A stretch of 64,000 nt of DNA. Source: Tridacna crocea. Lineage: Eukaryota; Mollusca; Bivalvia; Cardiida; Cardiidae. Location: assembly GCA_943736015.1 (NCBI GenBank), contig OX031070.1:21659673-21723672 (forward strand), written 5' to 3'. The position numbers were made by a program, and so were the translations under genes. Shown here piece by piece: positions 1 to 64,000 of this stretch. The notes under the pieces are model-generated. The model made no database searches, was not told the origin of the DNA, and saw only the letters and a list, made by a program, of their open reading frames with translations. The first letter of the stretch is position 1. The number at the start of each line of letters is the position of its first letter.

Positions 1-500
1 GTGCTTCAGTGCTTGACGGAGTCGTCATGTAATGCCGATAGTTTCTACATTTGTTGGGAGCCATTGACCATTCTAGTGTCTGTATGGTGGCTCTTGCTAG
101 ATGGCGCTTTAAATAGTGCTTGACAGCGTCGTCATGTATTGCTGATAGTTTCTACATTTGTTGACAGCCGTTGGCCAGTTAAGTGTCTGTATCAGCGCTC
201 TTTGCCAGATTGTGCTTCAATGCTTGACGTTGTCCTCATGTATGGCAGATTGCTCCTACATTTATTGTCAGCCGTTGACCAGTTTGTTGTCCGTATTCAG
301 CGTTCTTGCTACATGTAGATGGTGCTTTACAGTGTTGTCATGTTTGGTCGATAATTTCTAGTATGATTTTGTTTTCCGCCGCTGAACAGTTTATTGTGGG
401 TATCTAACGCTCTTGCAAGAGGATGCTTCAGTGTTTGAAGGCTCGTCATGTATAGCCTATAGTTGCTACACTTATTGTTTGCCGTTTACCGTTGATTATT
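1..500. repeat. degenerate tandem repeat, ~105-112 bp unit
   Basis: About four and a half diverged copies of a unit containing GTGCTTCAGTGCTTGAC, a CGTCATGTATTGC-like block, TTTCTACATTTGTTG and AGCCGTTGACCA. Unit starts recur near 1, 107, 211, 321 and 422. The array begins at or before the window edge. Short ORFs over it follow the repeat and are not supported as genes. Confidence 0.75.
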
Positions 501-813
501 TGAGTGATCGAGGAAGAAATGCAGATGGCATGTTATAGCAAAAATTGCCTTGTCAATTGCAAATGAGAATAACTTGCTCGACGTATGTAAGGTATGGATA
601 ACGTTATAAAGATATACTCGGGTGGAAATATTTCCAATTATCGTTTCCGGCGTACATGCGTATCAGCCTATGTGGTGCATTAGTTGCTTCATCTTTTCTA
701 TCTTGGGCAATGAATTTGTTGCGTGACTATTAGTAAAAGAAAAATGAGTCATATTGAAACGTTTGAATTACTGCCCTTTTGACCAATATTTGATCGTAAT
801 CAAACCATAATAT

Positions 814-1037
814 TTAACACTTTACCGGTCAACTCCCGATTTTAATTGTCTTTTTCTAATGAAAGCTTTTGAAAACATTGTGGAAAAAAGGGAGAAATAC
901 TGGTGAGCAGCATTTTCATCTTTATTCCCGATGTTTTTATCCTTTCGAAAAACAAATTTCACTTTTTGTTTATTTTGTCGTCTGCATGTGCTTTCAGTTC
1001 GAACGGTCTGACATTTTGTCGTTTGGTAAAGAGTTAA
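814..1037. mobile_element. family A MITE copy (TTAA-flanked)
   Basis: The copy begins TTAACACTTTACC and ends GGTAAAGAGTTAA, with the central ACATTGTGG..GAGAAATACTGG hairpin partly decayed. It carries the usual right-side blocks (TCTGCATGTGCTTTCAGTT, ATTTTGTCGTTTGGTAAAG). The TTAA at both ends fits piggyBac-type insertion. Confidence 0.75.
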
Positions 1038-1907
1038 AATCATCTGGACTCACGGTTTCTGATAAACCTTTAACGTGATCTTTGCTTCTGTTGAGATAAT
1101 AGGGCGTTAGAGTGATATCTTAACACTTTTATAATTGGTGATAACGAATCGTAATTTTGCTTCTAAGATGCTGTTTATTTTAAACCTGGGTACATGTGAA
1201 CGAACATCTGTTAGAAAGTAAACTTGTGGTTGAATGCTTATGGGCTTGTATACAATTTTAGTTGCTCTTTCGGTCATTGCAGATTAAGATCTTACTGCAC
1301 AGGATATGCATTTTGAATCTACTGACTGATATTTTTATGGATATTATAACAGAATCAGAGCCATATTCACGTCTGTGATTTTGCTGCTGTGAGGGTCATT
1401 TGCCAGCGTCAAATATATTTATCGGCGAAAAATAAAATATGCATACACCGAATAAGCCATTGACCTTAAAGCTTTGACCTAACAAGAGGAAAGTATATAG
1501 CCAAGATCAGATTTCACATTCTGGTCCAATCTGTATTCGAACCCATAACTCCTTGATTATAAGCCTTATGCGTGACCTCGAACTAAAGTTGCACGGTGAA
1601 ACGGATTTCAGACAGATGGGTCAGAAATGTGATTTTTGTCTCAGGTCAATGTATCACAAGGATATTACAACACTTTCATGTTTTGACTACTTTGTAGAAC
1701 ACATTATTGGTATACGAGAATTCTTTAAAACCATCATACTCTCCTTTTCTCACAATATTTTGAACCATTTCAAAGGCAAATCACACGATATATGAGTCAC
1801 ATTTACATTTTGTCTGCTAAAGCTTTTAATTTACTCAGGTCTAAAATATTGTCTACGAACACTGAATCGTTAACAACTGAGTCGAATTTTCAACAGTATA
1901 GACGGCT
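1038..1907. other. no feature recognised
   Basis: AT-rich sequence with short unrelated ORFs (for example 1553-1795) that show no recognisable protein or splice context. It may be intron or intergenic, depending on where the 5' exons of the Rab gene lie. Confidence 0.5.
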
Positions 1908-2112
1908 TAGCCTTCAGGATGTTTAGCGCAAGTCAAGGACCCTTTGCGGACAGTGTAGATCAAGATCAGACTGCACAGAACGTGCAGTCTGATCTTGATC
2001 TACACTGTCTGATAAGGAGATACTTCTGTCCACGACAAAAACTATGTAATATCAAGATTTTGGTTTTTCCTATCGACTTGATGGTTTTACCGTATTTAGT
2101 AGGTTAAGGGTT
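1908..2112. mobile_element. family C MITE copy
   Basis: It contains a 28-bp perfect inverted repeat (1949-1976 and 1982-2009) around the 5-nt loop AGAAC. The core reads AAGATCAGACTGCAC / GTGCAGTCTGATCTT. The right end reads AGTAGGTTAAGGGTT. The left TTAA end is degraded. Confidence 0.8.
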
Positions 2113-2718
2113 CAAAGTATCCTTGTGAAATAGTGATAATCTTTAAAAAAAACTTGATACAAGTGTGACAAAATAGGGTTTTTATTTCAGAAAACTTACC
2201 AGAAAAAATGTTTCCTGCAGAAGATAAGTCGTTCAGTTTCTGCTTTCTTTCTTTGTTAACATAGCTATGATAGTCACGTGTTTACAGAACGTGGACGATA
2301 AAGAAAGAATTTTGTTCTGCTGTGATAGGTGGTCAGTCAGTATGGTCCTGCGTGCTCTCTTGGTTGAGACTTTGGATCAGGTGTATCAAAATCGTCTAAT
2401 TCATTTCACAAATTTGAGAATTCGTTTCATGAGTTATTCAATTTTCTTTTACTGTAAAAGGTTATCGATATACGCATGCGCAGGCCATCGAGGCTCTTTG
2501 CACATTTATTATATATTGTAACACGAGAACTTACAACTTATATTAATCACCATCGACGCTTGCATCCTAAAAGCCTTCACCAGTACTCGTGCTGTATGTT
2601 GCATTTCTCCCAAGTTTGGGCCCGCTCATCACGGAATTCAAACCTCAAACATTTTGTGTGAAAGGCGGCCGGACTATTGTACTATGCTGTCGCCCACTTG
2701 ACATTTCCTTGAGTAGTA
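2113..2718. other. no feature recognised
   Basis: Noncoding AT-rich sequence. Short ORFs at 2267-2521 and 2476-2661 have no recognisable motif and are not supported. Confidence 0.45.
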
Positions 2719-2921
2719 TTAACCCTTTGACTGCTAAGCGCGACTTGCTGACCTTTTGCGGACAGTGCAGACCAAGATCAGACTGCACAGAACGTGCAGT
2801 CTGATCTTTGATCTACACTGTCCGATAAGGGGATCTTATTTCCCAAAATACAACCTTGAAAAAGCAATGTATGGGTCGAATTGGAAATCTAATTTTGGTT
2901 ATTTAGCAGCATAACGGTTAC
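2719..2921. mobile_element. family C MITE copy
   Basis: It starts TTAACCCTTTGACTGCTAAG and holds the AAGATCAGACTGCAC palindrome. It ends TTATTTAGCAGCATAACGGTTA, so the right TTAA has been lost. Confidence 0.8.
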
Positions 2922-2997
2922 TCATTTGTTCCCTGCATTTCACAGCTGTTATGAAATCCTGTCTTTACAAGTGTTCTTAAAAGTAGAACCTCAATAT

Positions 2998-3450
2998 AGT
3001 CGAATGGCGCCCTGACAAAAAGGGGATTTAATGCAAGCCATCACATTAGGATGGACAGATAAAGTGTATTTTGTTTAACTCATTAGCAAACGACAAAATT
3101 TTAGACTTCTCCAAATCGAAAACATTTGCAGACGACAAAATGAAAGTGACTAAAAATTTGAAGGGTAGAAAACATTGTGGGAAAAGGAGAAAATGCTGGT
3201 TACCAGCATTTTCTGCTTTTCCCACAATGTTTTCCAAAGGCTTCTTTCTCAGAGTTGTCAAAAGTAGTGATTGTGTGGTAATGAGTTAACGACCGACCGA
3301 ATCATAAAAGAGACCATTCCTTTGACAAACAGAAAATTGACCAATTGAAAAAAAAATCGACCTAAGTCAGCCCGCGCAGACTGTGCAGGCCGACATAAAT
3401 CGGTGCGTTTTGCCGATGCATTTTACCCTTTTTTTTCAAAGAGCAGGGTT
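2998..3450. mobile_element. family E repeat, split by a family A insertion
   Basis: The left part (CCCTGACAAAAAGGGGATTTAATGCA...) and right part (CGACCGACCGAATCAT...GTCAGCCCGCGCAGACTG) form one E element interrupted by the A copy at 3075-3289. Other E copies read through this point as TCTAACAACCG. Boundaries are approximate. Confidence 0.65.
3075..3289. mobile_element. family A MITE copy nested in family E
   Basis: Exact TTAA at both ends, terminal repeats TTAACTCATTAGCA and GTGGTAATGAGTTAA, and a central palindrome with ACATTGTGGGAAAAGGAG and ATGCTGGTTACCAGCAT. Two opposed ORFs over it are products of the palindrome. Confidence 0.9.
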
Positions 3451-3463
3451 CATATAGCACAAG

Positions 3464-3860
3464 GTAATTTTTTTATTTCATGCTTTCCGGTAGCATATCG
3501 AGAAATAGCAGTGAAAATACTTTTCGATCTTACACTGGTACCACCAGTGAAAATACCGATTTTCATGTTCTTGTTGCCTAGGTTAATTGCGCGTGCCCCA
3601 TAACCAGATGGAAATATGACGTCATTTACCTTACATTTCCCGCGCTTGACGTAATATTGTTATGCGTTGCTATGCGGGAGGGGTACGCCACGGGGAATGA
3701 CGGAAAAGAACTGTACTGGATTTTGATGAAGCTCCTCCCAGAAATGGTTAAAAGCATGCAATAAATAGAACATTTTTTTTTCGGTGAAAATATTACTGAT
3801 AGTGTCCACTCGATGAAATAAACTTCGATCTTTCACCGAAAAAAAAAAATCCTCTTTATC
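3464..3860. mobile_element. family J repeat copy
   Basis: It starts with TTATTTCATGCTTTCCGGTAG and closes with AAAAGCATGCAATAAATAGAAC, so the outer ends are inverted copies of ATTTCATGCTTT. Beyond this lies a second fold-back block (CGGTGAAAATATT ... CGATCTTTCACCG). Related copies are near 36525, 55190 and 57060. Confidence 0.65.
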
Positions 3861-4159
3861 TTGATGTCATATACCTGTGGTTATAGGAATCTCATTTCCT
3901 TCCCAATTTTACACCGATAAAGAGACGAGGACCAGGACTGGTGGTTTTTGACATTATAATCTACGTCAATGCTCTGCTGAAGAATCTTTCAATGGGGTGA
4001 ACGCTGAGCTGTCACAGTCAAGTTGACTGAGTGTCATATAAATTATACATTTTTTCAAAAGCTTGATAAATTGCAAGAGATGTAATTATAATCTGCGTAC
4101 TAAATAGCCTCGATGGGTTCACGCTTCCGAGGCCAGGTAGGCTGTTAGCTAACCATTCT

Positions 4160-4371
4160 TTACTCTTACGCTGCTGAGCGTGACTCGCTGACCTTTTGCG
4201 AACAGTATAGATCAAGATCAGACTGCACAGAACGTGCAGTCTGATCTTGGATCTACACTGTTCGATAAGGAGATAGTATTTCCCAAAACATAACGTTGAA
4301 ATAGCAATATTTGGGATTTTTACTATCGAAGTGAAAACTTCTCTTTTGTTATATAGAAGGATAAGGTTTAA
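4160..4371. mobile_element. family C MITE copy
   Basis: It carries GCTGCTGAGCGTGACTCGCTG, the AAGATCAGACTGCAC / GTGCAGTCTGATCTT palindrome and a right end AGAAGGATAAGGTTTAA. A shorter, decayed C-like fragment follows at about 4395-4470 (CAGATTGCAAAGAATGTGTAG). Both lie just upstream of the Rab exon. Confidence 0.75.
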
Positions 4372-4574
4372 CCTGTAAGCTACTAACCACAACTTAATGA
4401 CCTTTTATGGCCAGTGTACATCAAAATCAGATTGCAAAGAATGTGTAGTCTGATCATAAATTTGTCACAATGTTTTTTTCTTAAAGTGGTCAGCTGCATG
4501 GCTTTAATTGCAGTTTGAAATGGGGGTGAGGAAGATGCAACAAGTTTATTTCTAAACCGAATTGTCTATTTCAG

Positions 4575-4683
4575 GGCAGGAAAAGTATCGTAGTCTCACA
4601 GCTTCTTACTACAGAGGAGCGCACGGTTGTCTCATATTGTACGACGTCACAAAGGAAAGCTCCTTCGACAATCTAAATCACTG
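4575..4683 (+). CDS. Rab-family small GTPase, internal exon (switch II region)
   Basis: This exon encodes about 36 residues of a Rab-type GTPase, a membrane-traffic switch protein. It is bounded by a good acceptor (TTGTCTATTTCAG before 4575) and donor (CTG|GTAAGT at 4684). The translation begins within the Gly of the G3 motif, giving GQEKYRSLT, then YYRGA (exact Rab signature RabF4) and LILYDVT (RabF5), and ends NLNHW with the Trp codon split by the intron. The LTxSYYRGAxG..LYDVT pattern is nearest to Rab18 by eye, but subfamily assignment is uncertain. The frame continues exactly into 6546-6864. The upstream exons with the P-loop and switch I were looked for in 1-4574 and not recognised; they may lie before the window. 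Confidence 0.85.
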
Positions 4684-4706
4684 GTAAGTCACTTTACATG
4701 TGCTTT

Positions 4707-4927
4707 TCCTTAGACGACAAAATTTTCACACTTGTCCAAATTCAATGCATTTGCAGAGGAAAAATTCAATGTGGCACAAAAACTGGCGTTCGTCCTTGAA
4801 AGGGTAAATAACATTGTGGGAAAAGGAGAAAACACTGGTTTCTAGTATTTTCTCCATTTCCCACAACGATTTCCAAAGTGTTCTTTCACAGAGTCCTTAT
4901 ACTCGATATTGTGTGGCAAAGGGTTAA
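4707..4927. mobile_element. family A MITE copy in the Rab intron
   Basis: It has CATTGTGGGAAAAGGAGAAA, a decayed centre (ACTGGTTTCTAGT) and the right end GTGTGGCAAAGGGTTAA. The left TTAA is lost. It lies in the 1862-bp intron between the two Rab exons. Confidence 0.7.
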
Positions 4928-5139
4928 TTCTCTTTTTCTCTTTTCGATGATTTCTGTCCCTTTTCTAGACAAACAATTGTAGTCACACTGATGTATCGTT
5001 TGCAATGCTCCCATTTGAGACAAGAGTTAAATTTGCGTCTTCTGGTTAAAAAGTTAACAGTTTGGACAGCCAATCCTACTTGATCCTGACCGATTTGAAA
5101 GAGACAGCAGTTTTTCCTGGTTGAAACACTTATTTCACT

Positions 5140-5349
5140 TCAGCCATAAAACACTTTACCAGTGAAATGAAACCTTCAAAGCGATAATCAAATTGCCAAA
5201 TTTTGCTGTTCAAAGTTAAGCTGCAGGAGAAGGATATCTCCTCATCGGACAGTGCAGATCCAAGATCAGACTGCACATTCTGTGCAGTCTGATCTTGGAT
5301 CTACACGGTCCGCCAAAGGTCTTTGAATCGGGCTTAGCGGCCTAAAGTT
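5140..5349. mobile_element. family C MITE copy, inverted, in the Rab intron
   Basis: It contains TCGGACAGTGCAGATCCAAG, the palindrome with loop ATTCT in place of AGAAC, then GGTCCGCC and CGGGCTTAGCGGCCTAAAG. Orientation is opposite to the copies at 1908 and 2719. Ends are degraded. Confidence 0.7.
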
Positions 5350-5735
5350 TAGACCCATCTGCTCTTTATGTACGTTTTTATCTTTTCTGATGTGAACTAC
5401 CCAATAATGTTTTGTGATGTAAACTACCCATTATTCTTCACGATATCAATTTTTATCGCATGTAGTAAATATTTACTTCTACCTTTCGTCCCATGAAATG
5501 AAAAGCTGTGCTTATGTAACAGCCATATATCACTGTGAAGTGGGACATACTTCATTTAGAATGGCGATCAGCATTTTTATTAGAAACACTTGACGTTGTT
5601 TTTTTCCTGAACTTTGTCGTCGTCAGCAGTCACCTTTTTTTCCAAGAATCGAAACTTGTTAGGATTTTTTTTGAATGATATTCTATGCAGATTTCAATGG
5701 CATTACTGTCATATTACACAGGCAGCTCACACATT

Positions 5736-5828
5736 CTTGTTACCAGCATTTTGTCTTTTTCCCAAGATGTTTTCAAAAGTTTTTTTTTCTCTTGGTCGTG
5801 AAAATCAGGGATTGTTTGGGAAAGGGTT
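5736..5828. mobile_element. family A half-copy in the Rab intron
   Basis: Only the right half remains: TTACCAGCATTTTGTC, TTTTCCCAAGATGTTTTC, then GATTGTTTGGGAAAGGGTT. Nothing else is recognised between 5350 and 6236. Confidence 0.55.
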
Positions 5829-6236
5829 GAACAAGTTCCGTCGTTATAACAGCCTTATTGTTCTACGTTAGACAACTCTTCTTATTGAATTTTATTCTCA
5901 AAAACAGGAGTAATCTCCCTTCTTGATATCAAAAAAGTTAACTTTCAAGCCTCGACCATTTGTTTTTTTGAAATGTATGAGAACTCTTATGGGTAACAGC
6001 AAAATTTATCCTTTTGTCCTTTTTTTACACTGTATACGTATGTTTTGACCCCTAGGTCACAGACGTCATTGTTTATAACATTGTGGCATTTTAAATTGTC
6101 TCTTAGTTTCTGGATGTAACAGTTCACAGTTTATTGATGAGTTCTATTTCACAATACATGACGAAAGGTATGCATACAATGCAATGTATTGATCATTGGT
6201 TCATGTGGATTTATCATATTTCACAAAGTTTTCCAG

Positions 6237-6465
6237 TAAGTGCCAAGTTTGATCTCTTTAGAAAATCTAAAAAAATAGATTTGTCCAAATTCATAGCATT
6301 TGCAGGCAAACAAATTAAATTAAATGTCGCCAAAATAGAAAGGGGAGAAAGCATTGTTGATACTGAGAAAATGCTGGCCACCATCATTTTCTGCTTTTCC
6401 AACGATGTTTCGAAGAAAGGTTAGTCTTTGTCAGCCTCGGAATTGTGTCGTTTGGAATTAAATGT
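6237..6465. mobile_element. family A MITE copy in the Rab intron
   Basis: Family blocks TTGTCCAAATTCATAGCATTTGCAG, GAAAATGCTGGCCACCATCATTTTC and a terminal TTTGGAATTAAAT are present, so the right TTAA survives in modified form. The ORFs at 6134-6424 (+) and 6214-6402 (-) are read-through of this fold-back. Confidence 0.65.
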
Positions 6466-6545
6466 TTTCCATAGTGCAAGATATAAATCCCCTGAAAGAA
6501 ATTACATTATTTGCAGTTTAAGCATGACCTCTTTTCTGTTTGTAG

Positions 6546-6864
6546 GCTTCATGATCTGAAAGAATATACCTCCCAACCGGAAATCTCCACAATTATCGTC
6601 GGTACCAAATGTCACGTGCCAGAAGACAAACGGGAAGTGACGTATGAACGCGCACAAAAGTACGCCGAGAGCGTCAATTTACCCTACATGGAAGTAAGCG
6701 CTGAGGAGGGGATCAACATTACAGAAGTGTTTGAAAAACTAGCTGATCTGATCATTGAATCGTTAAACAAAGACGCAATGCTTGGACCTATACAACCGAA
6801 CGGTCCGCATGTTGTTCTCGATTCTAAAACATCGAAAAAGAAGCAGCAGTGGTGTTCGTGCTAA
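6546..6864 (+). CDS. Rab-family small GTPase, terminal exon with degenerate G4/G5
   Basis: The acceptor (TTTGTAG before 6546) joins in frame to the preceding exon, completing the split Trp and continuing LHDLKEY. The exon supplies the last 106 residues of the GTPase and stops at TAA (6862-6864). The G4 guanine-specificity motif, normally NKxD after a hydrophobic strand, reads TKCH within STIIVGTKCHVPEDKREV. G5, normally ETSAK, reads EVSAE. The normal Rab helix (ITEVFEKLADLIIESL) and a hypervariable tail follow. The protein ends WCSC, a CXC double-geranylgeranylation signal for membrane anchoring, so the tail looks functional. The open frame suggests a divergent, perhaps nucleotide-altered Rab rather than a dead copy. 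The 5' exons are unseen. Confidence 0.85.
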
Positions 6865-7042
6865 GACTTTCACATTGGATGCTTCTTTTCTTCCTGATAG
6901 TCATCTCAGTTTGCCAAAAGCTTTGCTGTGTAAAATTGTGCATTAGTAGCAGTAGTCGTGACTAGTGCTTCATTTTTTTACAGTTTCGTACTTGCTGATA
7001 AGAATTGACCTTGTAAAAGGACTTCAGCTATTTTTATGGCGC

Positions 7043-7048
7043 AATAAA
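7043..7048 (+). promoter_or_regulatory. candidate polyadenylation signal of the Rab gene
   Basis: AATAAA lies 180 bases after the Rab stop codon in AT-rich sequence. It would give a 3' UTR of about 200 bases. No competing canonical hexamer was noticed between the stop and this site. Confidence 0.55.
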
Positions 7049-7303
7049 ACATGCATTTTTTCACAGAGACGCCACCACACGAAAGAATTGTGAACAGATC
7101 TAGTACAGAAGGAAACTTATTTCAAAAGATACAGAAAGCGACTTTGAAAACTGGTCAACGACTTGAAATAGTTTTCAAAGCGCTGTCTTGTGTAGAGGAG
7201 CAACCGTAACAGTTTTCTCTGGTAACCCAGAGGTTACATAGCCTCAATGGTTTCAGTATTTTTGTCTTTTACCGATACCAGGGGCATAACATTCATTTAT
7301 GTG

Positions 7304-7512
7304 CTGAATGGCTCGCAACGTGCGAAAAAGGCATTCGGTCATTTGCGTAAAGTGCCGTCTCGGATCAGCCTGCGCAGTCCGCGCAGGCTGATCCGAGACG
7401 GCACTTTACGATTTACATTGAAGTCTGCGCTATAGTTGACTTGTGCAAAAAAAGACAATTACATGAAAACGGAAAGTGTCATCTCGGATTAGCCTGAGTG
7501 GGCTGTCGAGAG
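7304..7512. mobile_element. family D fold-back element (right end lost)
   Basis: It begins TGAATGGCTCGCAACGTGCG, followed by GGCATTCGGTCATTTG. A perfect 30-bp inverted repeat at 7346-7375 and 7381-7410 surrounds the loop AGTCC. A second half hairpin (GTGTCATCTCGGATTAGCCTG) remains at about 7478-7500, but the closing terminal repeat is gone. Confidence 0.8.
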
Positions 7513-7569
7513 CGATGTGAGATAAAGTCTATATTACAAGCTTTGAATACTGTGGCTTTAAGTAGGACT

Positions 7570-7781
7570 CTAACCTTTATCCTGCTATGAGTTAAATTAA
7601 ACTTTCAAGCCAGCAATAAAAATTCGTATAAGGCTACTTCAAATTTGTTTATTGAAGAAATAGTATCTCCTTATCGGATTGTGTAGATCCAAGATCAGAC
7701 TGCGAGTTCTGTGCAGTCTGATCTTGACATACACTGTCCACAAGAAGTCAGTGAGTTGCGCTGAGCAGCCAAAGAGTTAAG
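7570..7781. mobile_element. family C MITE copy, inverted
   Basis: It opens ACCTTTATCCTGCTATGAG, then has ATCTCCTTATCGGATTGTG, the AAGATCAGACTGC..GCAGTCTGATCTT core and GCGCTGAGCAGCCAAAGAGTTAA. Confidence 0.75.
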
Positions 7782-7858
7782 AGTCCATTACGCTTTATCA
7801 AATATGAAGTATCCCAATTAATTGATGTCAAATCTAGGCGTCTTGGGCTTTATAAATG

Positions 7859-8055
7859 TATCATATCGGCATAATCCGACATTTATCCACGGGTTATATG
7901 GTCATGATCTGCACATTGTTGGAATATCCGACTGCTTTCGGCATATTTCGTATATGGTCGGAAATTCCGATTCCTTTCGGCAGATTACGTGCATGGTCGA
8001 AACATCCAATCACTTTTAGTAAAATTTATTCTTTACATGGTCGAACCGACCTACT
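7859..8055. repeat. short degenerate tandem repeat, ~40-55 bp
   Basis: Blocks of the form CGGCATATT.CGTATATGGTCGGAAATTCCGATT recur, with ATGGTC at about 7898, 7953, 7993 and 8037. Unit length is uneven. The two overlapping + strand ORFs here are repeat-derived. Confidence 0.5.
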
Positions 8056-8331
8056 GAATTTGGTACATTCCGTACATGGGTGTGAGTTATGACAGTCATA
8101 AAGTGAATGAGACAAAAGCAGGCGGTGAGCATAATGTGCTCTGAAAATTGACGATTGAAATAGGCCCCGAAATAAGTGATGTCAACTTAATATGGTCAAA
8201 CAATGTCGTTGAAAAGCTCATAAAGTCAACGCACACCAGTATGCTTGATGCATTCATTGAATGATGTTTTATGCCGCTTTAGACTTTATTTCTGTAATAT
8301 CACAGAATCATTTCACAAATTGAACATGGAT

Positions 8332-8561
8332 TTAACTCATTACCAAACGACAATATTTTAGGCTTGTCCAAATTGAAAGCATTCGCAGAGGACAAAATAA
8401 AAGTGACTGAAAATTTGAAATTTGTTTTGTGAAGGGTAGAAAACATTGTGGGAAAAGGAGAAAATGCTGGTTACCAGCATTTTCTCCTTTTCCCACAATG
8501 TTTTCTAAAGGCTTTTTCTCTCAGGGGCGTCAAAAGTAGGGATTGTGTGGTAATGGGTTAA
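8332..8561. mobile_element. family A MITE, best-preserved copy
   Basis: Exact TTAA ends, terminal repeats TTAACTCATTACCA and TGGTAATGGGTTAA, and a 65-bp perfect palindrome at 8440-8504 (32-bp arms, single central T at 8472). The ends (CCC/GGG-like next to TTAA) resemble piggyBac MITEs. There is no coding capacity. Confidence 0.92.
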
Positions 8562-8814
8562 GAGGCAGATGCTGGCATTTTCAAGAAAAAAAAAGACAGT
8601 AGATTGAGTTCTTTTACAAATCTTGTGTACCAGCAGCTCTTATTAATGGTATAAGCAATCGAAATTGTGTTACACATTTTCCAAGACATGTCCGTCCGAG
8701 CCATCTTTTCGAACTTGCCGATTTTTCTTTTTTCGAATTGTCACTTGTATGTGTTAGTGTTTTGTTGTAATCACAGTTGATCCGGTAAAGGGACCATCTG
8801 AATTAAGCAACAAC

Positions 8815-9045
8815 TTTTTGAACTCTATACCAAACGAAAACATTTTCTCTAGATTTAAATTGAAGGAGTATCTGCTGGCTTCTTAGTTATCGTTAGATAA
8901 AAAAAATAATAAATTGTCTAAAATGATAAAAACATGGTGGGATGAGAAAGTAATTCTGAAAATTAGCACACCTTCCTTTTCCACAATATTTTGGAAAGCT
9001 TTATTTCTCGGAGTCATTGTGTTGGACTGTAAAGTAAAGGGCGTG
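8815..9045. mobile_element. family A remnant
   Basis: Recognisable but strongly decayed: TATACCAAACGAAAACATTTTC, CCTTCCTTTTCCACAATATTTT and TTTCTCGGAGTCATTGTG. No TTAA end survives. Confidence 0.45.
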
Positions 9046-9233
9046 ATGTATGATTTAACTCTGCGTTTATCATTGATTCAAAAGAACTGAATAGAACTTG
9101 TATTTAAAGATCACTTGCTGTAAGAAAACGCCGCGTTTCCTGTTGTCTTTGGATGGTCTCTAAGAACAGATACAACTATTTTCCCTAAAAATGGTGCTGT
9201 CAGTGTTATTAGCGAAAGTAAACAGTGTTGCAT

Positions 9234-9462
9234 TTAACGCTCTCCCAAACGGCAAAATTTGGACCAGAAACAAATGAAATCATTTTGCAGGTGACAAATT
9301 AACAGTTGTTAAAAAGATGATTTTTCTACATGATAGGGTAGAAAGCATTGTGTGAAAAGGAGAAAATGCTGGTTACCAGCATTTTCTCCTTTTCTCACAA
9401 TGTTTTCAAAAGGCTTCTATTCCTGACTCGTAAAAACCAGGGATTTTTTGGGAAAGGGTTAA
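9234..9462. mobile_element. family A MITE copy
   Basis: TTAA at both ends, left TTAACGCTCTCCCAAACG, right TTGGGAAAGGGTTAA. The central palindrome GTGTGAAAAGGAG...TTTCTCACA shows paired changes in both arms relative to the 8332 copy. Confidence 0.88.
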
Positions 9463-9527
9463 GCACATTGCTCAACGCAGGTGAAATCAAACTCTTTCAA
9501 CACGATTCCAAATTCTATTGACCCTGG

Positions 9528-9598
9528 AAGAGGCTTTTTTTTGAAAACATTATTAGAAAAGGAAAAAATGCTTGTCATTGACAATTTATTCATTTCTC
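9528..9598. mobile_element. family A half-copy
   Basis: Sequence GAGGCTTTTTTTTGAAAACA and GAAAAGGAAAAAATGCTTG is a left-half remnant of family A ending directly at the TTAA of the next copy. Confidence 0.5.
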
Positions 9599-9820
9599 TT
9601 AACTCTTTACCAGACGACAAAATTATAGGCTTGTCCAAATCGAAAGAATATGCAAACGATGAAATGAAAATAGCTAAAAATTTGAAATTTGTTTTGCGAA
9701 GTAACATTGTGGAAAAGGAGACAGTGCTGGTTACCAGCATTTTCTCCTTTACCCACATTGTTTTCTGAAGGCTTCTTTCTCGGGGTCGTCAAAAGTAGGG
9801 ATTGTGTGGTAATTGGTTAA
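9599..9820. mobile_element. family A MITE copy
   Basis: TTAA ends with TTAACTCTTTACCAGACG on the left and TGTGGTAATTGGTTAA on the right. The central hairpin is intact except for a shortened left arm. Three opposed ORFs here are palindrome read-through. Confidence 0.88.
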
Positions 9821-10137
9821 TTTGATACGTGTACACCTTTACACAGAACAGAAAAATATCTTTAAATGAACCAAATTGTAAATGTTTATCACGAAGACGG
9901 GTCTAAAATTTGATTGGAAGAATACCTTTAACTAATCGGGGTTAGTCAATGTTGGGATTGGTGGATGAAAATACATGAAAATATTGTGGAACTTTGCGAA
10001 ATTGCTCATTACGAAGTATTCATCAGCCTGTCTCAATATTGATGGTGTGATGCTAGACCAGAAAATTCGTCATTCAGATTTTTTTTGTTCACAATATCCA
10101 ACCATTTTGTAAATAAGTATGTTGCTATTATTTGCTT

Positions 10138-10138
<1 letters not shown>
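9821..10138. other. no feature recognised
   Basis: AT-rich noncoding stretch between a MITE and a simple repeat. Confidence 0.5.
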
Positions 10139-10218
<80 letters not shown>

Positions 10219-10272
10219 GAGAGACAGACAGACAGAGAGGGAGAGAGAATGAAAGAGAGAGAGCGAGACAGA
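10139..10272. repeat. (GA)n / (CAGA)n microsatellite
   Basis: Compound simple repeat made of GA dinucleotides and GACA tetranucleotides. Confidence 0.95.
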
Positions 10273-10323
10273 GGTGCAAGTTCAATCAAAATACCTCAAT
10301 ACTGTTAAATGTTATTATTTATG

Positions 10324-10534
10324 TTAACTGTTAGGCTTCTAAGCGCGACTCACTGACCTTTACCGGACTGTGAAGATCAAGATCAGACTGCACAGAACAT
10401 GCAGTCTGACCCTGGATCTACACTATCGGGTAAGGAGATAATATTCCGACAAACATAGCTGAGAAATAGCAACATTTAGTATTTTACTATCAAACTGATA
10501 ATTTTATTTTAATTATTTAGCAGGATAGAGGTCA
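10324..10534. mobile_element. family C MITE copy, with a C fragment downstream
   Basis: TTAACTGTTAGGCTTCTAAG start, the AAGATCAGACTGCAC palindrome with one decayed arm, and end TTTAGCAGGATAGAGG. A further C-like piece (ATAGATCAAGATCAGACAGCAC) lies at about 10635-10690. Confidence 0.75.
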
Positions 10535-10779
10535 ATAATCTGCGCACTTGGATCTGCAGCATGTATTGCTTATATATGCAGATAGATTATTGATCTTTTG
10601 GCCCTTTCAGGCGAGGACATGGGCTTTTGCATACGATATAGATCAAGATCAGACAGCACAAGATGTGCAGTATTATCCGTTCGGATGTTTGGATATGCCT
10701 TTTACACAATATAAACTTTGCCTTTCAGCGGGTTGTGTTTGTTAGCTGCCGGCAGAAGCCTACAAGGAGCATGTAAATG

Positions 10780-11009
10780 GGCCATGCTCTGACAAAAGGG
10801 GGCTTAGTGTACCTTCGTGATGTATTTATACCAAGCCATTCATCACGTAATTATCGAACCGTAAACAGTCCACTGAATCATAAGACAGAATTGACCGTCA
10901 ACATGCAAATAATTTAAAGATAGAAAAAAAACAAACAAACTTTCAGCCACTGTCGATACTTTTAGCAAATGCACTAAGGCCCCTTTTTTCAGAGTATGCT
11001 CATATGTTT
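10780..11009. mobile_element. family E repeat, abutting family A
   Basis: CATGCTCTGACAAAAGGG, GCTTAGTGTACCTTCGTGATG, CGTAATTATCGAACCG and CACTGAATCAT match E copies elsewhere. The element reaches the TTAA of the A copy at 11010. Confidence 0.6.
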
Positions 11010-11242
11010 TAACCCTTTACCAGATGGCAAAATTTTAGCCTTGTCCAAATTGAAAGCATTTGCAGACGAAAATATCAATGTGATATCTGACTAAAATAGT
11101 GCAGTTTTTGTTTAATAGGGTAGAAGAGATTGTGGGAAAAGGAAAAAATGCTGGTAACCAGCATTTTCTCCTTTTCCCAGAATGTCTTCAATAGGCTTCT
11201 TTCCTAGTCGTTAAAAGTCGTCATTGAGTGGTAAAGGGTTAA
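11010..11242. mobile_element. family A MITE copy
   Basis: TTAACCCTTTACCAGATGG on the left and AGTGGTAAAGGGTTAA on the right. The central hairpin is near intact with GCTGGTAACCAGC at its centre. Confidence 0.88.
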
Positions 11243-12160
11243 TTCAAAGTTTAATCGTAATCCGTTTTCAAACGGCGCACATTTCTGCATAGAATCCAAT
11301 ATTATAAGTTGTATTAATTGATATAGCTTGTATACATGTAAATGAATTTGTTTCATATCTAACTATCTTGTTAGTGATTAAGGATACCTTGTTGATATTA
11401 AAAAGACAAATAAAATTTGAAATAATGTTAGCTGTGGCTTAAAGATTTTTTTCCGCCGCACCTTGTCATGTGCACTATTCTCCGGTTTGAGAGACAAGAG
11501 TTTCCTCCCTTAGAACACTGATCTTTCACAGTTTCGCCATTTTTGAGTGGCGTTGTTGCGGATGAAATTTTGGGTCTTACTTATAAGGTAAGTACTTGCA
11601 AATAGGCTTGCAAGGGACCTGTGTAATAAACATGTCCATACTTTGACGAATATCAAATGAAGTTATTTATTCACATGAGCTTACAAATACCACGAACTAG
11701 GTCAAAATCAAGAGCATTCAGCCACACAAAAAAAGAAGAAAAACACATGCTGAAGTGTTCACCAATTGCTGCATCCATCCACCCTTTTAAACCAGCTATT
11801 CAACCTCCCCCAAAATGGTTTAACACCCACCCCTCCCTCCCCCCACGAAAAAAAGATTCCACCAAGCACTCTCTCTCTCTCTCTCTCTTGCTCGCTCGCT
11901 CTCTCCCTGCCACCAAAGTTTTTTAAATATTTTTTACCCAATCCTCCATAATATGAAGTAGATCTACCTCGTATATCCTCGTGTCAGCTGTGTCAAAATC
12001 AAGAATATTTACCAGATGCTTCTCCGAAAAAGTAGACTTTTGCAAAAAATTGTGGGGATAGATAAAAATACCGGTAATATTTGATACTTTTCTCACCATG
12101 CCTCACAGATTGAGACTTAGATCACTTTGTACCCTGATGGTTTGGAATGTTACTGTTCAC
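11243..12160. other. no gene recognised; CT-rich patch
   Basis: AT-rich sequence with a pyrimidine-rich tract and (CT)n run at about 11868-11900. The opposed ORFs at 11657-11951 span this low-complexity tract and are not supported. Confidence 0.5.
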
Positions 12161-12164
12161 TGTA

Positions 12165-12300
12165 AATTCTGTAGGGGATCGTCAGATTAAAAACAGAAAA
12201 AAGGGAGGTCGGGTCTGATTATCATGATATTAATGTAAACAGCTTCAAAAAGAACAAGATAGAAATACAATTGAGCTGTGCTCTCCCAAGGGGCGGGGTG
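12165..12300. repeat. family H dispersed repeat
   Basis: TGTAGGGGATCGTCAGATTA, then TCATGATATTAATGTAAACA and GAACAAGATAGAAATACA. The inverted counterpart is at about 46925-47095. It ends near a G-rich tract. The nature of the element is unknown. Confidence 0.55.
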
Positions 12301-12319
12301 CGGGGGGGGGTGGGGGTGG

Positions 12320-12790
12320 GCAGCTTAATGCATCTTCGTGATGCATCGTACCAAGCAAGTCATCACATGTTCATAGATCCAAAAGTCCATTTCATCTGAC
12401 AACCGCCTGAATCATGAGGTTAACCCTCTACTCCATAGATACTCGTTTCTATACATTGCTTGTAGGAGCCTTTGGAAAACATTTTGGCAAAAGGTGAAAT
12501 TGCTCGTGACGAGCAATTTCACCTTTTGTCACAATGTTTTCTATGCTATCAAAAGGTGTCATATACCCATAAAAAACGACTTCGTCCTTGCTGTTATTTA
12601 GGATCAATTAGAGATACCATAGAAATGCCTTATGGGGTAAAAGGTTAACTGGTCCTTTTGCATGTAAACAAATTGACCGATGGCAAAAAAAAAATCGACC
12701 AGGGTCAACCTGCAGGCTGACATGGTCGATATTTTTTGAAGATCGCTATTATCACATAGCATGACATTGTTTCTAGAAGTCTGTTTCACA
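12320..12790. mobile_element. family E repeat, split by family B insertion
   Basis: The left part ends ...CTGAATCATGAGG and the right part resumes CTGGTCCTTTTGCATG. Elsewhere these are continuous, so the B copy at 12420-12648 sits inside E at a TTAA. The core (GGTCAACCTGCAGGCTGAC) is also present. Confidence 0.7.
12420..12648. mobile_element. family B MITE copy (TTAA-flanked)
   Basis: TTAACCCTCTACTCCATAG on the left, TATGGGGTAAAAGGTTAA on the right. The central palindrome uses ATTGCTCGTGACGAGCAAT rather than the family A centre. It is nearly identical to 53276-53504. The block GAGCCTTTGGAAAACATT shows kinship with family A. Confidence 0.88.
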
Positions 12791-13089
12791 ATGGAGATGA
12801 ACACAAAAATGAATTACAAAACATTTTAACTGTCCCGTTTTAGACCATTACCCTTCGTGGAAAACGCCTTGGTCCCGATACCAGTCACGCGCAAAGCGCA
12901 TGTTTGTACTTTACACGATTTTTTAGGCCTATAGATCACAAGCTCGTGTCGACTCATTGTTCATTTGCACGAGAGAAAAGCTAAGTAAAAAATGACTATT
13001 CTGAATGCTGATTTATTTGCATATGGTGATTCCTAAGGATAGTGTTAGATCTAGACTATGTAAGTGTTTACTTTTAAATATTTCACGTT
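12791..13089. other. no feature recognised
   Basis: Noncoding AT-rich sequence between the split E element and repeat M. Confidence 0.4.
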
Positions 13090-13310
13090 ATTCTTATTGA
13101 AAAATTACTGTATCAGGAACAATATTCCTTAAAGTCTCAGTAGCGTCCAACTAAATAAACACCATGCTTATAAATAAAAGTAAATTTCATTTTTACCTTG
13201 TAAATATATGGTGATTATCATGACTGTCACGATATGTAAAGGTGCAGTTCGTAAAAGTTCCAGTCAGTGGCAGCAAAAAGAATTTTGGCACTAGGACAGA
13301 TCCTACCTTG
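13090..13310 (-). repeat. family M dispersed repeat
   Basis: The reverse complement contains CTGACTGGAACTTTTACGAA, CTGCACCTTTACATATCG and TGAAATTTACTTTTA. The same blocks occur in the same order on the + strand at about 21325-21530, so these are inverted copies. Confidence 0.65.
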
Positions 13311-13338
13311 CTGCATCATGTTGGGCGTATTTGTTCTA

Positions 13339-13500
13339 GCGAAACCGGTTTCGGTTCCAGACCAGTTTCAGAAACCAGTAATTTTTTATCGAAACTATCA
13401 GGAAACCAGTTTCGGTTTTCTTCTTTTTTGGGAGTGAAACCGAATCTGGTTTGCGAACCATCGAAACTGCCTGATAGGGTAGTTTCGATAGTTTCGTCTG
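13339..13500. repeat. GAAACC-rich inverted repeat
   Basis: CGAAACCGGTTTCGG, then TCGAAACTATCAGG and AAACCAGTTTCGGTTTT, are mirrored by GAAACCGAATCTGGTTT and CCTGATAGGGTAGTTTCGAT. This makes an imperfect hairpin with a roughly 25-bp loop. No family was recognised. Confidence 0.65.
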
Positions 13501-13514
13501 TCCGAATATAGGTA

Positions 13515-13687
13515 CGGTTAGTCACACCGCAGGAATCTGACATTTATATAAATAAAATGAATGACCAAATATGAAAAGAAAATCTCCCCTATATAAATAC
13601 GTGTTTATATTATATAGGGGAGAATTTTTTTCATATTTGATCATTTATTTTGGTTATAGAATGTCAAATTTCTGTGGTCACACAATC
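13515..13687. mobile_element. fold-back MITE, ~80-bp arms
   Basis: The left arm GTCACACCGCAGGAATCTG ... CTCCCCTATATAAATA is mirrored by TATATTATATAGGGGAG ... TTTCTGTGGTCACAC, with a short CGTGTT-like loop. The arms have diverged by small gaps and substitutions. Confidence 0.75.
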
Positions 13688-14171
13688 TAAGAAAAAATCA
13701 AAGCGCTGAAAGCACTAATGGCAAAGGGCAAGTGGAAAGTGTATCCATGGCGTATAACAATTTGTATTCAACCATTAAATGTCCATTTAAAAAGTGGAAA
13801 AGAAAAGTTGTGTACTGCTGCATTTTTTATATTTACCATGCATATTCAAACACAGACTGTGAAGCAGAGAGAGGATGCATCTACATGCTCTATCCTCACG
13901 TTGCAAAAGTTCAAAAAAAGAGATACATGTACTATTTTTTTTCAAGTGCCCTTTATAAAGTTCAAGTCCATAGCAGTACAAGTAATAGTTGTAATAAAGG
14001 CTGCAATGATTTTCACTACATTCACTGTGACCCCCCCACAAAAAAAAAAAATAAATAAATAAATAAATAAAGCTGGTTTCAAACCACTTTAATTGTATAT
14101 ATTATCATTATTCAATATTTCAAGGTTACGGTGTTAATCGTTTTTTTTTTAATTCATTCACTTTCCAGTTA

Positions 14172-14207
<36 letters not shown>

Positions 14208-15415
14208 CAAAAGAATTAAAAAAAGACCAGGACACCATATGTGGATGAACCACAAACGTACATGTAGATGTCAATGATTGGCTGCACAGGTATTATAAAG
14301 TGTCAAAATATCTTAACTTTTAAAATAAAAAAAGGCATTTTGATTGTTTCAAAATTGTTTCTTTGATTCCTGTCCTTGCTGTATGGCTTTCCATTTTGAT
14401 AGTTAAATCCAATCCGAGTTTGATATGAATATCATCAGATGTCAAATGTGCACGACAACACAGACAATGCACACGACACAAGTGCTATGGAAATGCCTTA
14501 ATGTTTCCTTTGAAAAGAGCATGTCTAGAGATCCAAGCTATTCCACAGAATGAAAACCTTTGACAGTCAAGTTTTGTTTTCAAACTGCAATAAGGATGAA
14601 ATCAACAACACAATGGCAAACAGAAAAATGCACAGGAAAAGCAGGTTTTCTTTTGACTGGAAAAACGTTTTTTTTTTTCGGAATTTCATTCGAATATAAA
14701 TACAATAAAACACTGTCACATTAATATTACTGTCTTTAGCACTATCTTGGTATATGTAAACACTCTCGCAATTTCTATCTTCCACAACGGATGAATAAAT
14801 TGCAAGGTGTTCAGCAGTTTTGAAGGGTGTGTTGTTTAAAGTAAACCAGAAATGAGAGTTGCAGTGTCAGTAGATCAGACAGTGAACAGTGTGCATTTAC
14901 AGATTAACATAATGTTCAGCTTTCAGGAAAAAGTCCGACACATGGTCACTAAGGCTAGGCACCGTTAGCCCCGACGAACCACTGCAAGTTGATGGTCAAA
15001 TAAAGCCCTGTTCATGCAAAAGCCTTGCTTTAAATCATCAATGCTGTACTTCAGAATCACATAATTATCCAAAATTAGTTTTTAATACTCGGCCTTGTAT
15101 GCCTCAAAATTGATTGGTTACTGGCAATCAATGGGAGTATCTTCATTCAAACGCACATCAACCTTGGTCGAAATGTTAATTCTAATGAAATAGATCTACT
15201 GCACTTGTTTGAAGTGGGTTACCTTCGCCAAAATGTTGCTCACCAAGACTAGACCTATCGAAAAGGTTTTCAGGTAGATAGTCATGTTATTTGGTTATAT
15301 TAGCTACATTCTTAAAGTCCTGTGAGGAAACAATCCTATTTGTTTGTTTGTACAGTGCTTCACGTCGCTTACGGCAGCAATTCAGTTATGTGGTGACAGC
15401 TAGCTTACACACCTT
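13688..15415. other. noncoding, with microsatellites
   Basis: (AAAT)n lies at about 14047-14070 and (CT)n at about 14176-14206. ORFs at 13718-14062 run into the homopolymer and lack recognisable protein features. Nothing else is recognised. Confidence 0.5.
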
Positions 15416-15417
15416 AC

Positions 15418-15510
15418 TATGTGTGGTGTCTGAGGCTGTGAGGTAGAGAGTCGGCCTCGTAACCAACAGGTTTCGAGTTCAAGACCTAGGAGAGGGTGTC
15501 AACCTTTTGA
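15418..15510 (+). mobile_element. tRNA-derived SINE head (candidate)
   Basis: GGCTGTGAGGTAGAGAGTCGG resembles a pol III A box and GGTTTCGAGTTCAAGACC a B box about 30 bases on. No clean tRNA cloverleaf or 3' tail is visible, so this is a SINE-like fragment rather than a tRNA gene. Confidence 0.45.
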
Positions 15511-15822
15511 TTCTTCATTGGCCCACACATTCAGTGGGAGTACTGGTGTTGTTCCAAGGAAGCAGAATCGAAGGAGATAACTATAAGTTGTAAGGACGTG
15601 TTTCTCAATCAATTTAAATAAAATTAATATGTTTACACTTAGCTTTCTACGTATTGTCCTTTCATGGTGTCGCCTGCAGTGATCAAAGCTGGAAATCCAG
15701 ATTATCAAAAACAAAATGAAAGCTGTACCACAAGGAACTTGTTTTGACAGCGAAGAGGCAAACTTGCATTTTTTCCGTCCTCACCAAAACTTGACAACAC
15801 TTTAGATATGCCCAGTAAACTT

Positions 15823-16044
15823 TTAACCACACCAGAAAATTTTAGACTGGTCCGAATTGAAAGCATTTGCAGACGACAAAAGAAAGGTGACTAAAAATTA
15901 GAAATTTGTTCTGGGAAGGGTAGAAAACACTGTGGGAAAAGGAGAAAATGCTGGTTACCAGCATTTTCTCCTTTTCCCATAGTGTTTTCAAAAGGCTTCT
16001 TTCTTAGGGGCGTGAAAAGTAGGGATTGTTTGGTAATGGGTTAA
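15823..16044. mobile_element. family A MITE copy
   Basis: TTAACCACACCAG on the left, TTTGGTAATGGGTTAA on the right. The central palindrome has ACACTGTGGG in one arm and CCCATAGTGT in the other, so both arms share the CACT variant of the usual CATT. Confidence 0.88.
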
Positions 16045-16628
16045 AACGCATTTATAAACAAATTGAATATGGCTTAAATGTTCGAATTCATTTTTAAAAG
16101 AAAAAAAAATGTTGGAAAAGGAAAAAAATGTCTTCTATAGCCGGGTCATTTTAACTCGAATAATGTAGAAAAAGGTTAACTCAGGACAAATCATTTGAAA
16201 AATATTTTCGGTGGAAAAAAAAGGCTAAATTAAAACTCCATCTGGTATGCGGGGTCATACTGTAGACGGAAAAAGACGATCAACTTCTTTGGAAGACTAT
16301 CAAAAAACCGTTACAAGTATTAAGTGGTATATTTGTTGCTTGAATTGGCAACATATTTATGACAGGAAGACAGTCAAAGGTGCAGATTTTTTCAAGATTG
16401 CAGGAAAAATAAAAACAATGAGGCTGCATGCAAGAAAATGACAATCTTTATGAGAAGTTCTATCAAACGACAGAAATTCAACATGCTGAGTCCATACTTT
16501 TTTTGCAGATAAAATACCCCGCTTTCACAGAGTAATTACGGTCGTGTGTATGTTGAGTTTGTTCCAGAGTTTAACACAGTTTTAATATCTTATATTCGTA
16601 TCACGTTGGTTGGTATATCTACATATCG
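16045..16628. other. no feature recognised
   Basis: AT-rich, with A-rich runs. The short ORF 16247-16441 has no recognisable motif. Confidence 0.5.
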
Positions 16629-17095
16629 TTGGTTTACTTCAAAAACCTCGTAACTGAAGCTTGTTTCAAGCTGTAGTTATGAGGTTTTTTAAGTAAACCG
16701 ACGATATGTGTTTCCAAAATTTCTCACAGCTGTACTGAAATGACTTTCTTTCCATATGCATCAGGGGTAAGAGGTGAAAATTCGCCGAAAAGGAAGTCTG
16801 GGTCAATCGTCATCGAATTCTGACTCTATTGCTAGCAATCTTTTTTACTGATACTCAATGATGCTGACAATAGCAAATCGTGTACTTTTAAAACAAATCT
16901 TAGGCGTGGAAATATTAAAAAGAAATAAATGAGAGAATGAAAGTCATATATTTGATTAAAAAAAAAGGGGGGGGGGGGTTAACGGGAGGGGTTAATGTAT
17001 CTGTGAAATATCGTCGGTTTACTTCGAAAACCTCGTAACTATATATACAGCTTGTAACAAGCTGTAGTTACGAGGTTTTCGAAGTAAACCGACGA
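16629..17095. repeat. family F: two near-identical long palindromes
   Basis: The palindromes at about 16632-16710 and 17009-17095 each carry CGTCGGTTTACTTCGAAAAC (or a close variant), CCTCGTAACT, an AGCTTG..CAAGCT centre and the mirrored arm. The roughly 300-bp spacer includes a G-rich run (16971-16991) and has no gene. Confidence 0.8.
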
Positions 17096-17099
17096 TAAA

Positions 17100-17262
17100 T
17101 CGACCCAAGGTAGATTTGATTGTTCAAGGACCATTCTACTTCACGATTCATTCGATCGTTAGGCCAAATAGATTTAACTGACCATTATTTGACCAATAGT
17201 TATGTGATGATTTGCTAGGCATAATACAACGCAGAGATGCATTAGGCCCGATTTTATCAGAT
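17100..17262 (-). mobile_element. family E fragment, inverted
   Basis: GATTTGATTGTTCAAGGACC, CACGATTCATTCGATCG, GATTTGCTAGGCATAATAC and AGATGCATTAGGCCCGA match reversed E blocks. Confidence 0.5.
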
Positions 17263-17439
17263 CGTCACACAGAATATAAGATACTCTCAGAATATCGTGG
17301 CGGTGTCTGTCCCACATTCCCACTTGATCTATGTGAGTCTATTCTATAATTGACCCTAATATGTGGAAGTCACAACACCGCCTCTTTTACAAATTAGAGC
17401 ATGCTTTGGAATACAGAGACGACATTAACCATGTGCCTT

Positions 17440-17670
17440 ATACCCTTGTGTCATAAAAACTCTGAAATAAAAGGCTTTCGAAATATTGTGAGAGAAGGAG
17501 AAAATACTGGTAAGCAGCTTTTTCTCCTTTTCCCACAATGTTTTCTACCTCTTCAACGACAGAAACCATATTTTTCAGCTACACCGAGTAGCAAAGCTTT
17601 GAATTTGGTTGACTCTAAAATGTGGCAGTATAGTAAAGAGTCAAAATGCCTGGACGATACTCCACACTTA
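17440..17670. mobile_element. family A remnant
   Basis: AAGGCTTTCGAAATATTGTG, GGAGAAAATACTGGTAAGCA and TTTTCCCACAATGTTTTCTA are clear. The outer ends (AGTAAAGAGTCAAAA) are decayed. Confidence 0.6.
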
Positions 17671-17775
17671 ACCATCGAATTGTTAAATAAATCAAACATA
17701 GGACTACATTTCATTCCAATGATAGGATAAAATTACGAATTTCAAAGGTTATTAATGCTGAAAAGTCTCATTTTA

Positions 17776-17881
17776 ACGGATGTTGTTGATCCAATACCAG
17801 ACTATTACAGGGCCTGTGCAGCCTGATTTTAATCTACTCTCTCTGCAACAGTGCGATGTGTTGAGCTTCGTCGCCTGTAGG
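17776..17881. mobile_element. family C remnant
   Basis: TTGATCCAATACCAGACTA, GGGCCTGTGCAGCCTGATTT and GATGTGTTGAGCTTCGTCGCC are decayed C blocks ending at the TTAA of the next A copy. Confidence 0.4.
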
Positions 17882-18109
17882 TTAACCCTTTCCCAAACAT
17901 TAAATTTTAGACAATTCCAAACTGAAAGAGTTTGCAGACGACAATTTTAACGTCCATGGCAATGGTAGAAAATTATCCGAAGGGGCAGAAAACACTATGG
18001 GAAAAGGAGAAATTGCTCGTTACGAGCAATTTCTCCATTTCCCACAGTGTTTTCAAAAGACTTGTACTGCAGACACGTAACAACAAGGGCATGTTTGGGA
18101 AAGGGTTAA
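17882..18109. mobile_element. family A MITE copy with alternative centre
   Basis: TTAACCCTTTCCCAAACAT on the left, TTTGGGAAAGGGTTAA on the right. Its palindrome centre reads ATTGCTCGTTACGAGCAAT, as in family B, instead of ATGCTGGTTACCAGCAT, with both arms changed together. Confidence 0.88.
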
Positions 18110-19399
18110 CACCCCAAAAAGATTCTATTCTTTCGGTATTCATATAATGTTATCTACATGCACTACAATAATTGATGATTGTTAGAGTACATTGTCCTTG
18201 AAAGTTATTGCTATACAAAGTGGTCTGTCGAATTTATTGTAGTTGGTCTAATATTCTTTAAAGGTGGATATTTAGAATCTTCACATAACACCAAATTAAA
18301 ATATATAATTATATATCATTGAAATTTATATGAAAAAACAATACAAATCATCAATAAGTAGGACTCATAAAATTACAAAAAAAAAAATTTTTTTTTGATG
18401 GTATTCCCTTAAAAGGCTACGTAGCCTCTTAAGCTATTTTTAGATTTAGCGCCAAAAATCAATAAAGCATTGTGGGAATGTCAAATGACTGACACGTTAC
18501 TGGTAACGCTTAAAATCCACTACATAACAAACATGCAATAATTGTTTTCAATAATGTCTTCTTCGGACGGATGTTTGAAACTTTGTCTGTGTTTTCCTGT
18601 ATTTAAATGAGATAATTCATAATCTAAAAATAGAACGTGTCTCCCGTTGGTGTCATACTGGTCCGTAATAAATTTCTAATTTCTCGTGTTATCGGATGGT
18701 TTTCGTCTACTGGGGTTTTATGAAGGCAAATTAAAAGGCTATGGGGTATAAGGATGATTCTTTTGCTTTTTTGTAAAATTTTCGTCACAAAATCTGAAGG
18801 GCCACCTTTAAGTTTCCTTGTTTTCAATGTAAGACTGAGATTATGAATTTTCTTGTCTTCAACATATGTGAGACAAGAAATTAGTGCCGTATTTGATCAA
18901 CACACTGTATTTATACGTCTCATTTCATGACCAATATTCTTTTGTGAAATTGACTGTTTAAACTGATCAGACGTATCAAAGGAACAAGTTGGCTCAATGT
19001 AAATTTCAATGCGCATGCACATGAGTTATAATTCTTGAGATATAGAACTTCACGTGATAAACAGAATCTGACATTCGTTGGATTTTAAGGCAAAATCTTA
19101 TCAAACTCGTCCCCCCCTCACACACATAAATGTTATTTAGCTTAAAACAATGTTCCCTAGACTCGTTTAACTTTTATCGCAAACGCCAACTCATGTCAGA
19201 TCCTATATACATATATCTCTTTTTGAGCTGTCTTGTGCATATTTGTTATGAAAATGAACAACTGTGAAACATCGTTAACCCTGACGTACACGGTTCCCGT
19301 AATGTAGACAAAACATTAACTTAATCATAAATAACACATTAGAAATAAGTGCCTAAATATTGAACACTGTATTGCATTGAATTATGCCTCTATTAGTAT
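18110..19399. other. no feature recognised
   Basis: AT-rich sequence. The - strand ORF 18624-18827 (67 aa) shows no recognisable domain. Confidence 0.45.
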
Positions 19400-19545
19400 A
19401 GAGCTGGCATCATTCTTCTTTTCTAAAGATGTTTTCTGTCTTCAAATCTAAATTCGATCGCTTGATGCATATATAATTTTTCGTGTGCAAATGCTTTCGA
19501 TTCGGATAAGTCTAATATTTTGTCGTCTGATAAGTTGTTAAATCA
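19400..19545. mobile_element. family A remnant
   Basis: GGCATCATTCTTCTTTTCTA, GCAAATGCTTTCGATTCGGA and ATTTTGTCGTCTGATAAGTTG. Only the right half is recognisable. Confidence 0.45.
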
Positions 19546-19799
19546 GAATCATCTGCTGCATGATCGTAAAGATCTTTGCTACTCTTTTGACCCCAGAACG
19601 GAAGCGCTATGACGGCGACTCCCGTCTGTGAATAATGTACTGTTGATACGAAAGCGCCTCTTTTCTATTTATCGTCACAGCTATCTCTGAATGGCTTTAT
19701 GAATATAGATTGAGGATCACTGCCAGTCATAATGAACTATAATCCATCACTAGACGCATCTGTCATGATGTTTATCGAATATAGAAGCCTGGATATTGA

Positions 19800-20300
19800 T
19801 GCTGTTTTTCAATTCTTACCCTCAAAGCCTTAGTAAAGCTAAAGAATAGGTATTTTTCACCGTTTGTAACTAAAAAATATAACGGATTACCCACCACAAA
19901 ACACATGTAAAAGATCGGAGAAACCCGAACGTGTAAGTAACTGCATCGGTTGCCATGATACATGTATACGCGTTAGAAAATGCATGGAGAAGCCCGTCGA
20001 TTTCAGGATCGCCATTGGTGAGACAACCTTCGTTATCGTTTGTGTATATTCGAACCAGGGCCCGTATTCACCAACCATTCTTCAGAACGCTCTTAGTCTT
20101 ATTCTTCAGAATTTCATCAATGTGAAAGTGACAGAACTTCTGACTTCACAGTTCTGTTACTTCACAGTCAGCAAATCTTGAAGAATAAGACTATGAATTA
20201 ACAGTCTTAAGAATGGTTGATGAATACGGGCCCTAGTCTTCGAGAACGTCACGTTATATAACATTGCATCTCATTAGTGCTATGACGTAGTACACAGGAT
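19800..20300 (+). repeat. family K repeat, interrupted by a family G element
   Basis: Blocks AGCCTTAGTAAAGC, TTTTCACCGTTTGTAACT, GAGAAACCCGAACGTG, CCCGTCGATTTCAGG and AGTCTTCGAGAACGTCAC match 28405-28705 in the same order. The G element 20059-20226 is absent from that copy. Confidence 0.75.
20059..20226. mobile_element. family G MITE (TA target)
   Basis: It begins GGGCCCGTATTCACCAACC and ends GAATACGGGCCC, with inner mirrored blocks TCTTAGTCTTATTCTTCAG / CTTGAAGAATAAGACTA and ACAGAACTTCTGAC / CAGTTCTGT. Comparison with the uninterrupted K copy gives CA before and TA after, consistent with a TA duplication as made by Tc1/mariner-type transposases. Confidence 0.8.
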
Positions 20301-21324
20301 TACTGTTTACACTTAATATATAGATGACCCAGTGTTACTCACCTGAGTACATATATAACACTGTAACAAAAGAAAATTACTCTGCCTTTTTTTTCTACAA
20401 TAATGCCAACAACAAAAGAAAATGATCCGTCTCAGGTAAAAATTTGTTTCGGAACAAGACAGAAAAATTTAAACAAATTTAATTAAAAACTCATTTAAAA
20501 GTCGATTAAATTTTGTCTATTTTAAGGTATTTTAAGTCAGGAACTCATTACCAAAATGTCGCAATGATATAAAAATCTAATATCAGCGCTCTCTGCTACA
20601 AATTGGGAGCGTAGCAATGAATGTCAATGAGCATGCGTAAACAACCTTGCAGCTTTAATTCTAAATCCTGAAATTAATTTAGCTTAAAGAAATAAATACT
20701 TCATGATACAAATTTGCAGGAAAGTGTCCTGAAAACATCCTTTATTTGGATGATTAATATGAATTAAGTTCGATACACATTACAACTAAAACACCTTCAG
20801 TGCTCTGAAAGATACCATGTTCTCGATGGAGCTGCGAAGCTGATGGCTTTATTCTTACATTTCAAACGTTTAGATTTGTTTATGTATCTCCCCAAAACTC
20901 CAACGGAAACAAAATCACAAAGTTAAAGTTCAAGATAACGGTATTTGATTTTATTATACACTTGAAATTGTCCCAAAATAAATGCGCTACATACGGATGA
21001 AATGTCACACATGACAGAAACAAAATGGTTTCTTTACAAAAGAAGCCAAGAGAGGTCAGCATCCATGTTTTCAAATATTAGAAATCTCTTAATATGCCTT
21101 ACATGACGGTCATTTGACCCTCTTCCCACATTTTCAATTAGCATGATCTTGCCCAGTGGTCTTGTTTTCTTTTTAACGACTTTTTTCCCTTACTTTTTCT
21201 TCTGCTTAGATTTATTTACTTAATGAAAAATTACAATTATTTGAGTGGTCATTTGCAACCATTACAAATAGATACTGTATAACAAATCAACATCATCGGC
21301 AATCATCGATATTAACAAACAGAT
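20301..21324. other. no feature recognised
   Basis: AT-rich. The - strand ORF 20880-21074 is unsupported. Confidence 0.45.
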
Positions 21325-21530
21325 AATGCGACATGGAAGGATCTGTCCTAGTTTCAAAATCCTTTTTTTCTGCCGTTGACTGGAACTTTTATGAACTGCA
21401 CCTTTAAATATCGTTAAAGTCATAATTATCGTCATATTTTCACATGGTAAATATGAAATTTACTTTTATTTTATAAACGTTTTTCTTAACATTTAGACTT
21501 TATTGTGACTTTAAATAACAGTGTAATGAA
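21325..21530 (+). repeat. family M dispersed repeat
   Basis: GGATCTGTCCTAGTTTCAAA, GACTGGAACTTTTATGAAC, TGCACCTTTAAATATCG and ATGAAATTTACTTTTA. Inverted relative to 13090-13310. Confidence 0.65.
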
Positions 21531-22182
21531 GAGTAATATTATCATTTCCCCCCCCCCCCACTAGGAAAAAAAAGAGGAAATAAATTAATACATAAAATTG
21601 CATGTCATCCCCATGCTCACAAAATAATGAGTTTCACTTTCCTATTACTAATTGGTGTTTATGATACTCTGAAGTAGAACTTTACCTTTCGTCATCAAAA
21701 CATTTTGCGAATTGTGCAGCCAGATCATAGATCCATAATTTTCATTGTTTAGTACCAAAGAATGACCAAAAGTTTGCTTAGTGGAACCTGAATGTAATTA
21801 TAGACATCGGAAAAGACAGGAAATAATTTTATTTGGAAGCGATATAGGAAAACCTTTTCCTGTTAAAGTACCATGTGACGTCTTTACGAGGGAAGGCTGT
21901 CGTAAACATAGCTGCCAAATGAGAGATTAATAAGAACAAGTACAGTATCCATTCATCACGATACCTTATCAGTTTTCTTTAAATTCGCTTAATGATTTGC
22001 TTTACTCCTCACAAGTCTTTGAATTTGCAATATTTCAAACTTAACTCAGGAGTAACCTTGCGTGGCTTCGTCCTTTTATTTGTAATTGGTTCATCCCTCG
22101 CTGGTGGCGCCAAGAGGTTTGAAGTGTCATCTACAAGGCATTAAGCGCCCGAACATAGTACTGATAAAATTGGAAAAACGCA
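21531..22182. other. no feature recognised
   Basis: AT-rich, with a C run at about 21548-21558. Confidence 0.45.
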
Positions 22183-22430
22183 TATGGCTCGCAACAGGCG
22201 GAAAGGGCATTCGGGAATTGGCGTAAAGTGTCATCTCGGATCAGCCTGCGCAGAACGCGCAGGCTAATCAGAGACGTCACTTTACGACTACATTAGATTT
22301 TGTGCTACAGTAGATTTGTGCATAACAGAAAATTACATAAAAAAAGGAAAGTGTCATTTCTGATTAACCCGCGCAGACTGCGAAGCTTGATCAGGGACAA
22401 CAGTTTACGCTAGTCCGAATGCCCCAATGG
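22183..22430. mobile_element. family D fold-back element
   Basis: TATGGCTCGCAACAGGCGG, GGCATTCGGGAATTGGCG, a first hairpin GTGTCATCTCGGATCAGCC / GGCTAATCAGAGACGTCAC, a second decayed hairpin, and the closing GTCCGAATGCCCC, which mirrors GGGCATTCGG at the start. Confidence 0.8.
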
Positions 22431-22794
22431 TCCGAATGGACCATTTTTTCTATCTCCCTTGTGTGATTTCACAATGTAGGTTTAATCGAATATTCCATAG
22501 ACCAACTATAATATTGAAAATAGTGGAAAAAAGTGTCAGTAACTCAACGAGATTTTACATCATCTACCGAAAACGTATTTGTCTTTAATTAGTGGGTCTA
22601 TTGTCCTTTAATTTTCTGCTGTTGTCCCCCGTAACACTTTTGTCGCCGTCTAAAAGATATATTATTGGGTAGAAAATAAATCATAACCTAGATATTCTAG
22701 CTTCAGGTTGCATGGGTCAACATAAAGTTTGGGTCACATTAAATATACAAGTTGGGCAAATCTTGGTCCGTATTAACCAGACTCCAGGAAAGCC

Positions 22795-22876
22795 TGAATA
22801 GGTGAACTTCCCGCTGCGATATAACTGAATAATGTTGAAAACGGCGTAAAACACCATTCAATCAATCAATCAACAA
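22795..22876 (+). mobile_element. SINE 3' end
   Basis: CGCTGCGATATAACTGAATAA, TGTTGAAAACGGCGTAAAAC and a (CAAT)n tail match the conserved 3' region of molluscan SINEs. Related cores occur at about 45310, 48475 and 52170. The head is not clear. Confidence 0.6.
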
Positions 22877-23115
22877 ACGTTTTCTCCTTTTCCCACAATG
22901 CTCACAAAAAATCATTTACCGGGGCAATCTGAACACACACGGACAAAAAATATTGAAAAAAGAGAAAAAGCTGGCAATAAATATTTTTTCCCTTTCCTTT
23001 AATATTTTTAATGCTTTTCTGAGAAAGGTTCTATCACTTGAAAGCATCTAATCTATTGTTTGCGATTGCTCAAAATGTGGAGAAGTCTAGAATTTTGTCA
23101 TCTGGTACAGAATTA
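22877..23115. mobile_element. family A remnant
   Basis: TTTTCTCCTTTTCCCACAATG, then AAAAGCTGGCAATAAATATTT and TAGAATTTTGTCATCTGGTA. The central hairpin is decayed. Confidence 0.4.
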
Positions 23116-23459
23116 AGTAACGGCGAGGAAGCATCGAGACAAAATTACCTAACATCACTTCGATAGATCTAATAAGGCCGTCACGCGCCCATGGGCCAAT
23201 AACCTTTTCATTAAAAGCTGAAATGAATTAGGTACTACAATAAAACCACATACAGTAAACGGCACGTCGCATTGGTCACCTGACCGACTGGTATCAAATC
23301 AAGTTTCCTGAGTCAATCAAACGTTCATATTTGAAAGTATTTAAGTGTTATACTCTTCAAGTTTCTACCATTTCTTTGTGATTATATTTCGCCCCTGTTA
23401 TTCTTTGAGTTTTTTTTAAAGTAAAACAACAGGAAGTTCGACAGAGTGATACCAATATC

Positions 23460-23925
23460 AGAGCCATGGTATGGCAAAACAGGGTTTAACCCTTTACCAA
23501 ATAATCCCTGGTTTTTGCGACCCTGAGATAGAAACCTTTTGAAAACATTGTAAGAAAAGGAGAAAATGCTGGTAACCAGCATTTTCTCCTTTTCCTACAA
23601 TGTTTTCTACACTGCTTGAAACAAATTTCAATATTTGAGTTATGTTTATTTGACCGTCTGCAAGTGCTTTTAATTTGGACCAGTCTAATATTCTGTTGTT
23701 TGGGAAAAGGTTAATGCATCTCCGTGATACGTTGTATAACAAGCTAGCCAGCACATAGTAATGGAACCGTAATTTCCATTGTGTCTAACAACCGAGCAAA
23801 TGGTCCTTGGATATAGAAATTTACCAAGAGCAAAAAGTTTCGATGCAGGCGCAGACTGAAATGAGTCGACATTTTTTCCAGATAAATTAAATCCTCGTTT
23901 TACAGGGCATGGTTCATTTATACAT
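23460..23925. mobile_element. family E repeat, split by family A
   Basis: GCCATGGTATGGCAAAACAGGG before the A copy and TGCATCTCCGTGATACG after it correspond to the continuous CATGCTCTGACAAAAGGG..TTAATGCATC of other E copies. The remainder (GTCTAACAACCGAGCAAATGG, CAGGCGCAGACTG, CAGGGCATGGTTCAT) is intact. The 157-aa - strand ORF 23685-24158 runs over this repeat. Confidence 0.7.
23486..23714. mobile_element. family A MITE nested in family E
   Basis: TTAACCCTTTACCAAATAA on the left, TTTGGGAAAAGGTTAA on the right. The palindrome is centred on GCTGGTAACCAGC. Arms read ATTGTAAGAAAAGG and CCTTTTCCTACAAT, one of the two changed pairs being complementary. Confidence 0.88.
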
Positions 23926-24335
23926 TTAAAAACCTGACAGGTATATCTCATTCCTTTAAAGTATGATTTGATGAAGACATTGTCAAACTTCTCAGTGACT
24001 CTCAAACAGGAATTAGGTGAAAGAATGCTGCTTTCGCAAATAAACAAACTAAACCATAATGGCACGTTTCCTTGACTAAATAAATCAAGAAACGAGAGGG
24101 TAACAACATAAATTCTAGTAATAAGCCAAGTCAAAGGAATGCAAAACACTGCTGACATCAGTATTAAATGTATCGAAAGGCAAGTTTTAATAGTTATTCA
24201 TTGAAATTGAAGTTAATGACCTAAATTTTCCAAACGAGACAGAAAGCCCACAATACAAAGTATCATGATAGCCATCGACTTATTTTGAACTAGTGACACC
24301 TTATTTGAAATTATACGAAGCATTGTTGCTAAGAA

Positions 24336-24470
24336 ACACACGCGCTAAATGACCAAAGTTGTCGATGCGCCATAAAACAACATTCATTCATTCATTCAGA
24401 TATGCGCGCTAAATGACCAAAGTTGTCGATGCGCCATAAAACAACATTCATTCATTCATTCATTAAGAAA
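24336..24470 (+). repeat. tandemly duplicated SINE tail
   Basis: Two copies of GCGCTAAATGACCAAAGTTG + TCGATGCGCCATAAAACAAC, each followed by (ATTC)n. The same tail ends the SINE-like sequence at about 34250-34310. Confidence 0.75.
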
Positions 24471-24548
24471 CACAATTCCAACCTCAGTACAATACTTGAA
24501 GTGAGTTAATGATATCCTCTAAAAAAGAAGAATGCATTGCTCAAACAA

Positions 24549-24995
24549 ATGTGCACTGAACTGCTTTTTTTACTTATAATGTACTCTCTGAAAGTGAGAG
24601 GAAAACTTACAACGTTAGTGTGGATTCTAGATAGTCATCCACATAAGAAACAGTGCATTTACGAGTTCATTAGTCCAAAGCAGTGCACCACGTTGTTTGA
24701 GGGAAGTTGTTGTCATACGGCACTGGTTGCACAATTTGACGCACAAACATTTATCACCAGAAGGCCATCAAAAAGTTATAACCTTGCAAAGGATCACTAC
24801 TTTGATTTGACAGTAGTTAACTTATTTTTCAACACCATGTCACTTCTAGGAAAGTTTAATATGCTCTCTGGGTCACCAAACAGTACATCAGCAAAAAAGG
24901 CGCATATTTCCCGTCATATTTTCAGCATGACTGAAGCCACAGAAGTTGGTTCAAAGTCGGATAATAAGGAATGTAAAATCTTACATTTAATTTAA
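24549..24995 (+). CDS. uncertain ORF, 148 aa, no recognised family
   Basis: An open frame from ATG (24549) to TAA with no intron. The N-terminus has a hydrophobic stretch (about residues 4-12). There are no recognisable domains, and cysteines are scattered. At this base composition one ORF of about 150 codons in 64 kb is not surprising by chance. It does overlap no known repeat here, which is its only support. It is listed so that it is not lost, not as a confident gene. Confidence 0.15.
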   Translation: MCTELLFLLIMYSLKVRGKLTTLVWILDSHPHKKQCIYEFISPKQCTTLFEGSCCHTALVAQFDAQTFITRRPSKSYNLAKDHYFDLTVVNLFFNTMSLLGKFNMLSGSPNSTSAKKAHISRHIFSMTEATEVGSKSDNKECKILHLI

Positions 24996-26220
24996 TACTG
25001 TCACAAAGGATAAAGGATTCTAAATATATAAAATCATAAAAGTTACTAAAGGTAGTAATACTGCTACTTAGAGAAATCCACATTTTTATCAAATATGCTT
25101 ACGTAGAATATTTTTATTGAATCAGTGTATTCCTATGGCAAATGACAAGTGTTTTCTCTTTTTTCCTTCCGGAAATTCAAATCATTTTTAAAGTTTTACA
25201 GCACTTGTACACTTTGATGGGCAACAAAAGTCCCCAAAGATCTGTATACCAGCATTCGTTTCAACCAAGCATTTCACAATGGTACAAAATAATTCACTTC
25301 GATATAGTCTTGTCCGAGTTGTTCATAGCTTTGACGAGTTAGGATAAACTCCTTGATTTTTTTTTATTAACATCAACTTTCTAGATGTCCAATGTGATTT
25401 GTTTAAGGGAGAAGAGACAGTCACTATCAACTATGAAAATATTTTTAAAACTTTGCCATCTTCGTGTTCGTTGAACAACGTTAATAAGTTAATAGTAACA
25501 AGTGAGGACCTTGAGCTAGCAGTGAACTAATATATTAGAATATGACATGTAGTTGTTTTATTTCTATAACATGCAATACCAAAAAGTATACCATGGGCGA
25601 AAATGCGAAATTTTGCAGTTGAGGATGAATAGATGAATTAATGAAACGAGATAAACCTCACCGATTACAGGCATCTCCACCCATATAAAAATCAATAAAA
25701 AAAAAAGATGAAAAAAAAAAAAAGTATATATATATAGGTCTACGGAAGCATTTAAAACAGTCTTGCTCTACTGATTATTTCTAAATGAAAATCATTAAGG
25801 GTTTTTAATGACATCATGAAGGGAAAATCGATCCTTATCTAGGACAAAAAAGTAATATCAACAAGATTATCATGCTGTTCGTCAGGTACGATGAACATCA
25901 CAAGCAATTTTCTATACCGGAAACGTTGGGAATAAACAGCGTGTTACATTATTGTAAGTTCATTGCGGGGCTTCCAACATGAACATGTAAACGCAATTTG
26001 TAAAACAGAACTTGATTTAATTTGTTGTTTTGTATGGGGTTCAATCCTAATCATGGAATAATATAAATCTATGGGAGCTAGGCATGTTCTACAGTTATCA
26101 TCAACTGGAAATTCATGAATGAATGACGAACAATTTTGTTGATAATATCCAATGGGATGTAAAAATGACTCTAAATTAAATTTATACGGTTTTAATTCTG
26201 TTAGAACACATTGAATGCAT
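24996..26220. other. no feature recognised
   Basis: AT-rich sequence with A-rich tracts and a short (TA)n at about 25725-25736. Confidence 0.45.
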
Positions 26221-26227
26221 TGAATGC

Positions 26228-26230
26228 CAG

Positions 26231-26268
<38 letters not shown>
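26228..26268. repeat. (GA)n microsatellite
   Basis: Uninterrupted GA dinucleotides. The leucine/serine-rich - strand ORF 25944-26285 begins in it and is not supported. Confidence 0.95.
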
Positions 26269-26270
<2 letters not shown>

Positions 26271-26299
26271 CAACTTATAGGTCATCTAACATCATACGT

Positions 26300-26485
26300 C
26301 AGGCATACTCTTCCAAAAAGGGGATCAGAAGGCAACTGTTCAAATAATATAGACCCATTTTATCTGAAAATTGACTAATTATTGAAAAAGAGGGTTCCTT
26401 TGAAAAGCAGAAATTAAAAAAAAAGCAAAGCAGGCGGACAAGATCGGTACTTTTTGCAGATACATAACGCAACTTTTTAACAAAC
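26300..26485. mobile_element. family E fragment
   Basis: GCATACTCTTCCAAAAAGGGG, ATTTTATCTGAAAATTGAC, GGTTCCTTTGAAAAGCAG and GCAGGCGGACAAGATCGG are degraded E blocks. Confidence 0.5.
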
Positions 26486-26727
26486 TATGGCTTGTATTGT
26501 TTGGCTGGATCAGAATAAACTTCCTTGATAATTTATCGAGTCATTTGTCTTTCAAAAAAGTCTACATTAAGATAACTCAATGTGTCTAGTACTCGCTATT
26601 TAAGAAATACGAAGAAGAATTGTGTCACAAGAGAGTTGAAAATTGGTAATAATTTCATTTTAACCCCGTTAGGAGTTTACCAAGGTGGTGTCACAAAAGA
26701 TGTATTGTTAGTAGTAAATCTGATCCC

Positions 26728-26928
26728 TTAATCCTAAGGCTGAGAAGCGTGCTTCACTGACTTTAGCGGACAGTTTAGACTAAGATCAGAACGTGAAGTC
26801 TTATCTTAGTTCTTCTCTGTCTGATCTAAACATATTTCTTCTCCAAAACATAACAGTGAAATAGCATCGCTTGGGCTTTTACCATCGGCTTGAAACTTCC
26901 ATTTAAATTACTTAGCAGGATATGGTTA
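26728..26928. mobile_element. family C MITE copy
   Basis: CTTAATCCTAAGGCTGAGAAG, TTTAGCGGACAGTTTAGAC, a decayed AAGATCAGAACGTGAAGTCTT hairpin and TACTTAGCAGGATATGG. Confidence 0.65.
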
Positions 26929-27414
26929 GCCCTTTCCGAATCATGAGAGCTTTAAGTTTTTATTGTGATTGATTTAGAGCACGATCAGATAGCAATGAAC
27001 ATGTATGTTTTTAGATCTACATTAACTAATATTTTGTGAAGTGTTCCTACTCCAAAAGCCTTGAAACTACACAGCCACTTTTTGTTTTATCCAATAAATA
27101 GACCCTTTTTAGTAATTTTGAAGCTTAAGAGTTAAACCCTTGGGCATCAACATCTCATAGAGACTTGCTTAATCACGAGGTCTAGGTACTGAGTCGTTAC
27201 GTTTAGCTGTCTCGTTCAATTAAAGTATCGTTACTTTTTACACCATCGATTATTAGTTTCTTCTGTCATTGACTGCTGAGGTAGAGTGCATAAAGGGGAG
27301 ATTTTTTTTTTTATTCAAATCGTGAATATTGCTTTTTCGAAAAGTCTAAGTTTGAAATTTAAAATAGAGGTAAGATTAAGATCCAACTCTGCTTTGTTTA
27401 CCCCACTGCTAGAG
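26929..27414. other. little recognised
   Basis: A few C-like words (TTTAGAGCACGATCAGATAG) at about 26977-27020. Otherwise featureless. Confidence 0.35.
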
Positions 27415-27760
27415 CAGCGATCTGGCAAAAAATAAGGGGGGGTGGGGTGGGGTGGGGCGGTCAATGCATCTCCGTGAAACATTATATATATACTGAGCAA
27501 GTCAACACATAATTCGATAGGTGAGTGCAACACTATTCTAAGTGCCTGTATATTGTACAGGCACTTAGAATAGTGTACACTCACCTATCGAATTATCGAT
27601 CCATAAAATTCATTTCGTCTAAAATCCCACTCCACGATAAGGTCATATGACACGCAGAAAAATTATTTACAGCAAAAGGCTTCGCCCGATGGGTAATACT
27701 TTTTGCAGATTCATTAATCAGATTTTCACGGAGCATGATTCGTGCACAACTGCTCCGTTT
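27415..27760. mobile_element. family E repeat, containing a fold-back insertion
   Basis: TCAATGCATCTCCGTGAAAC, GAGCAAGTCAACACATAATT, then after the insertion ATCGATCCATAAAATTCAT, TTCGTCTAAAATCCC and CACGGAGCATGATTCGTGC. The E sequence is colinear across the 80 inserted bases. Confidence 0.65.
27515..27590. mobile_element. 76-bp near-perfect fold-back insertion with AATT duplication
   Basis: The left arm begins CGATAGGTGAGTGCAACAC and the right arm ends GTACACTCACCTATCG. The arms run through CTATTCTAAGTGCCTGTA to a few-base loop. AATT flanks both sides (27511-27514, 27591-27594) and the surrounding E repeat continues as if uninterrupted. No protein-coding capacity and no other copy in the window. 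Confidence 0.8.
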
Positions 27761-28404
27761 TTGCACGTTTTCAGTTTGACAAAAATTTGATAATATCGAC
27801 GACGAATGGAAATGCTTTTATTTTCACTGAAACAATTTTGTAAAATAGAATTGCACCTTTTATTAAACTGATTGTTCTAATTCCTTCATTCGAAAGGATT
27901 AGAGCCCATTGTGGTCATAAGAAAGGGGGAACTGAGCTTCTTTTTAATGACTTATTGTTTTTATTTTCTTTCTTTCTAAAAGGATTTCAAGCACTGCAGT
28001 TACAAGTGTTCTGTGCAAAATTCAAATTGTCAATTTGGAAATGTGGTCATAAATACAGAACGAGTACTAAGGGATGTAAAGCGATGCCTAAATCTGAGTG
28101 TCTTACGTCTGTGTCAGTGACTACGAGTAAATTAAGGCTTAAATTAGAGGAAAATGTAATTCATTCGGAAAACAACATCAACAACAAAAACGTTTAAGTC
28201 TGTGTAACTATAGAAAAAAGCTATACAAAGGAAAAAAAAAAACAAGTTTCGTATACCATTCAATTTAACCTTTCTAAACTAGAAGAGCCATATTATATAA
28301 TATATGATTTACCCCCAAAAAAGTGTGAGACCTTGCCTGTCGAATCAAGAATATACTTAATGTCGGAAGGACATATATATATGTTTGTATGGTTGTTTTT
28401 TCTT
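27761..28404. other. no feature recognised
   Basis: AT-rich. The + strand ORF 27955-28197 shows no recognisable family. Confidence 0.4.
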
Positions 28405-28705
28405 AAAGCCGTAGTAAAGCAAAGAATAGGTCATTTTCACCGTTTGTAACTCGAAAACGTAGCGGATTATCACTCACAACACACACATATATACAAGGTC
28501 GGAGAAAACCCGAACGTGTCAGTTACAGCACTAGTTGTCGTGTTATACGTGTGCGAAAATGCATGAAGAAGTCCGTCGATTTCAGGGACGACATTGATTG
28601 AGACGAGGTTTGTTATCGTTCATACATGAACGTTCGTACATGATTCGAACTAGGTCTTCGAGAATGTCACTTGATACATTGCATCTCATTGGTGCTATGA
28701 CGTTT
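28405..28705 (+). repeat. family K repeat, uninterrupted copy
   Basis: AGCCGTAGTAAAGCAAAGAA, TTTTCACCGTTTGTAACTC, GAGAAAACCCGAACGTG, GTCCGTCGATTTCAGGG, then GATTCGAACTAGGTCTTCGAG without the family G element found at 20059. Confidence 0.75.
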
Positions 28706-28800
28706 GCAGGTATTTACTTACCAGAAAAAACCTATTGTTTTTTACTTTTTCATTCAGATGTAACTGTTATTGCCATGGTAATTTCCTGAAATACCTTTTT

Positions 28801-30419
28801 AGCTCACCTGAGCACAACGTGCTCAAGGGGAGCTTTTAGGATCACCCGGTGTCCGTCGTCCGTCGTGCGTCGTGCGTCGTCCGTCGTGCGTCAGTGCGTC
28901 GTGCGTCGTCAACAATTCTTTAAACATCAACTTCTCCTAAACCACTGGGCGGATTTGGACCAAACTTGGCTGGAATGTTCCTTGGGAGGTCCTCTTTAAA
29001 AATTGTTCACAGAATTTGATTCCGTCAAAAACTCTGGTTGCCATGGCAACGAAATGGAATTTTTTAGCAAATTCTTTAAAAATCTTCTTCTCTGAAACCG
29101 CTGGCCAGATTTTAAAATAATTTCACACAGATGTTCCTTGGGTGACCCTTTTCAAAAATTGTTCGCGAAATTTTGATCCGTCAAGAAACATGGCTCTGGT
29201 GAATGGGGGCTTCTTGCACTATACAGAAATGATGAAATTCTTAAAAATTCTTCTTCTCTGAAACCGCTGGCCAGATTTTAAAATAATTTCACACAGATGT
29301 TCCTTAGGTGACCCTTTTCAAAAATTGTTCGTGAAATTTTGATCCGTCAAGAAACATGGCTCTGGTGAATGGGGGCTTCTTGCACTGTACAGAAATGAAG
29401 AAATTCTTAAAAATTCTTCTTCTCTGTAACCGCTGGTCAGATTTTAAAATAATTTCACAGAGATGTTCCTTGGATGACCCTTTTCAAAAATTGTTCGCGA
29501 AATTTTGATCTGTCAAGAAACATGGCTCTGGTGAATGGGGGCTTCTTGCACTATACAGAAATGAAGAAATTCTTAAAAATTCTTCTTCTCAGAAACCGCT
29601 GGTTAGATTTTGAAATAATTTCACAGACTTGTTCCTTGGGTTACCCTTTTCAAAAATTGTTAGCGAAATTTTGATTGGTCAAGAAACATGGCTGTGGTGA
29701 ATGGGGGCTACTTGCACTATATAGAAATGAAGAAATTCTTGAAAATTCTTCTTCTCTGAAATGGCTGGACAGATTTTGAAATAATTTCACAGAGATGTTC
29801 CTTGGGTGACCCTTTTCTAAAATTGTTCGCAAAATTTTGATTAGCCAAGAAACATGGCTCTAGTGAATGGGGGCTACTTGCACTATATGGAAATGAAGAA
29901 ATTCTTGAAAATTCTTCTTCTCTGAAACCTGTGGTCAGATTTTAAAATAATTTGACAGAGATGTTCCTTGTGGGACCCTTTCCAAAAGCTGTACATATAA
30001 TTTTGATCCATCAAGAAACATGGTCTTGTGAATGGGGGCTACTTGCACTATATGGACATGATGAAATTCTTTAAAATTCTCTTTCTCTGAAACCCCTGGT
30101 CAGATTTTGAAATTATTTCAGAGAGATGTTCCTTGGGTGACCCTTTTCAAAACTTGTTTGTAAATTTTGATCCATCAAGAAACATGGCTCTCATGGATGG
30201 GGGCTACTTGCTCTTATACAGAAATGAAGAATTCTTAAAAACTCTTCTTTTTGAAACTGATGGTCAGATTTCGAAATGATTTTTACAGGTGACCTTTTGA
30301 AAATTGCTTGGCAAAATTATAAATTTGGTTCCAATGTTTGAATACCTAAAAAAAAAAATAGACTATGGTCATCTCAAAAATTCAGGTGAGCGATCCAGGG
30401 CCATCTTGGCCCTCTTGTT
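28801..30419 (+). mobile_element. rolling-circle-like non-autonomous element 1 with 166-bp tandem core
   Basis: The 5' end AGCTCACCTGAGCACAACG forms a small hairpin (GAGCAC/GTGCTC), followed by a GTCCGTCGT-rich stretch and a first unit containing GTTGCCATGGCAAC. About eight tandem units follow, marked by ATGTTCCTTGG at 29131, 29297, 29463, 29629, 29795, 29961 and 30126 (166 bp apart). The 3' end has CAGGTGAGC, complementary to the 5' start, then the hairpin AGGGCCATCTTGGCCCT and CTTGTT. This architecture resembles the Helitron/Helentron-like (pearl-type) non-autonomous elements of bivalves. It has no coding capacity. Confidence 0.85.
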
Positions 30420-30609
30420 CCAAGTGTTGTTTACATGTTTTCATATTCAAAGTGCAAGACCACTACTTTAGTGTTGTGCGCATAGGCAGCATCTTTTCCA
30501 AAAAGGTCTCTACTGGTTTTTAACATCAAGAAAGAGGAAATTTAGCAGTTTTTTTATTGTCAATTGTTTCCTTGATAGTTCTTCTCCCATTATACCATTT
30601 CTTTTTCAT

Positions 30610-32050
30610 TTAAGGCACATCCAAAGCAATCTGTAAAAAGAAATAAGCAGTATACCAGAGAAGCTTTGCTACAGACTTACAATGCTGTGAAAAATGATAA
30701 TGTCCCATGTGAAAGAGCTGCAAGACTTTTTGGGATACCAGCACAGACTCTGAGACAGAATCTGGGCAAAGTTCACGTAAATTCATCCTGGGGAAAATCC
30801 CCTTTCTCACATGATGAAGACGAATCATTAGTGAATCACCTTGAAGAACTTGTCAAAATTGGATATTGTTTATACAGCTCACAGTTGAAGGTTTTGGCGA
30901 CTGAAAATGCAGTGAAACTTGATCGAATTGATCAGGGGAAATCTTTAAGTGATAAATAGCACTATGAATTTCTGAAAAGATGGGGCTGTTGTTTAAAGGT
31001 ACTAAACCTAGGTCTTATTAATGCTGCTGGAACTGCTTTACCGCCATTCTAGTTTTTAAAGGAATGCTTAGAAATGATGATCTTCAAATTCAGCATATAT
31101 ATGTGATGTCTGAATCTGGCTGGTCAAATACTAATGAAATATTTGAAATCACATTTTCTAAAATACATCTAGAAAGGTTCAGAAGACAACCATGATCCAG
31201 TCCTTTTAATATATGATAGTCATGCACCCCATGTAAATTTAGGCTTTGTGAAATGGGCGATTGAACATGAGATTATTTCATTTGTTTCCCCCCTCCCATG
31301 CCTCTCATACTCTCCAACCCTTTTATGTTGGTTGTTTTTACACCTTTCAAAGCATGCTATTACAACCAATTAACCTGATGATGTCAAAAACAACGCGGAA
31401 GAGTTATATAAACAGGTATAATGTGGCTGCATTGTCTGGAAACGCTTACCTGAAAACTATGACACAAATATTGTTGCAGCATTAAAAAATGTGGTACATC
31501 TCCTATTAATGTAAATGCTGTTCCGGAAGAATTGTTGCTTCCCTCACAACCATTTACTAAGAAAAGGAAAGAACCAGAACAATTGTCCCTAACCATGCAG
31601 GAACTTTTGTCCCAGAAAATGATTGATACAGGTCCCAAAGAACAAAATCTCCAAATATCAAAGTATCTATAGCCAAACAGCCAAGACTCAGCGGGAAATG
31701 TATAACTGCAGACCTTGTAAAAGTAATTGAAGAGTATGACCACAACAAAACGAAACAGCTCTCAACTAAATCATGAAAAACAAAAGGAAAAATCAAAACG
31801 AATGCGTATAACCAAAACGATCAACTGGTGGATTATATCAAAGAAAAGGCTCCAGTTTGATAATAATGATGGTGTATCTGATTTAGAAGATGAAGATGAA
31901 AAGTGCTGCATTTGTAACCATTTCTCTCCTCCAGCTTTGAAAGACTGTTAAGTGGGCAGAATGCACAAAATATGGACACTGGTGCAATTTGAGATTTTTC
32001 TCTACAGTGAGAGTGGTCAGAAGACACGGGGATATCTATCACTGCTGTTA
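30610..32050 (+). pseudogene. decayed pogo/Tigger-like DDE transposase
   Basis: The sequence starts after an acceptor-like TTTTTCATTTAAG and encodes a Psq-type helix-turn-helix (YTREALLQTYNAV ... CERAARLFGIPAQTL, about 30648-30770), then a CENP-B-like DNA-binding region. In the expected DKWxxxFLKRW block the Trp is a TAG stop (about 30957). The first catalytic region is largely missing; AAGTALPP survives near 31023. A frame-shifted DDE core follows, with LLIYDSHAPHVN (second Asp, codon at 31215) and HTLQPFYVGCF, where the third catalytic Asp is Tyr. A C-terminal Cys-rich finger (CCICNHFSPPALKDC, then WAECTKYGHWC in another frame) ends at TAA 32048-32050. Several stops and shifts make it inactive. 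Related genes encode cut-and-paste transposases. Confidence 0.85.
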
Positions 32051-33426
32051 ACTCAGGCAAACATAATAAATTCCTAACATTGATTTAAGTGTGTTTTTAG
32101 GCTGCTTTAATAAAATTTAAAACAATAAATGTTGAACACTAACAGTTACAAGTTTACAGTTTACAGGCTAGTTATGTGACAATTTCAAGACTGGTGGGAG
32201 ATTTTTATGAGGGTGTACTTTCGTCAGACCACGACTCGAGGAAAAACAAATGTTGTGTAGTCCTTTTAAATAACTTTCTATGCAGTATCATACTAGAGCA
32301 GACAATAGATATGAAACTGTGGCAATGTGCAGCAAAGGGGTAAGTTGTGTTTTCGTTTATTTTCGTAAAACAACAACAACAACAAATTAGATGACGTCAT
32401 TACATTTGTCCACAGCTATTTCTAAAAATATTCACGACTCAAGGCATGTAAAGCATACGTGTGCTTAATTGTAAGAAATACTAAAAATCGATTTTCCTTA
32501 CGTTCGCAATTTAAATTGGTTATTGGACGAATGAAAACAATTGTGATAAAGTATTTAACCGCTACATAGATATCATTTCTTTACTTTTTTTTATTGTAAA
32601 TATATAAAATTACTAAGCGTTCATAGTCTTCATATTTCGGTGCATTTCCTATTGTAAACGGCTTGAAAACAATCTGAACATTACGCAGAATATTCAAGTA
32701 AGAGAATGATTCTTTGCAATCACAGTTCTACACACATGACTGCACTTAGTTAACCAATGAGAGATTTCCAACGTTATTCAATGATATTTAGTCGACGTAA
32801 TCTTCACCTTCCTGTCACATTCCTGAAATGCTTTCTGACAGAATTTTGATTAAATCACTGAACGCCTACACTTCAGAGCTTATTAAGGGATCCTTGGTTA
32901 ACTATGTTCTAGACTGTACAATTTTGGACTGGTTATCGTTATAGAATTTCTCACTGAAAGGGTTGAAATCTCTTTTTCCACAAAGTTTTCGAGGTTTTTT
33001 ATTTCTCGACATCATTAAAACTCCAGAGTGTTTTGTAAAACCTGAATATCTCACAAAATTTCGGACAGGGACTGGATAAAATAAACCTAAGCTTTTACGA
33101 TATTCATAAAGGTTCGTTTTGACACGTTTTGGTCGAAAGAGACACATGGTATCGCGAAGATTTGGTGAAAATTCATCAGGAGGTTACTATTAAGAAGATA
33201 CAGTAAGTGAGAGTAGATTATTTCTGGTGACAGTATTACATACCTGATTACATCCCGTAATTCAATGACAGATTCTTTGCGTATATAATACATCTCTCGT
33301 GACAATCTGGGAGTAACGTACTAACGGATATCAAATGAACTTATACAGCCTATCTTCGACTGGTACGATTTATCCCGGGCTTCTGTTTCCTTTCTCTATA
33401 ACATGTTAAAGAGATGTAGCACTGTC
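32051..33426. other. mostly nothing recognised; one family A fragment
   Basis: Two AATAAA-like sites at about 32109 and 32123 could belong to the dead transposase. A weak A remnant is visible at about 32945-33040 (AGGTTTTTTATTTCTCGACATC). ORFs at 32902-33305 (-) are unsupported. Confidence 0.4.
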
Positions 33427-33668
33427 TTAACCCTTTACCACACAATGACGTCTTTTAACACCATGACGTCTTTTAACACCTTTAAAAAGGGAAGGGTTTT
33501 GAAAACATTGTGGGAAAGGAGAAAGTGCTGGTTACCAGCATTTTCTCCTTTCCCCACAATGTTTTCTACCATATCAAAGAAAAATTATTTCATATGAGCT
33601 ACATTGAAACTCTCATCTGCAAATGCCTTCAGTTCAGATTGGGCTAAAATTTCGTTGTGTGGTAAAGG
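33427..33668. mobile_element. family A MITE copy
   Basis: TTAACCCTTTACCACACAATG on the left with a short internal duplication (ACGTCTTTTAACACC twice). The central palindrome is intact (GTGGGAAAGGAG, GCTGGTTACCAGC). The right end TGTGGTAAAGGCTTGG has lost TTAA. Confidence 0.85.
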
Positions 33669-33819
33669 CTTGGTCCATTTACATTCTAACTATGCTATTA
33701 CATTGCACAGTCAGAAAGAAAGCCGTAGAAAACATCAATGAAAAAAAGAGGACAATGCAGATGACCTGAATTGCCTCCTTTTTGCATTCGTCTGTATATT
33801 CTTTCAATATCTCCCCGTG

Positions 33820-34310
33820 GGGTCCCGGGGGTTTTTACTGTATAGAATAGGACCTCGGCCTTTCTCTATGGCATGTCGTAGAAGGCGACTAAAATTAGAG
33901 ACAAACGGCTGCTTTCCTCGTAATTCGTAGGATTGCAGCAGGCTGGGTGGTTCTTATTCCAAATCCTATATTTTTTTCTCGATGTAAATAGCGTTTGGAA
34001 TGGGAATCAATTGGCCTGTGGGACCCCGTGTAGTTTAATCGGGGGTATAAGAATAAACCACTGCAGTCCCGCGATCGTCACATCTGCCATTTCATCTGGC
34101 GGAACAAAAGTGACAGCATGCATGTCGTAAAAGGCGACAAAAGGGGCATCATTTTGTGTTTCATCCATTCCTCATTTATCATGTTTGTCTTGTGTTGTTC
34201 GACATGTATGTTATTTTCACCTCACATTATTGTTTACTAAATAAGTGCGCCCAATATGACCTAAGTTGTCGACGGGCCTTAAAACACTATTCATTCATTC
34301 TTTCAATATC
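33820..34310 (+). mobile_element. SINE-like composite with ATTC tail
   Basis: GGGGTCCCGGGGGTTTTTAC and two copies of GCATGTCGTAGAAGGCGAC (about 33870 and 34118). The end is AATATGACCTAAGTTGTCGA, GGGCCTTAAAACAC and an ATTC tail. It is characteristic of molluscan SINE 3' ends. The tRNA-like head is not obvious. Confidence 0.55.
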
Positions 34311-34419
34311 GGTGAGTTTATGAATTTGCCGTCTGGTGTTTACGTATTTCATAGCCCACGTCTCGCAACCTATGTGATTTCTACAATTTGCAAGGCAACC
34401 GGCAAACTATAGCCGGTAT

Positions 34420-35147
34420 ACTATCTCACTTGGTTACAAAAAGGAATCATGCGCAATAATGTGAGCAGAAAAACTAAGGCTTTTGTCCTTAATTATACTG
34501 AGCCAGGCATCATATGAATAGGGGTTCATAAAATCAACTGTGTTTCACAAGTGATTGAGTTATGAGGTATACTGGTCCTTTAAACTGCTGGAAATCGACA
34601 ATCAGCAAAAAGCTTCGACTCGGGTCAGCGTGCGCGGATTGCTCATGCTGATCTTTTCGATATTTTTTATTATTGCAGAAGCATTTAAAGCATAGGCTCA
34701 TATAGTGTCTTCTATTATTTATTTTTTTAATTTGGCCGGAGATGGTTCCAGAAATTCCAATATAATATTCATTCAGAGGTCGTTCTATCTTTCTTTGAGG
34801 TTTAACCTGGTTTTAAGATTTATTTTTCTGTCAACGACTAACACATGGACCGACCCTAAAATGACAGATTGTCATCTCCACAATAATTGCCCAACTTTTA
34901 AATGGTATGTTTTAAATTCATGTTAATTTTATCCCATCATCCTCATTGTTTACTTTTTGAAAGTAATATACCCTAAACTGTTCCCTTTGTATTTCATTTC
35001 TTTTTTTATATATACTACTCAAAATTTGCTAGGGATCACCCTAAAAGATTCACGCTAAATATATATGTGCCATCAATCATATATGGTTTTAAAATGTTTT
35101 ACATCGCCATACTGATCAATAAAATGACCGATGGAAATGGATCTTTA
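34420..35147. other. family E fragment, otherwise nothing recognised
   Basis: E-like words ATACTGGTCCTTTAAACTG, ATCAGCAAAAAGCTTCGACT and GGGTCAGCGTGCGCGGATTG at about 34565-34690. The rest is AT-rich without features. Confidence 0.45.
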
Positions 35148-35370
35148 AGCCTTTACCTCACAATGCCGACAGTTAAAGACACTGAGAAAGAAGCCTTTGG
35201 AAAACATTGTTGGGAAAGGAGAAAATGCTGGATACCAGCATTTTCTCCTTTTCCAACGATGTTTTCTACCCTATGACAGACAGCATCGAGCACATTGCAT
35301 ATAGTTTTTGGTCGGCTAATGCTTTCAACTTGGACAAATCTAGAATATTAAAGAGTTTATGCCAAACTGT
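35148..35370. mobile_element. family A MITE copy
   Basis: CTTTACCTCACAATGCCGAC, GAAGCCTTTGGAAAACATTG and a palindrome with GTTGGGAAAGGAG / CTCCTTTTCCAAC (both arms changed). The right blocks GCTAATGCTTTCAACTTGGA are present and both terminal TTAA lost. Confidence 0.75.
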
Positions 35371-35779
35371 TGTAACATATAAATCCATACAGAAATATGT
35401 AAGTGATATCTATCAAAGTTTGAGTAGTATATTTGGATTTGAAAAGTATTAGAGACATTCGATATACCAAGATTTTTCTTGTTATATATCGTTGTAAAAG
35501 TTAATGCTGCAAGAGGGTATCGCTGTTACAGATAGAAGAAATATCCTCTTGGATATTTTTTTTACTTTTCTTATTTCGAATGTGTTCACCATTTTGGGCA
35601 AACGAAGCCTTAGTAGGGCGAATTTGACATAAAAAGAAGTCTACAGAAGCAGAGCACTTTCGAATTACTTGATTAATTACATGCAATACAACATAAATTC
35701 AGGAGGATACTGCACAGGGCTACAATAGATAGATCTTCTATAAAAGTAGCGATACATTTCTATCTTGATTATAATTGTG
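35371..35779. other. no feature recognised
   Basis: AT-rich noncoding sequence. Confidence 0.4.
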
Positions 35780-36040
35780 TCATGCCCTGTGATGAAGGGC
35801 TTGAAAGCATCTGCTAAAACTTTCAACCCATGTCAGCCTGCGCGGACTGTGAAACATTGTGATAACTGTATCAGCATGACTGTGGACTATTCTACCTGGT
35901 GATTCAGTCAGTTGTTGTACAGAACGGATTTTATGGATCAATAATCAGGTGATAACTTGCTTGGTGTTATACAGCATGAAGATGCATTAGAATCCCTTTT
36001 GCTGGAGCGCTGCACCATTATTTTCAGAATGTTGAATGCA
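35780..36040 (-). mobile_element. family E repeat, inverted
   Basis: CATGCCCTGTGATGAAGGGC, GTCAGCCTGCGCGGACTG, ACCTGGTGATTCAGTCAGT, TGGATCAATAATCAGGTGA and AGATGCATTAGAATCCCTTTT are E blocks in reverse order. Confidence 0.6.
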
Positions 36041-36524
36041 ATAAATACTATACGAGGCAAAATAAAACGGATAAAAAATTGTGCTCATTGAAAACTAAGA
36101 CCATTAAAGGTTTCGGAGCTGGTTTTTTTCCGTTTTCTTGAAAAAAATACATTGCACGATTTAGATGAATCGAATCTAATGCAGCGTGGTTTAGTATTAC
36201 ATGTTAAACTGGCATGATATACCCATGATGGCTCTAAAAGAAATTTTACGAGCTTGCACATCCGATACAGGTTTTTGAGTTTGCTTACTTCCGGTTCATT
36301 AGCGCAACATTGTCTCTTGTTAGAAGAATCTGAGCTATAAAACAACAACAACAAAAAAAAACATACAGTCATCTAACGGCCCGGAATTTTTCGTTGTTTA
36401 ACCCTTTAACTGCCAAAATTCAGTTTGCATTCAGCCGCTTTCGATGGCAGAAAAAAATATTGAAAATGGAAGATTTTTCATCACATAACCTTCCTTCTTT
36501 TTGATATAATATATCCATTACTTA
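36041..36524. other. no feature recognised
   Basis: AT-rich. The - strand ORF 36085-36372 is unsupported. Confidence 0.4.
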
Positions 36525-36831
36525 TTTCATTCTTTCCGGTAGTTTATCGAGAAATAACTGTGGGATATTTTTCGATATTTCGTGGTTACGACCAGTGAAA
36601 AAAATCGACTATATTTTCTAACTCTCCATTAAAGGCAGAAAGAGTAGTTCCCGCGCACTAGTTATGTAGGTGAAATGCGCTTGCCATTCAATCAGTTGAA
36701 AATCATCATGACGAATTAACCCTACATTTCTCACACTTAATGCGTTGTTATGCGGAGGGGGGTACACACGGCTAATTACTAAAAAATGACCTGTACTGGA
36801 ATTAGAGGTAGGCTCCAAAGATGCCCCGTCT
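36525..36831 (+). mobile_element. family J repeat copy (3' end replaced by family A)
   Basis: TTATTTCATTCTTTCCGGTAG, TATCGAGAAATAACTG, CGCGCACTAGTTATG, AATGCGTTGTTATGCGGAGG and CTGTACTGGAATTAG match 3464-3760. It abuts the A copy at 36832. Confidence 0.65.
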
Positions 36832-37057
36832 TTACCCATTACCACACATTCCCTACCTTTGACGCCCCTGAGAAGGAAGCCTTTAAAACATTGGGGGAAA
36901 AGGAGAAAATGCTTGTAACCAGCATTTTCTTCTTTTCCCATAATGTTTTCTACCCTTCACAAAACAAAATTCAAATTTTCAGTCAATTTTATTTTGTAGT
37001 CTGCAAATGCTTTCGATTTGGACAAGCCTAAAATTTTGTCGTTTGGTAAAGAGTTAA
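36832..37057. mobile_element. family A MITE copy
   Basis: Left TTTACCCATTACCACACATT, central palindrome GGGGAAAAGGAG...GCTTGTAACCAGC, right GTCGTTTGGTAAAGAGTTAA. A J-like CGAAAGATTGAAGTTTATTTC block follows at about 37106. Confidence 0.85.
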
Positions 37058-37237
37058 AAATAGAAAAGATTAGAAGCATAAACTAAATTGAAGTTCCTTT
37101 TTTGGCGAAAGATTGAAGTTTATTTCAAACTATATTGCGATCTTTCAACAAAAAACCAAATCTCTATGAATTCCTTATCTTACACACGTTCGGTATCTAT
37201 AAGCACTGTGTGACGTCATACTTCTTGTTCAGTTTTT

Positions 37238-38407
37238 AGCTCCACTGGCCGAAGGCCAGCGGGCTTATGTCATGGCCCGGTGTCCGTCGTGCGTGCGTCC
37301 GTCCGTGCGTGCGTTAACTTTTATTTCAAACATCTTCTTCTCTGAAACTACCCATCCAATTTTGATGAAACTTCACAGAAATGATCATGCCATGGTCCTC
37401 TTCAGAATTCTTTGAAAGAATTTTATTCCTTCAAAAACTCTGGTTGCCATGGCAACAAAACTGAAAAAATTCAAAAATTTGTAAAAATCTTTTTCTCTGA
37501 AACCATAAGGTCTAGGGCTACCAAATTTGGCGTGTAGCTTTATCTAGTGGACCTCTACCAACTTCCTGCAAATAATAGCCCTGGGGTCAAAATTGGCCCT
37601 GCCCCGGGTCATAAGTTTTATATGGGCTTATATAGGGAAAACTTTAAAATCCTTCTGGTACATAGCCATAGGGCCTAGGGCTACCAAAATTGGCATGTAG
37701 CTTTATTTAGTAGACCTCTACCCAGAGTGCCCAAATAATAGCCCAGGGGTCAAAATTGGCCCCGCCCCGGGGGTCACAAGTTTTATATGGGCTGGTATAG
37801 GGAAAACTTTAAAAATCTTCTCGTACCAAGCCATAAGGCCTAGGGCTACTCAATTTTGCATCTAGCTTTATCAAGTGGTTGTCTATCAAAGGTGCCCAAA
37901 TTGTAGCTGTGGGATTAAATTTGGCCCTGTCCTGGGGGTCAAAAGTTTTACATAGGGCTCATATAGGGATTTTTTTAAAAATCTACTTGTACCTAGCGAT
38001 AAGGCCTAGGGCTACCAAATTTTGCATGTAGCTTTATCTAGTGTGCCTCTACCAGGAGGGCCCAAATTATAATCTAAATTTACCCCTGTCTCATGGGTTT
38101 CATGTTTTACAGGGCCTTTTATTGAGAAAACTTTGAAAATCTTCTTGTTTATAACCACACATTCTAGACCTGTATTATTTGGTATGGGGCTTTATCTTGT
38201 AGACCTCCACCAGGATTCAAGTAATCGTAACTTTTGGGTCAAAATTGGGTTTGCCCAGGGGACCTCAACTTTTCGTAGGATTTTATGGAAAAAATTTAGT
38301 ATGTCCTCAAGTTTGAAACCAGTTGGCCAAATAATGCAATGTTTGACTTGTAGTGTTTTTACGAATTAGCCAGTGGAGCGATACAGGGCCATCATGGCCC
38401 TCTTGTT
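37238..38407 (+). mobile_element. rolling-circle-like non-autonomous element 2 with ~164-bp tandem core
   Basis: The 5' end AGCTCCACTGGCCGAAGGCC forms a small hairpin, followed by GTCCGTCGTGCGTGCGTCC. The first unit carries GTTGCCATGGCAAC (37443-37456), as in element 1. About five tandem units are marked by GTAGCTTTAT near 37534, 37697, 37862 and 38028. The 3' end reads CCAGTGGAGC, complementary to the 5' GCTCCACTGG, then the hairpin AGGGCCATCATGGCCCT and CTTGTT. Confidence 0.85.
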
Positions 38408-39309
38408 ATTATTGAAGAATACCACGTTCGCAGAAGTTTGCGGTTTTAGATACTTTAAAACTTTGCTTGTAATTCTTAATATATCGTTATCTGATAAAAT
38501 GAATCTAACATCCGTTGTCTTATTGGGAAAAAAGTTTATCTCACTCGTCTAAAAAATATAATTTAGACTGGCAAAGGCATTTTTCCTGTCTATTTTAATA
38601 AACTCTTAATTCAAACCTCTAAAAGACAGATACTGTATTTCTCCTATTGCACTGAGAGGGTCAAATCATTATTTCGGCAGACCACAAGAGAAAAGATCAG
38701 ACTTGTCAATATTAAAAGCATTTGCAAAAAAAAAATGTAAATGTGACTTAAATTGTTAGACTTTGATAGGGTAGGAAACAGTTTGGAAAAATGTGAAAAT
38801 TCTGGTGACCAGCATTTTGTTACTTTTTCCCTGCGTTGTTTCTAGAGCCTTTTACTCAAGGTCATTAAAAATGAGGGTTAAATTTCTCTTTGATATAAAA
38901 TTTAATCAATGCCGGATGCGAAATTGTTTTTTGATATTGGACACAAATCTGTGTGTGTCTGAAATTTTATTGTAACGTGACGTCAACAAAATGTTGCCAA
39001 TATAAAATGAGAAATTAGTTATTTGGCGTGGGCCTCAAATGTGACAAAGCCACATTATCTGATAAAAATAGACAATTTCTAACGAAAGGAGTGAGCCATT
39101 CGTCAAGTGTTTTTGTTGTACTGATCGTGTAGAGTGCTGAAAAAGATGCATGCGAAGTATTGTATCGTTTCCACTTCCTTAAATATCCTATGAAAATAAG
39201 GCGCGTTACATAGCAGAATATAGCATCATAGTTTTCAAGTGTGCCATTTCGAAGAACATATTCGAAATAGCCTAAAATTTTGTAAGCTAACCCTCCATTC
39301 AGATAAATT
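38408..39309. other. noncoding, with one family A remnant
   Basis: Decayed A blocks at about 38690-38880 (AGCATTTGCAAAAAAAAA, TTCTGGTGACCAGCATTTTG). The - strand ORF 39015-39371 has no recognised motif and ends in family C. Confidence 0.45.
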
Positions 39310-39516
39310 TTAACCCTTGGCTGCTTATCATTTACCTTTTGCAGACAGCGTAGATTAAGATCAGACTGCACAGAACGTGCAGTCTGATCTTGGATCTACG
39401 CCGTCCGATTTTGAGATATATTTCCCCCGAAACGTAACTTTGAAATAACATTTTTTTTTTGTTTTTACTATCGAATTGAAAAATTCATTTTAGTTATTTA
39501 GCAGGATAAGGGTTAA
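39310..39516. mobile_element. family C MITE, complete copy
   Basis: TTAACCCTTGGCTGCTTA on the left, TTTAGCAGGATAAGGGTTAA on the right, with the AAGATCAGACTGCAC / GTGCAGTCTGATCTT palindrome. The TTAA ends and CCCTTA/TAAGGG termini support piggyBac-like mobilisation. Confidence 0.9.
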
Positions 39517-39584
39517 AAGGAGGACACCACAAGTCTCTTTCGTGCTTTCCCCCTTTCGTGTGTTCTGCGATACTAGCTTCAGCG

Positions 39585-39800
39585 TTAACCCTAAGGCTGC
39601 AAATCTGTTCTCACTTACCAGTAGTGGACAGTGTAGATCACGATCAGACTGCATAGAATGTGCAGTATTATCTTAGATCTACGCTGTACAATGAGGATAT
39701 ATTTTTCCTACACAAGTAATTTTGAAATAGCAATATTCGGGTTATGTACTACTCATGGACTAGAAAGTTTCATGTTAGTTATTTAGCAGAATAAGTGTTC
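39585..39800. mobile_element. family C MITE copy
   Basis: TTAACCCTAAGGCTGCAAAT, a decayed palindrome (GATCAGACTGCATAGAATGTGC) and TTAGCAGAATAAGTGTTCA. Confidence 0.75.
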
Positions 39801-40036
39801 ATGCAACATTGGCAGTGCCAGAATATTTGATTAATTTTTCTGCTAAGATAACAAACAAGATTTTGAAAGTAATGTGAAACACTTCCCATACGAAATCCTT
39901 GTGATGAAGAAAAATTCAGGAACTTCAAATGGAAAGATTGATTTTTTTAACATTTATATGACGTTTTCCCCCGGCTAATTGTTTATACAAGTATATTCCC
40001 CCCCCAACCACCCACACCCCTTCCCCTCCAATAAAA
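39801..40036. other. no feature recognised; C-rich patch
   Basis: AT-rich sequence followed by a CCCC/CCACCC-rich patch at about 39998-40030. Confidence 0.4.
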
Positions 40037-42496
40037 AACAAGAGGGCAATGATGGCCCTGAGACTGCTCACCTGAGTCTATTGACCGAACATGAACCATC
40101 TAGTATCCCAGTGACCTAGTTTTTTATCAGAAAATTACCCATCATCAAACACTTTTGAGATATCAATAGGACAAACATTCTGACTAACTTTCATGAATAT
40201 TGGACTGAAAATGTGGCCTCTACAGCGTACAAAAGGTTTTTCTAAGATTTCACCAAGTGACCTAGTTTTGGACCCGACAATTACCCATTATCAAACTCTT
40301 TTGAGACATCACCAAAACAAACATTCTGACCAAGTCTGAAGAGTATCAAGCAGAAAATGTAGCCTCTAGAGTGTACACAGGGTTTTTCTAATATTTGACC
40401 CATAGACCTAGTTTTTGACTCCACATGACCCATTTTCAAACTCATTCAAGGTATCACCAGGACAAATATTATGAACAAGTTTTAGGAGTATCAGACTGAA
40501 AATGTGTCCTCCAGAGCATACAAAAGGTGTTTATAACATTTGACCTATTGACCCAGTTTTTGACCGAACATGACCCATTTTCAAACCCATCCAAGATATT
40601 ATAAAGGCAAACATTCTGACTGATTTTCAAGAGTGTTGGACTGAAAATGTGGCATCCAAAGCATATACAAGGTTTTTCTAAGATTTGACTGGGTGACCTA
40701 GTTTTTAACCCCCAAATAACAGTTTAAAAACTCATCTAATATATCATCAAGGCAAACATTCTGACTAACTTACAAGTTTTGGACTGAAAATGTGGTTTCT
40801 AGAGCCTACAAAAGGTTTTTCTAACATTTTACCTGGTGACCTAGTTTTTGACTCCACATGACCCATTTTCGAACGCGTCCAAGATGTCATAAAGGCAAAT
40901 ATTCTGATAAACTTTCAAGAGTTTTGGACTGAAAATGTGGCCTCTAGGGCATACACAAGGTTTATCTAAGATTTGACCTAGTGACTTAGTTTTTGACCCC
41001 ACATGACCCATTTTCGAAGTTGTACGAGATATCATCGAGATAAACATTCTGACCAACTTTCAAGAGTTTTGGAGTAAAAATGTGGCCTCTAGAGCGTACA
41101 CAAGGTTTTTCTAAGATTTGACCTAGTGACCTAGTTTTTGACCACATATGACCCATTTTCGAACTTGTCCGAGATATCATCAAGATAAATATTCTGACCA
41201 GCTTAGTGGTTTTTTATTTAATATGTGTCCTCTAGAGCGTACACAAGGTTTTTCTAAAATTTGACTTAGTGACCTAGTTTTTGACCCCACATGACCCATT
41301 TTCGATCTTGTCCGAGATATCATCCAGGCCAGGCAAACATCCTGACAAATTTTCATGAGTATCCGACTGAAAATGTGGCCTTTAGAGTTACACGAGGTTT
41401 TTCTAAGATATGACTTAGTGACCTAGTTTTTGACCTGGCATGACGCATTTTCAAACTCGTTATAGATCTCATTGAGGCAAACATCCTGACCAACTTTCAT
41501 GAGTATCGGACTGAAAATGTGGCCTATAGAGAATACACAAGGTTTTTCTAAGATTTGACCTAGTGACCTAGTTTTTGACCCGACATAAACCATTTTCGGA
41601 CTTGTCCGAGATATCATCAAGACAAACATTCAGACCAACTTTCAAGAGTTTTGGACTGAAAATGTGGCCTCGAGAGCCTACACAAGGTTTTTCTAAAATT
41701 TGACCTAGTGACCTATTTTTTGACCCGACATGACCCATTTTCAAACTCGTTTAAGATATCATCCAGGCAAACATCCTGACCAACTTTCATGAGTATCAGA
41801 CTGAAAATGTGGCCTCTAGAGCGTACACAAGTTTTTTCTAAGATTTGACCTAGTGACCTAGTTTTTAACCCGACATGACCCATTTTCGAACTCGTACGAG
41901 ATATCATCGAGGCAAAGATCTTGACCAACTTTCATGAGTATCGGACTGAAAATGTTGCCTCTAGAGGGTACACAAGGTTTTTCTAAAATTTGACCTAGTG
42001 ACCTAGTTTTTGACCTGACATGACCCATTTTCAATCTTGTCCGAGATATCATGAAGACAAACATTCTGAAGAACTTCAAGACTTTTGGACTGAAAATGTG
42101 GCCTCTAGAGCCTACAAAATGTTTTTTCTAAGATTTGACCTAGTGACCTAGTTTTTCACCACACATGACCCATTTTCGAAGTGGTCTGAGATATCATTCA
42201 GACAAACATCCTGACCAACTGTCATAAGTATCCGACTGAAAATGTGGCCTCTAGAGCGTACACAAGGTTTTTCTAAGATTTGACCTAGTGACCTAGTTTT
42301 TGACTCGACATGACCCATTTTCGAACCCCTCCGAGATTTTATCGAGGCAAACAACCTGACCAACTTTCATGAGTATCGGACCGAAAATGTGGCCTCTAGA
42401 GCGTACACAAGGTAAAAAGTTGACGACGGACGACGCACGACGGACACAGCACGATCACAATAGCTCACCATTAGCACTTTGTGCTCAGGTGAGCTA
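40037..42496 (-). mobile_element. rolling-circle-like non-autonomous element 3 with 145-bp tandem core
   Basis: It lies inverted. On the - strand the 5' end is AGCTCACCTGAGCACAAAG (42495 downward), followed by a GTCCGTCGT-rich stretch. Sixteen tandem units follow, marked on the + strand by AAAATGTGGCC-like words from about 40210 to 42384, 145 bp apart. Then comes CAGGTGAGC (40074-40066), the hairpin AGGGCCATCATTGCCCT (40059-40043) and CTCTTGTT. Because 145 is not a multiple of 3 the serial - strand ORFs of about 70 aa are frame-shifted copies of the repeat, not genes. Confidence 0.88.
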
Positions 42497-42779
42497 GAAA
42501 AGGCTACTAGGATAAAGCTACTGTGACAAGTACAGGGAACAAGGTGAATAAGAGTTACGCATTACAATAGACAAATCGTTGACCTAGACTCATTCCTTAT
42601 AAAGCAGTCGACTTTTTGCGTCTCCAAGTAGACGCCAGATAACTTTTTAAAGCAACATGTCTAACATAAGAAATGGCTTAAGAAAAGAAGTTTATTCTCT
42701 CTATCCGGCATTGTATGTCTGTTATTCATGTATGAAACCTTTACTTATACGCCCCTTGATATCTATGTGTTACAATGAT

Positions 42780-43035
42780 ATTTCAAGGTATGTCTGCTAG
42801 AAATACAATTGAGCGCTGTTCTAGCAAATGTGGGTTCCATGGTGTATCTTACCAGCAAACCATCATTAATTCTTGATGCATTTTCTTGAGAAAAACAACT
42901 GAATCATGGAATAAACTGGGCCTTTTAGCTGAAAGAAAAGTAGCAAAACAGTATTGACCCAGATCAGCCTGAGCGGGATATCTGTGTCGATATAAGTGCA
43001 ACAAACCCTTTTTCACAGAACATTCCCCATACCAA
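42780..43035 (+). mobile_element. family E fragment
   Basis: GATGCATTTTCTTGAG, AACTGAATCATGGAATAAAC and ACCCAGATCAGCCTGAGCGG match E. Edges are uncertain. Confidence 0.5.
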
Positions 43036-43187
43036 ACAATAATGATTTAATGTGTACAGGCAGGCTATTTACATGTTTATCTTTGTGTCATGTTTCATTT
43101 TGCTTAGACCACACTTTAAGAGATTTTTTTTCTCTGAAAATGAATTAAAAGGCACAAAGAAACTATTCCTTCTCGAATACGTTAAAA

Positions 43188-43465
43188 AAAAAACACGCAC
43201 ATAGAAAATGACAATAGATGTTTTGTGTAGGTTTGCATGAACTCAAGATATATTTCAAATGTTCTGCTTCTAACCGTAATATACTCAGGAGCATTCAGAG
43301 TTTGGTTATTAAATGCCTGCAAGACAAAACCAATAACTTTTCTTCAATGAATATATGATCACATATTTCTCAAAAAGAACTTAACTGACACCTTAAACAC
43401 GCACATCAAGAATCAAAGGCACGTATAGTGTAGGTTTGCATGAACTTTATATGTATTTCAAATTG
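43188..43465 (+). repeat. direct repeat pair, ~70 bp
   Basis: AACACGCACATAGAAAATG ... GTGTAGGTTTGCATGAACT ... ATATTTCAAAT at 43191-43263 recurs at 43399-43465. Spacing of about 208 bp suggests an old local duplication. Confidence 0.6.
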
Positions 43466-43729
43466 GCTTGTAACAGGCGAAAACGGGCATTCGGACATCT
43501 GCGTAAAGTGTCGTCTCGGATCAGCCTGCGTAGTCCGCGCATGCTAATCCGAGACAGCACTTTACGTCTACATTGGGTTTTGTGCTACAGTAGACATGCG
43601 CAAAACAGAAAATATCTTTAAAACGGAAAGTGCCGTCTCGGATTAGCCTGCGCGGACTGCGCAGGCTGATCCGAGATGACACTTTACGCAGATGTCCGAA
43701 TGCCCCTTTTCGTGTGTTGCAAGCCATAT
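43461..43729. mobile_element. family D fold-back element, complete copy
   Basis: The outer inverted repeats TTGGCTTGTAACAGGCG ... GGGCATTCGGACATCTGCG and CGCAGATGTCCGAATGCCC ... GTGTTGCAAGCCATA enclose two separate hairpins. These are GTGTCGTCTCGGATCAGCC / GCTAATCCGAGACAGCAC and GTGCCGTCTCGGATTAGCC / GGCTGATCCGAGATGACAC. The opposed ORFs here are read-through. Confidence 0.9.
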
Positions 43730-43797
43730 ACTTTTACCTACCCAAATATACTAAAGAGTATATATAGTCCTGTAAGTAAATATGTTAACATGACATT

Positions 43798-44017
43798 TTA
43801 ACCCTTATCCTGCTAAATAACTAAAATGAAATTTTCACTTCGATAGTAAAAACCCAAATATTGCTATTACAATGTTACATTTTTAGAAAATAATAGCTCC
43901 GTCTCGGACAGTGTTGATCCAAGATCAGACTGCACGTTCTGTGCAGTGTGCAGTCTGATCTTGATCTACACTGTCCGCAAAAGGTCAATGAGTCGCGCTT
44001 AGCAGCCTGAGGGTTAA
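43798..44017. mobile_element. family C MITE, complete copy, inverted
   Basis: TTAACCCTTATCCTGCTAAA on the left and GCTTAGCAGCCTGAGGGTTAA on the right, with exact TTAA ends. The palindrome has a 6-base duplication in its centre (CTGTGCAGTGTGCAG). Confidence 0.9.
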
Positions 44018-44043
44018 GTAACTTTACTTACATGAGTACATCA

Positions 44044-44108
44044 ACTTACATAAGTAAATGTATGCATATTAAAAGGGCCACTTACATAAGTAAATGTATG
44101 CATATTAA
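44044..44108 (+). repeat. 36-bp tandem duplication
   Basis: ACTTACATAAGTAAATGTAT + GCATATTAA occurs at 44044 and again at 44080. Confidence 0.85.
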
Positions 44109-44509
44109 TAGAGCTTGGGTTTGTTAGGAATGTATCGATGTATTTTTCATTCTGATTATGTAATATGAGATCGAAATCCTTTTAAGAACTTATCGTGATG
44201 TTTTGTTGCGAATAGGAAAAAAAAGGAACTAGTTTCTTGAACTGAAAGCGGAAAAAAATGTTGGGATATGATAAAAGACGTAAGACATGCCACTGATCTC
44301 GTTAATAAGGAAAGACAGCCCATTAAAACTCGCAGCGGCACATATATCAACTCAACCTTTTTTTGACGGATAAAAATGTAATCCACTATTCTTCCCTGAT
44401 CTTGCTCTATGCCTCCGCCACAGAAGCAAATGCTTTTGCCTTTACATGACGATGAAAAGATGAAGAAATGTATGTTTGGAGTATGTGTAATATGTGACCA
44501 TACATAATC
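44109..44509. other. no feature recognised
   Basis: AT-rich; the - strand ORF 44156-44386 is unsupported. Confidence 0.4.
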
Positions 44510-44780
44510 TGAGGCATGCTCTGGGAAAAGAGGGTTAATGCATCTGCAAAAAGTATCGAGTCGGGTCAGCCTGCGCAGTCCGGGTAGGCTGACCTGAATC
44601 GATAATTTTTACTATCGATCATTTCTTTTGCGTGTCAAAGGCCCAGTCTACGATCATGGTTCGCTCGGTTAATGGACAAAACGGGTTTTTATGAATCTAT
44701 AATAACTTGATGGCTTGCTTGGCATTTCATTAATATGGAGATGAATAAAACTCCTTTTTGTCAGGGCAAAGGTCCTATAT
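44510..44780 (+). mobile_element. family E repeat
   Basis: GAGGCATGCTCTGGGAAAAG, GGGTTAATGCATCTGC, GGGTCAGCCTGCGCAGTCC / GGTAGGCTGACCTGAATCGA (a hairpin), ATGGTTCGCTCGGTTAATGG and TCCTTTTTGTCAGGGCAAAG. The outer GGCATGCTCTG... and ..CAGGGCAAAG suggest short inverted ends. Confidence 0.65.
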
Positions 44781-45380
44781 TAAACACGTTGACATGTTGT
44801 TGATGGTAATATGTAGTAAATCACAGGTACATTTATTGTAAATCATAAGTATATTTCCAAAGTCGGCAGTTGAAAACTTTTTTTCCAATACGTAACAAGT
44901 TTGGTGGCACCAGTGCGGTGCGATAGTTGTGCCTTAAATAGTTTGGCTGTAAAAGCCCAAGCCGAATTTTCCATAATATCTACAGACAGGCCACTTAGGT
45001 GCGCATCTTGCTGTCAATTTCTGTTTTTACATCTTCGAAGAGGCAAAGAAACACTTTCATGGCAATCTTTTTGGTACATTATTTTGCTTGTGTTCTTGAA
45101 TTGAACTGCCAGGAAAAAATATCTTTTTCGTATCCAAGCTCGATCAATTTCTCTCCAAGGATTGATGGTAGTCATTGCAACAAGATTCACCTCTCTCTCA
45201 TCATTGTTTCGACGATGGATGTGTGGAAAAAGGAGCCGGTAGCTTGGGGGAGAATATTGTGCTATGGACTGTGAAAGGAAACTCTATGGAACCATGAATA
45301 GCTGCCCAGTCGGCTATGTTATAACTGAAATATTGTTGGTAACCAGTATTTTCTACTACTCCCATCAAATGTTTTCAGAA
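44781..45380. mobile_element. SINE-like fragments
   Basis: GTGCGCATCTTGCTGTCAAT (echoed at about 46018), GGAAAAAGGAGCCGGTAGCTTG (echoed at about 52083) and CGGCTATGTTATAACTGAAA with TATTGTTGG (a SINE 3' core) suggest a broken SINE. ORFs 44901-45274 overlap and are unsupported. Confidence 0.4.
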
Positions 45381-46365
45381 ATTATTTCCTCGGGGTTGTG
45401 AAAACACAGGAGTGTAAAGAATTATTAATGGTCGATGATATTCATGTTTGAAAAATAATTGGCTTCAGTATTTTTATAGTCTCCCTAAACGTGAATAATA
45501 ATGCTTTTCATTGTCGAAAGTGTTGAACTTTAAACGGCGAATCGGTGGAATTACAGAAGTTATCAGATACGGTCTGAAATAATATAGTAGCACTTTATTG
45601 TATATGCACTATGTCATTTGGAATACATGTATGTTTCCAACAGGCTTTGATCATTTCAATCTGTTTATAATCTGAAGATCGTAACATAAAGGAAAAAAAA
45701 TACGTTATCAATAACAATAAAATAGAATCTTGGGATTAATTTCGTGCGCATTTTTTTTTTTTCAAATAATGTCAAGCATATATATACCTGCAACGAGGAA
45801 AGGAGAGGAAAACAAATAAACAGCAAGCATTAAACAGTTTGTTCAGCATGTTTGTAATATAGGTCGGGCTCTAATGATGCACCAAGATTTTTATGTGATG
45901 TAAAAGCACTGACAAAGTAAGATAGTAATTTGATGTCACGTTGATACCATGAATAGTTTTTCTTTTGCGTGGAATGCCTGAACTTCACTTTTTTAATGTG
46001 AATAAAAATGACATTTAGGTGTGAATCTTGCTGTCATTGTCTGATTTACCAGTTGAAATTAGAGACAACCTTCCATTGTCACATATTGGTGCCACGATTT
46101 CACTAGCTTTTATTATGCAACAATGAGTTATGCTATTTAGATATCCATGTTTTAAAGCCATTTACCAATGCTTTCGGGGGTATTTATGGTTTAGTTTTAA
46201 TGGAGTCATGAGGACAGATGTCCTTTATCTTGCTATGATTGAAAATCAATAAAAACACACCTTACATATGAGTTACTTTGTTTAAATCTTCTGCATTTAA
46301 CCAAGCATTCTTAACAGGATTCATGGTCTATTTATACATTTAGAAAGTAATTCAACTTCTGACAG
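45381..46365. other. no gene recognised
   Basis: AT-rich. A degenerate A-like TTTCCTCGGGGTTGTGAAAA at about 45385 and a short SINE-like word at about 46018. Confidence 0.4.
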
Positions 46366-46478
46366 GTTGAACCAAATGGTTTAGGCAATCACAAGTTGTT
46401 ATTCTGTCAAAGTTCGAAAATGTTTGAGAATAAGACTAAGAATGTGCTTAAAATGGGAGGCGAATACGGACCCTTTTG
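46366..46478. mobile_element. family G half-element
   Basis: Right half only: GAGAATAAGACTAAGAATGTG and GGCGAATACGGACCC, matching the right arm of the G copies at 20059 and 47572. Confidence 0.55.
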
Positions 46479-46581
46479 TTCGGAACAATTTGTACATGAT
46501 ATAGGCTATGGTAAGTAATATGCGTTCCAGAACAATGGCTTAAGCACCTTCCCTCGGGGGTTTACATTTGCTTCTAAGAAA

Positions 46582-46743
46582 TCAAATGCTGATTTTGCGA
46601 CATTTGGATCCTCTGCCATTCGTTTTTGAATGCCACTTAGCCAATTCCTGTAGATTTTGTACGGATGAGTCCCTCGCTTGAACTTGGCACCACAGATGGT
46701 CCCAGAGGTCAATCGGGTCAAGAGCAGGGCTTCTTGTTGGCCA
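46582..46743 (-). pseudogene. Tc1/mariner transposase C-terminal remnant
   Basis: One - strand frame reads WPTRSPALDPIDLWDHL followed by QARDSSVQNLQELAKW, the typical C-terminal catalytic block of Tc1-like transposases (WPxxSPDLNPIExLWD...LQEL). The block is one residue short and the catalytic Glu is Asp. The frame breaks soon after and a stop follows. A different frame over the same bases gives a 71-aa ORF that is a shadow. Only this fragment of about 54 codons is recognisable. Confidence 0.75.
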
Positions 46744-46924
46744 ATGTTATATGTCAGTTTTTTTAGGGCGTCGCTTTTCTAATGCTCATGTGTGTATTAT
46801 AAGTATAGGGCATCATAATGGGACTCGTGTAACATCGTCTTTCATCGCTGAAAGCTGAAAAAAACTTACGGATTCGGCTAAAACTCGAGTACTCCCTTAT
46901 CGATGAAAGGCGATGAAGGGCGAT

Positions 46925-47095
46925 GGTACAAGAACCCCTTTCGAGAGCACGGTTCAACTGTGTAATTTTTATCTTGTTCTTCTTTAAACTGTTTACATTA
47001 ATATCATGATTATCAGAACCCCCCCAACCCTCCCCCACCCCCACCCCTGTCCCTTTTTTTCTGAGTTTTTTATCTGACGGTCCCCTACCTATCCT
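46925..47095 (-). repeat. family H dispersed repeat, inverted
   Basis: TTTACATTAATATCATGATTA, TTTTTCTGAGTTTTTTATC and CTGACGGTCCCCTACC are the reverse complement of the blocks at 12165-12300. Confidence 0.55.
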
Positions 47096-47571
47096 TAAGT
47101 TATTGGGTTTTTAGAGTTGGAGCTTTGAACAGCATCGTCATTGTATTTGTGAATGGGGCAACGAAGTTCTAAAGATTGGATGTCTTGAATTATTAGAATT
47201 TTTTTCGAGTAATTGTTTTACTTTTCATGTTGCACGGCAATTTTTATTGGCAAAATTTGTGGTCCATTTCTTTTTTAGATATTCAAGTGCCATTCGATCT
47301 TTATAGGGTAGATTAAGATGACGTTGATAATTACAAAGACTCTCTTGTGCGCTTTTTCAGGCTATGTTTTTCTTTTTTTTCGAAGTTCACCCTTATTATT
47401 TTTTTCTTTATCGTATTTGATATAGTTGATGTATTTCGCTGGTGTTGGGTTTGCTATTCAGACATTGTAATGTTGGACGTGTCATTTGTCCGCAAAATGT
47501 TTTATTAGCTTTTAAGCTATTCGAAAAATATGAAGAGATCTAACTAAATAAGATCGGTCGGAGTCTGTATT
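47096..47571. other. no feature recognised
   Basis: T-rich noncoding sequence. Confidence 0.4.
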
Positions 47572-47762
47572 CACCAACCATTCTCAAGAACATTCTTAGT
47601 CTTAGTCTTCAGAATTTCGTCAATGTGAAAGTAAGGGAACATCTGATTGGCTACACCGAACGGTTTAGCCAATCAGATGTTCTGTTACTTTCAATGTCAG
47701 AAAATCTTGAAGGATAAGACTAAGAACGTTCTTGAGAATGATTGGTGAATATGGACGCTGGT
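47572..47762. mobile_element. family G MITE copy
   Basis: GTATTCACCAACCATTCTCAA and TTGAGAATGATTGGTGAATA are the terminal arms, with inner arms GAACATCTGATTGGCT / AGCCAATCAGATGTTC around an ACACCGAACGGTTT loop. The terminal GGGCCC is degraded. Confidence 0.8.
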
Positions 47763-48230
47763 GAGATATAGAAGTATGTAAATTGTAAACTTTTCTGCAA
47801 TACAGCTAAAACAGTATAACATGGTGTAAAAAAGACCTTCCTTTGCAATACCAAATACGCTTTGAAAATATTCCTGTGACGCCTTTATCAACAAGTTTAT
47901 CCCGAATGACAGGTTAATATCATTATCATTGCTATAAAGAGCGATATCAAATAGTATTGAGGGTTGAATCTGACCCTTGTCCTGATAAATCATGGCCACC
48001 ATTAATTATTTTTTGACATCTGACTAAATAAGCTGGTACTGTATCTATCTATAAGTTTAATGAAAGATAGGCTATCATTCTGCTCGGTTTTAGCACTAAA
48101 TCAGGCGTATTCATTTCGTGACTTTCTATAAAACATTAGTCCTGACAAAAAGGTCAGAATGTGGGATAGTATTCTGGTTAGATTCCACATCGATGCTGCC
48201 GGTCACGTGGGGGTTTTCATGGACCAGACA
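47763..48230. other. no feature supported
   Basis: A 101-aa - strand ORF (47697-48002) partly overlaps the G element and has no recognised family. It is kept only as a note. Confidence 0.3.
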
Positions 48231-48415
48231 TTAACCTTTAGGCTGCTAAGCGCGACTGATGGCTCAAGACCAGACTGCACAGATATGTTAGATGATGTTG
48301 GATTCACACTGTTCAATATAGACATTTGTACCCCCTGAATAAATTTGAACTTGCAATATTTAGAATCATACTTTACGCTGGAATGTCTCATTTCACAAAT
48401 TTAGCTGGTTAAGGG
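48231..48415. mobile_element. family C remnant
   Basis: TTAACCTTTAGGCTGCTAAG start and GACCAGACTGCACAGATATG with a broken palindrome. Ends TTTAGCTGGTTAAGGG. Confidence 0.65.
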
Positions 48416-48469
48416 TTTTTTACAGAACCACAGTCTTCAGTCTTGTACTGGTGAGACACCGGAAAGATA

Positions 48470-48525
48470 CTAGTAAGTGAACTGTCGCCGTATTGTAACT
48501 GAAATGATGTTAAAATGGGGTAGGA
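48470..48525 (+). mobile_element. SINE 3' core fragment
   Basis: ACTGTCGCCGTATTGTAACTG and AAATGATGTTAAAATGGGG match the core seen at 22795. The - strand ORF 48470-48787 begins in it and is unsupported. Confidence 0.4.
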
Positions 48526-49049
48526 CATCTTTCATTCGAAAATGCCAGAAAGCAGATATCAAAGTTTTAGTACTGCTTTGAAAATAATAGGATGCATCAT
48601 TCCAAGCTGCAAAGAACATGTGTACAAAGTCAACAGTATATTTCACAATCCTACTGGATTCAGTTCCATTTCTAGAATCGTCTGACCAACTGAGTCTATA
48701 TCTGACACAGCCGGTTGGGTCGTCTCGGAATTCAGTTCTGACAGAATTTCGAAAAGCATAATTAATTAAGAACCCAAATACTGACAATTAGCTGTTGCTC
48801 TTGAAAAAAACGGCACGCGATGAAAAATATACCATCTACATAGCGATACGAACGATATTTTGAATATATATTATACGTGTATGCCATACACGAACAATTC
48901 ATTAGTATCACGTCAGGTTATTAGATTACAGAATCATTCATTACTGTGGCACATGTATAACGAACATCAATACCGATACCATTCATAGAACAGGTATATG
49001 TTAATTGAATGATTTTCTATATAGATGTAGGTTTTTCATATCATGGCAT

Positions 49050-49207
49050 CATGGCACCTTTATCCTACTAAATAAATCAAATGAAACTCTCAAGCGGATA
49101 ATAAAACACCCGAATGATGGTATTTCAAGTTTAGTTTTTGGAGAAATTTATGTCGTAATCGACCACTGATCTTGATCTTTACTGTCCACTAAAGGTCCTG
49201 AAGTATC
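49050..49207. mobile_element. family C fragment, inverted
   Basis: ACCTTTATCCTACTAAATAA, GAAACTCTCAAGCGGATAAT and CTGATCTTGATCTTTACTGTCC. The palindrome has lost one arm. Confidence 0.55.
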
Positions 49208-49256
49208 GTTTTATAGTATAATGGTTTAATATTTGTTTCCTTTATGGAGTGATGGA

Positions 49257-49496
49257 ATGACTTTCGAGAAAATAATATTTCATGAGATGCTTTTAAAAAT
49301 CTTGGTATTCGGTAATGCCTGTCTTGTCTGTCCCTCTACATGCACTGCAAAGCCGAAGCCAAGTACTAGTGATACGCTAGAAAGACAAGCAATAATGAAA
49401 TGTTTCCGAGATTATGCCGATATAGTGCTGAGAACGAAGCATCTTCTCAACGACAAAAATCAGATTACCCTTAAGCTGCTAAGCGCGACCCGCTGA
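49257..49496 (+). CDS. uncertain short ORF with signal-peptide-like start
   Basis: From ATG 49257 the frame reads MTFEKIIFHEMLLKILVFGN, giving a hydrophobic stretch (MLLKILVFGNACLVC) like a secretory signal. A polar region with several charged residues (DTLERQAIMKCFRDYADIVL) follows. The stop falls inside the family C copy at 49466, so the last residues are transposon-derived. This could be a first exon whose donor lies before 49466, a small secreted peptide, or chance. No family was recognised. Confidence 0.2.
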   Translation: MTFEKIIFHEMLLKILVFGNACLVCPSTCTAKPKPSTSDTLERQAIMKCFRDYADIVLRTKHLLNDKNQITLKLLSATR

Positions 49497-49678
49497 CCAT
49501 GTCCGGACAGTGAAGATCAAGATCATACTGCACAGAACGTACAGTCTGATCTTGGATCTGCACTGTCCGAGAAGTAGATGTTATTCCCCAAAACATAATT
49601 TTCAAAGAGCGGTATTTAAGTTTTAAATACTGAACAGAAAATGTCTTTTCAGTTACATACCACCGGGATTAGGGTTAA
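49466..49678. mobile_element. family C MITE copy
   Basis: TTACCCTTAAGCTGCTAAG on the left, GGGATTAGGGTTAA on the right, with the palindrome carrying one mismatch (ATCATACTGCAC). Confidence 0.8.
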
Positions 49679-49767
49679 GTCAGTCTACTTTGTCGTCTTT
49701 TTATTTTGCTTTTTGACTGATTTAGTTTTAACTCTTGTTTTTTATCTGTTATCTCTGAAACCATCCG

Positions 49768-50005
49768 GCCGGATAGCTTAGAGAGTAGCGTATATGAGTT
49801 GAGATCTGATTGGTGATGGCTCGATACCCGGTTGAGACAAGCTTTCTTTCCGGCTCTCTTTTGCCTCTTACCTCTGATGCATGTAAGAAAAGTAGTCAGT
49901 GACTTGGAAAGTCTTGTCAATACTCGTGTGAGAATGCCAGGAAACACATACATAGGCAGGTGCAACAACTGCAGTGATATGACCTAAGCTGTTAAAACAG
50001 TTTTC
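49768..50005 (+). mobile_element. tRNA-derived SINE
   Basis: The head CGGATAGCTTAGAGAGTAGC (A-box-like) and GGTGATGGCTCGATACCCGG (B-box-like) resemble a tRNA promoter. The body ends GATATGACCTAAGCTGTTAA, the shared molluscan SINE tail motif, without an ATTC run. The - strand ORF over it is not a gene. Confidence 0.65.
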
Positions 50006-50139
50006 TGTTTAACTTCCTATAATTGCACTCATGGGGCGAAATAGTTTTTTGATTGGTCAGAACCAGGTCATGTGACGAAAAACCCTGCACACCATTTTTC
50101 TATGAACGCAATGGGACTACTTTCGGTTTTTCCAAATTG

Positions 50140-50580
50140 CAATCATCACAACTCGGCCGATTCCGTACCTACATCTAACCTCGTCCGTATCAAGGAGGTT
50201 TTCATTTTGAAATGAGAATCACGTGATTCTATATATATATAGCGCCACTGACAGTTGTTTAGCAACGACATAAACAACCTTGATGAAGCTATTCACATAT
50301 GTGACTGTCTATTTATCGGTGAAAACTTCAATCAGAATTGATAAACCACGTTGAAAAATGAATGTACTAAAGTTCTGTTTGTAAACTGAATAAAAAGTTA
50401 GAAAGATTTCGAAGAAAATTGAAACTTAAGTTTTCTTTTGTAAGAGGAGCCTTACAATTTTCAGAACGGTACACCGGCGTATTTTCGGGCGATGAATGCA
50501 TCGCTCTGACGCATATCATTCCAACAGCTACAGCCGAGCGATATGATGGCTTCCATCACTCGAGGTATGCCTAATGTTTA
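50140..50580. repeat. family I dispersed repeat
   Basis: ATCACAACTCGGCCGATTCC, GTACCTACATCTAACCTCG, ATGAGAATCACGTGATTCTA and GATGGCTTCCATCACTCGAGG. A shorter copy with an internal deletion is at 59425-59505. Nature unknown. Confidence 0.6.
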
Positions 50581-50605
50581 AACTGTTGTGTAGTTTGTAG
50601 AGTTT

Positions 50606-50757
50606 ATTTCATTAGCTTATGGTTAATACGGAGAAATATTCACCGAAAAGGGGAAAGGTATGCGAAAATTACGAGTGCCGTACGAGTTATTTTCGCGGAC
50701 CTTTCCGTTTTGAGGCAAATATTTCCCCATATTAACGCCAAGCTGATGAAATAAATT
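50606..50757. repeat. imperfect ~150-bp fold-back
   Basis: TTTATTTCATTAGCTTATGG ... GGAGAAATATTCACC ... GGGGAAAGGT is mirrored by ACCTTTCCGTTTTG ... CAAATATTTCCCC ... CCAAGCTGATGAAATAAA. The centre contains GCGAAAATTACGAG / CGAGTTATTTTCGC. Confidence 0.7.
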
Positions 50758-51343
50758 ATACATTTCCCCTGATTATTTCGTCAACGAATGCCACTTTTAA
50801 ATCTAGTGATATCAGATAGAACAAAAAAAGTAGATCTAGTTCCAGATTTTCGGCAGGATGAAAATATTCACTGTGACGGGGAAATAATTCCGCCCCCACC
50901 CCCCAACTTAAACATTTCTAAAAATAGACACATGAAATATAATATCTAATTTTAGATTTCATGCAAATTGTTTATGCGCTATATCTAGAGTTCCATCGCT
51001 GAATCAGTCAAATGCAGGAAGATAGATGTCTTCTTCTTAAAAAAAAACTTGCAAAAAGGAAACTACGTAATAAACTCTGACAAAATGATGAATGTTTATC
51101 TTTAATTGCACTCTAAACATAGAATATACGCTATGCCAACAGTGAATCGAGAATCTGAATGGTCGACGTCATCAGTTACATCATTCAATACGTCAGCGGT
51201 CGATTTCTATGAATCCAAGGAAATTTTTTTCTTGCATAAATGAATTTGATTTCTTGTTTCATGAAGGAGTTACTCTTAAATATTTCTTTGCGGGGATCGT
51301 GAATTTGATGGAATGTATAGTGAAAGAACTGTTGGAGAATGGA
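50758..51343. other. no feature recognised
   Basis: AT-rich with a C-rich patch at about 50892-50905. Confidence 0.4.
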
Positions 51344-51429
51344 CCGAAAGAATTGATTACACTGTGTTAAGAATTTTTGAAAGAAAGGGCCGAAAGAATT
51401 GATTACACTGTGTTAAGAATTTTTGAAAT
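51344..51429 (+). repeat. 46-bp tandem duplication
   Basis: CCGAAAGAATTGATTACACT + GTGTTAAGAATTTTTGAAA occurs at 51344 and 51390 without mismatches over 39 bases, so it is recent. Confidence 0.9.
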
Positions 51430-52340
51430 GTTGGCGTGATTGGGACAATATTTGAAACAAGCCTAGAACTAGGAAATAAAAAATGAAGAATAAACAGGTA
51501 TTAGACTACACAGTTTTTTACATTCTAATAGGTCGGTCACAAAACGTTGGCGTCATTCGAATCATAGCTTACAAGAAACCATAGAATAGACCAAGTCTTA
51601 TATCGGCCACAGGTAGATAGATACTCATCAAGAACAGATCTGCCGACGGTACGTTGTCTACACCTATTCTTCATAAATTATCTATAAAAAGGTCTCTCGA
51701 ATGAATGCATGTATTGTCAGCTTAACCTCAAGTTCAATTACATCCAGTTTATTGTATTATTCATATACAGAATTCATTTCTTTTATTTTGTTCTATTAAT
51801 CATCGAAAGTAGTGATTTCGAAGCCATCAAAATGGCCGCCTTCGAATGTATCTCGATGAAAACACCCGCGAAAAAATGAACTCAACCTTTTAATACAAAC
51901 CACTAGTTTCAGCAAATGACTTTTTTTGGCCTTGTCCCAGGCTACATTTGAAAAAGCGTTGGATGTAAAGGACTTTTTCTTGCATTTTTTTAACAATTTA
52001 TTACAGTTTTAAATGGAGGTTGACGATGATTGTCCCTATTTCAAGAGGATGTTGCTGGTCATCGGTTCGACAATACTTATGTGGGAAAGGAGCCAGTGGC
52101 TTGTGAAAGTTATTGCGCGACGCACTGGTGTAAGGAACTCAGTGAAAGCATGTTGTAAAAGATGCACAGGACGCTGCGATATAATTGAAGTGGTGTTGAA
52201 AAAAGCCTCAGAAACTATGTGAACAAACAAATTTAGTGGGAAGTTTCTTCAAATTTGTTTTAAAAGTAAAGGAGTGCATCATCCATGCTATGAATTTCTG
52301 TGGTCTCTTGTGGTCTATGGTTAAAAATCCCATGTTTCAA
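51430..52340. other. SINE-like fragment, otherwise nothing recognised
   Basis: ATGTGGGAAAGGAGCCAGTGG (about 52079) and GGACGCTGCGATATAATTGA with AGTGGTGTTGAAAAAAGC (52168-52206) look like a broken SINE. The overlapping ORFs at 52013-52230 are not supported. Confidence 0.4.
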
Positions 52341-52344
52341 TGGC

Positions 52345-52545
52345 CCTCGCAAACAAGACTTTCGAAAACATTGTGGCAAAAAATACAAATGCCTGTAAGC
52401 AGAAGATCTTTTTTTTTTTTCAATTCCCAGTTCCATTGTAATGTTTTTTTTTTTTTTTAAAAAAACACTCCATCTTACTATTTGTGAAGAAATTGATTTG
52501 TTGTCTACGAATGCTTTCAATCTAGTCGTTTGGTAACAGAGCAAA
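52345..52545. mobile_element. family A remnant
   Basis: GACTTTCGAAAACATTGTGG at the start and TTGTCTACGAATGCTTTCAA / TCTAGTCGTTTGGTAACAGAG at the end, with homopolymer T runs between. Confidence 0.5.
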
Positions 52546-52659
52546 GGTATGGGTAGTAGATCTGTGACCCGTGTACACCTAGTTGGGTCCCCAGAAGATG
52601 CAGACATGGTATAAATTTACACTAAGAATATTTAAGTGAAGGCTGTCAGGTACAATACT

Positions 52660-52745
52660 CAGTGCTTTATCCGACAGCGTAGAACAAGATCAGCCGGTGC
52701 AAAAACTGTGATCTGATCTAAGATATATACATGTACACATTCCGA
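52660..52745. mobile_element. family C remnant
   Basis: TTATCCGACAGCGTAGAACAA, GATCAGCCGGTGCAAAAAC and GATCTGATCTAAGATATAT. Confidence 0.4.
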
Positions 52746-53104
52746 TATTCACTCAGTAATTCTGGCATATTATTCTGACTCAAAATTGCAATTTCGTGCA
52801 TAATTATATTTCTCCAAGAGTTAATTAGACTTTGACGTTTCTGAATAAATAAGCCGAGATTGGTTCTACCTATATGATTTATTAAAGACTGGCTGTCGCC
52901 CGGTTTCACTGATCACCGCTAATATAGATGTAATTAACGCCTTAGACCGCGAAACATGAAATAAAAAGCCCGTCCTTTTTCCAGGAATAAACAGTACAAC
53001 TCCACTGCAAATAATTTACTGGCATGTTTTGTCTTAAGAAAGAATCAAATTGCAGATGCACGATAGAAAGAAGATCATTTCGAAATACACGCATTCATAA
53101 AATA
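52746..53104. other. no feature recognised
   Basis: AT-rich noncoding sequence. Confidence 0.4.
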
Positions 53105-53275
53105 TATATGCCATGCTCGGAGGAAGGTTTAATGCGTTTTCGTGTTTTAATATACAGAATAATTAATCACATAGTGATGAATCTATAAAATCGTTTTCAA
53201 TCAACAAGTGATTGAATCATGAGGTAGAATGAACACTTTTCCAGTTATAACAATACTCCCAGCTTAATTACACTC
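53105..53275 (+). mobile_element. family E fragment
   Basis: GCCATGCTCGGAGGAAGGTT, TAATGCGTTTTCGTG, AATCACATAGTGATGAATC and GATTGAATCATGAGGTAGAA. Confidence 0.55.
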
Positions 53276-53504
53276 TTAAACCTTTACTCCATAGATACTC
53301 ATTTCTATGCATTGCTTGTAGGAGCCTTTGGAAAACGTTGTGGCAAAAGGTGATATTGCTCGTAACGAGCAATTTCACCTTTTGTCACAATGTTTTCTGC
53401 ACTATCAAAAGGTATCATATACACATAAGAAACAGCTTCATCCTTGCTGTTATTTAGGGTCAATTAGAGATAACATAGAAATGCCTTATGGGGTAAAGGG
53501 TTAA
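53276..53504. mobile_element. family B MITE copy
   Basis: TTAAACCTTTACTCCATAG on the left, TATGGGGTAAAGGGTTAA on the right, with palindrome centre ATTGCTCGTAACGAGCAAT. It closely matches 12420-12648 along its whole length. Confidence 0.9.
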
Positions 53505-53641
53505 TGTAGAATATCAGGCTCAGGCGCATGACATGTTAAAGCTGATTTTAATGTGCAATGGATATCTTGATGAGTGTTCTAAAATATTCTAGTATATTTT
53601 TTGTCTTTTGCATTACATGCTAGAGTTGTTGTTTGTTTCCT

Positions 53642-53869
53642 TTAACCCATTACCACACAATCCCTACTTTTGACGCCTCTGAGAAAGAAGCCTTTTGAAA
53701 ACACTGTAGGAAAAGGAGAAAATGCTGGTAACCAGCATTTTCTCCTTTTCCCACAGTGTTTTCTACCCTTCCCAGCACAAATTTCAATTTTTCAATCACC
53801 TTATTTTGTCGTCTGCAAATGCTTTCAATTTGGACCAGTCTAAAATTTTGTCGTGTGGTAATGAGTTAA
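53642..53869. mobile_element. family A MITE, complete copy
   Basis: TTAACCCATTACCACACAAT on the left, GTGTGGTAATGAGTTAA on the right, with a palindrome centred on GCTGGTAACCAGC. Both arms carry the CACTGT variant of CATTGT. Confidence 0.92.
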
Positions 53870-54048
53870 TCAATCCATAAAGCTGACCAGGGTTCGTATG
53901 CACTATTTATTTAACGTCTTTGATCCGTTTTTATCGAGTATTCTGACTTTCACTCTGAGACTCATTCTAGATTTCTAATGTAATGCAACTTCTGATAGCG
54001 AATGGTATATGAAAGCTTTCGTTTCTTCAATGAAATTTCTAACCCTTC

Positions 54049-54226
54049 TTAACCCCTGCAAAATAACTGAAATGAAATGTTTAATTCGGTAAAAACCTAG
54101 TGTGGAATTATATCTTCTTATCGGAAAGTGTAGGTCAAAGATCAGACCGCACATTTTGTGCAGTCTGATATTTATCTACACTGTCCTTAAAAGATCAGAG
54201 AGTCGCGCTTAGTAGCCAAGGGGTAA
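54049..54226. mobile_element. family C MITE copy, inverted
   Basis: TTAACCCCTGCAAAATAAC on the left and GCGCTTAGTAGCCAAGGGGTAA on the right. The palindrome is slightly decayed. Confidence 0.8.
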
Positions 54227-54496
54227 CATTGTTCTATCAGACGGCAAAGCATTTGTAGAAACATTACCGTAGTTTATTACATACTTTACATCAATGATTA
54301 TCCTGCGATTGTATGTGACTTTTATTACGCGATGTAATTCGCAATAGCATGATCATCCTAGTTTAGAGTGGACATCTTGTTCACGATTTTCTTCGACAGC
54401 CGCCTACTTGATGGATCTCTTTTGAAATTCGATGCAGGCAAACTATTCTTGATCTACACATAATTAGCAAGGATAAACATTTTGACTCGATTTGCT

Positions 54497-54770
54497 AGAT
54501 AGGACTAAAGATCTACAAGATAGGACTAAAGATCTACAAGATAGGACTAAAGATCTGATAGATAGGACTAAAGATCTGCCAGATAGGACTAAAGATCTAC
54601 AAGATAGGACTAAAGATCTGATAGATAGGACTAAAGATCTACAAGATAGGACTAAAGATCTGCCAGATAGGACTAAGTATCTGCTAGATATGACTAAATA
54701 TCTGTCAGACAAGAATAAAGATCTGATAGTTAGGACTAAAGATCTGCTAGATAGGACGAAATTTTGCCAT
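54497..54770. repeat. 21-bp minisatellite, ~13 units, open on both strands
   Basis: The unit is GATAGGACTAAAGATCTACA + A with variants at the last codon. The + frame encodes the heptad DRTKDLx (x is Q, I or P) for about 107 codons but has no ATG before it. The - strand has an ATG-started 114-aa frame (54464-54808) reading RSLVLSx. The 3' units (54672-54770) are the most diverged. Coding function is unproven. Confidence 0.85.
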
Positions 54771-54799
54771 ACTGGTAGTCCACAAATTTTGGTTGCAGT

Positions 54800-55189
54800 C
54801 CCGAACATAATTTAATCGCAGAATTAGTTGAAATCCCATGGAATTATTTTTTTTTTTCATATACAGCTGTTTATGTATGTCTAATATCTAATAACGAAAG
54901 AAATAAGCAAAGCCCGGACAGGGCTGAACTATACCAAATATGATTTTCACATGTGTGCATAAATACCTTTCAAAATGCAAGTTTGATCCTATACCTGTAG
55001 TATGAAATTACGTCCATGTAAGACGACTCTCTTCATTTTCGTAATTTGCCGTCGCGCAGGAATATACAATGTATAAAATGACACATTTATTTTCATTGTT
55101 TTTAGATATGCCTTCGGTTTCTTTGTTAAGTTGTTCGCCTTATATTAGCTATAACACTTTCTAAGAAATGGAATGGCGTAGAATTTTGT
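54800..55189. other. no feature recognised
   Basis: AT-rich noncoding sequence. Confidence 0.4.
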
Positions 55190-55690
55190 AATTTATTTCA
55201 TGCTTTCGGGTAGGTTATTCAGAAATACCGGTGAACTATTTTTCGATATTTCATGGTTACGACCAGTGAAAATACTGGTTTTTATATTCAAACTCTTCAA
55301 ATGAACACGGAGACAGTTGTTCCCGTGCACTAGTTACCTTGGTAAATTTATGCGCGAGCCTCACAACCAGATTGAAATTATTGCATAATTTACCTTACAT
55401 GTCCAGCGTTCGACGTACTGTTGTAATGCGTTGCTATGTGAAGGGTGCGTCACGGAGGATAACCGAGAACTGAACTAGGTTTTGATCACGTTCCCCACGG
55501 AAAGGGTTAAAAGCATGAAATGAATAGAACATTTATTGTTTTCGGTGAAAGGTCGAAATTAACTTAATCTTGTGAACATCATCGTTCATATATTCACTCG
55601 TGGCTGTCCCATTCGTGATAATATTACCGATGATGTTCACTCGATGAAATAAATTTCGATCTTTCCCAGTAAAAAAAAAATATCCTCTTT
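55190..55690 (+). mobile_element. family J repeat, fullest copy
   Basis: It opens TTATTTCATGCTTTCGGGTAG, passes CGATATTTCATGGTTACGACC, GTGCACTAGTTACCTTGG and AATGCGTTGCTATGTGAAGG, and closes AAAAGCATGAAATGAATAG. The following fold-back is TTTCGGTGAAAGGTCGAAAT / AAATTTCGATCTTTCCCAG. Confidence 0.7.
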
Positions 55691-57059
55691 TTCCCTTAGC
55701 TGTGATAAATAAATCATTTTTGAAATTCGTTTTAAAAGAGTTCAATGGAGGTTCCAAATTTAGCTGGGAAGCAAGTCATTGAACGCATCTGTTTTTTTTA
55801 GTCTTAAGAGTCAGACTTTTCTGTGGTGCATTTGTTTCTAGTCCATTAGTAACCGCGAACTATTCTTGATCAAATTTGATATGAAGCGATCAGACAGTCT
55901 TTCACCAATTTCACTTGTGCAAAAGTTTACGCTAGCAAAAACCGTCAGATTTCGCCTCCATCAGCACCAAAATCATAATGGGCAGTTTTTCCTATAATCT
56001 TTGAATCTTTAACTCTTCATCTGACAGCGAATCTTATATTGAAAGGATTTCTTGAGGATATATCAGTGTGGCTGAAATTTATATTCTAAATAAAACGCTC
56101 CTTTCCTCCTTTTCCCACATCATTTCTTAAACGTTGTCTTTTTCCTGATCTCTTAAACGCACTTAATTGTTAGGGTTAACATAATATTTTTAAAATACGA
56201 AATAACACGCACATCTGTGTAATGTACATTGGATGAAGTTCAAGATTACTTAGTTTTCAAATCTTTCCGTTACTAATGTCATTGTTTAAGATAAATAACG
56301 TTTCATTGACAAAACCTTCACAAGTTGTATGAGAATTAAAGCATAAAATTATACATTTGCTGAAACAAGATCATTCGATGTCACGTGACAGAATTAGAAG
56401 AAGAAGAAGAAAGACCGACGTTATATCAGGCTCCTGAAACGAATGGGGGAAATTAGACATAGGATTCGAAAGATCAAATGGTTAGGGAAAAGTAGAACAA
56501 GCAAAAGAAAAAAAGTTCATGTGAATGGGTGGGTATTTGTAATGGGTTGTCGAAAATTATACACCGTTAATGGCGTTATAAAAATGTATAATTTGTTGTT
56601 TCACGTGCCATATGTGTTTCTTGCACTTTTTTGGTTTTTATCAGGCGGACGTCAAAATTATGTGCCTTTTATGATTGAGTCATAGGTGATTTCCAGTTGT
56701 GGATGTTAATTTAGTGATTGGATAAAGATTTTCATTAATAAATTCTAGTAATACTGTTTGTGTATTCCGGGAATATTCATTCTTAAACTTGGCTTCGCAG
56801 CAGAAGTTTGGAAAGTCTTCTCTTACTGTGAGTTATTTTCAGAATTATTATCCATGTTTTCAGTTTCTTTGATGTAATGGTAATCAATAGTTAATTCTTG
56901 TTTAACTTTTCTTTTTGTTATAGAATAAGTTGTATAGTTCTTTTCTCTCTTAGCTAAGAAAAGAGAGCGAGATGGAGAGAGAGAGGAAATAGGAGATGAG
57001 GTTGGTAGTGAAGTAAAGGTGGAGAGAAGCTCACCCGTGGCATAGACGTTCTAGAAACG
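55691..57059. other. no gene recognised
   Basis: AT-rich. The + strand ORF 56443-56685 (80 aa) has a basic N-terminus and a hydrophobic patch but no recognised family. A small hairpin CTCTCTTAGCTAAGAAAAGAGAG occurs at about 56945, given here as two arms of 11 bases. Confidence 0.4.
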
Positions 57060-57425
57060 AAATGCGAGTGGCAATGAAAATACTATTGATGTTTACGAGA
57101 TTAAATAGATTTCAATCTTTCACAGAGAAAATATATTCTATCTATTTCATGCTTTTAACCAATTCTTGGGAAACTTAGTCAAAGTCCAGCACAACTCTTC
57201 TCGGTTATTCCCCGTGGCGTACCCCTTGCGCATAGCAACGCATTACTATATTACGTCAAACGCGAGAAATATAAGACACATTGTAAATTACGTCATGATT
57301 TCCATCTGGTTGTGAGGCAGCGCATTTTACCTAGGTAACTAGTGCGCGGGAACAACTGTTTCCGTGTTCATTTGAAGAGTAAGAAAACAAAAAATCGGTC
57401 GTTACACAATTCACCGATATTTCTC
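57060..57425 (-). mobile_element. family J repeat, inverted
   Basis: AATCTTTCACAGAGAAAATA, CTATTTCATGCTTTTAACC, CCCCGTGGCGTACCCCTTG, GCATAGCAACGCATTA, CTAGTGCGCGGGAACAACTG and ACCGATATTTCTCAATAACC are J blocks reversed. Confidence 0.7.
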
Positions 57426-57903
57426 AATAACCTCAAGTGTATAGGTCGAAGGACTCATACTCGGTTCTCGTTTGAACATCGAAATATAGTTCCGTCGATT
57501 TGTTGTGCTGTTTACTGATAAAGTAAGCACATTTTAAATGAGGTATCAAAATGAGCTAAATCGAAGATATTTGTAACTTATTACATTTTACATAACGCTT
57601 TTAAATAGCAAAAGAGGTAATAAAGGAGATTATAAAAACTGATCTACTAATAGGTACTTTATCATTGTTAGTCCATATACCGTTTATTTTTACCTTAAAG
57701 TTTTGGAATATCCTTTAAATGGTTACCCTTCTATTATTTGGTCTGACATTCCTCTTATCTACATGTACTTTTTACAATGTCTGCGTATTTCCCAACGGAT
57801 TGAAAATAGAAAATAAAAAGTTTAAATTTTGAGCTTTTTTATTTCAACTGTCTTCCTTTCTTCTAACCACAATGTAGTACAACACATAGGTCAGCATGTA
57901 CCA
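57426..57903. other. no feature recognised
   Basis: AT-rich noncoding sequence. Confidence 0.4.
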
Positions 57904-58098
57904 TTAACTCTGGGGCTACTAAGCGCGATTCACTGACATTTTGCGGACAGTGTTGATTAAGATCAGACTTCACAGAACGTGCAGTCCATCTAGAATCTAC
58001 ACAATGTCCAATAAGGAGAATTTGTCTTCAAATATAATTGCATTATTCGGGATTCTTACTACTTGAAAGTTTGCTTTATTTTTGCAGGATAAAGGTTA
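57904..58098. mobile_element. family C MITE copy
   Basis: TTAACTCTGGGGCTACTAAG on the left, TTTGCAGGATAAAGGTTAA on the right, with one palindrome arm shortened. Confidence 0.8.
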
Positions 58099-59424
58099 AG
58101 TCAAAAGACGCAAAAGCAAAATGTAAGCCTGGAACTCGATACATTACAATCTCCGTAAACTAAGGAAGATTTTACAAATACCTCGTTACCGCCGGGATGA
58201 AAGATTTAATTGGCTCTTTCATAAACAAAGCGGTTGTAGGACACACACTAAATGTGTAGTAATAAACTAGGTTTTTTTTATAAGTTAGATTACTTCTTTA
58301 GAAAAGTAAAGTAGTGATTACCAACAGTTTGTTTCTCATGGTATTTTAAATGGTTATTACCAGCATTTCTTCGTTTTTCATGGTGTTTTCAGAACACTGT
58401 CTGCTTCAGGATCGTAAAAACGAGGAGCCGTATTGTGAAAAAAAAAAAAACTATACACTTATGTATACATCCCTATTTTACTTTTAAAACTGTGTACATG
58501 TATTTTCTTGACTCGGTTTTTTTTTTTTTCAATTATTCTAATAAGACAAATAGTTTCAGCCAATTACATTGACCATAATGAATTTGGATTATTGATATTT
58601 AAATTTAAGAACGACTGAATGCCTTAAAAAAATAAATGTTAAAAAAAAAAACCTGCTTCATCACTGCTGTTTTCCCATTCCATATTTCTGTACGATTCAT
58701 TACTGCCTACAACAGGTAATAGACATTTATGAATGGACATGGATTTGGAGATGGACAACGGAATACAGGTTTCAATAAGAGGTTTTCTCAAAGTAACTAT
58801 GCCATTATGTATATAGGCCAAAGAAAAAGACATTATGGTTTAAGGTCTACAGTCCCCAACTCTCATATTAAAAGAAGGAAGTGCCGAGATATGCTGAAAA
58901 CGTCGATCATATAAATGCGATATATATCGATGAGTTAGGGGTCGTAATCCCTAACTCTTTTTTATTCAGTCCTTCTGATACAACTCAATGATAAAACTTT
59001 TAAATAAGCATCAACATTTTCAGAACTGCTATTTATGCCTAGTTCCCCATTTTTTATTTTTGGCCTCCTGATTTTCCATACAAAATTGCAACATTGTTGC
59101 TCTCACGAAACGTAGTGCTTCTGTTATTCATGTGGTAGGCATCATTTTCTATCTAGTTTTTTAACTGTTTAGTTTTATGTTAGTATCTCTACAGAAAGAA
59201 ATGTCATAAATGCATTGATGTCTGGTCTGTTCGACACTTTCCAACGGTATTTAGGCTTGTCTGTGATCGCATAATGGTCAACCCAACGGGGAAACTAGAA
59301 CAATATTGGGATGGTTGTAGGTGCAGTGGATGGAAAGAGTTAAAAGAAAAATGTAGACCTGCTGAAAATCAATCAAGAATAGTTTTCCTCCAAGTATCGA
59401 TATCAGCCTTGTACTTGTAGGCCC
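58099..59424. other. no gene recognised; one family A remnant and a small hairpin
   Basis: A remnant at about 58320-58435 (TTACCAGCATTTCTTCG, GCTTCAGGATCGTAAAAACG). A perfect 9-bp hairpin GAGTTAGGG / CCCTAACTC followed by T-rich sequence at 58931-58964. ORFs 58639-58914 are unsupported. Confidence 0.4.
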
Positions 59425-59505
59425 ACTCGTCACAACTCCGCCGATTCTGTAGCTACATCCAATTTGATGACTTCCTTCACCCGAGGTATAGCGAGTGCAT
59501 GTAGG
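59425..59505. repeat. family I repeat, internally deleted copy
   Basis: CACTCGTCACAACTCCGCCGA, GTAGCTACATCCAATTTG and ATGACTTCCTTCACCCGAGG line up with the two ends of 50140-50580, with the middle missing. Confidence 0.55.
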
Positions 59506-60150
59506 CCTATACCCAGGTTGTCATAAACAATACCGAAATGGTTTGGTAGACGGAAACCGGATTAAGGGTCGTCAGAATGATAGAAAAGCAACCTTATAAT
59601 TTGTCGTCTACATGTTTTTCAATTTTGACTAGTCTGAATTTTTGTCGATAGGTATACAGTTTTTTTTTTTGTGGACTTATAATTTTGTGTTACTTTTTTT
59701 TGATAATGGATCACGGGGGTGCATTAACTTCTTTTGGCAAAGAAGAGCTGATTATAAAGTGTGATGGATTTTATTCTAGACAGTATGACCGGTAGTCGGC
59801 GATCATGGTATAACCAAACTAACTAGCCTTGAAATGCAACAATCAGTCAGCAATTTTTTAATAATAAGAATATTTAGCCTGCGTGTTGCTGGTCAGATAG
59901 GGCTCACATAAGTTTGTCACACTTAGTGTAAAAAAAGGCGAAGTACATCTGCAAAAAGATCGACCCATAATTATAAGCATAGGCAGTCTGCAAGAATGGT
60001 AATGGAAAAAAAGAATAGCGCTGGTTACCATAGTGTTAAATTTCCCCTCTCCTCCTACCGTAAATAGTAAAGGGTGAATTCCGGAGATTTGTTTAAGTGG
60101 TTTTGTATAATAGATAGATGAAATAATTTCATATTCTCCTGAAAAGTTTT
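59506..60150. other. 3' flank of the transporter, with repeat fragments
   Basis: A-like fragment near 59600-59660 (TTGTCGTCTACATGTTTTTC), E-like words near 59935-59990 (TACATCTGCAAAAAGATCGA) and A-like TGGTTACCATAGTGTTAAAT at about 60022. A possible - strand AATAAA (TTTATT, 59770-59775) is the nearest exact poly(A) hexamer noticed. Confidence 0.4.
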
Positions 60151-61599
60151 TTAGCCAATGTCTTCGCTTGAAGTCTTACTTGCTGATCCATGTGTTTCGC
60201 TCTCTTCTTCTAGAAATAGTTCGCATTCATCTGAATTACCTAAAAAATCCTTCAAATTAAGATAAACGTGCAATAATAAAAGAGCCATTATTGCATATAT
60301 TACTGAGGCCAGTAAAAATGAACATCCGGGAAAAACATCCAAGGTTATACTGTACAAAGCTGGGAAAATTAATCCAAAAATCTTAGCTAATGTCTCCCCA
60401 CTTCCAACTACAGCGAATATTTTCCCAATTTCATCCTCACCGACACACATACTTATAACAGATCTAATTGGTGCGATAATGATTGCACGCAGGCTTCCTA
60501 CAGTGATCGCGACACATATCATCCAAGAATGTTTACTCCATGTAATAAACAGGAAGTGCAACACAGTAAACACGGACCCAATTATGCTGATTATTAATTC
60601 TGGAACCTTTAGGGTCTTGGATAAAATTGGTATCAAAATCATGGTGATTGCTCCTTTTATTGCATTATCATACGCAACCAGATACCCAAACCAAGATGGC
60701 GGCCAAGACAATGGCGGTAATTCTGTATACAAAATTAGGGAATCCAAGGTACCATAGATACACATTATGTTCAGTAAAAGTACTAATACCAACACACAAA
60801 GATGCCCGCGGAGGTTGAATGGTCGTCTTTTGGTTAAAACCATGATTGAATCTCCCAAGTTTTTCAAGCCAGTTGAGGTCTGCTTTGAGCCCAATCCTAT
60901 GTCAGTTTTGACGGGTTGTTTTTCTTGAAGACAATGGATAGCTATAATAACAAGTACAAAAGTAAATATAGCTGTACCGTAGGGCACGGATATATGTGTG
61001 GTTCCTGTAAGTACACCAGCAATTAATGCTCCGACAAACTTCCCGAAGTTTTGCCAAGCCATCAACATTCCAAATCGTAGTTGTCTGTCGCCGTATTCTG
61101 TGACGTCGGTAACATAGCTGAAAAGCGCCAAAATGAACAAAGATGTTTTTCCTGCCACACCATCTATCAAAGATCCCAACATGAGGCATATAAAGGAATA
61201 TCTTGGTATAAAGTTGCCAGCAACATAGAGAATAGTACTAAGTATCATGCCTATGGGAGGAAGCAACATAGGTACCTTTCTACCATTTCTATCGCTCCAG
61301 GCTCCCCAATACAGCAAAAGCACTATTGAAGGAGTTTGAGTTAGACACATCACGTACATCATATATTTCGCTGCTTGCTTTTGAACTTCGTCCAGTTGAC
61401 CTAGATCGGAACTCTTCTCAATATGATTGCATATGCTCATGTTCTCTCGATACAAGTTTAGACATGCAATTTGCGGTATATTTGTTCGCAAGACAACGAT
61501 AGACAGAAAATCGCCAATATTGTACAAGAAAAAAATAGCATATGTGGTGTAATGGCGTGATTGTTGCAGAGACTGCATATTTGATACTGACTCGATCAT
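60151..61599 (-). CDS. SLC46-family (proton-coupled folate transporter-like) MFS transporter
   Basis: Complete 482-residue frame without introns. An in-frame TGA lies two codons upstream of the ATG, which supports this start. About twelve hydrophobic segments are visible (near 20-37, 80-98, 109-128, 134-160, 178-198, 207-223, 267-285, 303-326, 333-352, 358-380, 394-420 and 427-448), with a long loop after the sixth, as in the major facilitator superfamily. The loop between helices 2 and 3 has GAWSDRNGRK (99-108), the MFS motif A form found in SLC46 proteins. The second half (APIRSVISMCVGEDEIGKIF, then GLIFPALYSITLD) also follows the SLC46 pattern. The first external loop has a glycosylation site, NMS (53-55). 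Length matches the family (about 450-480). SLC46 members move folates or other organic solutes at plasma or lysosomal membranes; this protein's substrate cannot be read from sequence. The acidic Ser-rich tail is cytoplasmic by prediction. Confidence 0.9.
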   Translation of the reverse strand: MIESVSNMQSLQQSRHYTTYAIFFLYNIGDFLSIVVLRTNIPQIACLNLYRENMSICNHIEKSSDLGQLDEVQKQAAKYMMYVMCLTQTPSIVLLLYWGAWSDRNGRKVPMLLPPIGMILSTILYVAGNFIPRYSFICLMLGSLIDGVAGKTSLFILALFSYVTDVTEYGDRQLRFGMLMAWQNFGKFVGALIAGVLTGTTHISVPYGTAIFTFVLVIIAIHCLQEKQPVKTDIGLGSKQTSTGLKNLGDSIMVLTKRRPFNLRGHLCVLVLVLLLNIMCIYGTLDSLILYTELPPLSWPPSWFGYLVAYDNAIKGAITMILIPILSKTLKVPELIISIIGSVFTVLHFLFITWSKHSWMICVAITVGSLRAIIIAPIRSVISMCVGEDEIGKIFAVVGSGETLAKIFGLIFPALYSITLDVFPGCSFLLASVIYAIMALLLLHVYLNLKDFLGNSDECELFLEEESETHGSASKTSSEDIG

Positions 61600-62445
61600 T
61601 ATTCACAGCATGTATAGTATCATTCCTCTAGCTGTTTTCAAGAGCAATGTGCATCTGCTGTCCACGTTTTTTTCTTATAAAAAAACGAGCTTGTCAACAG
61701 TACATCACAGGTAGTTTCTAGAGGAAAAACAATTTTTTTAGACTTAATAGATATATCTATTTAGCTGTTAACGAGGATGCAATGTCGCATTAACAACATA
61801 TTCTTTCCCGGCACCCTACAATGAAAAATAGAAAACACAGATTATGAAATACAAAATTTGTCATTACAGTGAAGAAGTTTGAGGAATTTTGTCAGGTGTC
61901 TCTTATCACACACCAGATGTATCTTCTGAACGCTAACAAATTGTTATACAAAGCTATATAGTTTAACAGTGGTATCATGTTACCCCCTATGTGTTAAGCA
62001 ATTTCGCTTTTTTAGCTGTCTCAGTCGCAGGTATAGTTTAACACTTATATAGAACTTGAGTTATAAACTGTATCTGTTACTTCGAAATATACAAATATTG
62101 TGTAATTTTCTACTTTTAACAACAACAACAACAAAAACAACAACAACAAAAAAAAAAAAAAAATATAGGACCAAAATAATATTGTAGTCCTAATGCATAC
62201 ATGTATAAACCTAATCTGAAAGAGCACATATTTCATATTTTTTTTTATCCCTTTAAGACTTTTACTCGTTGTTATTCTAGTTATTATTTTTAAAATTATT
62301 CTTTCTGCCGGATACGAAGAAGATAAATGAATATTTTGTAAGGATCCCCTTAATGCCGCATAAACATCACATTTCTTGGAAATTGGAAATCACGTTGATG
62401 GCATATTCGGCTAAAACATTCAAAGATAGTTTATTAACCCCCTAA
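61600..62445 (-). other. 5' flank of the transporter; simple repeats
   Basis: No canonical TATA box was picked out with confidence. An (AAC)n/poly-A tract lies at about 62121-62162. The rest is AT-rich and featureless. Confidence 0.45.
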
Positions 62446-62560
62446 CGCATTGGAAGGGGGGGGGGGGTATACTGGAATCACCATCACTGTCCGTCCCTCC
62501 TTCAAGCTGTCCGTCTGTACGAAGACACAAATTTGTCAGCAGCAATACTCCTAGTTTATC
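62446..62560 (+). repeat. isolated 5' end of a GTCCGTC-type repeat
   Basis: CGCATTGGAAGG, a G run, TATACTGGAATCACCATCAC then TGTCCGTCCCTCC and GCTGTCCGTCTGTACG. It looks like the start of a repeat of the type at 63475 but without a tandem core. Confidence 0.45.
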
Positions 62561-63474
62561 ATGTACCTAACTCAAATTTACACACAGGGTTCCTATTTAT
62601 ATGAAGTTGTACATATGCAAATACTTTCAGAAAAAGAAGACACTATTAACATGAAATGATTGGCAGTTACAAATTGTTTATTAATGATAATGCCACCAAC
62701 ATTGACAATGCACTACTTCATTCTGCCACTTAGTAATGTCGAAGACACAGTGGCAACGAAAGCTTGAATGCATATAGCATTTAAAAAGAAAACTTCGATC
62801 AAGATGTTTTAAATTTGTCGATTCCACTGATCACTTGGTAGTCAAATTAGTATGACTTCATTATATATGATTAATGATTGACGTAAATGATTACACATTC
62901 TTCATTTGCACAACGAGGCTGTGTGTGTCTGATTTTGCATGGCCTAACCAGCAATTGTACAACCATATACATGTATATCATCCAAGAACTTTTATCTAAA
63001 AATCATTATTTTTTATGTATATAAGATTCTGATCTTGTTTACCATTTAGGAAAATAGCATCTCTAGTCTGAAACGTGCTTCCAAACGTATGACAAAAATG
63101 TTCAAAGTACTTTACCCGTTGGAAAGATATAGTTCCGTGCAACATATTAACATCTGTAAAACTGGAATACATAAATTACTGACTTCATTTCCTGCCTTCT
63201 GGAATTCCGACAGTTTCTGTTGAATAAGGGGATGGGACCTATGTCTAACACGACCCTTTTTCTGTGTTGATTAGCAGTGATGTGACATATTAAATCCTTT
63301 CATCAAATTCTATTTAAAGTGCCTTTGTCCGTCAATCTGTCTGTACGACCGCCAAATAGTCTGTTTTTTTCCGGACAGATTTTTTTTCTAAAAACCATGA
63401 AGAAAATTAAAAATTGATGAAACTATATACAAGTGTTCCGAATAATAGTCTGTCGACATAGTTTTTAATTGTCG
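62561..63474. other. no gene recognised
   Basis: AT-rich. A GTCCGTCAATCTGTCTG fragment at about 63327 and a short CCGGACAG hairpin nearby. Confidence 0.4.
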
Positions 63475-64000
63475 TTATTATTATTTCCCCCCCCCCCCCC
63501 CCATTTCGAAGAAAAGGGGGTATATTGCTTTGCACTTGTCGGTCGGTCCGTCGGTCGGTCGGTCCGTAGACCACATTTTTGTCCGGAGCATAACTCAAAA
63601 AGTATTTCAGGTAGCAACCTGAAACTACATAGGTGGATAGATCTCATTTAGAAGTGCAGTGCGCAAGAATCATAAATCTGCCCATCATATATTTTTGAAG
63701 TTATTGCCCTTTGTTGATTTTCATACTTAATTTTTGTCCGGAGCATAACTCTAAAAGTCTATCAGGTATCATCTTCAAACTTCATAGGTGGATAGATCTC
63801 ATTAAGGAAAAGTGCAGTGCACAAGTACCATAACTCTGCCCATCATATTTTTAGAGTTATTGCCCTTTGTTGATTTTCATACTTAATTTTTGTCTGGAGC
63901 ATTACTCAAAAAGTATTTCAGGTATCATCTTGAAACTACATAGATGGAAAGATCTTATTAAGGAGAAGTGCAGTGCACAAGAATCATAACTCTGCCCATC
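63475..64000 (+). repeat. tandem-core element, ~155-bp units, cut by window end
   Basis: A C run, GAAGAAAAGGGGGTATATTG and a TCGGTCGGTCCGTCGG stretch precede units containing TTGTCCGGAGCATAACTC at about 63579, 63735 and 63891 (155-156 bp apart). At least 2.7 units are seen and the 3' end is outside the window. Architecture (GTCCG-rich start then tandem core) parallels the three elements at 28801, 37238 and 40037, but the terminal sequence differs. Confidence 0.75.

Follow-up and report, generated by a model that had tools for sequence, protein, structure and literature searches.

Matched subterminal repeats in non-autonomous Helentrons with tandem-repeat cores from Tridacna crocea

Three elements in the window (the whole 64,000-nucleotide stretch of Tridacna crocea DNA analyzed here) are non-autonomous Helentrons of the HINE/DINE-1 type (Helitron2 group) with tandem-repeat cores, and the covarying blocks near their ends are subterminal inverted repeats (subTIRs or ATIRs). 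The covariation of 5′ and 3′ blocks that had been predicted from these three copies extends beyond them, with perfectly matched blocks in 21 of 32 elements whose two ends were linked. The Helentron mechanism as a whole, in which HINEs are moved by a Rep-helicase and the subTIRs pair at termination (Bao and Jurka, 2013; PMC3627910, available portions), is the favored reading, at a probability of about 0.6. From the sequences we infer mobilization by Rep-helicase genes, pairing of the subTIRs, and a role for that pairing in termination. The original prediction also offered a covarying subterminal pair across bivalve families as a useful structural rule; the present search covers one genome, and such pairs are not new, since the available portions of four papers already report subTIR/ATIR differences between families together with compensatory changes (PMC3627910, PMC4067079, PMC5148889, PMC7492417).

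Re-reading of the sequence confirmed the predicted positions of elements 1 (28801–30419, + strand), 2 (37238–38407, + strand), and 3 (42496–40037, − strand), which belong to end groups A, B, and A2, respectively. The 5′ blocks (AGCTCACCTG, AGCTCCACTGG, and AGCTCACCTG in elements 1, 2, and 3) and the 3′ blocks (CAGGTGAGC, CCAGTGGAGC, and CAGGTGAGC) are as predicted, and all three elements likewise have the small hairpin at the 5′ end and, at the 3′ end, the hairpin with CTTGTT. Element 1 begins with a hairpin (28801–28834) composed of the subTIR GCTCACCTGA (28802–28811), an inner GAGCAC/GTGCTC stem, and an interrupted inverted repeat (IR); the subTIR pairs at 10 of 10 positions with the element’s own 3′ block, TCAGGTGAGC (30382–30391). 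Between them lie a microsatellite of the CGTCGTG type (28854–28909) and a core of 7.3 copies with a period of 166 (29069–30282), and the element closes with the 3′ hairpin AGGGCC-ATCTT-GGCCCT (30397–30413) and CTTGTT (30414–30419). Element 2 shares this plan, with a 5′ subTIR GCTCCACTGG (37239–37248) inside a CTGGCC-GAA-GGCCAG hairpin whose outer stem is interrupted (37238–37265), a microsatellite (37282–37314), a core of 3.5 copies with a period of 165 (37503–38071), a 3′ subTIR CCAGTGGAGC (38370–38379), the hairpin AGGGCC-ATCAT-GGCCCT (38385–38401), and CTTGTT (38402–38407). In element 3, read on the − strand throughout, the 5′ subTIR GCTCACCTGA (42486–42495) lies in a hairpin with an interrupted IR (42463–42496, local fold energy computed) whose stem has one mismatch, followed by a core of 15.6 copies with a period of 145 (40157–42413), the 3′ subTIR TCAGGTGAGC (40066–40075), a 3′ hairpin (40043–40059), and CTTGTT (40037–40042). 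A single base is altered in that 3′ hairpin, which reads ATTGCCCT instead of ATGGCCCT (AGGGCC-ATCAT-TGCCCT). Cores were delimited with Tandem Repeats Finder, as were the microsatellites of elements 1 and 2, and that of element 3 was recognized by eye.

The Helentron-like identity first proposed is borne out by this anatomy. Inverted subterminal repeats occur at both ends (28 of 32 linked copies with at most one mismatch), an imperfect IR pairs with the 5′ subTIR and is followed by the microsatellite (which is itself built into the genome-wide 5′-end search pattern), and a palindrome follows the 3′ subTIR in elements 1–3. Among 18 elements inspected by eye on both flanks, a T-rich stretch precedes the 5′ end and no target duplication was seen; flanking duplications typical of cut-and-paste elements had been named as a possible refutation. 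A search for paralogous empty sites in the retrieved sequence yielded three candidates and no convincing case, two being the query loci and one a weak match (73%, 86 bases). A canonical Helitron (Helitron1; 5′-TC, CTRR-3′, no 5′ hairpin) was rejected on the basis of the (T)AGCTC...CTTGTT ends and the 5′ hairpin.

Elements with such ends are abundant in the 1.05-Gb genome. The 3′ hairpin with CTTGTT has 12,110 exact matches, compared with 0 for a reversed control pattern, a number relevant to the annotation of such genomes. These matches have a G-C pair in the stem (loops of 3–6 bases allowed), and the other forms, counted with loops of exactly 5 bases, comprise 3,507 A-T pairs and only 312 A.C and 315 G.T mismatches; the 3′ hairpin stem thus covaries genome-wide. 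The 5′-end pattern (TAGCTC, 30–60 bases, GTCCGTC) has 27,075 matches against 181 for controls, with the microsatellite allowing one site to count several times. Its strands are unequally represented (10,332 forward, 16,743 reverse).

The window alone contains only two different subTIRs, that is, one change, and a genome-wide test of the covariation was therefore needed. Each 3′ end was linked to the closest same-strand 5′ end no more than 6 kb away, a rule that may mislink some ends and would thereby reduce the match. Of the 32 copies linked in this way, 28 lie in the window or in the first 4 Mb of contig C1. Over the first 10 bases, the subTIRs match at 10/10 positions in 21 copies, at 9/10 in 7, and at 8/10 in 3, so that 28 of 32 have at most one mismatch, and one element shows no match at all. 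The mean match is 9.44/10, compared with 8.38 for shuffled partners and a shuffled maximum of 9.16 (5000 shuffles, which take no account of shared descent among copies). Many mismatched intact copies had been named as a possible refutation; here 21 pairs are perfect and 11 are not, ten of the latter differing by 1–2 bases and one having lost its 3′ block. One of those ten (C1:3105730) has a GCTCTACTGG start joined to a CCAGTGGAGC end, blocks that belong to two groups.

Five distinct 5′ 10-mers (GCTCACCTGA, GCTCACCTGG, GCTCACCTTA, GCTCCACTGG, and GCTCTACTGG) are each accompanied by their matching 3′ block in one or more linked copies. Two of them (groups D and C) are represented by one linked perfect copy each, and another by one perfect and one 9/10 copy; groups C, D, and F comprise 1, 1, and 2 linked copies, respectively. 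The exact partner of GCTCTACTGG, CCAGTAGAGC, was found by eye in 16 of the 29 unlinked 3′ ends listed from the C-type search, which gave 113 matches; a search with a 3-base loop gave 2,877, each palindrome being countable twice. Between groups, differences at subTIR positions 5, 6, 9, and 10 are mirrored at the opposite end. Among the 32 linked pairs, no change private to a single copy is matched at the other end; the covariation therefore lies between families, and only a small number of family-level changes underlie the signal.

The 5′ subTIR has two potential partners, the local IR and the 3′ block. A local stem of at least 5 pairs is present in 58 of 72 5′ ends, and of 32 copies, 21 have a perfect 10-base complement of the subTIR in the 3′ block and none has one in the local IR. 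Each of the seven end groups has a local hairpin interrupted by a mismatch or a bulge, located 5 to 8 pairs away from the loop, and a perfect 5′–3′ duplex. With DNA energies, the duplex is predicted to be more stable than the hairpin in 7/7 groups and 27/32 copies, although four of these groups show a margin of only 0.4–1.3 kcal/mol; the two energies do not permit a strict comparison, and the group sequences were taken by eye, that of A3 being a blend of copies. A local hairpin weaker than the long-range duplex is a concrete prediction for the strand-switch model. It is conceivable, if rather unlikely, that the interruption is a designed weak point and that the ends form a one-way switch, in which the hairpin would start the strand and be replaced by the arriving 3′ subTIR. 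It could also be that the Rep protein reads the bulge as a landmark, as has been reported for other HUH enzymes. The combination of an interrupted local 5′ hairpin with a perfect 5′–3′ duplex that is predicted to be more stable is not described in the available portions of the Helitron2/Helentron papers cited here.

Candidate autonomous relatives were sought with a PF14214 profile, and four of the resulting Rep loci were extended. Three of them carry an ORF (2575, 2728, and 2534 aa) and, 1.9–3.4 kb downstream of it, a 3′ end of the HINE kind. Rep genes lie at C1:69.63 Mb, C11:13.54 Mb, and C10:26.04 Mb. Pfam identified Helitron_like_N in L047 and PIF1 in both L047 and L049, and the endonuclease matches fall below the cut-off (24.3 vs. 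24.5 bits in L047; 20.1 in L049). No fitting 5′ end was found in the 4 kb upstream of the Rep loci, so the link between HINEs and Rep loci through shared ends covers 3′ ends only. L046 and L047 are homologous right up to the start of the examined stretch, and their 5′ ends therefore lie further out; a GCTCTACTGG start at position 1294 of L049 is mismatched to that locus’s CAGGTGAGC 3′ block. The extended stretch of L053 contains no 3′ end of this kind, apart from one loose match inside the ORF.

Under the Helentron mechanism, the HINEs would be spread by a Rep-helicase that autonomous relatives encode in this genome. During rolling-circle replication, the 5′ subTIR of the moving strand would fold on its own IR into a terminal hairpin that marks the start, its alternative partner being the 3′ subTIR, which lies immediately before the 3′ hairpin. 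Once replication arrives at the 3′ end, the subTIRs would pair, opening the 5′ hairpin and bringing the ends together. Complementarity of the blocks would be under selection at every jump, and each new family would therefore retain a matched pair.

The subTIR covariation is equally compatible with DNA-DNA pairing and with a single protein that recognizes both sites, and cannot tell them apart. The subTIRs may thus be inverted copies of a single binding site, both read by the family’s Rep, with the ends never pairing; we consider this possible, though less probable than the Helentron mechanism. It predicts the same family-level covariation, driven by change in the protein, which could in addition bind the 5′ IR at its near-copy of the site. 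Inverted end sites are, moreover, common among transposons generally. A simple repeated-site model does not, however, predict a local IR that is perfect in 0/32 copies beside a 3′ copy that is perfect in 21/32. An improbable alternative is a founder effect, in which every family goes back to a single master copy with ends that matched by chance and were not selected afterwards. The unmatched private changes are what neutral decay after insertion would leave, and the distinct matched 10-mers number only five; yet the mirrored differences at positions 5, 6, 9, and 10 would require a chance match in every founder, which is improbable if jumping does not depend on the match. Very improbable, and rejected here, is the view that these are ordinary cut-and-paste MITEs with terminal inverted repeats. 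DINE-1 and pearl elements were so classed in earlier work, as far as the available portions of the sources indicate, but the present elements differ at their two ends, carry a hairpin at the 3′ end, and sit behind T-rich stretches; no target duplication was visible by eye in 18 of them, and the same kind of 3′ end lies downstream of Rep-helicase genes.

The comparisons that follow draw on the available portions of each paper. SubTIR-type repeats with compensatory mutations were reported in Helitron2 elements, along with the proposal that pairing between the two ends disrupts the 5′ hairpin and defines where replication stops (PMC3627910). Those compensatory changes concern one element pair (Helitron-1N1_CQu and -1N2_CQu), whereas here several end groups are counted in one genome, which puts numbers on the matched-end rule. 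Cg_HINE of Crassostrea gigas resembles the present elements in anatomy, having a 5′ subTIR, a complementary IR, a microsatellite (GTCY, GTCC, or GTCK in several), a tandem-repeat core, a 3′ subTIR, a palindrome, and T-rich insertion sites without target duplication; many of its subTIR pairs have one mismatch (PMC7492417). The DINE-1 and HINE-Mo Helentrons share subTIRs, a 3′ palindrome, central repeats, and a TT target, and have a Rep/helicase/endonuclease partner, for which the Rep loci linked here through 3′ ends are candidates (PMC4067079). In the three window elements, 28–29 nucleotides follow the 3′ subTIR. FoHeli1 and FoHeli2 of Fusarium oxysporum likewise form related subgroups with differing 5′ hairpins, each with its own 3′ inverted repeat, and have a GAA hairpin loop; unlike the present elements, they end in TCAG...ATTTT and have short, uninterrupted 5′ hairpins, and the fungal proteins found lack an endonuclease domain (PMC5148889). 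In practice, end matching offers a way to connect the two termini of highly repeated elements and to tell families apart.

Head-to-tail junctions gave 285 matches, compared with 16 when a control word replaced the 5′ end. An origin as rolling-circle concatemers was rejected for the two cases sequenced, which fit insertion beside a pre-existing 3′ end better. At C1:1.35 Mb, two group A units with local alignments mostly 71–81% identical are followed by a 5′ end of a different kind, and at C1:3.04 Mb a group B element comes after one whose 3′ hairpin is of the AGGACC type. Beyond these two sequenced C1 cases, junctions about 1.5 kb apart, which may represent concatemers, occur among the matches listed, for example three at C5:37.96 Mb.

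The three elements of the original prediction, non-autonomous Helentrons (HINEs), were found at window positions 28801-30419 (+), 37238-38407 (+) and 40037-42496 (-) when the window was read directly. From 5' to 3', each consists of a T-rich flank, AGCTC..., a 5' subterminal inverted repeat (subTIR) paired with a nearby inverted repeat (IR) across a loop of three bases, a microsatellite of the GTCCGTCGT type, a tandemly repeated core (with periods of 166, 165 and 145, respectively), a 3' subTIR, a 17-base hairpin and CTTGTT. The same anatomy appears in published passages on the oyster HINE (PMC7492417) and Helitron2 (Bao and Jurka, 2013; PMC3627910). Across the genome, presumably molluscan to judge by the elements themselves (1.05 Gb, 31 contigs), the exact 3' hairpin with CTTGTT matched 12,110 times, versus 0 for the reversed control, and the 5'-end pattern 27,075 times, some sites being tallied repeatedly, versus 181 controls. 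Tandem arrays with periods of 156 and 107 also lie at the window edges (63575-64000 and 8-315), the former of which could be another HINE core.

Covariation of the termini, claimed originally from these three elements, was confirmed, with 32 linked copies compared in all. By position and strand, 25 pairs were joined out of 72 5' ends and 60 3' ends, leaving 47 and 35 unlinked, respectively, and seven further pairs came from the window and other sequenced loci. Over the first 10 bases, the two subTIRs matched perfectly in 21 of the 32 copies, with one mismatch in seven and two in three; the 3' block was lost in one. Matches averaged 9.44, versus 8.38 (highest value 9.16) over 5000 shuffles of partners; since the shuffles ignore shared descent, the family-level view carries more weight than this test. 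Five distinct 10-mers were paired with a matching 3' block: GCTCACCTGA, GCTCCACTGG, GCTCACCTTA (one perfect copy and one with a mismatch), and GCTCACCTGG and GCTCTACTGG (one linked copy each). The exact partner of GCTCTACTGG occurred in 16 of 29 3' ends among the matches listed in a C-type 3' search, and in one copy (C1:3105730) a GCTCTACTGG start was combined with a CCAGTGGAGC end. Changes at subTIR positions 5, 6, 9 and 10 were matched at the opposite end; each of the remaining deviations was private to its copy and had no counterpart at the other terminus, as dead copies would be expected to show.

Matched ends may reflect real 5'-3' pairing or the reading of both ends by one protein. End covariation extends beyond the three original copies and partly supports the original interpretation; a required pairing would leave the same trace as shared protein recognition. 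Stems of five or more pairs formed at 58 of the 72 5' ends (3-base loop in 55), most commonly with C-GAA-G (17), C-AAC-G (14) or C-AAA-G (10) loops; the first is shared by the 5' hairpins quoted for FoHeli1 and FoHeli2 of Fusarium (PMC5148889). In all seven end groups (copies sorted by terminal sequence) written out, an interruption that may or may not be functional breaks the stem at a distance of 5 to 8 pairs from the loop. None of the 32 linked copies had a perfect 10-base complement within the IR (1 of 72 5' ends overall), whereas 21 had one within the 3' block. Energy calculations with DNA parameters predicted that the 5'-3' duplex outcompetes the local hairpin in stability in 27 of 32 linked copies and in all seven end groups; the group margins ranged from 0.4 to 8.7 kcal/mol (only 0.4-1.3 in four groups). 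This order, a prediction from energies, is compatible with a switch whereby the 5' hairpin would be displaced by the 3' subTIR.

One stem pair of the 3' hairpin also covaries, with 12,110 G-C, 3,507 A-T, 312 A.C and 315 G.T forms genome-wide (Fisher odds ratio ~430), counted with loops of 3-6 bases for G-C and exactly 5 for the others. The fold of the 3' hairpin is clearly conserved, and its covariation, as with the subTIRs, is mostly a difference between families.

Paired ends with compensatory mutations between two related elements are described in sections of Bao and Jurka (2013; PMC3627910), which propose that pairing between the two ends breaks up the 5' hairpin and sets the point where replication stops. 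Parts of other reports likewise show family differences in the paired ends of Fusarium subgroups (PMC5148889) and subTIRs in mite, mosquito and fly Helentrons (PMC4067079). No further work on covariation of these ends appeared among titles and abstract openings, mainly outside subscription journals. Since the matched-end rule is already published, the present result is no new rule; its value is that of a sound rediscovery that adds a useful measurement.

A PF14214 profile search of the genome for an autonomous Rep-helicase partner gave 32 matches, and four loci (L046, L047, L049 and L053) were extended. The first three hold ORFs of 2728, 2575 and 2534 aa, respectively, L046 and L047 being 93% identical across 6.5 kb. 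Pfam assigned Helitron_like_N and DUF6570 to L047 and, over the downstream portions of both L047 and L049, PIF1 above and Exo_endo_phos under the cut-off. A HINE-type 3' end lies 1.9-3.4 kb downstream of these three ORFs (in AGGACC/GGTCCT form in L049), and none was seen downstream of L053. No convincing HINE 5' end occurred between ORF and 3' end in the three; a loose match at L047 position 11643 lacked a hairpin and was dismissed. The 3' ends are the one sequence feature by which these loci may be linked to the HINEs. Separately, Herpes_teg_N (PF04843, E 3.8e-9), a cysteine-protease type domain, matched a Helentron-type ORF near its N terminus (L081, 1985-4000). OTU cysteine proteases are reported as Helentron-encoded (PMC4067079). 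A very common interspersed repeat of ~230 bp flanks L046, L047 and L049 and recurs in the window in either orientation (e.g., 8334-8562, 23485-23715 and 53642-53870), which also holds a 21-bp tandem repeat at 54489-54761 (13 copies, 84% matches; unit length a multiple of three).

In all 18 elements for which both flanks were displayed, a T-rich stretch precedes the 5' end, and inspection of these by eye found no target duplication; a search of the sequence extracted from the genome gave no convincing empty insertion site. A 3' end (GGCCCTCTTGTT) is followed by AGCTC within 0-6 bases at 285 places genome-wide, versus 16 for a control word. Two sequenced junctions, the L065-L018 block (C1:1351765) and L074 (C1:3041174), join differing units or families, suggesting that they arose by insertion directly beside an existing 3' end.
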